Part shown: positions 1 to 64,000 of the stretch, in pieces
Numbering within the stretch: the stretch's first letter is position 1
Layout of the letters: the number at the start of each line of letters is the position of its first letter
NCBI GenBank assembly: GCA_007449985.2
Contig: VIIQ02000652.1
Location: 1-64,000, forward strand
Length of the DNA: 64,000 bases
Reading direction: 5' to 3'
DNA from: Desmodesmus armatus
Lineage: Eukaryota > Chlorophyta > Chlorophyceae > Sphaeropleales > Scenedesmaceae
The notes under the pieces: generated by a model
Database searches by the model: none
The model's input: the letters and a program-made list of their open reading frames with translations, nothing else
Told to the model about the DNA's origin: nothing
Program-made: the position numbers and the translations under genes

Positions 1-364
1 TTTTGTGGACTTGCCGCTGAGGAAGTACCCTCAAAGATCATGCGTGGATTGGTCAGCATGGCGGGAGCAGCAGTGCGCCCAGGCAACCCCATGCGCGCAA
101 GGGAGTATAATGTGGCAGAACCTGTGCCCACTAACAACCTTGGCGACACACGGCGCGCACGCAAGCGTCGGCACAACAGAGGGCCCAGGCCAGGCCCTGG
201 CTTGCAACCGACGGCAGAGCAGGACGCACCGCAAACAAAGGTCTCTGTGGTCGCCACAGTGCGTCACTCTGGCAAGGTCATCACTGCGCGCACAGTGCTG
301 ATGTGCCTACTCTGTTTCTTCTCAGTGCTGTGCTCCACAGCAGCAATGCAGGTTACCAACAGCA

Positions 365-3300
365 TTGGGGCAGCAGCCACTGGATCAGCACTGCAAGCTG
401 GCTACTTTCCCCTGCCACATGGCGTCCCACCACACCTCAACATGCACTTGCTGCAGCAGGAGCTTGCCAACCTGCATTGCAGTAGGTTTCGCTGCTACAG
501 CAGAGCATGATTCTGGCCAAGTGAAGTGGTACCAGGCCGACCCAGCAGCTCTGGACCAACTTGGGCCCGATGGCGCAACAGAAGATGTGCATGACGCCAG
601 ATGGACAGTGCACGATGAGGGCAAATGGATCTTGGGCAACCACCCAGATGCATCGCCTGCACAAATGGACCAGCTGGTGCAGATGCTGTTGGAGGAGCGA
701 GGGGCATTTGCTTACAGTCTGCAGGACTTGCCTGGCTACACAGGGGACGTAGCTGACTTCAAACTGATCGATCCCTCCAAACGTATGTGGAGCGCACCCA
801 GACGCTACACAGAAGAGGAGGTGAAGTTTGCCAAGGAGAAGGTGCAGGAGATGCTGGATGCGGGCATCGTAAAAGAAATTCCAACGACCTGTCCGCATGC
901 TTCAGCTATCACGTTGCCTATGAAGCGAGCACCCGACGGTAGCTGGACCGACAAGCGGTTCTGCATCGACCTGCGCAACGTCAACGGCAACACAGTGGTG
1001 GACAGTTACGGCCTGCCACTACCGGAAGAACTGTTTAGGCGAATTAGGGGGCACAAATTCTTGGTCAAGGCGGACTTTAGAGCGGGCTTTTGGCAGCTCA
1101 ACCTGAGCGAAGAGGCGCAGCAGCACGTGGCCTTCCACGCACCCGACAGTGGCAAGCGACTGACCTACACGCGGCTGTGTTTTGGTCACGTGAACGCCAC
1201 GGCAATTTTCCAGCGGGTTATGGAGAAGGAGCTGGCAGCAGCTGGTTTGTCTCACTGTGCGGCGCCGTTCGTCGATGACGTTATCATGTGGTGCGACACC
1301 TGGGAGGACATGGTGACCAACTTCAGAACACTTCTACAGCATCTCAAGACAGTGGGCTTGCGCCTGCACCCTGCCAAGACAATCGTGGGTGCAGACTGCT
1401 TGCCTTACCTGGGTCACCTGGTATCAGCCAAGGAGTGCAAGCCGGAGCCAGCCAAGATTGCAGGCATCAAGGCACTGCAGCCACCCACCAGCCTCAAGCG
1501 CCTGCAGGCCCACCTTGGCCTGTTTAATTACTACAGGTGCTATGTGCCCAACTTTGCCATCATTGCCAGGCCGCTTTACAAGCTTATGGAGAAGGGTGCG
1601 CAGTACATCTGGAGTGATGACTGTAACCAGGCGTATGAGGGGCTTCGAACGGCGCTGTGCAAGAAGGGTTTGGGGCTCAGGCAGCCTGTGGATGGGCGCA
1701 GTTTTCATCTGTATGTCGACTGGAGCAACACGGGCATTGCAGCTGTGCTGAATCAGGAGGCGGAGGATGGGACGGAGTACATGGTGGCCTGTGCCAGCAG
1801 GTCCCTCAATGCAGCTGAGCAGAACTATCCCGCCTGGAAAGGCGAGATGATGGCAGCAGTGTGGGGCGTCAAAATGTACAGGCCGTACTTGCACTCCAGG
1901 GAGTTCTATCTCCACAGCGACCACCGGGCGCTGTTATGGCTGCTGACACAGAAGACACCAGTGGGGCAGCAGATGCGTTGGATTCTGGCACTTCAGGAGT
2001 ACCGCTTCTCACTGGTGCACAGGGCAGGCAAGTCAAACCCAGCTGATGTGCCTAGCAGGGAAGCCAGTAGCTGTGTGGCAGACACCACTGGAGCCAGGTT
2101 GGACACGGAGCTGCATGACTGGGTGCCCACTGTGCTTCTGCCAGACTGCAAAACAACGGACCCACTGGTCTACACACATGACAGTCTGGCACTGGAGCTG
2201 GGCATTGGCAGCAAATCAACAGCAGCAGCTGGAGTGGCAGCAATGGCTTATGAGGAAACACCTGGTGACTGCCCAATCCTTCACAGCCCAGCAGCAGCGC
2301 TGGCGGCAGAACCAGCAGACAGCTACAGTCATGAACAGCTGGAGCACGAGGCGTTGTGTTGTCTACTGTGCAGCAACGAGTCTGCAGTGGACACATTCGC
2401 CCCAACCGCCGACTCATTGCTGGGGGGGGAGACAGCAGGACAACTTTTTGCTGACGATGGCTGCTGCGTGGACACACAACACCCAGCAGTAGCTTGGCGG
2501 CAGCATGACCTACAGCAGGCAGCATCGGCGTGGGTCACATTGGCAGGGCTACAACAGCCCCAACCGGACAGCTTCCAGCCAGGAGTGTACACAGGTGCAT
2601 TGGACCCCTGGGGCGTAAGGGAGACACAAGGGCTGTGCACGGCTACTGTGGCAGACACGTTCTTCCCGGCAGCGCTGCAGCAGGGCATCGTGCTTTATGA
2701 GCCGTTTGGTGGCATCTGCGCAGGGCTGGAGATGGTGCTCAGGAGTGGCATCACAGTCAAACAGTACCTGTACAGCGACATCAACCCCATGGCACAGCGG
2801 GCGGCGTTACACAGGATCAGGGTGCTGCAAAGCATGTATCCCAAGCAGCTACCGGAGGATGCTTTGGCTGGCAGTTTCAGCATTCTTCCCATGGATGTGA
2901 GGCACATCACCACACAGCAGCTCAGCAAGGCTGTCAGCGAGGCACCAGTCAAGCAATGGCTGGTAGTAGGAGGCTGGCCCTGTCAAGACTTCTCTGCAGC
3001 AGGCAAGTCACAGGGGCTTCGGGGTGATCGGGCTCAACTGCTGTTTGACCTGGTCAGGGTAGTGGGAGCGTTGCAACAGCTACTCCCACACCAGCCCCCA
3101 GCCTACCTGGTGGAGAATGTGCTCTTGCAGCAGCACAGGCTGAGCAGCATCAGTCAGCATGACTTCAATAAAATCAAGGCGTGCCTAGGGTTACCTGTGG
3201 TGCTGGACGCAGCACAGTTTGGCAGCCTTGCACATCGGGCGCGCAACTTCTGGTCCAACCTGGTTGGGCCCAGTCAACTGCGAGCAGCTTTGGCATTTGT

Positions 3301-6115
3301 CAAGAGGCCACCCGCACGCAGCGTACAGCTTGCCTTGGGACCTGGCAGGACCGCGCAACCTGTCAACCGACCAGACGCTGCTCCTCTCTACCCCTGCAAC
3401 GCACCAGGGCAGCCTCGCGCAGCCTGGCCTACCTTGGTCAGCAGCGCACGCTCCTACGCCTTCAGGCCTGGCCAGCCTGGCAGTGTTTTGGACACAACGG
3501 TGCCTGCTGTAGTCAAGTGGGGCGAGCCAACAGCAGAGGAGAGAGAGGTAGCTCTGGGCTATCTTCCAGGCAGCACAGCAGCAGCAGGCCTCACACAAGC
3601 GCAGCGGTGTGCGTTGCTCGGTGAAAGCATGGATGCCAACACTTTGCAGGTGCTCATGGCCATCGCCAAGGCTTGGTTCCTGCGGGGCCTGCCTACCTCT
3701 ACTGACTTGGCGACACGTGCATTCAGCGCACACGAAGGGGAACTGGCGCAGGAGTGGCCTGGCAGAGAGGCAACTGCAACCCCACATGGCTATCAGCAGC
3801 AGCTAGCCATGACAGCTGGCTACCAGGAGAACACTACGGCTACGAGCCAAGGTGACATCTGGGCCGACGATAAGACCCTGGAGTACATCAGAACAGGGCA
3901 ACTCCCACAAGACCTGGCAGCCAGCCAGGCAGCACGTATCAAGCGACGTGCACGCTCATACTACTTCAAGGACCAGCAGCTGATCAGGAGGATGCCAGAT
4001 GGCACCGACAGGCTGGTACCTCCACCACAGGCGCGTGCTGGTCTCATACGGCAGCAACACGAGATGTGTGGGCACTTTGGCAGGCGGCGCACCTCAGCCA
4101 TGCTACTCAGTAAGCACTGGTGGTATGGGTTACTGGCGGACGTTGCAACAGTGCTGTCACGCTGCGAGCACTGCAGCAGGGTGCATGCCAGCTTCACCGC
4201 CAAGCCGGAGGAGCTGCGCCCCATTCCAATCAGCAGCATGGGTTTCAGGTGGCACGTGGACACAGCTGGGCCACTACCCAAGAGTGCAAAGGGCAACAAG
4301 TATGTGCTGGTGTGTGTTGAGGCATTCAGCAAGTACCTGGTGGTGGTGCCGATGGAAAACGACAAGGCGGAGACCACTGCATACCACTTCTTGCACGGTG
4401 TATTGGCACACTTTGCAGCACCAGGGCAGGTGGTGACAGACTCAGGGACAGAGTTTGAGGGCGAGTTTGCCAAGCTCCTGGAGGATGCGCTCATCGATCA
4501 TGCCATCATCAGTGCAGACCACCCTCAGGCCAATGGTCAGGCAGAGAAGGCTGTGCACATCGTCAAGCGGGCGCTTACCAAAATGGCAGTGGCAAGGCAC
4601 AGTGTCAAGCAGTGGGATGAGGACTTGGCATGGCTGGCACTGGGCTACCGCTGCTCTCCACAGGCCAGCACAGGCCACAGCCCGTACGAACTCATGTATG
4701 CACGTCCACCGGTCATTCCACCTGCAGTGAAGGAGCTTGTCAGCACACCCCTGGACATCAGTGCTGAGGCGGCTGTCAAGGACCTACTGCAGCGTAAGGA
4801 GCGGCTAAAGCAGCAGGTGCCCATTGCGCTGGAGAACCTGGCGATTGCACAGCACAGGGATCAGCGCCGTTACCTGCAGCTGCGTGCGCCTGACTACAAG
4901 CCACGCGTTCACAGGTTTATGGTGGGTGACTACGTCTACACTCAGCAGCTTAACCGGGCAAGCAAGCTACAGCCCAGGGCCAAACCCCTCATTCTGCGAG
5001 TTCTGGAGGTGCGGGACTCTGGGGTACTGCACCTGCAGGGGCGCTGTGGCCGGACCATTGAGGTGCACATGTCTCACTGTGCACCCTGCCACTTGCCTGA
5101 TATCGACGGCGGCATCGACCCACTGCTGGTGGACAACACAGATGATGTGGTCTGTGAGGTATGCAGCACCAGCGACAACGGGGCCGAGCTCATGCTGTGT
5201 GACGTGTGCAACAGCGGATACCATACCTACTGCTTGCAACCACCACTCAGCAGTGTGCCTGACGGTGTGTGGCTGTGCCCGGAGTGTGTGGACGCTGGCT
5301 ACACAGAACAGGATGCTGCTGGCAGGGAGCAGCAGCGGCAGCAGCTACAGGAGCGGGAGGCCAGGCCAAACATATTCCCCGGCGCGCAAATGAAGCGCAG
5401 GGACGAAGCAGCACATGCGCTGCATGGCCGACTGGTGCTGAAGGCGTTCACGGATCCAGCCACCGGGAAAGGCAGGAAGTACTGGGGCAGGATCTACTTC
5501 AAGGATGCTGAGTCACGCCCATACTACTTCCGAGTGGTGTACGAAGATGGGGACTCTCACCACGCCACCATGGCAGGCATCAAGCGCTACCTGCAGCCGG
5601 AGGATGCAGTGCTGCCACCTGGGGCCAGCATTCCTACACCAGAGTCACTGGCAGCAGCAGTGGCGTACGCACGACAGCTGGTCAGCAGGGTTGCTGGCGG
5701 TTCAGTAGCTGTTCCTTCCACAAGGGTCTCACCGGCAGATGTGCAGTTGCTGCAGCTTACAGTGCAGATGTCCCTGGTTCAAGCCCTGGTGGACCCACTA
5801 ACACTCAACACCCAGTGGCAGCAGGTTTTTGCTGGGCGACCGTTCACTGTGGGCTGCGGGCCTGTACAGCACGGCGCTACAGCCATCATCATTACACCTA
5901 CAGCACCCTTTGTGCTTCATGCAGTTTTCACAGCACTGCAAATGAGGCCATTGGTGGTGCTCTGTTACGTGCCTTCACTGGCGTTTCCAGCTGACATCCA
6001 CCCTCTGTTCAGTGCACTCAAGCAGCAACGGCGAGCAGCAGCATTCAGGGGCAAGAATGGCTGCTGGCTGGTGCTCAGTAGGCAAGGCATAGACATCGAC
6101 AACTGGCTGCATTGA
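365..6115 (+). CDS. Retrotransposon polyprotein: RT - RNase H - C5 DNA methyltransferase - integrase - PHD finger - Tudor/chromo-like
   Basis: The protein copies element RNA into DNA, integrates it, and probably methylates cytosine in DNA. Residues are numbered from the ATG at 365. RT spans about 150-340, with catalytic D237 (ADFRAGF) and the FVDD box at 302-305. RNase H has D452, E494 and D519. A linker leads to a methyltransferase domain at about 772-1110. The integrase zinc site is H1232/H1237/C1267/C1270 and its triad D1299/D1359/E1394 has exact DD35E spacing. A PHD finger (C1597 to C1641) and a Tudor/chromo-like stretch near 1690-1750 (VVYEDGDS) follow. The first ~45 residues look spurious: an overlapping frame (40-510) reads more like protein there, so the true start is probably upstream, with a frameshift or splice near 480. 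No protease or gag is visible. Confidence 0.93.
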   Translation: MGQQPLDQHCKLATFPCHMASHHTSTCTCCSRSLPTCIAVGFAATAEHDSGQVKWYQADPAALDQLGPDGATEDVHDARWTVHDEGKWILGNHPDASPAQMDQLVQMLLEERGAFAYSLQDLPGYTGDVADFKLIDPSKRMWSAPRRYTEEEVKFAKEKVQEMLDAGIVKEIPTTCPHASAITLPMKRAPDGSWTDKRFCIDLRNVNGNTVVDSYGLPLPEELFRRIRGHKFLVKADFRAGFWQLNLSEEAQQHVAFHAPDSGKRLTYTRLCFGHVNATAIFQRVMEKELAAAGLSHCAAPFVDDVIMWCDTWEDMVTNFRTLLQHLKTVGLRLHPAKTIVGADCLPYLGHLVSAKECKPEPAKIAGIKALQPPTSLKRLQAHLGLFNYYRCYVPNFAIIARPLYKLMEKGAQYIWSDDCNQAYEGLRTALCKKGLGLRQPVDGRSFHLYVDWSNTGIAAVLNQEAEDGTEYMVACASRSLNAAEQNYPAWKGEMMAAVWGVKMYRPYLHSREFYLHSDHRALLWLLTQKTPVGQQMRWILALQEYRFSLVHRAGKSNPADVPSREASSCVADTTGARLDTELHDWVPTVLLPDCKTTDPLVYTHDSLALELGIGSKSTAAAGVAAMAYEETPGDCPILHSPAAALAAEPADSYSHEQLEHEALCCLLCSNESAVDTFAPTADSLLGGETAGQLFADDGCCVDTQHPAVAWRQHDLQQAASAWVTLAGLQQPQPDSFQPGVYTGALDPWGVRETQGLCTATVADTFFPAALQQGIVLYEPFGGICAGLEMVLRSGITVKQYLYSDINPMAQRAALHRIRVLQSMYPKQLPEDALAGSFSILPMDVRHITTQQLSKAVSEAPVKQWLVVGGWPCQDFSAAGKSQGLRGDRAQLLFDLVRVVGALQQLLPHQPPAYLVENVLLQQHRLSSISQHDFNKIKACLGLPVVLDAAQFGSLAHRARNFWSNLVGPSQLRAALAFVKRPPARSVQLALGPGRTAQPVNRPDAAPLYPCNAPGQPRAAWPTLVSSARSYAFRPGQPGSVLDTTVPAVVKWGEPTAEEREVALGYLPGSTAAAGLTQAQRCALLGESMDANTLQVLMAIAKAWFLRGLPTSTDLATRAFSAHEGELAQEWPGREATATPHGYQQQLAMTAGYQENTTATSQGDIWADDKTLEYIRTGQLPQDLAASQAARIKRRARSYYFKDQQLIRRMPDGTDRLVPPPQARAGLIRQQHEMCGHFGRRRTSAMLLSKHWWYGLLADVATVLSRCEHCSRVHASFTAKPEELRPIPISSMGFRWHVDTAGPLPKSAKGNKYVLVCVEAFSKYLVVVPMENDKAETTAYHFLHGVLAHFAAPGQVVTDSGTEFEGEFAKLLEDALIDHAIISADHPQANGQAEKAVHIVKRALTKMAVARHSVKQWDEDLAWLALGYRCSPQASTGHSPYELMYARPPVIPPAVKELVSTPLDISAEAAVKDLLQRKERLKQQVPIALENLAIAQHRDQRRYLQLRAPDYKPRVHRFMVGDYVYTQQLNRASKLQPRAKPLILRVLEVRDSGVLHLQGRCGRTIEVHMSHCAPCHLPDIDGGIDPLLVDNTDDVVCEVCSTSDNGAELMLCDVCNSGYHTYCLQPPLSSVPDGVWLCPECVDAGYTEQDAAGREQQRQQLQEREARPNIFPGAQMKRRDEAAHALHGRLVLKAFTDPATGKGRKYWGRIYFKDAESRPYYFRVVYEDGDSHHATMAGIKRYLQPEDAVLPPGASIPTPESLAAAVAYARQLVSRVAGGSVAVPSTRVSPADVQLLQLTVQMSLVQALVDPLTLNTQWQQVFAGRPFTVGCGPVQHGATAIIITPTAPFVLHAVFTALQMRPLVVLCYVPSLAFPADIHPLFSALKQQRRAAAFRGKNGCWLVLSRQGIDIDNWLH
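2660..3700 (+). other. C5 cytosine DNA methyltransferase domain inside the retrotransposon polyprotein
   Basis: All core C5-MTase motifs are visible in order. Motif I, the SAM-binding loop, is LYEPFGGICAGLE from residue 777. Motif IV is GGWPCQDFSAAGK with catalytic C873. Motif VI is ENV at 917-919. Motif VIII is AHRARNFW at 956-963. The motif X region around 1083 is ALLGESM. AHRAR followed by NFW/YFW, and the LLG-S signature near the end, resemble DNMT3-type enzymes, whereas PCQ at motif IV is typical of DNMT1 and bacterial enzymes. No catalytic residue is missing. The domain sits between RNase H and the integrase and is flanked by linkers of low similarity to anything I recognise. It has no stop or frameshift, so it was probably functional when last transposed. 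Confidence 0.93.
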
Positions 6116-6290
6116 GCACTGGATGCTCGGTTCATTATCTCGGTCCGGTTTCGCTAAGACGGCGCAGTAGTAGCTTAGCACCAAGGGGCTTCAAGGAAGG
6201 GGGGGCATGATAGTGCATACTGCAGGCTGACTAAGCAGGTGATTAGCTGACACGCTCAACCTTCTGTCCTGCACTGCTAACCTCTCCACT

Positions 6291-7526
6291 GTGCAGGGCG
6301 TGTTCTCATTTATGCCCGACACAGCACCTGGTGCCAGCAGTGTAATAGAGGAGCAGCTGGACTACGGGGAGGACTCCTGGGAGGAGTTGCAGGAGCAGCC
6401 AGTCAGTGAGGAAGTGGCACTGCTAGGATCTGGAGAGGAGGAGTTGCCTCAGCAGCCAGACAGTGAGGGTGCAGAGCAGCCGGACTTTGGGGGCGAGGGC
6501 TTGCCTGAGGAGCCCATGCAGCAGGACATAGCAGCTCACATGGACCTGCCTGCAGCAGTAGCGGAGGACCCAGCCGGCCAACTGGTCACGAGGGTACGCG
6601 CAATCTACCATGGGCTTCGGCGGGACAGGGATGAGCTGAGGGGTATTGACAGGAGCTTGTGGCAGCTTACACTAGAGCAGCAGCGATGGGTGGAGCGCGA
6701 AGCAGCAATGGACGTGCTTGGCATCACCCGTGTTGCATGTCACCTTGGCGGCTATGCCAACGGGATGTCAGAGGACCTCACAGTTGCGGCAAGGCGGGCA
6801 AAGGAGGCAGACCAGCACATGCTGCAGAATGCAGATACAGACTTGGAGGCAGAAGCAGCACGGGCAGCTGCAGCAAGGGAGGCTGCAGCAAGGGAGGCTG
6901 CAGCAAGGGAGGCTGCAGCAGCTGAAGCACTTGCAAAGGAGGCAGCAGCGAAGGCAAGGGCTGCAGAAGGGAACCGCGCAGTAGAGCCGGCAGCAAACCA
7001 GGAGGCACCTGCAGCAGTAGGCTTTGATTGGAGTCGCGTGAAACTACCCTTAGAGTTTGTGCCTCCGCAGCGCGGAAGCAGCAGCAGCGGCAAGGGTAAT
7101 GATGGGGAGCATACGCAGGAGCGCAGCGGGAGCCGCGGCCGCAGCCCCAATGCCGACAACAGGGAGCGCAAGCCCAAACGCAGCAGGAGCCGCAGCAAGG
7201 GCCGCGGCAAGGACGACAACCAGGACCGTGGTGGTCGCAGCAGCAGCAAGTACGACATGGACGGGCCTCCCAAACCCGCAGACGTACCTGAGTACGAGCT
7301 CCCTCCTTTGGGCTTTACCCGCAACAACTGCAGGGTGGGCAAGGACGGTTATGGATTAGCAGGAGTTATGGATTACCAGGGCACGTGGTTCCCAGTGGCA
7401 GCACACGACCCAGCGCACAACCCGGAGAAGAACCCAAAACTTAACGACACATGCCCAATCTGCTTCCTGCGAACAGCATACAAGCAGGATCGCCTGGCAT
7501 ACCGTTCCAACACCCGGCGCAGGTAA
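6291..7526 (+). CDS. Second ORF of the DNMT retrotransposon, Ala coiled-coil / RS-rich, unknown function
   Basis: This 411-residue frame begins 176 nt after the polyprotein stop on the same strand, ahead of the 3' LTR. Residues 1-90 are acidic and Gln/Glu-rich. A central Ala-rich helix contains three tandem AAREA-type repeats (about 190-220) and probably forms a coiled coil. Residues 265-330 are rich in Arg-Ser and Lys (RSRSKGRGK), like RNA-binding or nuclear-speckle proteins. The C-terminus has one CPIC motif and a basic end. I recognise no family. A Gag-like or nucleic-acid-binding accessory role is plausible from composition and position but unproven. Gag normally precedes Pol, so a Gag at the 3' end would be unusual. 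Nothing shows how it is translated; an internal start, a subgenomic transcript or splicing are all possible. Confidence 0.7.
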   Translation: MQGVFSFMPDTAPGASSVIEEQLDYGEDSWEELQEQPVSEEVALLGSGEEELPQQPDSEGAEQPDFGGEGLPEEPMQQDIAAHMDLPAAVAEDPAGQLVTRVRAIYHGLRRDRDELRGIDRSLWQLTLEQQRWVEREAAMDVLGITRVACHLGGYANGMSEDLTVAARRAKEADQHMLQNADTDLEAEAARAAAAREAAAREAAAREAAAAEALAKEAAAKARAAEGNRAVEPAANQEAPAAVGFDWSRVKLPLEFVPPQRGSSSSGKGNDGEHTQERSGSRGRSPNADNRERKPKRSRSRSKGRGKDDNQDRGGRSSSKYDMDGPPKPADVPEYELPPLGFTRNNCRVGKDGYGLAGVMDYQGTWFPVAAHDPAHNPEKNPKLNDTCPICFLRTAYKQDRLAYRSNTRRR

Positions 7527-8262
7527 TGATATGGCAGAGACAGCAGGTGCTGCCGCAGCAATTAGCAGCAGCAGCAGCAATTGCTGGGCCGTCTGGATTG
7601 GCCTTTGGTAGCGACAACAGCTTTTGGCAGCAGTGGTTTAAGGCCGTCTGGAGTGGCCTCTGCTGGAGCGATGGTTTGTGCCAGCTGGGGGTGCCCAGAC
7701 TGGCAAGCAGCTTTGCAGGAGGTTGGGAGCAGCAGTTGATTTATTGGACATTGTGGATAGTAGCTTTGCCTTTCACATGCGAACGATGTGGGGGCATCTG
7801 TCCTGCTTGCATGTTGGTTGGGATTTAGCAGCAGTGAGCGCAAAGGGCCACTGTTTGTGCTTGTCAAGCTCAGTGAAATATGCTTCCTGAGTAGTTAAGT
7901 GAGTGCTGCATGACTCACTTGTGTGCAGCAGATCCAGCAGTGGCTGGGTTTGTTTGTCAATTATGTGTGTGTGTTTTATTGACTGTGCAATGCACAAACA
8001 TCACATGCGTTGTAGTGTGTGTGCCCAGCGTCTGGATGTGCCTAGATGCCGTGGTGAGAAAAGACAAAAAACAAAAATGTCTGTTGACTTGTGTTGTGTG
8101 GTCACAGCAGCATTCTCTGCAAGCAATGTGCAGTTTTCCCCGTGCGTTGCGCATCAGCTGTGTGCTATCAGCTGTTGCATGTTGCTTTTGGATTGGGTTG
8201 TTTGTAGCTGCTCAATGTGAGTACTGCTGCTGTGTAGTGTTACCCCAGCAGCAGTGGGGGGG
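7527..8262 (+). other. 3' noncoding tail of the retrotransposon
   Basis: There is no supported gene between the second ORF and the putative 3' LTR. The stretch contains CAG/CTG runs and a near-repeat of GGCCGTCTGGATTGGCCT (7587 and 7641). It ends in a purine-rich tract, GCAGTGGGGGGGAGTG, whose position fits a polypurine tract for plus-strand priming. Confidence 0.5.
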
Positions 8263-8264
8263 AG

Positions 8265-8904
8265 TGTACACCCCTAGCAGCAATCTGAGCAGGTCAGTGT
8301 TCTACTGCGTCAGCTGACACGAGCAGCAGCTACACTGACCGATTCCTGCTGAGTGAGCAGTAATCCTCACAGGAAGGTTATGCTGTGTACAAGGCTATAC
8401 AACACATGCCTTAGCAGAATCAGTGTGATAGTTGACTAATCATGTTGAGTCAACAAGGACTCTGGGTGATATCAGATCATGCCAGATACTGCTGCGTGGC
8501 AGTGCTATTATTGGTGGTTAAGTGCTTGGGAGTTGTATGCGATGAGTTTGGTGCTGCGATGCACAGGATCACTGGCGGGTTCAGGGTTTACCGCCTGCAG
8601 TGCCGATTCCTTTGTGCCGCTGTGGTGCTCTGTGCGTCGCACTCGGCTTTGACAGTGCTTGGTGTAAACTTCTGGCAGTGTTTCCCGAGTACTCGCTCAT
8701 TTGAATCCCCAATTCAGAGCGCACAGGTGCAGCAACCAGCCCCAGCAGCGACCTGTGGTCGAACCGGGTGCCTGAACATCACTCATACATTCATACAGCG
8801 CATCAACACTTTGCAAAGGACTACAAGTGAGTATCTGCTACCCTCAGAGCAGCCAGCTGGCTGCGAAGCATCATTGCTGCAAGCTTTAGGCAGCAAACCA
8901 CAAG
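8265..8904 (+). repeat. Putative 3' LTR of the DNMT retrotransposon
   Basis: The segment starts with TGTACACCCC directly after the purine tract. The same 50-bp start occurs at 8263-8312 and 8903-8952, exactly 640 bp apart. The second copy could mark the start of a tandem partial LTR or a micro-duplication. Because the partner 5' LTR is outside the window, the right border is a guess. Confidence 0.45.
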
Positions 8905-8952
8905 TGTACACCCCTAGCAGCAATCTGAGCAGGTCAGTGTTCTACTGCGTCA
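8903..8952 (+). repeat. Second copy of the 50-bp LTR-start block
   Basis: This block is identical over 50 bp to 8263-8312 and then diverges abruptly at both sides. It lies between the retrotransposon and the stop codon of the topoisomerase gene (9078). Confidence 0.85.
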
Positions 8953-9077
8953 TCCTGATTGTGCTGGCCTGCACACCACAGCAGAGGGCTGCGTGCACAG
9001 CTGCCACATACATGTGTGAAGATTGCTCTCAAACTTGCTCACACAAATGACTGCACAGCTGCTACACAAGGGACCAC

Positions 9078-12000
9078 TCAAACAGACGACAGCACAGCCG
9101 GCGCGCTGCTCTCAGAACTTTGTGCGCGCGTGCTGCGCCTGCTAACCCTCCTCACAGAGCTGATTGGTACCTCCAAGCTGCTGCTCAGCACACTGCTGCC
9201 ATTGCTGCCACTGCTGCCGCCATCGCTGCTGCTGTTGTATGCTGCCGTCTGCTCACCAGCAGCAGGCTGCATGCTGCTATGCTGCGCCTGCTGCCGCAAC
9301 CGACCATCCCCACTACTGCTGCTGCTGCTGCTGTATGCTTCCCTTTCTTGACCTGTCAGTCCATTCCATGCTGCCCTTAGCTGAGGTTCCACCAAGTGGT
9401 CACTCAGTCCCGCAGCAGCTAAGAGAGGGCCCTGCTCCTTGCAGAACTGGTTGAAACCACCAATGTCAACAGCAATAGGCACCCTTCTCCCTCTGCTGCC
9501 GCTGCTGGTGCTGCTGGTGGTGCTCGGGCTGCTGTTTGTGCCGCTGCTGCTCACCAGATCCTGCTGCTGCTGCTGCTGCGGCGGCGATCCTTGCTGCTGC
9601 ACATCCGTCGCCTCCTGCAGTCTGCTGCTCCTTGTCCTGCGTCTGCTGCTGCTGGTGGGAGCAGCAGCTCCAGCTCCAGCAGCAGCAGCAGCATCAGCAG
9701 ACGATGTGGTGTAGCGACGTCTGCTGCCGCTGCCGCCACCGCTGCTGCTGCTGCTGCTGCCGTTGCCGCCACCGCTGCTGCTGCTGCTGCTGCTGGCTTC
9801 ACTGCTTTCCCGTCTCACCCTGCCACGCTTGGACACACCGACACCACCAGCCGCACTTCTGTCCCCCACTGTGGCTGTCGCAGGCGCCACAGCAGCAGCA
9901 GCTGCTGGTGCATTCACTTCCCGGGCTCTGCTGTTCCAGCCCTCCTTCTCCTCCGTTGGTAGTTCCCTCCAAGCTGCTGCCAACTCAGCCAACACCTTGC
10001 TGCCCTTACTGCCGCTGGCTGCTGCCACACTGCTGCGCATCTCACGGTTGAAAAGGTTGTAGCCGGATATGCGAGGTGCGGCAGGTTCCGCAGCAGTTGC
10101 TGCTGCTGCAGACGCTTCCATAGCGCTGCTAGCAGCGCCAGCAGCAGCAGCAGCTGCTGTGTTCAGTTCCCGGGCTCTGCTGTTCCAGCCCTCCTTCTCC
10201 TCTACTGGTAGTTCCCTCCAAGTCGCTGCTAACTCAGCCAACACCTTGCTGCCCTTACTGCCGCTGGCTGCTGCTATGCTGCTGCGCATCTCACGGCTGA
10301 AAAGATTGTAACCGGAGATGCGTGGCGTCTTGCTGCTGCTGCTGCTGCTGCCGTCTGATGTTGTGCTGCTGCGCTTTCTGGTGCCGTTCTTCCCGCCCTT
10401 TTTGGGCTTTTCCTGTACACAGCACAGCACACGGTACAGCACGGACAACATTGTATAGTCCGTACAGCGATACACCACACCTGCTTGCCCGCGCTCATCC
10501 ATTCATCCAAAGGTCCTGGACTCTCTAGTATCCATTCTCTCATCCATTACTCCGCCCCCTCCAGCCCATCTCTTTGCTTGTGGCCAGCCCCTCATGCGCC
10601 TACCACTCACCGCATAGGGGTCCCTGCCCCTCTTCCTTATCCGCTCAGCCTTGGCTGTCAGCAAGCCCACTGACCCCTCATCTTCACTGACTCCTTGAGG
10701 ATAGCGCCTTTGCCGCGCCTCCTTTCCACCCGTTCATCCCTTTGCTTGTGCGCAAGCACAAGCCACATGGCTTGCCCCCTCCTGCCCCGCTCACCGCATA
10801 GGGATCCCTGCCACGCTTCCTCAACCGCTCAGCCTACGCTGCCAGCAAATCCACTGCATCCTGCCAGCCAACATCCTGTGCGCCTTTGCCCCACCCCCTG
10901 CCCCCTTCATATTCCATCCATCCCTTTGCTTGTAGCCTGCTCCTCCTGCTCCCACCTACCGCGTAAGGGTCCCCGCCCCTCTACTTCAATCGCCCACCCT
11001 TTGCTGCCAGCAACTTCAAACTTTCCTCCGAACCTCCTGCCTGCCCCACCTCCTGGGTGCCTGCCTTCTGCCCCCGTCAAACCCCATCCATCCCTTCACT
11101 TGTGCACAAGCAAAAGCTACATGGCTGGTGCCTGCCCCTCCCACTCACCGCATATGGGTCCCTGCCCCTCTTCCTCATCCGCTCAGCCTTGGCTGTCAGC
11201 AACTCCAAGGCCTCCTCCCAACTGACGTCCTGAGGGTGTTGCCCTTGCCCCCCACCCGACCGCGCTGTCCTCTTGTTTGGGTTTTCGATAGTATGTCCTT
11301 GTCCCCGCACCCCCCACATTGCACAAGGGGCCTCGCTCCAACCCTTCACCTAATATGCCCCGTACCCCCCCCTGCCCCCACTCACCGCATATGGGTCCCT
11401 GCCCCTCTTCCTCATCCGCTCAGCCTTGGCGGTTAGCAACTGCAAGGCTTCCTCCCAACTGACATCCTGAGGTGTGGCGCCCTTAGGCAGCGTTGCATAC
11501 AGCACCCTGTGCTGGACGTAGGGACCAAAGCGACCCATGTTGGCCAGGATTGGCTCGCCATCATCGGGATGAGGGCCCAACTGTGTGTGTGTGTGTCATG
11601 TTACAGCAAAGGGGGAGGGGGGGGGGAGGGGTTGAGTAAGCACCCCTTTGAGGTAGCACAGATGTTTTGAGCAACATTGCTGGAGTGACCCAGGATGCCG
11701 TGGGGGGACGCACTTTTAGTAGCATGGCATTGGGTGGGGGGTACAACAGCCGTCGTGTGGGAGTCGTGTATGAGTCGTTTGCGACTGTCAGGCAACATTG
11801 AGGCGACAGGGCGTAGCCCATCAGTTGACTGCAGCAGTACCCCAGAGGCAGCAATACCACCCACCGTGCGAGGCAGGTCCAGCAGCTGCAGTGCGTGTTC
11901 CAGCGTTGTGTTTGACCAGTTGAGGGAGCGAGGCAGTGATGCCCTTGACACCTTCACCTTGCTCGCCTGGCTCCCTGACGGCTTACCACTGCTGCTGCTG

Positions 12001-15000
12001 CTGCTGCTGCTGGAGGTGGCGGCGGCTGGAGGAGTGTCGTCACCCTACAGGCAGTGCGCAGTTGGTGGCGTCGGTAATGTGTGTATATGCACTGGTGTGA
12101 ATGTGAGAAGAAGCTACGCCACAAACCCATGAAGAACAAATGGGTTTGGGATAAAAAACATGACAAATTGACACACTAGCTGATTCAGGGGTGAGGTGGC
12201 TTCAGGTTGGAAAACTGACAAATGCTGGCGCCAGACAGAGAGGTACTAGCTGAACAGAACCCACTGGGCTTGGCAAGCAGAGCAATATCTGGCTTCGCAG
12301 CACCTAGAGACACACAAACACAACAAACTTCCTGCAGCACTAGCAAACAAGACCAAACACCCAGGTGGAGACTGGTGAGCCAATTACTGTAACTGTTACT
12401 GTAACTGGATACAGACGTGCTTGCTATGCCAACCCAATACTGCCACGCTCCTGTCCACGGCACCTGCCGCTACAGGGTTCATCATCCATCCCTCACAGCT
12501 AACTGCCCCCACACCCCCACAAACACACCCCCACAAGCCCACCCACCACAACACCGTGTTGTGAAATAGCTAATACGTACAAAAGCACTCCAGATGGACA
12601 GCATATCACACCCTCCAACAAACCAATCCATCCACCCACCCCACCCCACCCCCGGCTCATCAGTTGCACATACAGCCCAAAGGGCCCCCGCTTCAGCAGC
12701 ACTGGCAGGTCACTGCCTGGCTGCTGACCCAGCACCTTCACCCGACCCCATCATTAGGCCACTGCCCCCTGCTGCTGCTGCTGCCTGGCTGAGCCCCTCC
12801 TCCTCCCACATGGATGCTTGAACTTTCCCCTAGGGCCCACTCACCACGCCCCCCCCCCCCCCCCAAAAAACCACGCCCCATCCCCGGCTCACCAGTTGCA
12901 CATACAGCCCAAAGGGTCCCCGCTTCAGCAGCACTGGTAAATCAGTACCCGGCTGTTGACCCAGCACCTTCACCGACCCCATCACCAAGCCGCTGCCTGC
13001 TGCTGCTGCCTGGCTGAGCCCCTCCTCCTCATCTGACAGGCTGGCAGCCTCAGCAGAGTCCGGCCACAGGGGCCGGCCAAAGGTGCAGCCCTGGCTCTCG
13101 TAGTTACTGCAGGACAAGGCAATACGGTACAGACAAAACAATATTTATTTCTTTAACTTATAGAGCATTATTTATTATTTTCTATCTACAACAACAACAT
13201 TAATCATCATTCATCATCATCATCATCATTACACGTGTTTCCGGCCAGGTTCATTGTGCAAGCAGCAAGCTGCAAGCAGCAAATCGACCTTGGTGCAAGA
13301 CAAGCAAGACACCACCAGGCGACCAGTGACCTAGGACACTAGAAAGCCTGTGCCAGTTACGGCCACAACGCAGGCATACAAAGGGCATAAAAGCAGCAGC
13401 GCTGAAACGGGCTGCTGACGACCACCCCAAACATGCTGCTATGTGGTTTCAAAACCAAACTACTGTAGTGGTATTCCCAAGGACCTGTGGTCAGCAAGTC
13501 GCTCGAGCGCCCCAAGCAAGCACTAGGCGTAGCTGGGTGAGCAGAGCTCTGCAACCCACAACAGTAGCTGTTCGCCAGGTCACCACATCAGCTGCTGTGC
13601 AACCACACATTGAAAACCGCCCCAGAAAACCATCCATGTGGCATCCATATGTCCGTGTTGTGGGATAGGGCGGGTGATCCTGTGAGCTGTGTGGCAGACA
13701 GCTCGATCCAAGCCACAGCACTCTCATGCACTACTGCTGCTGCTGCTCCCTGACTGTCCACGCAGCTAGGCTGCTCCTTCTCGCCACCTGACGTGGGAAC
13801 CTTCAAAGATACCTTGCCACGACATCACACCACACCAGATAGCCGCTGCATGTAGACGCTGCTGCCACGGGGCGTTATCCTCGACAGGTCCCCCGAGCAT
13901 GCTGCCTTTGCCGCATGGACGGACTCTCCGGCTTGGGGAAGGGCCACATCGAATATGACTTGCTCTAATTAGCCATCGGCTAGCTCCAGAGGCGAGGCTC
14001 GAGCGCAAAGCGCTGGCTGCTCCATCACTGCATCGCTGATGTTTCCAGGACCACCACGAGGAGGTTGCAAGTCCCTAGTCCCATTATATTAGCATTGTTA
14101 TATTCTTATTTGATTTGTATTTGATTTATATTTGTTTCCTTCAGTATAGGAGTGTGGAGCCACAGGGACCGGCCAAAGGTGCAGCCCTGGCTCTCATAGT
14201 AACTGCATACGCAGGGAAAGCAGTACATCCAGTGCAGGAAAAGCAGGACACCCAATTGCCACAGACAACCTCTGCTCATGAGAGAACACAGGGGCAGCTC
14301 TGGCTCTCATAGTTGCTGCAGGACAAGGCAGTACAATGGAGTACAGCAAAGTACACTACAATACAGTACAATACAGTAAAGTCTTCTGGTCTGTCCCCGC
14401 ATGCAGTCCCTCTCCTCACAGACATGCTTGACAAGTCAGGCCCCTCCACCACCTCACAGGTGTGACCCCCGCCCCCCACCCCACACCTCACCCCCACACA
14501 TGCAGCATGCGAACAGAGGAAGGGAAGCCACCACACTTGTGTGAGGCCCCTCCACCAACCAACAGGTGTGTCCATCCCAGTAACCCCCCCCCCACCTGCA
14601 GCCTATGAAGCCTCCAGTGGCCCTGCTAGGCTTCAGCACCAGCTGCCCACCACACACAGGACAGCGCCGAGGGTCCACCGCCAAGCTGCTGCTGCTGCTG
14701 CTGCTGCTGCTGTGCGAGGCATCAGCCCCCGCATCTGCTGCACCATGGGCTGCTGCTGCTGCTGGTGGCAGCTGTGGCTGCATGAATATGAGGTGGCCCA
14801 ACCGCTGCTCCAGCTGGTTGAAGACCTGTACAGTTACAATGCACACAATACACTGATGTACAGCTAGCTGTGCATCTCCATTGGCCAAGTACATTGGCCA
14901 AGTACAGCTAGCTGTGCATCTCCATTGCCAACATTGCCTGTGCAGCAATTTGACGTCATCCCACTACCAGCTGGTCAGGACAGGCAAAGAAGACTGGGTT

Positions 15001-18000
15001 CCATCAGATCTCTCAGGCCTGAGGCCACAAGCCTGGACATGTTCGTGATTCCCATGGCGCATCCATGACATATCCATGGTGAATCCATGACATATCCATG
15101 GCACATGCAGCATAGCAGTCCTGCAGCACCCCTCAGCCTCACCTCGCTGGTGCTGACACCCTGTGCTGACAACATGGCTTGCTCCAAGGGGCCCCAGAAC
15201 TCTTGCATCAACTCCTTCCAAGGCAGTGCACCAGCTGCAGCACAGCACACCACAGCACGACACACAGCGCGACAGGTGGCTCGACATGTAGCTCTCCCCC
15301 ATGTTTTTCCCGCAGTCCTTTGACCAAGAATTTGCAACGCCAAGATAAGAGGAGACTTCAAGCAACCGCCAACAACGGTCTCAGCACGCATGACACAATT
15401 ATGTCTTGAGAGTGAAACGGGTGATGTGACGTTATAAAGTCAAATACATAGTCAACACACCTGACACCTCACCCATCTGCTCCTCTACCTATGCAGTGAA
15501 GTTGGTCAAATCACACTTGATTACGCCAAGCTTCCGATGCTGCCTCAACTGTCATCTATCAAAAGTCAAACCTTTGACGTCATGACGTCATAACGCTCAA
15601 CTGCACCAACTATGTCGTAATTGTAACACACCTGACACCTCGTCCAGCTGCTCCTCCACCTTCGCAGTGAAGTTCAGATCCACATACTCGCTGAAGTGGC
15701 TGGTTAGGTAGGCAGTCAGCAGACGGCCAAGGGGAGTGGGCACCAGCGTACGACCTGACTTCACAACATACTCACGCTCCTGATACAACAACACAGCAGC
15801 CAAGGGAGGTGAGTATGGTCCCTGCACGACTTTTGACCTCAGGGGTGATGCCAAAGCCCCTGCCAGCCTGGCCGGGGAAGAGCGACCTTGTCAATGCCCG
15901 TGGTCAGTCATCACAACACGGTTACGCTCCAGCAATATTGCATGGAAGGCCCTAGGCAATACATCGCTTATGTGGGTCACTGCAAGCTCCTAACAAGCCT
16001 TCGACCCTGCGATGACAAGCCTTCGACCCTTCGCACCCACCTTTCATCAAGGCACCACCCCACCCCACCCTCAACCTCCTAGGCATGTACCCCCCCCCCC
16101 CAAACAGCTACCTACCAGCAGCTTTTTGATGATGGGTGCGTATGTTGATGGCCGGCCCACCCCCGCCTCCTCCAGTGTTTTCACCATGCTGGCCTCTGTG
16201 TAGCGGGCAGGGGGCTTCGTGAAGTGCTGGCCAGGCAACACCCCCGCCAGCAGCACCTGCATGCATACACAGATACACGTACAAAATGAAAACCACACTT
16301 TAGCCACATGCATGTTGCACTTGCGCCAGGCAGCACCTGCACCTGCACACATACACAGATCCTTGCAAAAAATGAAACCCCTTCAATGATTTCCAGCCAC
16401 ATGAGGTTGACGCTGCTGTCGATGCAGTTGCCTGCAGGGCACAAAATTAATGCATGTTGCCCTTGTGCCAGGCAGCACCCCCGCCAGCAGCACCTGCATG
16501 CATAGGTGTACACATTCAGTTGCAGGCAAGTATGACTTCAATGACACGCATGTAGCACTTGCGCCAAGCAGCATCTGCATGCCGATAGACACGCTTTTGT
16601 CCCAGGACTCACCCAAACAACGAACCCCAAACAACACGACATGCTGCCACCATACACAGGCAGCCGAATTGACCTCATGACAGCCACTCACTGACAGCCA
16701 CTCACTGGCTGAGTGAGCCACCGGCTGAGTGAGTCCAATCGCCACTGTGCCAAACCAATCATTGCCAATCTTTGGCAACCACAGCAAGACGCATGTGGCC
16801 AGCCATCCTCACCTGCTGCCCCTCCTTCAGTTGCCGCAGCAGCCCACTCAGCGCTGCCTTGCTGCTGCTGCTGCCCCCACCAGAGGCCAGATCATCATCC
16901 TCATCATGATCATCTGTACTGCTTAGCTCCCCTCCTGCTGCTGCTGCTGATGCGTCAACGCCCTCTGCGTCTGTTTCAGTGGGTGCTGCTGCTGCTTTGC
17001 TCCAGTCTGACCAGGCAGCCAGCCAGCCAGGGGAAGAGAGGGAGCTTCCCGAACAGCGCAACAGCAAGGCCCCACAGGGGCTGACAAACTCAACCGACAC
17101 CTGGACAAAACAGAGCACAGCGTGGCATTGCATAGCACAGTAAGGGAAATACAGAACAACACAGCATGCGGTGATGGGAAGAGAATAGGCGTCAATGTCA
17201 GTGGAACAAACTCCAACCAGCATGCAGACCACAAATGAGAGCAGCAGGCTCAACAATCTCATTGCACTTCTGCTGAACACCAGTCCCCCATCATCTAAAC
17301 CCTTTTAGTCAACAACAGTGCCCCCAACTTCCCATTGCAGAACTACAATAGTAATAATGGTAGTTATAAAAACAATGAGAATTACATATTATGATACTAC
17401 ACACCCACCTGGTCCAGTTCAGCAGCCTCCATCTGGCTGGCCATTGCCCGCCGCCACACCAGCGAGTATAAGTTGGCCTGCACCGCAGCCAACAGCAGGA
17501 GCATACAGCCAACCACAAGTTTAGCATATGCATTGTTGCAGATGAAAGTTGTTGAGTCGACGGCGTCGCAGAGCGCATTGATGCTTGCTGCGATGCACCC
17601 TGAAAGCAGCATCATATTCGACCGGCAAACAGCAACTTTGGTGGTGTACAATTGGACCAAGCACATTCTGCACCCACCAAGAAACATATGATAGCAGGCA
17701 AAATACTCCTCAATCAAACGTAAAATTTGATCAGCAAATAGCAACTGTGGCAGGTTGGATGAATGGGCCAGACACACCTGCTCCCACCCAGAAAAAATTG
17801 ACAGCAAGCATGACAAGCAAAGTAGTCCCACTCAGAAGTGAACATAAGCAAACCACTTCTGCAAATCACCTCCCTACCTGGTCTGCTGTGAGACCCTGGA
17901 CATCTCCCGGCCTGAGGGAGGGGTTGGTGGGGCGGATCGCCTCATGCGCTTCCTGCACAGACGATGCGGTTGCAGCACAGCTGGACTCAGCAGAGCGCAG

Positions 18001-19996
18001 CACATCACAGGGGCGTCTGCAGCACCACGTATGTTGGCAAATGACTCGCCGTTTTGAAAGCGAGTGACACATTTTGTACTTGGTGATTAAGCGACGCCAT
18101 ACAAAACCACCCCAACCCAGTATCTTTACATGATGTACTCTGCATGATGAACATGGGAGCGAGAAACTAAGGTTTAAGGTTTGAAACTCAGGGTGAGACC
18201 TTGGTTGACCAAACCGCAACCAATCAGCGCTGTCAACACCTCCAGGCGTATCCAGCCAGACCGCCCCCAACATAAAGATTAAGCTTTTGAATGAGGTGAG
18301 GGTTGAAGCCGGTGCGACACCAGCGCACCAGACCGCCCAAAACATAGGAGTTGGGCTTAGGGCTGAGGTTAGGGTTGAACCCAGTGCAAAACAGCACACC
18401 TGAGCATTCTTAGCCTTGCTCTTGTAAACACGTGGCCCGCCAGCCGGCAAGTGGTTGGCCCCGTACACGCTGCTGATGGTGTCGCGCAGTGAATCAACAG
18501 CCTCCGCAGACAGAGACACGCCATCCGTGCGCATGTATGTGATAAGGCCCTCACCTGCAGCGACAGTTGAAATGACAAGTACGCTAAGAGTGACTACGAG
18601 TGACGATGACAAATACACTAAGAGTGATCGCCATGCTCTTTGAAGTGCTGCAGGGTGGGAAGCGTAGGGTGGGACCGCATAGTAAGCACCAGTGAAACAC
18701 AGCCTCTTGGCCAACCTACCATGGTAGTCTGCAATCTGCAAGTGGCGGCCACTCAGTGACACAGTTGACGGGGTCAACGCGGCATGATGACATGCACACC
18801 ACTCGTTACCAGCCTCTCTATGACAGCCCCGCCAGCGTTTGCTCCCTCATACACAACCCCCCACTGCAGCACTCGCCGCCTCTTTCATTCGGTTACCCCG
18901 CCTCTTGCATTCGGTCGCGTGAAGTATGATCGTAGGACCAAACATAAGCCTAAGGGGTAAAATACCCTAGCACTACACCCCGATCCTGCTCACCAGTATT
19001 TGCTCCCTCGTACAGCTGCTGTGCCACCTGCATCGTCCGACTGGCACTAAACCCCAGCCGCCGCGCAGCCTCCTGCTGTAGCGTCGAAGTCACCAGCGGC
19101 GCAGGAGGGTTGCGGCGGACAGGACGCCGCACAACGCTACGGACCGTATACATCACAGGAGCGTCCGGCGGCGACGGCCACTCCTGCTGCTGCTGCTGCG
19201 ACGGCGGCTGCTGCTGCGGCTGCTGCTGCAACGGCGGCTGCTGCTGCTGCTGCTGTGGCGGCTGCTGCTGCTGCCAGAGCCGAGCCACCAGCTCCCAGGC
19301 TTGCTGCTGTGTGGTGATTGTGAGCTGTGACAGCTTCTGTCCGTCGACCTCCACAAGCCTTGCTGGCAAGGCAGCTGTTGCTGCAGCCGCAGCAGCGCTA
19401 CTGCTGCTGCTGCTGCTGTCAAGTGCAAAGTCTGCTTGGATGGTCCAGTACTCATCTGGCCGGAAAAGCTGCACCGCGTCCTCCCGCTCGCAAACCAACC
19501 TCAGCGCAACCGACTGGACACGGCCTGAACAGGGCAGCGTGATGATGGTGACACACAGACAGAATGCCTGGCACCATAAGCTGTGCAGTTGGGCAGTCAG
19601 TGTTGATAGGCCACCACAAACATGTAGTTGAGGTTGCAGCCATGGTTCAATAGGTACAGCAGCACACTCTCTACATCCTGCCAAGTCTGTTCGGGAAACC
19701 ACTAGGCTGGCATGATGCGCGTCCCTCCAATTTCACACAAGCACAACCTCCAGACAAACCAAACACCCAACAAGTCACAAAGCACACCCCCAACACACAC
19801 TCAAGAAAACCGCATGTGCAACAAGAGGGACACAACATACCATACAGCACAACACCCCGTGCACGCCGCACACATACCTGCTGACCTTGCTGCAGGGCCC
19901 AATCTCCTCCATAGCAGTGGGCTGAGGTTGAACCCTAGCAGGTGGTCCAGCGCACGGCGAGCTAGGTACGCATCCACCAAATCGCCCGACACCTGA

Positions 19997-20033
<37 letters not shown>

Positions 20034-22541
20034 GTTTGGACAACTAGAAGCTCACACATGTATCAAAACTTCAAAGTAAAAGCAACATGGCAATATGATA
20101 TGGTACTATACACAACCTAACAGCAGAGTATGGCATGGCACAACATGGTGCGGTGCAGTATGGTACGGTGCAGCGTAAAAGTGCCGTGCGGTATAGTACA
20201 GTAGAGAACAGCAAATTAAACTGGACCACACTACAGCACAGGATGCAAGGCGTACATCACAGTACGTGATGCAAACGATACAAGTTTGAGGCTGTCCTGA
20301 TGAGATGCAGTGCTTCTTGGCACTCCCTGTGTCAAACCTCACCTGTCTTGGGTGCTGCAGTGACTCTTCACAGCCTAGGTCTTCACCCACAGTCTTATGC
20401 TTTTCACAGATTTAGGGCTTGTTAATTGATTTGTAAACATTTTGACGTGAAAAAGGGGAAAATATATATAAAAATGAACCTTGGACCCTACCCACCTGTC
20501 TTGGGTGCTGCAGTGCCTCCTTTACGGCCTTTTGAGTGACCTCAGTGAACGTCACACGTTGGAGGTTGTGGCTTGGACGCAACACACCTCGCCTCTGCAG
20601 CAACACCAACACAAAACAACAGACCGACACTCTTCAGGACTTGCATGCAGTTTGGTACAACACAGCTGTGCATGCCCTGAAACGCACTGCAACCAGCCCG
20701 CCCCACAAGTTCACACCACCTTCCACCGTGGCAGCTCCTGTGTAGTATGCCGGGTTGATCCACACACGTCTGCGCTGACAGTAGCTAAGTGGTGTGCAAA
20801 CCTACCCCCCCCCCCCTAGCCCCCCCCCCCCCCCCAGCCCACCACACATACATGACCACTTGTGCAGAGCAGTCTCCCACCATCCTGCCCCCCCCACACA
20901 CACACAAGATGAACACCCCCCCCCCCCACACACACAAGACAACCCCCCCCCCCACACACACACACACACACACACCTTCAGCTCCTGTGTGATGTGCCAG
21001 CTGATGGCCTCCCCCTCCCTGTCAGGGTCTGTTGCCAGCAGCACACTGCCACAGCCAGACGCAGCAGCAGCCAACTCCTGCAGCCGCTCCTCACCTACAC
21101 AGGCAACAGCAAAGGCAGGCAGGCAGGCGCACGAGCAACGGCACAGGCAATCAGGCAGGTAGGAAGACGGGCAGGCACGTAGGCAGGCGCAGAAGCAAAG
21201 GCACAGCCAGACGTAGCAGAAGTCGACTCCTGCAGCCGCTCCTCACCTACACATACGATGGAGCAGGCAGGCGGGCACGCAGGCAGGCAGGCAAGCAGGC
21301 AGGCAGGCAGCCACAAAAGCCAAGCCAAGCAGGCAGGCAAGCAGGCAGGCGCAAAAGCAAAGTCAAGCAGGCAGGCAAGCAGACAATCAGGCAGGTAGCA
21401 AGGCGGGCAGGCAGGCAATCACGCAGGCAGGCACAATGGTGAAGGCACAGGCGGACATTGTGCTCAACGGGTGCTTGGCAGCTGCTACTCAGCAGCTGCA
21501 GTGCCGAATTGTGTGGGTGTGACCCTTGTGTGTTGAGGCATGCAGCATGACATGCTTGTACTCAATGCAGCCATTGTGACACGAACCACCGTCCATGGCA
21601 CTCGCCACTGAGCCTCACAGCACGTCAGTAGGCATGAATGAGTCGCTTGTCCTCCCCTTGAAACCCTAAACCCTAAAGCCTAACCCCACATCCCACCTGG
21701 CCGTCTCACTTGCCAGACCAATTCAAAGTCAGCTGCTGGGTCTACTGCTCCTGGCTTGGCCATTAAGTCGCGCACATGGCCATACGATGCCAGCACCTGC
21801 AAGAGCAATCACATGGGCGGAAAACGGGGGACGGTGGTGGTTTCCATCACAGCAAAAGACGGTGGTTGATTGGTGAGAAGAGGGGTAGGGGTGGGGGGAG
21901 TGGGTTGGTGAAACCACCCTGTCGAAAGTGCGTCCAGGAGGGGGTAAGGCTCTGCTTCGGCTGCTGCAAGATGTGCCGTGTTTCACTGTTGCTGCTGCTG
22001 CCGCTGTTGCTGGTGGTGGTGCAAGTGATGCCACGCGCACCGCTGATGCTGCTGGCACAACCAGGCATATGTGGCTCAACGGCAGTTGACCCCACAGTGC
22101 AACTGCCGCAGCTGCTCCTGCTGCAGGACTTCCGCAGCTGTTTGTACTGCGTTGGGAGTTGGTTGGGGCACAGGACTGCTGCTACTCTTGCTGCTGCAGC
22201 TGCTGCTCAAATGCCCTGCTGCAGATTTAACTGACCTTGTACTGAGAGCCCAGGAACTTTTGAATCTTCACTGCCTTAGTTGGTGACTCAACAATCATCA
22301 GGCTCTTCCCAGCTGAACGCTTGGATGACACATCAGCAGCATGAGCGGTTGCTGCTGCTGCTGCCACTGGCTGCAGGCTTTGTCTCCCTGTCCTGCCTGC
22401 GCTGCTGCTGCTACTGGGGACACCAGCAGGTTGCGCTGTGGCAGAAACCAGCACATGCTGTCTGCAGCACAGCTGCCTGATGGGATGAATGGTTATGCTG
22501 CTAACTAATGCATTTCCCAGCAAGCTGCTCCGTGCCTGCAT
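9078..22541 (-). CDS. topA: Bacterial-type (type IA) DNA topoisomerase I with HMG-box-like tail, probably organellar
   Basis: The enzyme relaxes negative supercoils by single-strand passage through a 5'-phosphotyrosine. My 18 exons are: 22236-22541, 21710-21796, 20976-21089, 20496-20594, 19878-19992, 18994-19524, 18400-18554, 17878-17952, 17409-17477, 16813-17100, 16116-16256, 15632-15779, 15143-15234, 14596-14825, 12893-13106, 11865-12044, 11386-11580 and 9078-10412. All phases close (about 1,457 aa); only the exon-3 acceptor is uncertain. Exon 1 has a transit-like leader ([10 protein letters not shown]) and the Toprim start [10 protein letters not shown]. Exon 3 has [12 protein letters not shown], exon 7 carries the active-site tyrosine (LITYMRTDG), and exon 8 has EAHEAIRPT. 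Exons 14-15 form a zinc ribbon (CPVCGG..GC..GC). Exons 15-17 hold C-terminal repeats (GRFGPYVQH). The last exon encodes two near-identical HMG-like boxes (ISGYNLF) and a third degenerate one. Plastid targeting is inferred from the leader and family. Confidence 0.92.
10600..11245 (-). repeat. Ladder of four decayed copies of the 3' half of topoisomerase exon 17
   Basis: The 3' half of the exon at 11386-11580 (encoding [20 protein letters not shown] and its GTGAG donor) recurs at about 11144-11245, 10951-11035, 10789-10873 and 10607-10697. The units are roughly 165-190 bp and include the same stretch of intron (around TTTGCTTGTG). The copy nearest the real exon is almost perfect. The outer copies carry stops and indels. 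Only the 11386-11580 exon has the preceding half ([13 protein letters not shown]), so the others are probably non-functional or rare alternative exons. Confidence 0.85.
12643..12800 (-). pseudogene. Dead duplicate of topoisomerase exon 15 with mutated splice donor
   Basis: This is a copy of the exon at 12893-13106. It still reads [19 protein letters not shown]. It has an extra G that shifts the frame upstream of that block, and its donor reads CTG|ATGAGC where the real exon has CTG|GTGAGC. A CTG run inside it is expanded. It lies in the intron 3' of the intact exon. Confidence 0.8.
14146..14322 (-). pseudogene. Two fragments of the 5' edge of topoisomerase exon 15
   Basis: About 14146-14207 matches the first ~60 nt of the exon at 12893-13106, including the intron/exon junction ([10 protein letters not shown]). 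A shorter, more diverged copy lies at about 14288-14322 (NYESQ plus CTGCAG acceptor). Both sit in the intron upstream of the true exon. Confidence 0.75.
14859..14931. repeat. Local duplication in a topoisomerase intron
   Basis: A 25-bp block beginning GTACAGCTAGCTGTGCATCT occurs at 14859 and again at 14905. They are separated by a doublet of TTGGCCAAGTACA. Confidence 0.8.
15455..15508 (-). pseudogene. Fragment of topoisomerase exon 12, 3' end with donor
   Basis: The segment matches 15625-15680, the last ~50 nt of the exon at 15632-15779 plus the start of its intron. The shared parts are CACACCTGACACCTC and GCAGTGAAGTT on the + strand. It is a displaced and slightly diverged copy in the following intron. 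Confidence 0.75.
16317..16587 (-). repeat. Repeated copies of the acceptor and start of topoisomerase exon 11
   Basis: The junction at 16228-16277 (acceptor GCAG plus the codons of VLLAGVLPG) recurs in the upstream intron at about 16317-16365, 16458-16506 and, weaker, 16551-16587. The copy at 16458 keeps AACACCCCCGCCAGCAGCAC almost intact. Confidence 0.75.
20332..20372 (-). pseudogene. Fragment of topoisomerase exon 4, 3' end with donor
   Basis: CACCTGTCTTGGGTGCTGCA appears here and at the end of the real exon (20496-20594), where it encodes LQHPRQ followed by the GT donor. The copy lies in the downstream intron and diverges after about 30 nt. Confidence 0.75.
20802..20975. repeat. Poly-C and CA microsatellite block
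   Basis: Runs of 9-14 C alternate with (CA)n up to the donor of topoisomerase exon 3. On the gene strand this is a G-rich/GT-rich intron start. No gene is seen in it. Confidence 0.9.
21110..21430. repeat. CAGG tetranucleotide satellite with an exon fragment
   Basis: GCAGGCAGGCAGG-type repeats are interrupted by unique pieces. At 21229-21258 they contain a copy of the start of topoisomerase exon 3 (EERLQE on the minus strand, CTCCTGCAGCCGCTCCTCAC on +), whose original is at 21074-21093. Confidence 0.85.
21664..21691. repeat. Short interstitial telomere-like array
   Basis: CCCTAAACCCTAAAGCCTAA matches the TTTAGGG telomere unit of plants and many green algae, with about three units. A comparable array is at 37124-37165. 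Such short arrays are common internally and do not imply a chromosome end. Confidence 0.6.
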
Positions 22542-25068
22542 GGCAGGAGGAGTGTGGAATGTGAGGAGGCAGCAGCAACAGCAGTTGGCCACCCAGACCC
22601 AGGGAGAGCCATGGAGGCGCTCGGAACGACCTCGACATTGCCTTGATGTTACTTACGGTCACATGTCGCATGGGCGCCTCCAAGGGACCAGTTTTACTGC
22701 GTTGTTGTGGAAGCTGTTGCATCAGTATCGAAGCCTACTGTTTGAGCTAAGGAAAAGCCGTGGTGAACATCGACCCAACGTGCATAGATGCATACGTTTG
22801 TGACGAAACTGCAAGGCGAGCAAATGACGTGAGTTTGGCGTGGTTGTGCTGCCATGAATATGCATGCCTTGCGCATGGTGGACAGGCTGGCCACTTGGGA
22901 AATCCCCATCGGGGTGCGGGAACACTCCCCTACCACCAGGCACAAGTCAAAGGGTATTTACTGCTCCAGTTTTCGGTTTCCCTATGGGGGCACGTGTCAA
23001 TCAGTTGCAAGTGTGGGCACCAACCTAGACACTCAGCAGAGGTGGCCACTTGAGTATATTTGTCACCGCATGTGGGCCTTGACAAGATTCACTGACAATG
23101 ACAACTGTTGAGGGGAAAACCAGAAAGGTTCCTTTCCATCCATCACAGCTCAAGGTGTGGACAGGGGGGGATGATTAACAGCTGTTCTCTTACTCAGACG
23201 CATCAAACCCTTTCACAACTTGGCTGCAGTTGTGCTGAGCCTTCATGTCGCTGCGATTCAGTAAAGGCTGCCGACAGTTACCTATACAACATGGCAAGAG
23301 CACCGTCTGTGAGTTTGAGTTGGCAACCTAGCTGCCAGACTGTCCATGGCTTCTCTGGGGGGGGGGGGGGGGGCTGGTTGGGCGCTGCATGTCGATGCAC
23401 GACAACGTGTATGTGACACACATGAAGTCAACAGCAGTACAGTGACACAACATGATAAGCTTTGCCGTGCGTCAATAATGAGTCACACAACAAATGTTAT
23501 CATTTACAGCGTGCAGTGCATGGTCTGGGCGACTGGGAGCATGGGCACGTCGCCATGGACTCACATTACACCAGTTGCTGCTCAGTGGGACTCCAGCACA
23601 GTGCAACCGAACCACAAACTGACCAAGCTGCATGCCCACCGATCCCACATTGGGCACTACAGTAGGACCGGCCTGCAAGATCTTTCAGAGCAACTCAACA
23701 TATGCAGAGCTGGTCCAACCGGTGTGATGGCATCACACCCGCAGTCCATCCGGTCCAACAGCTGCACTGCCAGCTACTAGCTGTGACGGTCACAGCTAGT
23801 CAAATCAACTGGTCAAACCAACAAAGACAACAGCACGCAACAGACGCACCTAGCTGCCATCAGGGAGTGTACTGACACACCCACTCACATGTTCAGCACA
23901 AAGCACGAACTCGCATGTACCATCTGTGCTGACACACAGTACCCTATAGCCAAGCCAAGTCCTGCCATCTAGCTTCAGAACACTCTCTTCAAGTGACGCC
24001 AGTCAACAAAATCGGCACAAGTCAACCACATGACCTGCTATTCTAGCACGGTTTCAGTGCTATGTGGCGTACCTCAAGCAACAGCCTGCTACAGCTGTTG
24101 CCAGGCGTTTGGCATCTTGTCAAGGTGACAAATCCAAGGTCAGGCGTCAGGGTTTAGGTCACCCTTGAACCCGTAAGCCCTACTTGCACGCTACTGCGTT
24201 GCCCAGAGACCGTGTGTAAGTGTGCCACAAAGACTGGTGCGTACAACACGATCAGCAGGTCGTCACATTCATGGTTTCCATGGCATGAACATGGCAACAT
24301 CACAACCTACATCCTGCATCTAACCACAACCACTGTGTTGCATGTCAGAGCAGTTGCTGCCATCGGCCGCACACGGCGTGAGAGCCCCTGGCCCCAAAAA
24401 TGTTTTTGACTGATCCACACTAGCCCTAACGGATGAAACTTACGAGCTTTAGGCAGCGGTAGGGATGGCAGCAGAAGAGATTCTGCTGTGGTGTATTTGC
24501 TGACCAGCGGGTTGGGCTCCCACCAGCTGGCCACACACACTCAACAGGCGGAAGAGCACACCTGCTGCGTAGAGTGCATCAGCCTCACCTTTCCTTGCCT
24601 AAGATATATGCGTAATCGCCAACAGGCACTGCATATTGTGGGGCCAGCAGTGAAACTCTGGCACTGCCACACACAATCCCCAGTTGGGAGTGCCAACACA
24701 ACCCTACTGCTACGGGAAACAGTCACCAGCAGATGCACCCTGAAGGTGTGACATGGCTTGCAGCCACACACGCACACATCCTTTCACGCCGGCTCGCTCG
24801 CTCGGGCGCACATCAACACCCCTACACAAGAACACTCTGCTTCATACCACCGCTGCAGGCGGTCGCTTAACACGCAAAAGCACGACCCAACCTCTACCCG
24901 AGACAGACACGCTTCCCACTCCCTCCACACACTCTCACCCCAGTACGAGCTCCCACACACATCATCCCAACAACCAACCCGCACTCCTCTCCTGGCCTAT
25001 GCAGCCCCAAGGATAACTGCAGGAAAAAGCTGCGGATTCATCCCACTACCAGACACCAGCAGAGAGCC
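22542..25068. other. Intergenic region, no gene recognised
   Basis: This lies between the start of the topoisomerase gene and the 3' end of the TMEM245-like gene. I see a poly-G run (23356-23374) and ordinary unique sequence. No exon chain with recognisable protein similarity was found on either strand. The topoisomerase promoter should lie just above 22541, but no clear TATA box is visible. Confidence 0.5.
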
Positions 25069-27294
25069 CTAGTACATCTCCCTGTGCAGGTTGTACCCAA
25101 CACTCAACAACGCCAGCACCATCGGCCCCAACAGCACCCCCTGCAGTGGGTTAGCAAAGTGCCACATGCCGCCAAACACCCCTAACCCCACAAGATACGG
25201 CAACGTCGGCTCTATCTCCCTGTAAATCAAATCATCCCCAAACGTGTACGCCCCAACATGCAACCCCATCAGCACCAAACCCTTCACAGCAGCACCTCGC
25301 ACCAACACTAGCTCCAGTACGGCAGGCAGGGCCGTGAGGTACACCGGGACCAGCGGCAGTACAGCCACGATGGCGGATGCTACTGTTGCGGTACACACAA
25401 AGTGGGTGCCGAAGGCGCGCAGGGTGAGCCAGGTGAAACCTGCATGCCAGCCAGCTAGCTTCAGGGAGGAGACAAACACGCCGCGCAGCGCCTTGGTCAC
25501 GGCGCGGCTGGCACGGTCCTGGCTGGCCTGCGAGAGATACGGAACAGACAGCAAGCAGCAGCACGCGAAGGAGTATGGGGCATGTGAGTGACAGGGCCAG
25601 CGATCGCACAGTGCGGGTGGCGCATATAGCTGCGCGCAGCATGCCGCAGCAATAGCGTCGACAAGTAAATGCATCAGTGGCGGGCGTTGCTGCTCCTTGT
25701 GGTGATTATGTTCCCATAATGGTGCGCTGTCGGTCAAGCAGCAACTGCAAACCATCAGGAGCAGCACTTCTGTGCGTCACATGCTTAAGGAAACATGCTT
25801 TCCTGGTGTTGGTGGCAGTGTCCCCTCACCTCTGACATTGGCAGCAGCTTCACCAGCTGCTCAACAGGGTCGATATCCAGGGCCAGCAGGGTGTACAGCA
25901 CTGACGCAAACACACCCAGCTGCACCAGGAACTTGGCAACACCAAGGCCTGCAGCAGCTCAAGATAGATCATCAGCTATCAGTGCTCCTGCACAAGTATA
26001 AGTGCTCCTGCAAAACTATCGCTGCTCGTGCGCTAGGACGAGCGCATGAACCGCACAGTGCAACCATCACTGCACCCACCTTGAGCAACGCCGTAGTCAA
26101 CCTGCACCCTGACATTGAAAGCAGTGTACTCACCATGATAGTGGCCAAGCTTCTCTGCCAAACTGGTTCACAAGAGCTATTCATGCACAGCTGTCAATTG
26201 CACTCATAGATACCCCCGCCCTCTCACCTAGCCTCAGCACGCCGAGCCCAGTCCCCAGCGCAACAGCAGTAGTGCTGCCCAGCCCCGCAACCAACACACT
26301 GCTGACATGCCGCAGCAGCGTGATCAGCGGATACGCAGCCCCACGCGCCACCCGAACCAAGCTCGTGCTGGCACTGCTGCTGCCAGCCGCCGCACTGCTG
26401 CCGCTGCTGCCTGCCTTCTTGGCTGCAGCAGCAGCAGCAGGAGAGGTCGTAACACCTTGCCTGCCTGCCTGGCCTGCTGGTAGGGCAGCAGTACTGGGTC
26501 CCGTGCTGGTAAGAGCCTCGGAAAGTGTGCTGTTCACCCTGCAGGTGTGCTTGGTAGGGCACTGACCAGCCCCGTCGGCGGTTTCTTGCGGACGCTGCTT
26601 TGGATTCCAGGTTCCCTGCTGACCCTCAGGCCCCCAGCAACCCCACAGCTGTCCTGCTGCTGCCGCAGCAATTTGTGATCGGCACCTTCCTGCCCCCCAT
26701 GCTGCTCGTCCTGCTGCTGCTGTCCTGCATCCGACTCCTCCTCATGCATGAGCTGCCCCAGCACAGCTGCAACCTCACTCCCAGCTGTCGCAAAATCAAA
26801 CCTCGCAACCGCCGCCAGCGCGCCCCGCACATGACTCAAGGGATTACTCATCCCCACGTAGTCATCCCCTCTGACCCCGCCGTCGCGCGCAACAACGCCA
26901 GTGCGCGCGCCAGATCCGGACGCTGCAGCTCCTGCTCCCTTGCTAGCTGTAGTGAAACCTCCGAGCAGGTTTGACAGTAGTCCACGGCCTTGTGCTGCAC
27001 CTGCAAGGCCTGCTGCAACTCCTGCAGGGCTTGTGGAGCCTGCCGGCTGGCAGGCATGCATCCGCAGCTCGGCCAGCTTCAGCTGTTCGCTGGCTGCCTC
27101 ATGCCCAGCGACAGCACCTGACATGGCAAACACGCAGAACATAAACCGCAATCAGCAGGCAGGGCAAGCTGCAACACCAATCTTCCATCGTCGGCATAAA
27201 CAAGGGCAGCAACTGAGCAACCCAGTCTCTAGTGGGGTCTCTGGTGGATGCGCTGCAAGAATGCAAACACGCAGGCCAAAGATGGCAGGCAGGG

Positions 27295-27326
<32 letters not shown>

Positions 27327-30300
27327 CCGGGCAAGCTGTAACACCGATCCCTCATCGTGGGCCTCAAAGAAGGGCAGCAACTAAACCAACCAACTTTAGA
27401 TGGTGAAGAGGCTGCGCAATGCACAAGCAGAGTACCCCACATGACTCACTGTGCAACTTTTCCTGCAGCCGCTCCACCTCTGCCTGCACCCCCAGCACCT
27501 CCTGCGCCAGCACACTGCTGCCATTGCTGCCGCCATTGCTGCCGGCGGCTGCACCCCTACTCCCGCTCCTAATGCTGCTGCCGTTGATCCACGCCGCCTC
27601 CAGCCGCCCCGCAAGCACCCCGAGCCGCTGCTGCTGTTCGTCTAGCTGCTGCTGCAGCTGCTGCCGCTGCTGGCCAAGCTGCACTTCTGCTAGGCTGCTG
27701 TTGGCCAGCTGTACTGCCAACCGGAGCTTGGCCTCAACCCCACAGTCGGCTGGCAGCTTGAGCGCTGCTCGCACCACCTCCCAGTCCACCAACACCTGGC
27801 AACAAGACAGGAAGAACGTGCACTGACATCAGTGATTTTCTGTCTTTTCTTCCTTCTGTCAAGCTCTTGCTTCAACTCATGGTCTAGTATTGTCTCCATG
27901 TAGTATGGCAGCCCCGGCAGCGTCTCTGACTAATCCACTCTCAACCACACAGGCTCACCTTTGACAGGGTTGTGGCTGATAAGGGAGTCGCTGGCCCTAC
28001 CACTTGCCGCCCCCATAAATGACGACCCTGAATGTGTGCGATCAGTGTTTCAACATGGAGAGCAGTCTGCGTTGGCATACACTCTGTACAAGATGAAAGT
28101 GCGCCGGGCGCGCCTTCTTGGGCTGACTTTGGGCATCTGACCTGACAAGGGGTATTTCTTGGTGCTGCTGCATGCTGGATCCTAGCTGTTTGCTTCCCAC
28201 TTCTGTACAAGGTTGTCGTGTTGCCTCAGGATGTCAATGAAGTCTCCTTTGCTGTCTTGCTTTGAATCAGGCTACTATCTGGTGTAGGTGGTGCAAACCA
28301 CTGACGGGGATCGGGGTTTTTCCCCACCTTAGTGTTTCAACCGGTTCAACCCTGGCAGGCAATGCCATTGATGTGTGGCGAATGTGTCTGCGTGTAACAT
28401 TTTCTTCCCCCATAAACGGCCATGCTAGGGTTGCCCTAGCGTCTACTGGGCACCATTCCCTACCGTCCTTGACCCTTACCCTTACCAAACCCGACCTGAC
28501 CCAGCCCAAAGGCTCTCCTTTGATAGGTTGTGGCTGATCAGGAAGTCGCTGGCCCCACTACTTGCCACCCCCATGTACGGCCATGCTAGGGTTGCCCTAG
28601 CGTCTACTGGGCACCACTCCCAAATGTCCTTGACCCGTAACCTTACCCTTATCAAATCCGACCCGATTCAGCCCACAGGCTCACCTTTGATAGGTTGTGG
28701 CTGATCAGGAAGTCGCTGGCTCGTGTTTCAACGTAGTGTGTCAGCCCCGGCAGGGTCTCCTGCAGCACGTACTGCGTCATGCCCACCAACTGCCCCTCGT
28801 ACTGCTGCACCAGGGACCACACCCCCTCCGTCAGACCAGCCTCTGTGCCCTTCTGCCTCACGAGGGTGTTCAGGGACACAACTGCCTGCAGGGGGGGGGG
28901 CAAAGGCAGGTTGAGAGTCGCCAGGAACTTCGCTTGAAGGGAGAGTGAGGAGAAGAGGAGCAGGTGGCAGATGCAGGGAGGAGAGAGGGTGCAGGAGGGG
29001 TAGCCTTCGTACTGCTGCACCAGGGACCACAAACCCTCTGTTAGGCCCGCCTCTGTGCCCTTCTGCCTGAGGGTGTTGAGGGACACAACTGCCTGCATGG
29101 GAGGGGGAAGGGGGGACAGTGTGCACACAGGAAGGGCAGGGTGAGAGTGGGCAGGAAAGTGGGATGAGGTAGTGTGAAGGAGGAGGTGATGGCAGATGCA
29201 GGGAGGGGAGAGCGTGCAGGAGAGGTAGCTTGCGTACTGCTGCACCAGGGACAACACACCCTCTGTTAGGCCAGCCTCTGCGCCCTTCTGCCTCACGAGG
29301 GTGTTTGGGGACACGACCGCCTGCAGGGGGAGTTGAGTCAAAGGAGCACAACAAACGTACTTGCTTATATGTCTGAGGCATGTACTGTTGAGAATGACAG
29401 ATAAAGAACAGGCAGGAGCGGGGCAGGGGAGTGAAGAGGAGGAGGCGACAGATGCAGGGAGTAGAGAGGGTGCAGGAGAGAGAGCCTTCATGGTGTGTAC
29501 TAGGGACCACACACCCCTATGTCAGGCCGGCCTCTGTGCCCTGACGCCTTGCGATGGTGTTGAGTTCCGCTACCGCCGTCAGGCAGGGGGTGAGACGGGG
29601 TAGGCAAATGTGCAGAAACGGGTTGTACAGGTGGGGTGATGCTGGGGATGTGCCTAGCCAGCCGCCACACATCACTCTTCATTTCCCTTTGTCTTTGGCC
29701 AAGCTGTCGTGAAAGACCGACCAGTCATGACAAGCTCCATGAGGTACCTCACACACTCCTCCACCAACAGCCAGTGTGTCCAAGCAGCAAGCAATCCAGC
29801 AGCTGCCTCTCCTCACCTGTCTAGACTCGTCCCCAATCTGCACCAGCAGCACCGCAGACAGCACCACGCTGCCCAGTATGAGCCCAACCACAATCAGGCC
29901 CGATACAGCAGTGTCCAAGAAGCTGGATGCACAAGCACTCCTCAGCCCCGAATCCGCCCGCACCAGCACGGACACCAGCCGCGACCACGCCACAGCGAAC
30001 TGCTGCTGCAGCGACCGGCTAACAGCACTGCCGATGCTGCTGCCGGCCCCAGGTGCCACACTGCCCACACCCACAGCCTTGCTGTCATGCATCGCAGCGT
30101 CCCGCGCTGCCGGTGCTGCTGCTGCTGCAGCGGTGTGGTGGTGATTTCCACCTGTCTGCTGAACCTGAGAGTCCTGTGCTGCATCTGAAAAGGGGCTGTG
30201 CATAGCTGCCGTACGGCGTCTGCTGTAGCCACCACTACCACTAGCACTACCTTGCTTCCTTCCTGAGGGTTGCATGGGTGCTGCTGCTGCTGTCGGACTC

Positions 30301-31849
30301 CCTGCATCGTCGCTGTCTTGCTGCTGGGGGGTTGCTGTTGTGCTGTCGTTCATGCTGCTGGGTGCTTTGAGCAGGCTGACTGGCAGCAGTAGGAAGGGCA
30401 GGCCTCCAGCAACTGCCAAGGTGGCTCCCAGCATCAGTAGAGGCATGAAGAGAGACTGCTCTGCTGCAAGGAAACCCTACATACAACGGTCAACACGAAA
30501 GCAGGCAAGTGAATTCAGTCAGTAAGGTGATTTTGAAGAGAGGGAATGTCACAGTAGGATCAGTAAGCATGAGTGTGTGTTGCTTGGTGTTGCAGTCTGC
30601 ATGACAAGTCTGCCAAGACACACTGATTTGTGTGGTAAGATAAAGCGCGCTGCTGCATTAGGCATGTCTGCTATGCTACTAGCTACTGCTGACGGCAGCA
30701 GTAATGAGTGATAAGTCACACAGTCACTGCTGCCAGCTGCATCATGAACCCCCAGCAACAACTTAGCCCATACACCAAGTGACAAGCCACCGTCACTCAC
30801 CCGCACAAACCGGTAGCCTTCATACAACACGATGCCCCTCAGCAGTCCCTTGAACAGCACAGCACTCGGACTACTGCCTCCTGCAACCCCAGTCACACTA
30901 CCAGGAGGAGTCTTCGCCCCCACCACCCCCTCCCAACAGCCACTCTGCAAGCTGCTAGTCCCTTCATACCCAGGCCCAACCCCCTGCATCGATAAGGGAT
31001 CAGTAGCCTGTGCTGGGGCAAGGGAACCACCTAGCGACAGCACAGGGCTAAGCAGCGGTTCTCGGGGCCCCAGGGCGGGGCCCATAGGGCTAGGCAGGCT
31101 GAAGGCAGCAGATGCAGATGGCAGCTGCTGCGGGTGCTGGAAAGGCTGCCCAGCTGCTGTAACAGCAAGGCCTTGTGGCATTTGCACAGTAGCGAAGGCA
31201 CCGCCGGCAGATGCCGCCCCTGGCCCTGCTGCTGCTTGACTTGCAGTACAGCTCGAAGTGCTGTCACTCCTGCTGAGACCCTGTGCCTGCGCTGCTGCCC
31301 CTGCCCACCCGCTGAACGAATGCCCACCAGCAGCACCCACAGCAGCAGGCACCGTCATGTGTCGTTCTAACACGCCCTCAGCACAGCCGCCGCCGCCGCC
31401 GCTGCTGCTGCCGCGCACAGCCCGTGGCGACGGCTGGCGGCTGGCGGCGGCTGCAGCCGCCGCTGCCGCTGCGGCAGCAGTATGCAAGCTTGGGCTGGAT
31501 GAGCTGCTGCTCAGCCGTCCTCTCTGCTGCTGCTGCTGCTGGTGCTGGTGTAACTGCAGCGGCATCAGCCCCTGCTGCTGCTGCTGCTGCTGCTGCCGCT
31601 GCTGCTGTAGGAACAGCTGCTGCAGGTGTGGGTGAGGTGTCCACGGCATGTTACACTCCGACCTGCAACTGCCTGCATAGCTGTCGCCAGACCCAGTCAT
31701 CCCCGCAATGGAAACCGAGTGCAAACCATACCCCATGGCCCCATTGACATGCAGATCCAGGTATTGAGGTACCAAGGACTGCAGCTGGTGTCCCTGTAAG
31801 CTCGCCAGGGTTGACATTGTGCTGTTACTGCTGCTGGCTGCCGGCCAGA

Positions 31850-31903
<54 letters not shown>

Positions 31904-32243
31904 GCGCCTGCTGCTGCTGGCGTTGCTGCTGTTCGGGGTCCGGCCGCCGTGGCAGCAGACCGCCCAGGATGAACCGTAAGAGCTCCATAATTATGAAGCC
32001 ATACCCACTGAACAGATGCTTGAAAAAGTCCTGAAGCCGCAGCAGCCGCTGTCGCAGGGGTGATGCTGCCGCCTGCTGCTGCTGCTGTCGGGCGGCGGCT
32101 TGCTGCTTTTTGCTGGGGCCGTGTCGAGTGCCGGTTCCCTTAGCAGCACCTGCTGCTGTTGCTGCTGTTGCTGCTGCGTGACCGCCCGTGACCCTAGCAG
32201 CAGCACTATTGGCACGTGGGCCAAGGGGAGGTCGTCGGTGCCT

Positions 32244-32275
<32 letters not shown>

Positions 32276-33638
32276 TGGTTGATGTCTTTCGTTGCCTGAG
32301 CACTTGTGCACTGCCTTTCCGCCCTGCTGCCTGCAGGCTGCCTTCTGCTGCTGTCGCTGAGCAGCCGGCTTCTGCGTCCGCAACACCAGCATGCCCATTC
32401 AGTGCGGCGCTGAGATGCCCGTTAGAAGCGACATCTGTCGCTGGGTCACCTTCTGCCGCCGCTGTGCTGCTGTTGGCCGCTGCACCTGACTGCAAGTCTG
32501 CTGCCGCTGCTGCAGCTGCTGCCTGCTGCTCAGAGGAGGAGGCCTGCAATGAAATCAGGTCATATTGCTTGTGGGTGGTTTGCTGCTTGCTGACTGTTTT
32601 TGTTGTCGTTTGGCAGACAGACCACAAGCAAATGGACTTGTAGGGAGAGGTGGCGTGCTCAGCACAGGCCAATGTGTGACATGCATGTGCTTGAGTCATG
32701 CTGCAATGTTCCAGCATCAGCTCCTGCAGGGCAGGGCAGAGCACTACCCTCACCTGGTTGCTGACTTGCAGCTCGTGATACTTGGCCTGCAGCTTGTCCC
32801 GCACTTCCTCAAACAGCTGCCATGCAATGACAGCTGGCAGGAACGCCAGCTTGGCGCAGCACATCAGGAAGGAGCTGCGGCATGCAGCCAGGATACACAA
32901 GTCATAACATACAAAGATGTTGGAATTGGCCGTAGCTTTTTGAAGAAAGGGGGGGATGGCACTCATGAGGCCCCCGGTGGCACCCAAACAGTCCTGCAAG
33001 GGTGCTGAGTTGCACTAGAGGCTCTAGAGGCTTTGAACCACAGGAACATAACCATGATGATGGCTGCGGGCTTTGCATTACGGAACTAGTGCTGTCTTTC
33101 AAGCCAGCTTGACTCCCATCACAACACCCCTTGCTTTGGTTGCAGACACACTGCCAGTTGCTGTGTATCATGTCATACTAGGCTGCTGGCACGGTTTCCT
33201 GCCACCAGCCAAGTCATCATCGGGAAATAAAACAGAATGCAGCTAGCGCAGCGACCTCACAGACACGCCACAACAGGATGCACATAGCGCAGCCACCTCA
33301 CATACACACTCCAACATAATGCAGGTAGCGCAGCGACATCACAGACACACCACAACACAATGCCTGTATCGCTACGACATCACAGAGACATACCTGGTCT
33401 GCAGCTCCCTCCTTGCCGTTGACACCAGGAAGCGCTTCACGTCCCTCAAGGACAGACTGCATAGCCATGCCCACAGCAGAGGCTCCTGGAAAGCTGCTAG
33501 GATGCCTGAACTGAACCACACCAGCAGCAGGATTGCAACTGCCAGCACATTGCCTGCTGCATACAGGGAGATCTGGAAGTAGGGCGAGCTGCTCTGGACC
33601 AGACGTTGAGTCCCCTGGTACTGTGTTGGGGAATTCAT
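25069..33638 (-). CDS. TMEM245-like multi-pass membrane protein (AI-2E-transporter superfamily)
   Basis: Transport function in this family is uncertain. Exons by eye: 33394-33638, 32754-32874, 30801-32543, 29817-30476, 28685-28885, 27450-27795, 26567-27117, 26228-26538, 25830-25948 and 25069-25527. The N-terminal exon encodes a TM pair (FSSGILAAFQEPLLWAWLCS). The 1.7-kb exon carries long poly-Gln and Ser/Ala tracts around ELLRFILGGLLP. A further TM (LILGSVVLSAVLLVQIGDES) precedes the lumen-like linker exon. The C-terminal exon is a typical AI-2E/TMEM245 end with HVGAYTFGDDLI, FGGMWHFANPLQGVLLGP and a final TM. The reading frame is continuous except between 26567-27117 and 26228-26538, where my borders leave a 1-nt mismatch, so one splice site there is wrong or a small exon is missed. 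Predicted length is about 1,580 aa, larger than animal TMEM245, mostly through low-complexity insertions. Confidence 0.82.
27283..27332. repeat. CAGG tetranucleotide repeat
   Basis: About ten tandem GCAG/GGCA units lie in a TMEM245 intron. The same motif forms the larger satellite at 21110-21430. Confidence 0.9.
27951..28010 (-). pseudogene. Fragment of TMEM245 exon 28685-28885, 3' end with donor
   Basis: GGCTCACCTTTGACAGGGTT followed by GGCTGATAAGGGAGTCGCTGG matches the real exon border at 28676-28725 with a few substitutions. It lies about 700 bp downstream of that exon. Confidence 0.8.
28418..28725 (-). repeat. 161-bp tandem duplication that includes a TMEM245 exon border
   Basis: GGCCATGCTAGGGTTGCCCT occurs at 28419 and 28580, 161 bp apart. 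The duplicated unit continues through CTTTGATAGGTTGTGGCTGA (28517 and 28684), which is the 3' end of the true exon. The left copy has a damaged donor, CTCTCC replacing CTCACC on the + strand, and loses similarity after about 40 exonic nt. Confidence 0.85.
29004..29590 (-). pseudogene. Three decayed upstream copies of TMEM245 exon 28685-28885
   Basis: The 5' half of the exon (AVVSLNTLVRQKGTEAGLTE then SLVQQYE) recurs at about 29004-29097, 29228-29326 and 29487-29590. Each has an upstream CTGCAG/CTGCATG acceptor and the same following intron block (GATGCAGGGAGGAGAGAGG). The first lacks one codon, the second keeps frame, and the third has a stop and a changed junction. None has the exon's second half (TQYVLQETLPG), so the 28685-28885 exon is the functional one. 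Confidence 0.85.
33246..33397. repeat. ~41-bp minisatellite abutting the first TMEM245 splice donor
   Basis: Four units of about 41 bp run from GCGCAGCGACCTCACAGACA. The last and most diverged unit (CGCTACGACATCACAGAGAC) ends in the ATACCTGG that contains the donor of the first exon. No gene is seen in the repeat itself. Confidence 0.85.
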
Positions 33639-34127
33639 TGGGTAGGATCAGACGGCACAGGCCTACAGCATGTCTGTGTCAGCACCCATCTCTATCTGCA
33701 GATGCAGCTGCACTGTTGGTGGTCTGGCAGGAGCTGACAAACGTGCTAGTGTGGCGACGACACTGACTTTCTGGATTGCTGATGAAAATCAATGGGCAAT
33801 TACAATGATGTAGGCGTTGGAGAGCTTGCAAAGGTTTGACTGAGTCTGGGCGATCCGGGTCGCCTCAATTGACGTTCGTCACACAAACTAGAGCATCTGG
33901 TCAACATTACAAACTTGATGTCGATCTGGCTTGTGTTCTGGACCTGCAGCTGGCAGTTGGCAACTGAAATGAGTAAGGCCAGGGGGGTGGGGAGGTAGAG
34001 GCAGGAAGGAGCAGAGAGGCAACGTGTGTATTTGTTTGTTGTGGCAGGACCTTACTGATCCAAACCCACATACAGTGCACTTTTTTCCCTGTCCTTGAGG
34101 CTGCCCCCTCCCCCTCCTCTGGCAGCA

Positions 34128-37058
34128 ATGCACTCGTCCTGTCTGCTGCCAACAGCAGCATCACCCAGACAGCCTGTCTCATGTCACAGGCCGCTCAATA
34201 AAAAGAAATACTACACCCACACACAACATCACCACCGTCAGCGGTTGGTGCTGTGTGCCGCTGCCAGCAACAGCAAAGCTGCAGTCGGCATCGATCTAGG
34301 CACCACAAACTCTGTAGTGGCCATACTGAGAGAGGGCGAGACATACCCAACAGTCATCCACGACAGCAGCAGCGGGACGTTCACTGTCCCTTCAGTCGTG
34401 AGCTACACTGCAACAGTAGACACACCCCTTGTTGGTGCCGCAGCCAGGCAGCAAGCAGCAGCCAACGCCAGCAACACTTTCTATAGTGTAAAGAGACTCA
34501 TGGGACGCAGCTGGACACAGATTCCGGACGCCATGGCACTCACATACAAGGTGCAGCAGGCACAGAACGGGGGCGTAGAGCTTGTCTGCCCTGCACAGGG
34601 CGCGACCCTGACACCGCAACAGGTGGGTCTGGTGTATGGATTTTTTTTTAATACCAGGGTTTTACCAGCGTGTGAGTTGCTGCTCACGCCAAGCATCAGC
34701 TTGCAGTTGAGCTCGGGCAACGTGTACATCCTGGCAGCTAGTTGACCTGTACATCGGCTGGTGTGCCAATTGGCAGATTTGGGGGTGCTGGTCCTGTCTA
34801 GGGAGGCTAGAAGCATGGCGTGTGGGGGAGGCACATGTATAGATAGCGGAGGTGAAACCTAGAAAAAAGGGTAGGAAGAAAGGTGGGAGAAGAAGAAGAC
34901 AAAGATTACGGCAGTCACAGTGTCCTCACCGTGCCCTCAGGCCATCTATGCACCCTAGGTCTCCCATCATTCTCACCGCATCAGAGAAACTTTATTGGTG
35001 CTCATTGAGCCTCTGGCTCCCTTGTGGGTTGCTCAGCTTCTTGCTGAGCCAATTTTTTTAACTGTAACATTACTGTAACTGTTACTTTTTGCTGCCGCAG
35101 GTGTCAGCAGAGCTACTGCGCCACTTGGTAGATCTTGCCAGCCAGCATCTGTCCGGCAACACACCACAGCAGGTGGTCATAACAGTCCCTGCGTACTTTG
35201 ACACGCAGCAGCGGCAGGCGACTCTTGAGGCAGCGAAGCTTGCAGGAATCTCACAGGTGTGACACATGTGCTACAGCTTTGGCTGCTCGCTGTAGCTGTC
35301 AGCAGACTTTCTGTTGGCGCAGTTGGAGCATGGACCTTGCTGTTGTCATAGGTGTGACATTGTGGGTGGGTTCTTGCTGCTCAGAGCAGCTTGCAGCTGG
35401 GCCCAGTCCAGCACAACATGAGGACAGGAGTCAAGGAGTCAACCTTCAAGTGTCAATCTTGCAGTGGCTTGTTTGCTACCCTGGGTTCTGATTGGTAGCG
35501 GTACCATATGTATGTAAAGGGATGATCATCCTCATGAGCTTGTGTTGTCTGCATCAACCCACACCCTGTGCATGGTGCCAGGCTGCGCCTACACCTTCCC
35601 CGCTGGCAGTAGCACATCAAAAACTTAATGAATGCGGATCGTTGCCTGCCTACACATGCAGGTCTCGCTCCTACAAGAACCTGTCGCAGCAGCCATGGCA
35701 TTTGGGTTTGGTAAACCCTACGATGCTGAAACCCTGCTGGTGTTTGACCTGGGTGGTGGCACGTTTGACTTGTCAGTTGTTGACAGCTTTGAGGGAATCA
35801 TGGAGGTTTTAGCAACTGGCGGAGATGCCTTTCTGGGCGGGGACGACTTTGACAGCGCTATCCTGCAGGGTGTGCTGGCACAGCAGCAGGACACGCAGCA
35901 GCAGCAGGACCAGACACACCCGGGTCACAATAGTCAAAGCAGCAGCAGCGGCAGCAATCAAAGCAACCATGGCAGCAGTGCTGTCAGCATCAGCAGCTTG
36001 CAGCCAGATGTGCTTGCCGAGCTGCTGGCAGCTGTGGAGGCCGCCAAGTGCCAGCTCAGCACACAGGAGGCAGTACAGGTGCCGATCAGCACAGCAGCAG
36101 CAGTACATTTTGGCGGGAAACACCAGCACCGACAGCACCAGCAGCAGCAGCATGCTAGCAGCGTAGAGCTGACCCGGCATCGCATGCATGATCTTACAGC
36201 AGGCCTCAGGCAGCGGCTATGGCAGCCGCTGCAGCCCCTGGCAGATGCCTGCAAGCTGCAGTATGCTTGCACACCCAGCAGCATTGAGCAGCGGCTGCAA
36301 GGGCAGCAGCCGCCGGCGGCCACTGCTGGCAGCAGTGGCAGCAATGGCAGCAGTGTAGATCCGTACGCGCCGAAGCCGCGCCAGCTGACGGCGGTGCTGC
36401 TGGTGGGCGGCGCTACTCGGATGCCCATTGTGCAGCAGGGGCTGCAGGTGCTGACTGGACTACAACCTAGGTGAGCCCTGCTGCAGCTGCATGTACATGT
36501 TCTGTTCCCCTTTTTGAAGGTTTGGTTACTGCTGTAGCTGCTGTAGCTGGACACACACAAGCCTGTATTTCCCTTGTGTTGCCGGTGCAGCATTAGCATC
36601 ACCACCACCATGCAAGCCAGTCATGGCCTCATTCATGCCTCGGTTTGGATGAATTTATTCGTTATCGGTGTCTGTACTGGAAGATGGTTCATGCAGAGAT
36701 GTGTTGCTCAACAATCACAGCACAGGTTGGGTACCACCTACAGACATTCACTGGGCAGGCCTGCAAGTTGGTGTTCTGAATGTACGTGTGCTGCCACAAC
36801 CGCCTAATGACATCGCGGTCGCTGCCCTCTCAAGCTTGTGCTCCCTGTACTGCCTGCCATCCGTGCCTCTTGAACGCTATTGCTGCTGTTGCTGCTACTG
36901 CTGCTGCGGTGTCTTGCAGGTCAGAGGTTGACCCAGAGCAGGCTGTTGCGTTGGGTGCTGCCATACAAGCAGCAGTGCTACTGGGGCTCAGCAGTGGCGT
37001 GGAACTGATGGATGGCAGCTATGTGGAGGAATTTCATGACCGTAGCACTGGTTTCTGA
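34128..37058 (+). CDS. Hsp70-like protein with ATPase domain only, probably plastid-targeted
   Basis: Four exons close in phase (532 aa): 34128-34622, 35101-35256, 35662-36470 and 36920-37058. The leader ([20 protein letters not shown]) resembles a transit peptide; an upstream in-frame ATG at 34095 is the alternative start. The Hsp70 phosphate-1 loop is [14 protein letters not shown]. Exon 2 has [17 protein letters not shown], exon 3 has [17 protein letters not shown] and FLGGDDFD, then a Gln/Ser-rich insertion and the adenosine-binding [15 protein letters not shown]. Exon 4 has [19 protein letters not shown]. The protein then ends in [19 protein letters not shown], with neither the hydrophobic DVTPLS-type linker nor a substrate-binding domain. 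It therefore cannot act as a classical foldase. Hsp70s with little more than the ATPase domain are known (animal STCH), and a regulatory or co-factor role is inference. Confidence 0.88.
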
Positions 37059-37089
37059 GGCGGGACAGCTCATACCTTGTTGGCCCCCA

Positions 37090-37094
37090 TGTAA
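37090..37094 (+). terminator. TGTAA poly(A) signal of the Hsp70-like gene
   Basis: TGTAA, the usual chlorophyte polyadenylation signal, lies 31 nt after the stop codon. The motif is short and could be chance. Confidence 0.45.
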
Positions 37095-37123
37095 TGTGGT
37101 CACAGATAGGTCATGACGGCAAC

Positions 37124-37165
37124 CAGGGTTTAGGGTTCTCAAGGGCGGGACCCTAAACCCTAACC
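37124..37165. repeat. Telomere-like motif in inverted arrangement
   Basis: GGTTTAGGGTTC and CCCTAAACCCTAACCC face each other around a short GC spacer (CAAGGGCGGG). They lie just downstream of the Hsp70-like gene. Confidence 0.6.
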
Positions 37166-37674
37166 CAGCAGGTGCAACACAGTAGCATAACACCACCTGA
37201 TGTGGCTCTGGTCCGTCCTATGACAGTCACTTGCATATGTCACAGCAAGCTTGTTCCACGGCGCCCTGTTCAGCATGCTGTTACTCAGTAGCAACAGTCA
37301 GTTCACACCATGACAGGGCAGCATCGCAGAGCACGGGCACGGCGGTGATCGTACCCGCCACAGTGTGCAGCATCTGCAGCACTGTTGGCAGCCAGCCAGC
37401 CAGCCATGTTGGTGTGGAGCCCGGCGCCGTGTACCGTGGGGGACTCTGGGCAGCGGTCAGCCCCGGTGAAGGGGTACTACCCCTTTCCAGCAGAAGTCAC
37501 GCACCCAACTTGCGACAGGGTGTTTGCAAGGTTGTTTTTGTTGCAAACCTGAAATTACATCCAGCTGGTCGTGCTTGCAGCGGTTTGCAATTGCTTGTGA
37601 ACCTCGGAGAACGAGGCTCGGTCCAACATCGGAAACCTCGGATGTGAAGGCCATCGGAACCGCGGGTATTTCGT

Positions 37675-37765
37675 CGAACCCCCTCAAAGCCGCATGCACA
37701 GTCTGAACGATCGGGACCTTTTTGTCGAACCACTGCCATGCTTGCCGCTCCCCAGACCACAGGAG
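37675..37765. repeat. Dispersed ~85-bp repeat, copy 1
   Basis: The block AACCCCCTCAAAGCCGCATG to CCAGACCACAGGAG is about 80% similar to 39160-39245, sharing CCTCAAAGCCGCATG and GTCGAACCACTGCCATGC. In the minus frame it reads WQWFDK in both. It may be a fragment of an old transposon or a duplicated gene; I recognise no family. Confidence 0.7.
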
Positions 37766-37912
37766 TGATGCCTTCAACAAAGGTGCATGGGTGGATGCTG
37801 CATACTGCTGCGTTATCAGGCCCTGCTTGCCATCAAGGTGTTGCTTGCTGACTTCTGCAACGGGCAACACTGGCAGCCATGATCTCAAACAGGCTGCCCC
37901 TTTCGCCTGCAG

Positions 37913-38200
37913 GAATTTGCTGTAGTGGTGCTGCTCCTGGTCCTGTCAACATGCGCAATGGCAGATGCCTCGAACAGCGCAGCTGTGGGGACCCTGCCCT
38001 CCCGCAAACTGGCTGAGGCCGATTGGGTATACTACGAAAAGTCCAAGTGTACCCGGATCGCCTCGCACTATCGCAGTTGGTACTGTGATACGGGCAATAT
38101 TGCCTGCTGTGGCCCCTCCAGCGAGCTCTGCTATGGCCGAACGGACACTGGCTTTGAATGCAAGCCTGTGGACAGGGCAGGCCACTGCTGCAATGTGTGA
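37913..38200 (+). CDS. Small secreted cysteine-rich protein, terminal exon
   Basis: A TTTCGCCTGCAG acceptor opens a frame with a hydrophobic signal-peptide core (EFAVVVLLLVLSTCAMADA), so the start codon probably lies in an upstream exon not identified here. Alternatively translation could start at the internal ATG near 37958, which would remove the signal. The mature part is about 75 residues with eight cysteines: SKC, WYC, ACC, ELC, FEC and a terminal HCC. That is two CC pairs and two singles on each side of the middle, suggesting a disulfide-knotted fold. I recognise no family. A cell-wall, protease-inhibitor or defence role would be guesswork. The neighbour upstream is the Hsp70-like gene on the same strand. 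Confidence 0.5.
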   Translation, partial: EFAVVVLLLVLSTCAMADASNSAAVGTLPSRKLAEADWVYYEKSKCTRIASHYRSWYCDTGNIACCGPSSELCYGRTDTGFECKPVDRAGHCCNV

Positions 38201-39159
38201 AGGCGTATGCACTGTCTTGGAACACACTTAGTAACATGGTGGTGCGGCACCTGCCGACTGGCGTCACTGTGAATGGGGCCCATTCAGCAGCTGGGCGACC
38301 CCGTTGAGAGGCTGATTTATTGTTGCCATGCCAGCTAGCCCAGGGGGGCCTATTTCAGAATGCATCTGACTCGTGTTCCGTTTCGAACAAGAAAGTTGAT
38401 GTGTCTGCTCGTAGTGCTGCTCCTTGCAGTCATTGGTCAGGTCTCATGAGGTCTCTGTGGCGTTGTGTTGATGCATCAATGTGGTTCATGCACCACATGG
38501 CTTCAATGCCACCCTTGCACTGGCCTTCGCCTGCCAGACTCTGGCGGTGGTGCCATGGGGATGGCATATCTGTCACACTTTGTACACTGTGTGGCACATG
38601 TTGTGCCTGCATGAACACACGGGGCCCCACAGGTCGCCAACCTGTCATCCAGTTTTTGAGACCTTTCAGTCGAATGCACACATATACATGGCGCTGGTTG
38701 AGCAGGAGTGCTGCAATTTTGGCCAGCTTGCAAGAGGTGCATGCATTGTGCAGTTGGCCAGGTGTTCGGCAAATCGTGCAAGCATGATGCTGTAATGGCA
38801 TCTTTGTGCTGCATGCAGCATCAGGGTGCAGGATGGGGGGAGGGAGGGGGTGCCTGGTAGTACAGCAGCTGAAGGGCATGTGTCACCTGGGGAATGTGGG
38901 GCAGCGGTGAGTGACAGGTGCTGCTCAGCAAATTTACCCCAGCAAAGCCCAAAAACTTCTGCAATGGTCACCTTCCCCAAGGTTTTGCAGGAGGGAAACG
39001 GCCAGAACCGCCAAATTGAATGCATGTAGTTGGTTCTGCCAAGGTGATGCCTATTTGCTCAAGCTTAGTGCGTTTTCTTGTCTGGGATGATTGGAAGGCC
39101 AGCTAGTTTGTCTGACATACCAGGACACTTATAAAATGATACTACTATAATACTACATC
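38201..39159. other. No gene recognised
   Basis: Unique-looking sequence lies between the cysteine-rich exon and the second dispersed repeat copy. Several open frames exist but none resembles a protein or shows exon borders in register. Confidence 0.5.
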
Positions 39160-39245
39160 AGAACCCTCAAAGCCGCATGCGCAGTCTGGACAATCGGAAC
39201 CCTCCTTGTCGAACCACTGCCATGCTCCTTTCCGGACTCCTGTGC
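39160..39245. repeat. Dispersed ~85-bp repeat, copy 2
   Basis: This is the diverged partner of 37675-37765, followed directly by the GGCCA/CTGGC-rich tract. Confidence 0.7.
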
Positions 39246-39289
39246 TCTGGAGAGCGCAATCCTCGTGGCGCAACCCACCAGCAGCACTG

Positions 39290-39600
39290 CCCACTAGGCC
39301 GACGACCCCCTGGCTGGGCCAACCCTGTTTTCATTGACTGGGGTTGGCTGGCCACCCTGACCAAAATGAGACTCCGGCTAGGGTGGCCACACCCTGGCCA
39401 GACCTAGCCGAGGTTGGCCGCTTGGGGCGGCCATGGCTGACTGTTGCAGCCAAGGCTGGCTAGGGTGGCTGCCGCCTGGCCATAGCCAAACGTCTGGCAA
39501 GGGTGTGGTCAGGGTGCTGGGTATGGCTGGCTAGCTTTTGGCCATGGCTAGCTTCTGCACAGTGCACCATGGCCTGGCTATGGCCTGGTCACGGCGCTCG
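39290..39600. repeat. CTGGC/GGCTAG-rich imperfect repeat tract
   Basis: Short palindrome-prone words (TGGCTAGGGTGGC, GGCCATGGC, CTGGCCAGAC) recur irregularly. A second tract of the same style lies at 49405-49575. The sequence can form many small hairpins. No coding potential was seen. Confidence 0.75.
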
Positions 39601-40087
39601 AATGTGGCTTCTGTAGGGAGTTTGTGCTGCGTTTGAATGTGCTTGCAGCATACTTGTAGTGTACATTTCTGCTTTCAGAGATGCCATACTGTGTGACTTC
39701 AGCAACCAAGACCGTGTAGCCTGCTCACATCGCTTTGCTTCAGCCTGGCAGGAAGAGCAGACATGCTGCATGTACACGCTTCGCATTGGCACAGGCACTG
39801 CTGTGCTGCCAAGACAATGTGTGCACAGAGCCAAACCAACAGCCACACAATCTTACAGAGAAATCAACATCCAGCACCTCAAGCAATGTCATGCATACTG
39901 TTGCACTTGCACAAGCATTACCCCGTTCTCAACACGGCCCATAAGGGACAGTAACTTGCAGTCAAACATATGCGGCACTTGTCAACAACAGGTGCACCGC
40001 AGACAAAAGCGCACCGGCCTGTACTGCACACCACAGGGTGCATGATCCCCTCTCATTGCAGGCAGCCAAACAGTGCAACTGCTGCTG

Positions 40088-40131
40088 GGCCGCACTACAA
40101 AGAGAGCTGGGCCGCACTACAAAGAGAGCTT
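40088..40131. repeat. 22-bp perfect tandem duplication
   Basis: GGGCCGCACTACAAAGAGAG plus CT is present twice in direct succession. Confidence 0.9.
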
Positions 40132-40239
40132 GGTTTCCACTGTAGGCTTAAGCACAGCCAGCAGCGCTGCTGCATTGCTGGCAGTCATTGATTTTGACTG
40201 TGTGCTTGTGGTCTGGCTCTGCCCTACAAGTCCGCAGAG

Positions 40240-41228
40240 CCACTGCAACCGCTGGTGCTGCACTGCACGGGTAGCTGCACTTGGCCCCTGTTGTGCAGGA
40301 GCGGGCGTCACTGTCGTAAGGCTCCCGAGCGCCACTCAGCTCCAGGTCCTGCAGGTGGCCAAGCAACCCCACTGTCGCAGCTCGTTGCTCGCCTGCAAGC
40401 AACACAATGCAGAACAAGCAGGCTGTTGCAGAGCTGGTGACCTGCAGACACTGCCAGTATGACGGCCCCAGGCAAAAGAACTTGCCATGCTGCTGAATGA
40501 AGCTGCCACACCCCACATACACTGTTAGTGTTTGGGGAAGGTTCTCACACCAGACTTAGCAGGCCCTAGAGCTATGCAAGCACGTTGGTATGTTCGACCC
40601 TTGAAGCGCTCATTGCATGACTGTAGGGGAGAAGACGGCAGCAGCAGCAGCAACAACCAGAGACAACAGTTGCCCTGACAACTTACGGTTGCAGGCATCG
40701 ATGCAGCATGGCAAGAGTGCAGAAACACACGTCCCGCCTGCAGGATATAACGAAGTGTGTGGCCGTCCCTGAACGATGGCAACATAATTCAAGCTGACAG
40801 ATTGCAACTTGAACTCACCGCTCATCGTGCTGTTGCTCTCAGTTGCCAGCATCCAAGCTTGTGTTGATCCTTGATCAGGTCAGAGGCCACACAGCAGCAC
40901 CTCCTGCACAAATACAGGGCAGCACAAACATACAAGGCCAGTACTGAGCAGCAGCACACGTAGGCACAGTCGTGGCAGGCTGTGGCTGCACATGCCAGCT
41001 GCGCATCGGCTGTGCAGCAGAACAAGACTTAAATGCCTGTGCTTCTGCAACTGTCAGCCTTGCTGAGGAACACGAGGTTCTGACTGACTCATGGCAAGCC
41101 GTGCACATGATCAAAGCACAGCTGTCAGATCAACCACCGTGGCTGAACTCACGCTGCAATTCGCCCAGTCGGTCAGTCTTCAGCAGATTTTCAGCGACTG
41201 CAACGCCCTTGGGCATGTTCTCCATTGC
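40240..41228 (-). CDS. Exons of a minus-strand gene, possibly FANCD2-like (partial)
   Basis: Five short exons with good GT/AG borders join in phase. 41153-41228 encodes AMENMPKGVAVAENLLKTDR. About 40826-40872 encodes STQAWMLATESNSTMS. About 40686-40768 encodes DGHTLRYILQAGRVFLHSCH. About 40604-40625 encodes SCNERFK. The last runs from about 40393 down to near 40240 and encodes EQRAATVGLLGHLQDLEL. The order of a Gly-x-Phe-Leu helix, then ERFK-EQ and LL-LQ, resembles the C-terminal part of FANCD2, the DNA-crosslink repair clamp, but similarity is too short to be sure. Further exons may lie to the left, for example near 39650-39760. The LTR element at 41289 lies about 60 bp from the acceptor of the first of these exons, so it would sit in the preceding intron. 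No matching upstream exons were recognised right of 48056. Confidence 0.33.
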
Positions 41229-41744
41229 CTGAGTGAGTCCATGATAGCGACAACGGACCACAGCGAGCTGCGAATGAGACGGTGTAGCGCGGGCGCGGGG
41301 GGCACGGGGGACGGCGAGCGGGCCGGGCCTGACGGGGGGTGACTGCCGTGCACAGCCGGTGCTGGCTTGGCAGCGGGTGCGGGGATGCAACTGGGTGTAG
41401 CGGAGTGGGGACAGCGACCGGCGGCAGGGCTCAGGGCCGCAGGCGCTGCAGTTGCAGGCTCGCTGTCAGGAAGGGCTGTCGGGGTCGGACGTGCCCCGCG
41501 GCGGGTGTGGGGTGTGGGGTCACTGGGGCTGCTGTAGCAGACGTAGGGACTCTCCTCAACAGGTATCACGCAGCCCAGGGATGATCGAAGGCCAAGAGTG
41601 CACAGGGAAGCACTCTGATGTCCACAAGTGTAAACAGTCACCACTCAAAGCTCGACGCAGCCGCTGTGTAAGGCGGGTAAGGGGTGAAAGGGCAAAAGGC
41701 TGCACCGAAGGTTGAGCTCACAAGGATGGGTGATCCCTCACTGC

Positions 41745-41955
41745 ACTGCTGTTGTGCCAGGGGATAGGGGTTGCGACACAAGGGATGATCCCCTCGCTGT
41801 ACTGCTGCTGTGCCAGGGGGTTGGTACCCCTGTGTACTGCTGTCGTGCTGGGGGGTGGGTACCCCTGTATGCTGCTGCTGTGCCGGAGGTGGGGGTCCCA
41901 GCTACTGCTGTTGTGCCGGAGGTACCCCTCAAGGTACTGCTGTTGGTGCTTGCCA
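41745..41955. repeat. Subrepeat block in the LTR
   Basis: About five degenerate units of 35-50 bp share GTACTGCTGCTGTGCCAGGG and GGTACCCCT-type words. The identical block is at 46633-46843 in the other LTR. Such arrays often hold enhancer-like elements, but that role is inference. Confidence 0.75.
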
Positions 41956-42360
41956 AACAAAGGGGAAATGAACTGTGCACTTGCTGCAGTGGCACTGCTG
42001 ATGTTCAAACAAGTCACAGGGACTGGTTCTCAGACTCAGGGAAGTATTGCATGACTGCAAGCACCAACTCGACTCACTGTCTGACGTTCACGTAGCAAAA
42101 GACTTGTATCGACGCGCTGTGCGCGTGCTTCACATGGATTGTTGTCTGCACTGTACTGCTGGTATAGGAAGGGACTGCTGGTCACTCTGGGGCTCAGTCA
42201 GTCTAAGGCAGGTCGTGTCTCTCAAGACACCTTAGCAAGACAAACCAGTCAGTCAGTCAGTTACATGAACAATCTCATGAATGCTCAAACGTAACCTTGA
42301 CAACACAACCTCGAACTCCTCGGTCTCCTCGGTCTTCTGGACAACCTGCTCCGCGCCTGC

Positions 42361-42368
42361 TTATATAG
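42361..42368 (-). promoter_or_regulatory. TATA box in the 3' LTR
   Basis: CTATATAA on the minus strand (TTATATAG on +) is followed by GCAGGCGCG and points the same way as gag. The equivalent in the other LTR is 47249-47256. Confidence 0.55.
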
Positions 42369-43178
42369 TAATAGCAGGCGAAGCTTCTAGAATACGTAGT
42401 GAAGTTCATAACTGAACAACCAAACAAAGCATGCACAGGTGCATGCATATTTATTAGTCATCATCACAACTCCTGGCACCTCGCTCCTTGACCATCACCA
42501 CCTTGCGAGGCCAGGCATTGCCACGAGTACATGATCGAGTCCTGCACTCGGAACCTTCGAGACACACTAGACACCCCGTTACTACAGGTCACCAGTGTGC
42601 CTGCGACGTGGGCATCTCGACACTACACAATCCGACAACAACACTAAACATGCATCCAGGATCAGAGCTTCAACTCCACCAAACGCCCAAGCACACAGAC
42701 CATACCCTCCACCACAGGTACTGTACAACTTCTGCTGGTGCAGCAACCGCAGGGTAGGCCTGCCTATGCACAAATACCGCCACCATAGCCAAGTACAAGT
42801 CCACTTCCATACTAGGCAGCAGCATAGGGCATCTTGCCGTACATCAACACAACAGTGCCAGGCTGGCACAGGTGCTGTACCGCCTGGTCCTACTATGCAA
42901 TTGCAACTGCTCATCCGAACCCCAGGTTGAGCTCCTGAGCAGATGCTGGAAATGCCACAATCCTCCACAGGGCCAGGTAAAGCCTGGCATGCAAGGGCAC
43001 TGCTCTGCCGAACCCCAAGGTTGGGCTCCTGAGCAGATGCCGTGTGTGCAATAGTCTATCAGAAGGGCATGCGCTGCTGGTGCACAGCCCTGCCACTCGC
43101 AGTCTAACCATCACTCGCTGTAAGGCTGTCCACCCACGGTCACAGGTGTCAGCCCCCAAACAGCGACAGCTGTAGCTG

Positions 43179-43188
43179 CCCTCCCCAA
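43179..43188 (-). other. Polypurine-like tract
   Basis: TTGGGGAGGG on the minus strand lies 10 nt upstream of the 3' LTR start. It is short and slightly offset from the LTR border. Confidence 0.4.
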
Positions 43189-43797
43189 GGAAGGCTGCGT
43201 CCCGCAGCCTGTATGTATGCAAATGCTGGGGCATCAACCATACATGTACACGTGCCCACCTGGGGCCAATCATGCCCCCTGCATTCCTTGCATACCTGAA
43301 AGACAGCACCAGAACATCTTGTCTTTTTTTGTTTTTGCCTTTTTTGTGCCAATTGGTATTTGCCCTCCGTAGGGATTCTTGCCAGGTTGGCCTCTTGTCC
43401 AATGAACACCATCATGGCATGTGGGGTAACCCCGCTGGGGTGACACCCCCTCCTTCCAAAATGGGCACCTCCGGGGCCCATTCCACTCTTAGGAACCGGT
43501 ATGAGCCTTATTGTCGTCTTGCTTGTGGTATTGACTCGGTCCAATTGTCTGTCCTGTCGGTCAAACCTCCATCAGTCATCATTGTGTACCGACCAAGCGT
43601 CGTCCAGTGGTCGTTGTCCAGGACAAACCCATCAAACACCCAAAGCTGTAGGCAAAATCGTTTGTCCTGTCGCCATTCCACATCCATCCATCTGGTCGAT
43701 CATAGCCAGGAGCCTCACCTGTACATTGGCGATGTTGACCTTCTCTTTTGCTTTTTATTTTGGAGATGAAAGCACAGGTGAGAAGCCCCAGGTTCCT

Positions 43798-44223
43798 TCA
43801 AGGCTCGATGTTGTTGCCAGTGGGAGCAGCAGCTGCTGCATCAGAATATGGTGCCCGCCAGTGGCTCGCCACCCTCCTGGTCTTGCATGTTGTCTCTGCG
43901 ATGTCAGGTCGGGTTTTGAAATAGCCAAGGTAGCTGACCAGCTCGCAGGGTCCTTCCATGTCCACTTGTTTGGCCATCTTGCTCTTTGAGTTGATGTGCA
44001 ACAGCACTTGCGCGCCAGTCGGCATGTAGGCTTCTGCATCCAGGGGCAGGTGTCGGTTCCTGCTGTCCTTTCCAAGTTCCCTCAGTTCGTTGTCCTGACG
44101 GTGTGTAACCACGCTGTCTTGCCTTGCAGCCCACTCATGCAGCCGGCGTTCTGTCCAAGGGTCCAGTCCTGATGCGGCGTGTGGTGGGGCTGCAGTAGGT
44201 GCTGCCTCCTGGTCAGGCTCCAT
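43798..44223 (-). pseudogene. Integrase C-terminal remnant
   Basis: The frame contains YMPTGAQVLLHINSKSKMAK followed by MEGPCELVSYLG. This matches the loading-domain pattern after the gypsy integrase core (GD.VL....SK...K..GP..V). No catalytic core precedes it, so it is what remains after a large internal deletion of pol. It may still be translated but cannot catalyse integration. Confidence 0.6.
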
Positions 44224-44410
44224 GTCATTCTTGTCAGGTGGGACTGCCTGTACTGGTATCCCACTGTCCGCTTTCTCGTTGCTGGCCAGCCGACGCCTGC
44301 CGTAGCCCTCTGGAATGCATGTGCTTTGCTTGCCGGTGAGTACAAGGTGTCCGCTCTCTTGGTGCCATGCTTCACAGACTTTCGCACCTCCTCATCATCA
44401 GGTAGCGGCT

Positions 44411-46123
44411 TCACATTGTAGGTATCGTCCAGCCGGGGGTTGGGGTCCCATTGAGGGTTGAAACTCCTGCTGTGCTCCTGTTGCAACTGCAGGCAGTAGC
44501 CAAGGTTGACTGGCCCCGGACAGAAGTGCTGAAATAGCACTGCAGCCTCATGATCTCCGTCATCAAGTAGCTCCGCTGGCATGCGCTCAAACGCGCAAGG
44601 AAGAATCTGCAAAGGTGGGTCCCTTGGTGGCAGATTGGGGCTCTGGAAGGGGCCAGGGTCAGGAATGAAGCCTTCATGGGTGTTGGGGTCCCCAGGGCGC
44701 CATTACTGTTGCCAATTAAGGTGTCCAACATCACCAGGGGCTGGGGTGGGGTGGCGCTGCCGCCCATGTCTTGTGTCCACTCATTCTCAGCACGGGGCAC
44801 TGTTGTCCCCTTGAATTCCAACTGCTCATCAAAAGCCAGAATATCATCATACCACAGCTCACCGTCCTCTTGTGTCACCTCTGCTGTCTGTTCTGCCCCC
44901 GCAGGTGTCTCTGCAGCTTGAAGGGTGTAGCATGCAGCATTGGAGTCCAATATGCCGATATCCAGCCCTTGCGTGCAGGTGGGGTCCACATGCACAGTCC
45001 TCTTGCTGCAGCGATAGTCATCGGAGTGGCTAAGGTCAGCCATCATGCTGTGGGCGCAGTTATTTGCCAGCTTGATTGGGTCCGCCCGCGGGGTGAGCAG
45101 AGAGGCTAGCAGCTCCTCATCCAGATCCTCTTCGTCCTCACACTCTGCCTGCCAGGGTGCTGTATAGCCGTCAGATGCAGCATTGATCAGATGGTTGATC
45201 TGAGCAGTGCCTGCTTGTTGCTGCTGCCGTTGCAGGGCCATGCGAAGGGCTTGGATCTCACGGTCCTTCTCTTGCAACATGTGCAGCTGGATGAGCTCAG
45301 CGCGTTGCAGTCGCTTCCTCAGATTCTCCACAGCAGTAGGCTGAGGGTTGCGCACAGGTGGGTTGCTCTGTCTTGGTGACTTGTACTGCTGCCAGGGCTG
45401 AGCAGTAGGGTAGTAGTTGGGGCTGTCCTGCAGCTGTTGTGGCCTGAAGGGTTGTTCCGTGCAGCCAAAATCTTGCTCAACGTTGTCCTGCTGGCGTGAG
45501 CAGCCATCGTAGTCATGTGCGAGGCGGGGCTGGTAGCCAGTGTGAGGTCTTAGGTCGGTGTCACGCTGGGGACTGTCCTCATTTTGATCACTCCAAAGGC
45601 CATTCCAATAGTCACAAAAGGCCACAATCTCTTGGATGTGGTGTAGCCCTTGCCTTGCCACTTCCATTCTGAGCTCTGGGTGCAGACGTTGTGTGAAACA
45701 GTAGATCAATGCATCGTCTTCAACTCTGCCTGCCCGCTGTGTGTTGCGCAGGTACCGGTCTCCGAAGTCCTTCACACTCTCATTGGGGCCCTGGGAACAG
45801 CTCTCCAGCTTGGCAATATAAGACTCTCTGGTCTCGCCAAAGCGGCGCTCCATCTGCTCTTGGAAATCAGCCCAGTTGAGGAACTGACGCTGTCTTGACC
45901 ATGTTGTAGCATTGCCAGTCAATCGTATCTTGGCGACTTGTAGGCAGGTGGCGTCGCTCCAGTGGTAGAGGGAGGCCACTCCTTGCACATTGTCCAGCCA
46001 GACAGCAGGGTCTTGCCTGCCGTCGTATCTCTCAATGGAATTGAGAGCTTGGGGTGTGGGCACCCCACTGTTGTCACATACCAGATCCATTGTAACTGAA
46101 TGCGCAGTGGAAGCGCGGGTCAC
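44411..46123 (-). CDS. Retrotransposon Gag protein
   Basis: The 570-codon frame begins 54 nt after the 5' LTR; an in-frame ATG at 46090 (MDLVCDNSG) is an alternative start. Residues 30-190 are a typical Ty3/gypsy capsid: RYDGRQDPAVWLDNVQ, then RLTGNATTWSRQ, FQEQMERRFG and SVKDFGDRYL, ending with a helical ELRMEVARQGLHHIQEIV. A Gln-rich coiled stretch follows near 265-310 and an acidic tail. I see no CCHC zinc knuckle. From about codon 510 another frame on the same strand (44082-44612, containing ERMPAELLDDGDHEAAVLF) reads more like protein, so the 3' end probably carries a frameshift or a programmed shift. Confidence 0.85.
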   Translation of the reverse strand: MTRASTAHSVTMDLVCDNSGVPTPQALNSIERYDGRQDPAVWLDNVQGVASLYHWSDATCLQVAKIRLTGNATTWSRQRQFLNWADFQEQMERRFGETRESYIAKLESCSQGPNESVKDFGDRYLRNTQRAGRVEDDALIYCFTQRLHPELRMEVARQGLHHIQEIVAFCDYWNGLWSDQNEDSPQRDTDLRPHTGYQPRLAHDYDGCSRQQDNVEQDFGCTEQPFRPQQLQDSPNYYPTAQPWQQYKSPRQSNPPVRNPQPTAVENLRKRLQRAELIQLHMLQEKDREIQALRMALQRQQQQAGTAQINHLINAASDGYTAPWQAECEDEEDLDEELLASLLTPRADPIKLANNCAHSMMADLSHSDDYRCSKRTVHVDPTCTQGLDIGILDSNAACYTLQAAETPAGAEQTAEVTQEDGELWYDDILAFDEQLEFKGTTVPRAENEWTQDMGGSATPPQPLVMLDTLIGNSNGALGTPTPMKASFLTLAPSRAPICHQGTHLCRFFLARLSACQRSYLMTEIMRLQCYFSTSVRGQSTLATACSCNRSTAGVSTLNGTPTPGWTIPTM

Positions 46124-46156
46124 AGGATTGTCTCTTCGGCGGAGACAGCCCTTGAT

Positions 46157-46176
46157 GGGACTGTTCTCCGCTACCA
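46157..46176 (-). other. Primer-binding site
   Basis: On the minus strand TGGTAGCGGAGAACAGTCCC starts exactly at the LTR border. TGG pairs with a tRNA CCA end. The matching tRNA was not identified. Confidence 0.65.
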
Positions 46177-48056
46177 GCGGGCGCGGGGGGCACGGGGGAC
46201 GGCGAGCGGGCCGGGCCTGACGGGGGGTGACTGCCGTGCACAGCCGGTGCTGGCTTGGCAGCGGGTGCGGGGATGCAACTGGGTGTAGCGGAGTGGGGAC
46301 AGCGACCGGCGGCAGGGCTCAGGGCCGCAGGCGCTGCAGTTGCAGGCTCGCTGTCAGGAAGGGCTGTCGGGGTCGGACGTGCCCCGCGGCGGGTGTGGGG
46401 TGTGGGGTCACTGGGGCTGCTGTAGCAGACGTAGGGACTCTCCTCAACAGGTATCACGCAGCCCAGGGATGATCGAAGGCCAAGAGTGCACAGGGAAGCA
46501 CTCTGATGTCCACAATTGTAAACAGTCACCACTCAAAGCTCGACGCAGCCGCTGTGTAAGGCGGGTAAGGGGTGAAAGGGCAAAAGGCTGCACCGAAGGT
46601 TGAGCTCACAAGGATGGGTGATCCCTCACTGCACTGCTGTTGTGCCAGGGGATAGGGGTTGCGACACAAGGGATGATCCCCTCGCTGTACTGCTGCTGTG
46701 CCAGGGGGTTGGTACCCCTGTGTACTGCTGTCGTGCTGGGGGGTGGGTACCCCTGTATGCTGCTGCTGTGCCGGAGGTGGGGGTCCCAGCTACTGCTGTT
46801 GTGCCGGAGGTACCCCTCAAGGTACTGCTGTTGGTGCTTGCCAAACAAAGGGGAAATGAACTGTGCACTTGCTGCAGTGGCACTGCTGATGTTCAAACAA
46901 GTCACAGGGACTGGTTCTCAGACTCAGGGAAGTATTGCATGACTGCAAGCACCAACTCGACTCACTGTCTGACGTTCACGTAGCAAAAGACTTGTATCGA
47001 CGCGCTGTGCGCGTGCTTCACATGGATTGTTGTCTGCACTGTACTGCTGGTATAGGAAGGGACTGCTGGTCACTCTGGGGCTCAGTCAGTCTAAGGCAGG
47101 TCGTGTCTCTCAAGACACCTTAACAAGACAAACCAGTCAGTCAGTCAGTTACATGAACAATCTCATGAATGCTCAAACGTAACCTTGACAACACAACCTC
47201 GAACTCCTCGGTCTCCTCGGTCTTCTGGACAACCTGCTCCGCGCCTGCTTATATAGTAATAGCAGGCGAAGCTTCTAGAATACGTAGTGAAGTTCATAAC
47301 TGAACAACCAAACAAAGCATGCACAGGTGCATGCATATTTATTAGTCATCATCACAACTCCTGGCACCTCGCTCCTTGACCATCACCACCTTGCGAGGCC
47401 AGGCATTGCCACGAGTACATGATCGAGTCCTGCACTCGGAACCTTCGAGACACACTAGACACCCCGTTACTACAGGTCACCAGTGTGCCTGCGACGTGGG
47501 CATCTCGACACTACACAATCCGACAACAACACTAAACATGCATGCAGGATCAGAGCTTCAACTCCACCAAACGCCCAAGCACACAGACCATACCCTCCAC
47601 CACAGGTACTGTACAACTTCTGCTGGTGCAGCAACCGCAGGGTAGGCCTGCCTATGCACAAATACCGCCACCATAGCCAAGTACAAGTCCACTTCCATAC
47701 TAGGCAGCAGCATAGGGCATCTTGCCGTACATCAACACAACAGTGCCAGGCTGGCACAGGTGCTGCACCGCCTGGTCCTACTATGCAATTGCAACTGCTC
47801 ATCCGAACCCCAGGTTGAGCTCCTGAGCAGATGCTGGAAATGCCACAATCCTCCACAGGGCCAGGTAAAGCCTGGCATGCAAGGGCACTGCTCTGCCGAA
47901 CCCCAAGGTTGGGCTCCTGAGCAGATGCCGTGTGTGCAATAGTCTATCAGAAGGGCATGCGCTGCTGGTGCACAGCCCTGCCACTCGCAGTCTAACCATC
48001 ACTCGCTGTAAGGCTGTCCACCCACGGTCACAGGTGTCAGCCCCCAAACAGCGACA
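46177..48056 (-). repeat. 5' LTR (element orientation) of the gag-only element
   Basis: In element orientation the LTR begins TGTCGCTG and ends CGCCCGC directly before the primer-binding site. It contains a TATA box and a tandem subrepeat block. Confidence 0.93.
47249..47256 (-). promoter_or_regulatory. TATA box in the 5' LTR, likely element promoter
   Basis: The sequence is the same as at 42361. Its position inside the 5' LTR, upstream of gag, fits transcription of the element. Confidence 0.6.
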
Positions 48057-49404
48057 ACGGCAGGACCACCCACCACGTTTGCAACTGCAAGTGCTAGTAA
48101 TGGCACGCACTGATGATCATAAACCGGAGAACAGACCATAGGACGGAAGGGATTATGACGTAAGAAGCACTGTCTAGCATCAAGACGTTGCCACCCTGAC
48201 CCCGGTCAGTGTGACAGCCTGTTCAAACACAGCAGAACAGGCAGCACTTCTGGGGGCAAGCTTGAAAGCTTTGGAGGGTGCGACGTTGCTTGCTTTGTCC
48301 TAGAAGACGGCAAGCAAACATGGAAGAGTGCATTGGGGATCCCAGGAAATTTGCATGAGGTGCATTCTGCCTGGCCAGGATCCATGGATGCAGTGCCAGC
48401 AACTCCAAGCTTGCCTTCAGCCCCGCTCATTCCGTGGTTGTGTCAGATATAGGCTTCCCTCAATGCAGGGCCCAATGCAGCATTGGCAACTGGCTCACAT
48501 CCCTTGCAGTGAAAAGACTGCTGCACTATGCTGCACATGCGTGCCGCGCTGCACTCTGCAGAGTGCAGCTGCACTGAGCACAATGACCCCAAAAACCCAA
48601 CAGAAACAGTGTCAAGAACAATGACAGCTTTCCAGGTGACATCTACAGTGGGTCACGACAGCAAAAGGGCAATACGCGCAGCTTCTCGGCAGGACATGCA
48701 CTCACATGTGCATGTACATGCACCCTTCCCTGCATGCCCCCCCCCCACCTATTGTGGTGAGTACCAAGTTTTTGGCATGCCCTTTTGCCTGTCAGTGTAG
48801 TCACTGCCAAAAGTACTGATGGGTGTGCACAGCAGGTTTGCCTGAACCAAAGTTTCGTGATTATACAGTCCAACAGCAGGAGTGCTGTTACTGTGCGTGA
48901 GTAGATACTGTGCCACAGTGTTGGGCCACAGGGCAGACCCAATGGATGCTATGTGCACATAGCAACCTGCAGCGGCTGTAGTTGAGTGCATATACCGCGC
49001 GGTGTGACGCACAGTAGCACTGTGCAGGTTGGGGCCATGCAACACCAGAATCCATGTTTGACTGGCTGGCCTTGATGCTGGTAGGCTACCTACCTTGAGC
49101 CTTGCCGCGTTCAAACCCCATGCCCAGTGAACTTAGCTATGGTGTCACCTTTTTGTAATGTTCGGATACCCAGCCTCTGCAGAACACACTTTATGTGAAA
49201 CTCTGCATGTGTGCCACCGTCATGTGATGCCCCCTCTCACGCCCTGCTGGTGGTGCCACCCGTGGCATGCTGTATGACGGGACATGACCACTCCTAAGCC
49301 AACCCACACCAGCACAGACTATATAGCACCACACACTGACAGCAGCAAGACAGTAGACTATGCAAATGGAGCCTTTGTGGTCCGCCTGCCACCTGGTCAC
49401 CTCC
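48057..49404. other. No gene recognised
   Basis: This flanks the LTR element. If the FANCD2-like model is right, its upstream exons should be here on the minus strand. I could not identify any with confidence; a frame around 48760-48970 (YVHIASIGSALWPNTVAQYL) is the least unlikely. Confidence 0.4.
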
Positions 49405-49575
49405 TAGTCAAGGCTGGCCAGCCCGCAGCTAGGGGGTGGCCAGCCCCGTGGGGGCTGGCTGGAACCTAGCCAGCCTGGCCAAGGGCTAGCCAGTGGTGGT
49501 GCCCTAGCCGAGGGCTAGCTGACCCCTAGCCAGAGGACCTGGCTAGGGGCAAACCTAGCCGAGCCAGGGGTCCGT
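49405..49575. repeat. GGCTAGCC-rich hairpin-prone tract
   Basis: CTGGCCAGCC, GGGCTAGCC and CCTAGCCGAG words alternate. The composition is the same as at 39290-39600. The tract lies upstream of the beta-helix/TRP gene. Confidence 0.75.
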
Positions 49576-49798
49576 CGGCCTAGTGTGCCGTCAACGCCAG
49601 TGGCGTGGGCTTCAGATCTGCACTGCTGCCATTGCTGCCACTGTGCTACAAGCAAGCCAGCCAGCCTCCACCACTGAACGAACAACATGGGAGTGGGCTG
49701 CGCGCCTGGCCAGCAATACATTTGTTATCAGCAATATCTTTCGTATCAATGAGATGCAAAGACATCAAGAGTTGTGAGCAACAGCAGAACTGCAAGGT

Positions 49799-49868
49799 AC
49801 CCTTGGACAGGTCTCCCTCGGATGGGACCCTTGGACATGCCTCCCTTGGATGGAACCCTTGGACCTTC
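49799..49868. repeat. 28-bp minisatellite in the promoter region
   Basis: Two and a half units of ACCCTTGGACA.G.CTCCCT.GGATGG lie just ahead of a TATAAA motif. Confidence 0.75.
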
Positions 49869-49914
49869 CACTAGCCTGCCCTTGGAAAGGATGACCGATA
49901 CAATCAAAGTGCAC

Positions 49915-49920
49915 TATAAA
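49915..49920 (+). promoter_or_regulatory. TATA box candidate for the beta-helix/TRP gene
   Basis: TATAAA lies 124 nt before the start codon at 50044. Confidence 0.4.
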
Positions 49921-50043
49921 GGCCACCAGTCACCTGAGAAGCAACTTCTGCTGTTTTTGTTACAACCAAGTGCTTTTCCCAGCAGTGTGTGACAAAGGAT
50001 AGGCAACTGCCCTCCCTGTCAGGCTTATGCACAGATACCATCC

Positions 50044-53000
50044 ATGCCTCTTCAAAGCTTGAGATGTTGGCTGGTTGTGTGGCTCTGTTATGGGGCTGTC
50101 CTGCAGTCAGCCAATGCACAGTCAGCAGGGACAGCAGTGGCACTCACAGCAGGAGCTACAGAGGGTGCAGCAGCCTGCACCCTCAATATCACTGGATTTG
50201 GTAACCGTCCAGGCATCAAGTCAGCCCAGCTGTCATGCACAGGAGGTTCAATCACAGCAGCAGCACACAAGGTGCTGCAAGACTTTTGGGGCCCTAACAA
50301 GACCCTTGCTGGTGTGGAGTGGGGTGATGAAGACTGCAGTGTACACGCAGGCTGTCTGCTGTCTGTGTGTGGTGGGAGCAATGCAGTGTTTGATGCAGCC
50401 ACTGTCACTGCTCTCAAGGGTACTCCTGGTGAAGCAGAGCCATGGTGGCTGGCTGTATGTTTCAACGGGAGCAGCACGGTCACATTCAGCGACAGCAGCT
50501 TCACCTTCCTCCGAAATGCGACACCACTGGTGCTGGCCAACGACGCGTCTGTTGCGCTCGAGCGATGCACCATACGAGGCAACACCTTCAGCGCTTCTAC
50601 GAATTACAATTCGAGTGGTGGGATCGAAGTTTGGCATCGTGCCAGCTTGACCGTCGCAGCCAGCACGTTTGCGGACAATACCGGCGCGGGGCCTACTGCC
50701 GGTGCTATTGTGGCCTTCGGCACAGCGCAGGCCATCATACGGGACAGCGGATTTCACACCAACACAGCGGCAAAGGGCGCCGCCGTGTGCGCTTCCAGCA
50801 ACGCTACCATCACCATTCGAAGCTGCACGTTCCAAAACAACAGCGCGTTTGAGCGTGGAGGAGCTGTCTTCGCAACTGGCCACGCTGTGGTGAAGGTGCT
50901 TGCCGACATTCCAGGTAAGCGTGCCACAGCGCTGTGATCGCCACATCAGGCTTCATAGCAAAATCGGCCGGTAGACCTCAGCCTAAGGTCTACTGAGTGT
51001 GATGGCTTGTCATCACCAGCTTGCTGTGATCGGCCAGGGCTGAAACTCTCTCCCTTTGAAGCATCGCACTGCACCGTACCGCAATGCACTGTCGTATAAC
51101 TGCATAGTACTGTACTGTGCTGCGTTGTGCTGCGCTGTGCTGTGCTGTGATGTGCGAACACATAAAAAGGCCAGCATGTTGCAATAGTATACTGAGGCTT
51201 ATGACAAGATGCATCGCAATTGACAAAGCCCCAATGCATGCACATAGTTCATCATTCCATGCAGTTTTTGGTTCCATCAAAGAACGTGTTTTCGAATTTG
51301 CAGTTTTAAGAGCATGACCCTGACAGCTGCCACATCATGTTTGCCGATAACTTGTTGATGGGGGTCTGACAGGGGCACCCAAGACCACCTTCACCGAAAA
51401 CAAAGCCAGCAGCAACAGCGGCACTGGCTGCGGTGGGGACATCTGCGTGGAAGGAGGTGCTTTCACTAGCATCAACCAAGCGCTGTTTTCTGGCAGCTCT
51501 GCTCCAGTTGGTGGCTCGCTGTGTGTGTATGGCAAAGGTTACCTGACTGTGAACAACTCTGTGCTGAGCGATGCTGAAGCTACAAATGGTGACGGTGGCT
51601 GCATCGAAGCTGAGGACGACTCTCGCCTGGACGTAGCACACACAGCAATGTCAGGCTGTCTCAGTGATGTGTGTGGTGGTGCCATAGCTGCACGTCAACA
51701 GGCTAATGTGAGGATGCTCAATATCACAGTCAGGAACCCTATCGCTGCCCAAGGTGGGGCGCTATGCTTGAAGAGCGAGAGCTTTATAGTTGTGGCGGAC
51801 TCGACGGTGACTGGCGGACGCGCAGGTCAGGAAACAGGCGGCTGTGTGCATGCACAGGGGAAATCTGCCATCTGGCTGACGAGTGTGCTTGTTTCAGGCT
51901 GCAGCGCACAGTTGTCCGGTGGAGGCATCAATGTGATTGAAAATGGCGAGCTGAGGCTGGCCAACAGCACAGTCCGCAATAACACCGCAGGCCAGGGTGG
52001 AAGGCTCAGCGCCAACCAAAAAGTGGGCGTACATGGAGGTGGTGTTGCAATGTGGGACAGATCATACCTCAGGACAGAAGGGTCCGAGATTTTTTACAAT
52101 CATGCGCAGTATGCTGGGGGAGGGCTGCACCTGAACGATGGCACTGGCCTCCACTATCAAATGTTGCAAGACAGCAAGGTGGCCCCTACCTTGATCTATA
52201 ACAACACGGCAGGGACAGTAGCTGGTGGCATGAGGGTGGCGTCTGGTGAGAGTCAAACAACCCTTGCACGTTACTTCCATGTGCATGACAACAAGGCACC
52301 CTCTAGCCCCGACATTGGTGTCACAGCCAAGTCCATCACTGTTGTGCGCAGCAATGGTGACAGCTTACTGGCTTCCGACAACAGGGATGGGTTTCTCCAG
52401 GTCACGCTGAATGTCACTGATGGAAAAGACCTGCCTTCGGACGACGACTTGGTGTATACTGTTTACGACAGCAGCAACACTGCTCTCTTCAGCAACACCG
52501 CTCAGTCCAGCCAGAGGAGGAGCACACAGGAGCAAAATGGGAGACTGAGGGACGTCTCCATCAGCTTCAAACAACCCACAGGTGCGCAGGGTGATTGCCG
52601 CAATCAGTGAGGGCATGGCTGTTTGAGTGTATGGCATGGCCACCCAGTTACTGTTGCTGTTGCTTTAACCTTAGTTACAACCTGCCACACAGCACGCACA
52701 TTGTCCAGACAGCAGCATGTACAACCTGCGCACCTGTGGCCTGCTTCCAAAGCAATTTGCAGCTTGGAAAAGACACGTCGAACACTGTCATGATGACTAA
52801 GCCTGACTCAGGGCTCGGAGCTCAAGGCACATTCCACATGCACATGTAGGCTCAAGAAGGCTTCAAACAAGTGGCCTCCTGCTGTAAATGCTCGTCCTGC
52901 AGGCACATACCTTGTTGCGTTTGTCAATGCATTCTGGAGTGAATGTGAGTGCGCTAAGGCAAACCTGACAGTCAACGTCGTTGGTTGTCCCAAGGGACAC

Positions 53001-55407
53001 GTGACTGGCGGGAGAGATGACACCTGCAACCGGTGCCCCATGGGACTATACTCGTTTGCTCCTGGCGCCACCCAGTGCAGTGTGTGTAGTGCCAACACAG
53101 AATGCCCTGGTGGGGCAACTGTCTGGCCTACAACAGGCTTTTGGCACTCAGCACCTCAATCCATCCGGATGCACAGGTGGGTGACATGGCCTATTGTCTG
53201 CATAACATACAGTGTAGTGTGTATGCTGCTGTCGACCCATTGTTTGCAATGGGGCAAGGCACTGTTAGTCGCACGACTGTTAGTCGCTTCGTGTGGGCGT
53301 CACAGGCGTCGTGCAAGTTTCGGGCGTGAGTCATTGAAAAAAAGCTGAATGCTCAACCACGCAGGCCACGACCCCTCGCACGACCATAGTTGCCAAGGGA
53401 GCCGACGTGCACGCGATTCCGAACCCCGAGCGACGCGTTAGCATGTTGCCTGCCCGTCGTGTAAGGGTCTCCCGTCCTTTGCATTGTGGCTGTTTGACTT
53501 AGGAAACTACAAGGCCATATACAGCGTCACCCTTGCATCGGGCAGGCGTCACGTGCCCGTAGCTCGTGAGTCGTGTGCGAGCTGCCGCGGTGTCGATGTT
53601 GGTTGCATGGCCGTTGTCTGTTGGTGAACCTGGCGTGTACTCTGCGTCCTCCGGGTTCATCTGCGCCCTACTTTAGTTAGCATCCAGATTGGTTGGCTGG
53701 AATCCAAAATCATCCTGGGACAGTTGGCAGTAACCACAACCTGATGTGGTCACTACATACAGCTGTCATGTAGTTGGTGAGCAGATAATGAAGGCCAGCC
53801 ACTGGCACTGAAACGGCACATGCAACTACCAACGTGTTTTTGAGCAGCCAGGTAACCTGCCTTTCCCTGCACAGCAACCGTTCACCTTGATGGGATGTTC
53901 CTGCCGGCGCAGGTGCTTCAACGCAGACGCCTGCATAGGCGGGGAGGCCGCCGCTGCTGCTGCGCAGAACCACACGGCAGTTGTGGCCAACAAGACTGCT
54001 GCACGCCGCCTGCTGAGCGTGACAGCAGACGGAGCCTACAAGAGTGCACAGTGCTCAGAGGCTTACGAAGGCAACCTGTGCGGTCAGTGCAAGCCAGGCT
54101 ATGGCAAAGTGCGGCCCTTCCTCTGCAGGAGGTGCATGAAGACAAGCACCATTGTGCTGCTGTACGTCACAGCAGTCGTTGTGATGACAGGCTTGGTGAA
54201 GCTGCTGGTGCGCTTGTCAACTTCTGCTGACCTCGCCACTAGAACAGACCTGCAGACCCCTACCCCTGCCGAACTGCTGAGGGCGCTAGTGGTGCATGCA
54301 CAGTGGCTGTACATCATCAGCATGATGGTGGGCGTTCCATGGCCAGCTAGCTTGGCATGGCCGCTGCAAGTTGTTGGCGGCATTTGGTCAAGCACATCAG
54401 GGTCCAGCATAGGGTTTGACTGCATCCTCAAGGGCAGTAAAGCCGCGCCGGTCGCTGTGCAGAAGCTGCTAATATGTCTGCTTACCCCGGCAGGAGTCTT
54501 ATGTGGTGTGTTGCTGATCGAAGCCGGCATGCACTACCTGCGCCCAGCCCGATCCAAGCGCGCCGGCCATGACTTGGTCAGTGTGGTCATGTGCATTGTG
54601 CTGCTGTTCCTGCCCACATGGGTCAACACAGCGCTCTCTCTGTTCACGTGTGTGGGCCTTGATACCCCTGTGGATCCACCTTACGAAGCTCATGCTGTTG
54701 GGAGCTGGTGGGTGGAGGATATGAGCCAGCTGTGCTACAGCCGCACAAGTTACCACCGGGTCTGGGCGCTGGCTCTTGGTATTCCCATCACCCTGTTGTT
54801 CTGTGTGGCTCTACCTGCTGGCGTGTTTCTGTTCATGTGGTACAGCAGAAAGCAGGGCAAGCTGGGTGACTTGGAGTTCCAGCAGCACTACGGCTTCATG
54901 TACCGCCAATGGAAGGACAGGTGTTGCTGGTGGGAGAGTGTCGCACTGCTGCAAACCATCGCACTCGTCATTGTGTCCACGTTTGGCTTTGCGCTGGGCG
55001 GCTACTACCAATGCCTGCTGTCGACAACAGTGTTGTCTGTTGTACACATGCTGCTGCTGGCAGTCAAGCCGTATAAGTGCCCTGCAGCCGGTAGGGTGGC
55101 TGTGCTGAGCGTATACGCATTGTTCTTCACCACTCTGGCTGCTCTGTCATTCATCCCCTCCAACAACATCACCCCCGGGCCCATCTATAGCAACATCATG
55201 GGTGCTTTCATACTCCTGGCTAACGTGGCATTCCTGCTGAGCACCACTTGGAAGCTGGTGAGGGTGGTGGACTGGGCTGCTATCAAGCAGGCCCTGAGGA
55301 AGCCAGCTTGCTTCAGGGGCACAGCCGACACGCACCTGTCACCTGCGGGCGATGGACTGCCGCGCTTCCCGCCTGAGCAGAAGGATGCAACGGTGCTGCC
55401 TCAATAG
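50044..55407 (+). CDS. Secreted beta-helix (Pmp-like) / cysteine-rich / TRP-like multi-TM protein
   Basis: Four exons close in phase (1,282 aa): 50044-50914, 51373-52581, 52903-53176 and 53913-55407. The start has a signal peptide (MPLQSLRCWLVVWLCYGAVL). Residues about 90-640 are right-handed beta-helix repeats with Pmp-type FxNN and GGA motifs (TFQNNSAFERGGAVFA, ALSGGG, AGGGLHL) and many N-glycosylation sites. A cysteine-rich EGF/ephrin-receptor-like stretch follows (CNRCPMGLYSFAPGATQCSV; then CGQCKPGYGK). After CRRCMKTS come about nine TM helices, first TSTIVLLYVTAVVVMTGLV and last IMGAFILLANVAFLLSTTW, resembling the TRP-like domain found in large algal membrane proteins. The architecture suggests a cell-surface receptor or channel with an adhesive ectodomain; function is not known. 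The last acceptor was chosen because it restores the MHRCFNADACIGG motif. Confidence 0.88.
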
Positions 55408-57455
55408 CTTGACATGTTTGAACCATATGACTGGTGTTCGTCTCGGGCGCCATTTGTGGTACATGGCTGGCAGTGGGGATGCTAGGGTTCATGCATACCA
55501 AGGTTTTTGGTCAGTGACAACTTTCAGTGGAAGTTCACATGGCATGCCTGCCAGCAGCGCGCATTGGTTTTGCGGGCACTACAGCGATGTTCAGCACTGT
55601 CCAGAGTGCTACTGTCGGCGATCTTGCTAACTGTCAGCATGTCTGCAGATGATGCATCATATGTTGTCTGCAGATGGTGCCACAAGGCTCAGCGTTCTTG
55701 TCAAAATGTGAAGGGGTTTGGCCAAACCCAGGCATCTTCCACAGTACTGTGGCTTACGGTGTGAAGAGTGGCCAGCCTTGGGCAAGCAACAAGCAGCTTG
55801 GTCTTACAACACGTGCTCAGCTTGTGCTTTGACAGTGCTTGTGGGGCAGTGGTCCTATTTTGCAGCCAAGGCTAGCCTGCACTTGCAAGCAGCACGTCCA
55901 CAATATGTGGTGGTGTTGGTACTTGTACTGAGGGTGTCCGACACCCTCATGGCATAGCTATGAGTCACAGTTATGCATGTCACCCGTGCGCTTTTGACAA
56001 CCTCACTGGTTGTGTTTTTGTTCACCTGCCTGAAGCATGCACCTACTTGGTTGGTGAAGCATTTTGTTGCACAGTACTGTGCGCATGCGCAGTGCAATAG
56101 TGCTGCACACCAGCTTCAATGTTTGAAAGCTGGCTTGAGTTGGTGCACTTGGTACACTTGTTGCTTGCTTGTTGTTGCCTAGATCCATGGCCATGGTGGG
56201 CAGTTGAGGTTTACTGTTGTTGTTGAGTTACATCGTAGACAGTTGCAATGCTGTTGTGCGCAATTAGCTGGCTTGCCGAGGCCCTCGCCGAGGCTTGGCA
56301 TCCCCTGCATGGCATGCACACACATGCAAATCAGCAAGAGTGAGCAGAGTTGGCCCCCCTGACAGTACAGTCAAACATGCCTGAGTCTTGACAGCATCCT
56401 GCAGCTGTTGTTGTTGCATCTTCTGATTGACGGGTCCCCTACTATGTAGTGTATAACACCACCTATGGCTTGCCGGGGGATCTGGCCCAACCACTTTGAG
56501 ACAGTGTTTCAATGCAACCTATCCAAATTCCATGATAGCTCCCCAAAAGCACACCACTGCCAGGCAGAAAGCACACCAGACTTACACCACAGCACCAGCC
56601 TCGTCGCAATGAAGCACACATGAGCAGGCCGTAGTGCCCAAAAGTGGTACCTTTGCAGGCCTGTGGGCTTTACATGCACATGCCGAATAGCAGTGGTGCG
56701 TCAGTGAGCAGGATCCTGGGGGGAGCCCATGATGCAGCAGGAGGAGCCATGTGTATGAAACATGTGCCCGTGTTGCATTGCTTGTCTCCATTGGAACTTT
56801 GGCATATTCCACGATTGTGCGGTGGTTGACAGCCCAGCTACACTCGTGCAGCGACATCAGCTGTGCAGACCATCCGAATCCCTAGTCATGTATGACGCCA
56901 AGAGAACCTCACCAAAGGGTTTCAGCACCATGGCTTTCAGGCCAGCAGAGACTGTCTTTTGACAGGGACAGGGGGCAAGCCTGGGTATGACAGGAGTACT
57001 CTGGAGTTTGCAGAATGTCTGCCCAGCGATGCACAACAGCAGCCACCAGGCCCCTTGTTGACTGCTGGCCTGTACAGACTCCGTCCCCTAACAGTATGAT
57101 GACCCTCTGCACCTTGAACAAAAGCTGTGATGCCAGTGTTTTCTTCAGGTGGAAATGCACCAAAGGTACTGTATGTGTTGCAAATTGGACCGGACGTACT
57201 GTTTGAAATGGAGGGAAGGACGACAGCCTGGACCGTACACATGCCGTTTAGCTGGATCATGTCACAGGAAAAATGATAAATCATCGTTGAAGTAGTTCTG
57301 GTGCAGTCAAGATGCAGCAGTTTGAGCCAACGAGGTATGACGTGGCACGCAAGGCCAACAGCCAGAAAGGAGAACAAGCAGCGATGCACTGTGTTGTCAG
57401 ACAGAAACGTACAAAACGTTGTTTCAGTCAGCAGTGTTGCCTGCCGCTCACCAGA
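55408..57455. other. No gene recognised
   Basis: Two kilobases lie downstream of the beta-helix/TRP gene. Only scattered short frames and GT-rich sequence are seen. A microinverted motif GGTGTCCGACACC is at about 55933. Confidence 0.5.
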
Positions 57456-57759
57456 ATGGAGGCAGCAGCAGCAGCACCCAGTACAGCTGCAGACCAATGC
57501 GCCGCAACAACAGCAGGCATACAGGTTGCAGCTGATGTGGTGCACAAAGTACTGGGAACAAACATACCACTCAGCCAAATCACGCAGGCAAGCCGCAGAG
57601 CTGCTTGGTTACCTACCCCCTGCATGCCCTTATCGCTCAGCAGCTGTGCAGCTGCATGCAATAAGAGACCACATGATCGCACGTGCCTTGATGTAAGCTG
57701 TCAACACAATACGGTGTTTCAAGCCAGTCACTTTTCAGCACTGTATTGCTGCTGTGCAG

Positions 57760-59626
57760 GTGCGCATGCATGTGCACGGGTGGTGCAAAATGGGCATCAG
57801 CTTCTGGCCAAACTTCCGCTTCAAATCACCAGACAGGGAGGAAGAGGTATGCAAAACCGCTTACTTAAGCGCTTGCCTAAGCAAACATCAGAGGCAGCCC
57901 TTGCCAGGCATGTGCATTGCACAGAATGCGCGGCTAGTCAGGGCTGTGCATATGCACATGCACATGCATGTGCAGGGCTGGCCAACTGCCAAATTGCAGC
58001 CCTGCACAGTTTCGCTTGCAGTTGCATGCAACGTGCATGTTACAACTGCATGCATGGTGCATCTTGTCTCCCAGACTGCCGTGATATGCTTGCAGTTGCC
58101 TGCTGTCCTGCACAAGCAACCCTGCTTGTCATGACAGCAACCAGTGCTTCCTCACACATGAGTCATGTGACATGATCGCCCGTCAGGTCAACTTTCGATT
58201 GGCAATTCAACTCAGAACCATCATGTGTGTCAATCTGTGCATGTTTCTGCTGCAGCCTGCGTCGGTAAGGCTGATCTACGGTCCCCCACCTCTAGCCCTG
58301 GGATCACCAGCAGCAGCTCCTGACCCACCTGACTCAGCAGGCACCACAACCACCAGCAGCAACAGCAGCACTGCCACCGCCACCTCAACAGACGACCAAC
58401 AGCAGCAGCAGCCTGGTTGCTGTGGCACTCGCCCAACCTCAGCAGCACCAGCAGCAGCAGGAGCACAGGGATTAGCAGCAGGGGCAGAGCCTGAGGTCCC
58501 TCGGCAGCTGCTGCACCTCTGCTTCACGAAGGATCCCCCAGATGAGTTCAATGTGGGTGCCAAGTTCCTGGGCAGCGTTCCCTTCCCCTTCATCACCATC
58601 AGGACCAACAAGTTGGAGGTGAGTGTGGAGGGCCCCAGTCAGGCCCTAAAGGGTTTGGCACTGGTAGTAATGATCCAAGTGCATGTTGAAGCTGCACAGT
58701 GGCTAGTGTGCTCCCGCATGATGGTTGCCACCATTTCGAAAGGAGGTTCCGGTGCATGCAATCAACGTCTGCCGCATGCTTGCTGCTGCTGCTGCTGCGG
58801 CTGGGTGCATCGACAGGGCACACTGGACCCTGAGACTGGTGCAATGACACTCATCTTCCAGGCCAGTTTCCTTGCGCAGGTTAGTCACCAGGTTCCAGGC
58901 CAGTTTCCTTGCGCAGGATAGGTACCAGAAGTGGCTGTGCTGCTAACAAATTGCTACGCCTGCGGCGCAACTGTCCACACAAGTTGCCAATCGCACGTTG
59001 AGCTGACCAGCCCATCACTGCATTGGTGCGAACTGCAGCCTGCAGTTGATGGTATCAGATTTAATAGTATCAGATAGTATCATATTTGCCTTGCACACTG
59101 TTGTGTGCTGGCATGCTCATACGCTTGGCAGCAGTTCATGGCGTGCATGTCAGTTGGTGGTTCATGTGTTCCTGTCTGCAGGTTGGCAAGCGTGAGCCCA
59201 CCAGTCTAGAGATCAATGCCACCCTCACAACTGAGCCGGCCCATGCCTTCAAGACGACACTGGAGGGAGAGCGCCTGCAGGGAGGGAAGGGAGTGTGAGT
59301 GGGCCGCTGCTGACGCTCTGCATGCGCTCTGTGTTGCCTGCATGCTTGTGAACTGCCTCCTGCATGGGCCGCATATGAGGCCATGCATGGAATGGAAGCC
59401 ACCAGGTCACACTAGTACTGCCACTATGGAGAGTTGAGACAATGAAGTGCCATGTCAGCACTACACTGGCTTTATTGCGGTGACTGAATGCATTTTTTTG
59501 CTGTTGTGCTGCAGGTTGGTGTCAGCTGCAGAAGTGCCAAAGACGCCCAGCTGGTTTGCCAACTTCATCCTGTGGTTGCCTACGGCAGCCACTGCCAGGC
59601 TGCCAGTGCGCTTTGAGTTTTCTTGA
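57760..59626 (+). CDS. Conserved-looking protein of unknown function
   Basis: The exons are 57760-57846, 58256-58618, 58817-58879, 59182-59294 and 59515-59626, all in phase (about 245 aa without the start). The first exon reads WCKMGISFWPNFRFKSPDRE. The second holds a Ser/Thr/Gln/Ala-rich insertion and LHLCFTKDPPDEFNVGAKFL. The rest alternates beta-strand-like segments: GTLDPETGAMTLIFQASFLA, SLEINATLTTEP, and a C-terminal SWFANFILWLPTAATARL ending RFEFS. This looks like a small beta-rich protein, perhaps plastid lipid-associated, but I cannot name a family. The start is undetermined. An exon from the ATG at 57456 (MEAAAAAPSTAADQC) or a start at 58172 or 58223 are alternatives. A TGTAA lies 133 nt after the stop. 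It is collinear with the SLC10A7-like gene. Confidence 0.6.
58892..58918 (+). repeat. Micro-duplication of an exon 3' end
   Basis: TTCCAGGCCAGTTTCCTTGC plus GCAGG occurs at 58856-58880, where it is the end of an exon followed by GTTAGT, and again 38 bp later followed by GATAGG. The second copy has lost a usable GT donor. Confidence 0.88.
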
Positions 59627-59758
59627 TTTGCTTAAGTAGCCGAGCTTAGACTTTTGTTGACACTGCACTCTGTTGTGGATTTGAAGTGAGCGTTCCTTCA
59701 ACGGCTGGAACGGACGGCGGGCAGAACAACTTGACGGCTAATGTAGGTGATTTGCAAT

Positions 59759-59763
59759 TGTAA
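59759..59763 (+). terminator. TGTAA poly(A) signal candidate
   Basis: A chlorophyte-type TGTAA lies 133 nt downstream of the stop at 59626. Confidence 0.35.
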
Positions 59764-59942
59764 GTCTCAGCCTAAGTGAATGCGCCCAGTTCAAGGTCCA
59801 GACGCGTCTTATGGTCACTGTCAGCACCTCGTCAGCAGTAAACTGCTCCAACTCCTTTGCTGCCGTGTCCTCATACTGTTTCATACGTCCCATACCTGAT
59901 TCAGTCGCACAACGTTGAACTGTATCGAACCGAATGCGCAGT

Positions 59943-59949
59943 TATATAA
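59943..59949 (+). promoter_or_regulatory. TATA box of the SLC10A7-like gene
   Basis: TATATAA lies 51 nt upstream of the ATG at 60000, in a short intergenic gap. Confidence 0.55.
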
Positions 59950-59999
59950 GTTGAACGTCGACAGCAGACACCAACCAAACTTGCTGCTGCTGAGGGCTG

Positions 60000-62665
60000 A
60001 TGGGGCTGGAACAGCAAGCCGACCCTGAGAAGGGGGTGTCTTACCAAGATGGTAATGGCAACAGTCCACAGCAGCAGAGCAACGTCGTCACTTCTGAGCA
60101 GCCTGCAGCAGGTGACAGCACAGTTGTGCACGACGCCAAGCAGCAGACGTGGACACTGCGCAGCATACTCTGTAAAGTCTATCGATATGCCCTGGACCAA
60201 TGGTGAGATTCAAACTGCTGTTGAGCGATTGAGACAGTAGCTCAGTGCTGCGGAGAAGTGGGCATGCAGTCTTGTGTGCCTGCATTCATGGGTGGTGCTG
60301 CTCATGGGTGCAACAAACAACCACCTGTCACTTGGCGAATGAGTTCTGCAGAGCTGTCCCTCCACAGCCCTCAACGTCACATACAGCAAGCTGCAGCCGT
60401 TGCAAACCTCCTCCCATGCCTCCTTATGTCAACAACCCGCTACGCCCTGTACAGGTTCATCATTGGTTTAGGCATCGCCATCGGCTTTGCAGCAGCAGTG
60501 CCCAAGCTGGGTGCCACAGGGGGCTACATACGTGCTGAATACAGCATAAAGCTGCCTGCTATCATCATCATCTTCATCATATCAGGCCTGGGCCTCAAGA
60601 CTAAGGCGCTGCTGACAGCAGCTGGGGATTTGCGCATTCATTTCCTGGTACAGGTGAGCCTGGTTTTTTTTTGTAAGGATAAGGGGGCAGACCCCCACCG
60701 GCTGGCCACACACACAGCAGCTGAAGCTGCCGGGAGCCCGAGGTCTAGCCTCACACCGATGAGAGACGCCTAAAGCCCGGATTGGGGTGGGTGGGTGAGT
60801 GAGGGCAGCTTTCATAGGGTGGCGGCTGCGGTGGCACCACATCAGCAGTCAGCAACTGTCCTGCCAGCCACCGGCAGGGTATGCGGGAGCAGGCAGCTAG
60901 CTAGTCAGCTGCTGGATGGATGTTGCGCAAGAGGTATGCTGTGCTGCAATTGTCTCCAACCACACTGAGGGATGCAGCCAGTGCGGGAACCGTCTGGCCA
61001 CCTGGTAAACTGCATGAAGGCAGGGCCGGGTCAACAGGTGCCAGGAAAGAGACGGCAGCACAATCAACACAAGCTCAACCGTGCAGTTGTGTCTGTCTCT
61101 GTCTCTGTTTCTGTCTCTGCCCCTGTACACCCTGGCGCAGGGCTTGAGTCTGGCTTTGATTCCTGCACTGGGCTATGCCATCGCTCTGGGCCTGCGCCGC
61201 AGCAACTTTGACCCACATCTTGCAGATGGTGTGGTGATCATGGCCTGCATGCCCACAACAGTCAGCACAAACGTGGTGTACACTCAGAGAGCTGCAGGTG
61301 GGTCTTGATCTCCAAGGGCTCAGGACCTGCACTGCATGTTTGAAAGATGCAGTGCAGGCCATGGTTGCAATCGGCCGGCTAGGTGCATGAACAGGGCCGT
61401 TGGGAGCGTTGGGGTGTTAATGATAAGTTTTGTTTGGCACAGGGCCTGCACGGCGCTGCAGGGGTTAGGGCAGAGGTGCGGCGGGTAGCAGTGGGTACAG
61501 AGTAAAGGGTGCACAGCATCACACTGGTGTCACACTGGTGTCACACCACACCTCCAACTTTGCAGCTGCAGAATAATGTTGGACGAGCTCATCTCTTGGC
61601 GCCGGCTGCAATAGCTGCTATAAGCGGCATATGTTTGCTTGGACGTGCGCTACCATGGTGAATGCTGTGTGGTGCCGCAACACGGGAGTACTGCTGGTAG
61701 TACCAGACCATTTCCGCTGCCTGTCTTATAGTCATAACTTATGACTCACAACGGTGTGGTGTCCTTACTGTGCTGCGCTGCTGGTTGTGTCATTGGTGCT
61801 GCTCCACAGGCAATGAGCCAGCTGCACTGGTGAATGCCGTGTTGGGCAACATCATCGGCATCTTCATCACTCCTCTGTGGCTGTCACACTTCCTGGACGT
61901 GCAAGGTGCAGCACCCTACGCTGCTGTGCTGATCGAGCTGACGTACACCATCATCGGGCCCCTCATTGTGGGCCAGCTGATGCAGTTCCTTACACCGAAA
62001 GTGGTGAGTGGGTGTGGCAGCCTGAGCCTACTAGTGTTGCTAGCCTAGTAGGTGTAGGGGCCCTGTGCAAGCAGGGGTCATTGTGGTAATGTGGTGATGT
62101 AGTGATGTGGCAGTATATTTTTTGGCAGTGCATGCTCCCGACACTTGCTGGGGCCAAGCATAATTCCGTTGTCGTTGCTGATGGAGTCGCCAACTAAACT
62201 ATGACTGAGTCTCCAACTATACTATGACTCGGTTGCTGTCTTCGTGACTGCTTTTGCCTGCAGGTGTCCTGGATCAAGGCCCACATCAACACCGCCAACG
62301 TGTCTTCCTTCTGCATCCTGCTGCTTGTCTGGCTCACCTTCTGCAACACCTTTGGCAACAACACCGTCAGCTCCGTCCCGGGGCGGGACGTGGCAGGGAC
62401 AGTCTTCCTAGACGTTGCACTGTTCATCATGTTTGTGGTGGTGTGCTTCGTTGTCGCGTGGCCGCCACCGCCCCTTCAGGCGCTTCGGAAGGTATTGCGG
62501 CTGACCCGCCCAGATGCAGTGGCGGTGGTCATCTGTGGCAGCACTAAGACAGTGGCGATGGGTGTGCCGCTCATCAGTGTGATGTATAAGCAGGTGCCGT
62601 ATGCGGGCCTGCTGGCGTTGCCACTGATTGTGTACCACGCGTTGCAGGTGCTGTTAGGGGCTTGA
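60000..62665 (+). CDS. SLC10A7/BASS4-like (bile acid:sodium symporter family) transporter
   Basis: Five exons close in phase (384 aa): 60000-60202, 60455-60653, 61141-61297, 61810-62003 and 62264-62665. An ~68-residue hydrophilic N-terminus is rich in Gln/Asn. The membrane part starts FIIGLGIAIGFAAAVPKLGA. The SLC10A7-type signature ISGLGLKTKALLTA is in exon 2, and MPTTVSTNVVYTQRAAGGNE, the substrate-site crossover region, spans exons 3-4. A second inverted-repeat half follows (VVICGSTKTVAMGVPLISVM) before a final helix. About ten TM segments fit the BASS fold. SLC10A7 proteins affect calcium and glycan homeostasis in animals and yeast, and the plant relatives are plastid-envelope BASS4. Substrate and location here are inferred from family only. 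Confidence 0.9.
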
Positions 62666-63563
62666 TGCTTGACCCGCTGAAAAAGTGGTGCTTAGCAGGG
62701 AGTGGTGAGGAGCGGGCAGCAGCAGGCGGTACAGGGGGTGGGGCGCAGCAGGAGGGGTCGGAACCCAGCGGCAAGAGCAGCAGCCGTTGGCAGCTGCTGA
62801 ATGCGCTCCGAAAAGAGGCGCCTAGCAGCAGCAATGAGGGCGCGCGTGTTTGATGGAAACATAGCTGGCTTGGTTCCTTTTCTTGGCAAATAAGTTTCCC
62901 ATCTGCACAGCTGGCCTTGGCAGGATAGGCGCACGGTGCCAGGGCAGGCAAACCTTTACTATGCTGACTGCAATGACCCAGCTGCAAAGCTGGCTGGCAC
63001 ATTGTTTGTACAGGAGCTCACATGTTGTATGGTTGACCGTACGCACGCAGGGTAGGCTGCATTGTCAACAGCTTTTTTTAGGCACCCACACCCCATGTCG
63101 GCAGGAGTAAGTTTGAGATGAGGGCAGTGCTTCCCCATGCAGCTGCACAAACAGGTTGTGTTGCCAGCAGTGGGTTCAGGCTGCTGCTGCTGCTGCTGCT
63201 GTGAGGCCTATCATCAAGACCAATGTGCTGTTTGTTGGTTTCTGAATTGTTGTCGGCTTCTTGTCAGTGTCTAGGAGCGCTGACCATGCATGAAACATGC
63301 AGCATGATAATGCAGCACAGCACCATGGCTGTGTGCCTGAGTGTCAGTGTAAAGGACAGAGGGCAACGTGTGACATATCAGCAGCCTTGTGCCGCGCCTC
63401 TACCGTGTACAGGGGGCTCGTGGCTGTTGCACTCTTCTTGGCCAGGCTGTAGCACACCAGGGGAGGGGTGCTCGAACAGTTGGATTGCAGCCCAGCTGTT
63501 CAAAATAAAGGTAACTCAAGAGTGTTGTCATCCTGGTGCCAGGCTGAGGGTATGGTCTCCAGG
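62666..63563. other. No gene recognised
   Basis: Downstream region of the transporter gene with a short CTG run (63182-63202). No exon chain was recognised. Confidence 0.5.
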
Positions 63564-63665
63564 CTAGGGGCACTGCAGCACATTGATGAGAGAAGTGTCG
63601 GATACAGCATCCGCCAATAGTTGGCACACTTGCTGCAACTTAACGTCTACCAGTGCTGGATGACG
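63564..63665 (-). CDS. Possible terminal exon of a minus-strand gene running out of the window
   Basis: A pyrimidine-rich acceptor (TTTTTTCGCAACTGCAG) precedes a frame reading ALVDVKLQQVCQLLADAVSD, then TSLINVLQCP and stop. It reads like a helical protein end, but no upstream exon or family is recognised. Confidence 0.25.
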   Translation of the reverse strand, partial: RHPALVDVKLQQVCQLLADAVSDTSLINVLQCP

Positions 63666-64000
63666 CTGCAGTTGCGAAAAAAGAAGACAAGGTATATCCG
63701 CAGGTACTCTCACAAAGCCACAACCACCAGGCCAACTGTATCCGAACTCCATACCGCAGTAGCCTCGCGATCGTTTTCTGAAAGTGATCACTTTCTCTTG
63801 GGCATTCAAATCATCGTGTCGCGTTGGCGTTGCTGGCCAAGAGCTTACAAGTCCCTCACGCAACATATCGCTTCAGCAGTGTTGTAAGGCTGATGAGGCG
63901 GTGCTGATTGTAATTACTTGGGAAACCCTTGCACCATGAAGAGCAGTGGCTGCAGCGCAGGGCTGGGCGTGAGGAGCAGCAGTCAGCGCCTAGGAGCACA

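What the first reader, a model, noticed from the sequence alone, without database searches (positions are those of the whole stretch)
365..6115. LTR retrotransposon that encodes its own cytosine DNA methyltransferase
A complete C5-MTase (FGGICAG, PCQ with C873, ENV, AHRAR, LLGESM) lies in frame between RNase H and a DD35E integrase in one intact 1,916-codon frame. As I recall, methyltransferase-carrying retrotransposons have been reported in dinoflagellates and a streptophyte alga; this copy is in what looks like a chlorophyte. An element that writes DNA methylation could restrain or protect itself in the host genome.
Basis: partly seen in the sequence, partly recalled or inferred. Interest (0 to 1): 0.92.

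Follow-up and report, generated by a model that had tools for sequence, protein, structure and literature searches.

The report
Green-algal retrotransposon carrying a DNA methyltransferase
This is a young, many-copy jumping element, probably of a green alga, that carries its own DNMT3-like DNA-methylating enzyme and a histone-reading finger, has unusual ends, and belongs to an old lineage of such elements.

Summary
The MTase is DNMT3-type by sequence and fold (all 50 listed Foldseek hits). It is no assembly join: 34 of 40 scored copies are identical over 1,021 bp. The contig starts inside the element; a complete copy elsewhere is 13.9 kb, TG...CA, with 4-bp target duplications in 5 of 7 copies read at both ends.

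It is not a plain LTR element. Repeats run A-internal-B-A-B, DIRS-like, although integration is of the DDE type; a second subfamily with unrelated repeats has the same plan. The only published parallel I found is KnitGypsy-Dnmt3 of Klebsormidium.

Scenedesmus and Monoraphidium proteins have the same domain order; Closterium elements carry a homologous MTase upstream of RT. RT and MTase trees largely agree, suggesting one old lineage rather than repeated capture (weak rooting; Klebsormidium not compared). The MTase is under purifying selection. Best reading: a recently active element whose MTase modifies its own new DNA or insertion site. Activity is untested, and CpG content gives no sign of self-methylation.

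The parts
1..8952 (+). 3' two thirds of one A-internal-B-A-B retroelement copy; its 5' part lies on contig C589
   Evidence: aligned with complete copy C559 and nine other copies; same 3' flank as C589
1..510 (+). 3' end of ORF1 (gag-protease-like; 1,475 aa in the complete copy C559). No Pfam family above its cut-off; a DSGAT protease-like motif is seen by eye only
302..6115 (+). pol open frame, 1,937 codons from stop to stop
968..1417 (+). reverse transcriptase (RVT_1), FVDD active site
1610..2002 (+). RNase H
2660..3697 (+). DNMT3-type C5 methyltransferase domain, motifs I, IV (Cys), VI, VIII and X present
4019..4186 (+). Integrase_H2C2 zinc finger
4247..4516 (+). DDE integrase core (rve), D-59-D-34-E; the Glu lies just 3' of the Pfam match
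5153..5287 (+). PHD finger
5426..5560 (+). Tudor-like stretch, below Pfam cut-off
   Evidence: strands in model, not confirmed by fold search
6291..7526 (+). ORF3, 411 aa, no Pfam family; role unknown
8254..8264 (+). polypurine-tract-like GTGGGGGGGAG directly before B1
   Evidence: by eye
8263..8312 (+). repeat B1, ends in CA (first two bases shared with the end of A)
8313..8314 (+). GC between B1 (CA) and A2 (TG), as if the two element ends were joined
   Evidence: same dinucleotide in subfamily C78
8315..8904 (+). repeat A2, starts with TG
8903..8952 (+). repeat B2, ends in CA: 3' end of the element
8953..8956 (+). TCCT, one copy of the 4-bp target duplication; the other precedes A1 on contig C589

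Best explanation
A recently and heavily transposed Ty3/gypsy-type retroelement whose Pol carries a DNMT3-type C5 methyltransferase between RNase H and a DDE integrase, and a PHD finger behind the integrase. Shown: anatomy, copies, ends, target duplications, DNMT3 affinity, purifying selection on the MTase, wide spread of the lineage. Inferred: the cDNA ends, or a circle junction, are completed with the help of the internal B1-GC-A2 junction, so that each insertion starts with A and ends with B; the integrase inserts with a 4-bp stagger, guided by the PHD finger to chromatin with a particular H3 tail state (by likeness unmodified H3K4); the MTase, made as part of the same polyprotein, methylates (by analogy at CG) the new cDNA or the fresh insertion, so that the copy passes as host DNA or is kept quiet enough to be tolerated.
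For: Domains; 34 of 40 scored copies identical; TG...CA ends and 4-bp duplications in 5 of 7 copies and in subfamily C78; DNMT3 affinity by profile and by a model of pLDDT 93.7 with all 50 listed Foldseek hits DNMT3; catalytic Cys in 182 of 184 near-complete homologous domains; dN/dS 0.095-0.11 in the MTase between subfamilies at dS about 0.7, lower than adjoining pol in three of four pairs and equal to the integrase side in the fourth; PHD best like H3-tail readers; CG methylation by SymbioDIRS DNMT3 domains in yeast (PMC5890265).
Against: No activity, methylome or expression data for this element. CpG observed/expected is 0.50 in the element and 0.47 in the rest of the window, so no element-specific trace. 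The only gypsy-encoded DNMT3 tested, KnitGypsy, gave no methylation in yeast (called inconclusive by its authors). In about half of the homologous MTases the Pro before the catalytic Cys is Glu (98 of 184), so chemistry or substrate may differ. Cleavage of the polyprotein and target of the PHD finger are unknown.
Confidence: 0.5

Rival explanations
1. The MTase acts mainly on the host genome or on competing DNA (other elements, DNA viruses), or disturbs host silencing; its benefit to the element is indirect.
For: The whole 64-kb window is CpG-poor (0.47) with raised TpG and CpA, as expected of a generally CG-methylated genome; de Mendoza et al. propose effects on the host methylome (PMC5890265); a defence role for retrotransposon methylases was proposed in an opinion paper (PMC6338049).
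Against: The domain is part of Pol, between RNase H and integrase, which points to action in the particle or at integration; no data on host targets.
Confidence: 0.25
2. The domain no longer methylates DNA: it serves as a structural or nucleic-acid-binding part of Pol, or methylates RNA.
For: Glu replaces Pro before the catalytic Cys in 98 of 184 homologous domains; KnitGypsy-Dnmt3 showed no DNA methylation in yeast.
Against: The window copy has PCQ; Cys, Glu-Asn and Arg motif positions are each kept in 181-182 of 184 homologous domains, more than a mere scaffold needs.
Confidence: 0.15
3. Passenger: a captured domain of no use to the element, kept by the recent burst only.
For: The youngest family is a burst of near-identical copies.
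Against: Old subfamilies at 44-62% identity keep the domain open, dN/dS is about 0.1, and 102 of 120 relatives found by RT alone have an MTase match.
Confidence: 0.05
4. Assembly join or chance neighbourhood of a host gene and a retroelement.
For: The window copy starts at a contig edge.
Against: 34 of 40 scored copies identical on 33 contigs, different flanks with matching target duplications, same order in proteins of other sources.
Confidence: 0.01

Closest known systems
KnitGypsy-Dnmt3 of Klebsormidium nitens (de Mendoza et al. 2018, PMC5890265)
   Same: Gypsy-type Pol with an embedded DNMT3-type MTase under purifying selection, and repeats described as DIRS-like (figure legend)
   Different: Host group. 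Sequence, domain order and PHD finger of KnitGypsy were not available to me, so kinship was not tested
SymbioDIRS-Dnmt3 of Symbiodinium (same paper)
   Same: DNMT3 inside Pol; A-coding-B-A-B repeats
   Different: They use a tyrosine recombinase; here a DDE integrase with 4-bp target duplications. The authors find gypsy and DIRS only distantly related
Closterium sp. NIES-53/54 elements P0179, P0181, P0182 and relatives
   Same: Gypsy-type RT, RNase H, integrase and a homologous MTase
   Different: MTase lies upstream of RT; P0179 has a CCHC knuckle and no PHD match
pol of Scenedesmus sp. PABB004 (P0046)
   Same: RT, RNase H, MTase, H2C2, rve, PHD; nearest named relative in the RT tree
   Different: 50% identity in RT, 47% in the MTase region; annotated only as pol
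Algal chromoviruses (Chlamyvir; PMC6317226, passages)
   Same: Gypsy-type Pol with a chromatin reader behind the integrase
   Different: Their reader is a chromodomain; here a PHD finger, and an MTase is added
DNMT3A/DNMT3B
   Same: Fold and best sequence match
   Different: About 22% identity in the fold alignment; no PWWP or ADD domain found in pol; companions are RT, RNase H and integrase

Membership tests
Ty3/gypsy retrotransposon | Pol order RT, RNase H, integrase (rve) | tested here: met
Ty3/gypsy retrotransposon | TG...CA ends and short target duplication | tested here: met
   4 bp in 5 of 7 copies, not in C629 and C99; TTGT in C78
Ty3/gypsy retrotransposon | Two equal LTRs, one at each end | tested here: not met
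   A at the 5' end, B-A-B at the 3' end
Ty3/gypsy retrotransposon | tRNA primer-binding site after the 5' repeat | tested here: inconclusive
   no TGG directly behind A1 in either subfamily, by eye; not compared with the host's tRNAs
DIRS-like retrotransposon | Split direct repeats A-coding-B-A-B | tested here: met
DIRS-like retrotransposon | Tyrosine recombinase and no target duplication | tested here: not met
   no such Pfam match in ORF1, pol or ORF3; target duplications present
Chromovirus | Chromodomain behind the integrase | tested here: not met
   PHD instead
KnitGypsy-Dnmt3 lineage | Gypsy Pol with DNMT3 and DIRS-like repeats | tested here: met
   published description
KnitGypsy-Dnmt3 lineage | Common descent of RT and MTase with the Klebsormidium element | not tested
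   no Klebsormidium protein was named among the hits
DNMT3 methyltransferases | Best sequence and fold match to DNMT3, motif order I-IV-VI-VIII-X not rearranged | tested here: met
DNMT3 methyltransferases | Groups with host DNMT3s in a tree | not tested
   no algal or plant host DNMT3 sequences were at hand; only DNMT3A fragments served as a root
DNMT3 methyltransferases | De novo cytosine methylation | not testable with these tools
   needs an assay

The most novel reading that the evidence does not exclude
One gypsy-type lineage of green plants acquired a DNMT3 once, before chlorophytes and streptophytes parted or with later spread between them. It combines DIRS-like split repeats with a DDE integrase, so that an end-completed or circular cDNA is inserted through an abutted CA-GC-TG junction, a route I did not find described for gypsy elements. 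In chlorophytes the MTase moved from upstream of RT to between RNase H and integrase and was paired with a PHD finger: an element that both writes DNA methylation and reads histones. This would replace the published view of a separate capture in charophytes.
Probability: 0.4. Interest if true: 0.78.

Novelty: new variant of a known kind. Interest (0 to 1): 0.62.

Why it matters
Retrotransposons that write the mark normally used to silence them are a puzzle, and the one published gypsy-type case gave no activity in the yeast test. Here is a family with at least 34 copies identical over the MTase, hence moved very recently, in a 116-Mb genome, with clean ends and target duplications: methylation of new against old insertions could be read directly by nanopore sequencing. 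That the same fusion recurs in most RT-nearest relatives (102 of 120) suggests that the MTase is a standing part of the life cycle. Split repeats together with a DDE integrase raise a replication question of their own.

Tried and rejected
Plain two-LTR reading: rejected, the 5' end lacks B and the 3' end has an extra B. Free opening of a two-repeat circle at either junction: disfavoured, since it should give ABA-internal-B half the time, yet in 10 of 10 5' ends read the first A is preceded directly by unique flank. DIRS membership: rejected. CpG depletion as a trace of self-methylation: not found. Substitution contexts in old copies: of seven copies compared, six were too similar to tell; the one diverged copy (L055) shows C-to-T type changes at 13 of 78 CG positions against 12 of 197 CHG and 22 of 330 CHH, suggestive only. 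Host naming by assembly size: one paper search listed only an 80.8-Mb Ulva genome; not pursued. Literature for a chlorophyte gypsy element with a DNMT: searches and 74 of the open library listed none to my eye, but most hits were seen as listings only; [quoted passage not shown]

What was seen of papers: PMC5890265, parts 1 and 2 of 7, section 9 and passages; PMC12344493, passages and section 5; PMC6338049 and PMC6317226, passages; all others as search listings.

Rows dropped: the MTase model used 21 of 42 mutually dissimilar rows, these out of 79 near-complete domains plus the window. The C-terminal model used 13 of the 14 pieces chosen (window plus 13 of 158 database proteins with a match, of which one, P0015, was left out when pasting). 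RT tree: 44 rows, being 23 RT-MT-IN chosen for dissimilarity, 13 MT-RT-IN and 8 without MTase; one of nine outgroup candidates (P0142) failed the length filter. MTase tree: 43 rows. 137 of 223 rows had both domains near-complete. The order of P0061, P0085, P0089 and P0222 rests on profile coordinates alone, and P0076 and the Tetrabaena proteins are irregular gene models. dN/dS: 11 loci plus the window; many pairs were saturated.

Full report
Observation. The window is contig C621, bases 1-64000, of a 115.8-Mb genome in 831 contigs. The pol frame runs 302-6115 from stop to stop. FGGICAG, PCQD, ENV, AHRAR and LLGES begin at residues 801, 892, 937, 976 and 1104 counted from codon 305. The integrase is D-59-D-34-E.

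Copies. Of 69 DNA candidates 40 were scored, and 34 of these are identical to window 2680-3700 over all 1,021 bases, on 33 contigs. Of 95 protein matches, 33 are 100% over all 346 residues and 16 of these lie in a frame of exactly 1,937 codons. Older subfamilies at about 62, 59, 57, 50 and 46% identity are present, several with long open frames. So the fusion is no assembly join, and the youngest family moved very recently.

Complete structure. Copy C559 (L025, L026) has A1 (591 bp), ORF1 of 1,475 aa, pol, ORF3, B1 (about 50 bp), A2 and B2. The element starts TGACACG and ends GCGTCA; between B1 and A2 stands GC. Seven copies were read at both ends: five have identical 4-bp duplications (C559, C654, C39, C13, C589), two do not (C629, C99); five or more of seven by chance has probability 2e-11. 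The 3' flank of the window copy matches that of C589 apart from small differences, so both contigs hold one insertion and the 5' part of the window copy lies on C589. In C559 pol is in the +1 frame of ORF1 with 206 nt overlap. A second subfamily, C78, has no nucleotide similarity to C559 in its ends, yet the same plan: A 527 bp, B 194 bp, A-internal-B-GC-A-B, TG...CA and a TTGT duplication. Two partial copies, C718 and C671, end at or near B1 without A2-B2 and lack 5' parts.

Why the repeats are odd. A polypurine-like tract lies directly before B1, so ordinary reverse transcription would be expected to yield B-A repeats at both ends. Insertions instead begin at A and end at B, and the internal B1-GC-A2 junction looks like the two element ends joined. 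In the DIRS scheme (recalled, not looked up) such a junction helps to complete or circularise the cDNA. Here a DDE integrase rather than a tyrosine recombinase does the insertion: no tyrosine recombinase family was found in ORF1, pol or ORF3. Free choice between the two junctions of a circle is unlikely, as 10 of 10 5' ends read have unique sequence directly before A1. The 2018 paper describes, in a figure legend, DIRS-like repeats with gypsy domains for KnitGypsy-Dnmt3.

The methyltransferase. By single sequence and by profile the best solved relatives are DNMT3A and DNMT3B, then plant DRM enzymes, then bacterial enzymes. The AlphaFold2 model (21 rows) has mean pLDDT 93.7, and all 50 listed Foldseek hits are DNMT3 entries, TM 0.57-0.68 by query length. 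In 184 near-complete domains of retrieved proteins the catalytic Cys is present in 182; the residue before it is Glu in 98 and Pro in 76. Between subfamilies with unsaturated dS (about 0.7) the MTase has dN/dS 0.095-0.11; one further pair at dS 1.0 has 0.18. In four pairs compared with adjoining pol stretches, the MTase is the more constrained in three; in the fourth the 330 codons downstream equal it, 0.125 against 0.128.

The reader domain. The C-terminal 332 residues were modelled from 13 rows (pLDDT 81.6, pTM 0.44). Only the PHD finger is recognised with confidence; profile and fold hits are PHDs such as those of CHD4, ATXR5, KDM5, BAZ2 and UHRF1. Binding of unmodified H3 tails is named in some PDB titles (BAZ2A, ORC1b, UHRF1) and otherwise recalled. 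The Tudor-like match stays below its cut-off.

Relatives. Three protein searches listed 90, 120 and 81 proteins, 222 distinct, of which 204 have an MTase match. Two of the three searches asked for the MTase itself, so the fair figure is that of the RT search: 102 of 120 (listed at E up to 1e-60) have an MTase match; the other 18 are seven with RT alone by my profiles and eleven with RT and integrase, mostly distant gypsy elements. Order by profile: RT-MT-IN in 149 database proteins and the window, MT-RT-IN in 15, MT-RT in 4, the rest partial. Named: Scenedesmus sp. PABB004 and Monoraphidium neglectum with the window's order; Haematococcus lacustris and Tetrabaena socialis as irregular gene models with an MTase match; Closterium NIES-53/54, a streptophyte (recalled), with the other order. 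P0013 and P0038 bear names that look like transcriptome-assembly records (recalled format), which would mean that such elements are transcribed.

Trees. RT, 44 rows: the eight rows without MTase are separated from the 36 with it by one branch (support 100); RT-MT-IN is one group (99); MT-RT-IN is one group with support 12 only. The root is set by the chosen outgroup, so a double gain or a loss cannot be ruled out. MTase, 43 rows, rooted on DNMT3A fragments: RT-MT-IN plus one long-branch row (P0085) form a group (98) nested in a grade of MT-RT-IN forms; many deep forks are open. P0180 combines a PHD finger with an MTase upstream of RT, an intermediate in layout. I read this as co-inheritance of RT and MTase and one relocation of the MTase; it is not proven, and Klebsormidium was not in the set.

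Methylation traces. CpG observed/expected is 0.50 in the element and 0.47 in the rest of the window, with raised TpG and CpA throughout. This fits a CG-methylated host and gives no evidence of self-methylation.

Literature. Published cases are dinoflagellate LINE and DIRS elements and Klebsormidium gypsy elements; SymbioDIRS enzymes methylated CG in yeast, the KnitGypsy one did not, called inconclusive (PMC5890265). A 2025 survey names, for retrotransposon-embedded DNMT3, streptophytes and dinoflagellates (PMC12344493, section read). I found no description of this chlorophyte lineage in the searches listed under Tried and rejected.

Verdict. Function is inferred.

Noticed in passing
window 6291-7526: ORF3 of 411 aa behind pol, no Pfam family; no ORF of that size in the corresponding 3' part of subfamily C78 that was fetched.
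   Followed up: partly
MTase motif IV, pol residue 892 in the window: Glu instead of Pro before the catalytic Cys in 98 of 184 homologous domains and in 14 of 16 with the MTase upstream of RT; the window copy has Pro.
   Followed up: no
C589 end and C621 start (window 1-8956): Two contigs overlap over the same insertion and were not merged; many copies sit near contig ends, so this repeat probably breaks the assembly and inflates copy counts.
   Followed up: partly
C634 (L023, L024): Two copies stand tail to tail, abutting at the ends of A without B2 between them; may be a real inverted pair or an assembly artefact.
   Followed up: no
C718 and C671 (L040, L046): Copies that end at or near B1, followed at once or soon by a G run, without A2-B2, and with 5' parts missing.
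   Followed up: partly
P0172-P0175, P0177, P0178, P0192: About 1,200-1,340-aa proteins with an MTase match but no RT match by my profiles; in the two scanned (P0172, P0175) a protease-like match precedes the MTase. Possibly elements with the MTase on the gag-protease ORF.
   Followed up: no
whole window: CpG observed/expected 0.40-0.54 in all 5-kb pieces behind the element, consistent with general CG methylation of the host.
   Followed up: no
C99 (L041, L042): No duplication directly at the ends, but GGGG before A1 and GC-GGGG after B2: the GC dinucleotide may have been kept at this end.
   Followed up: no
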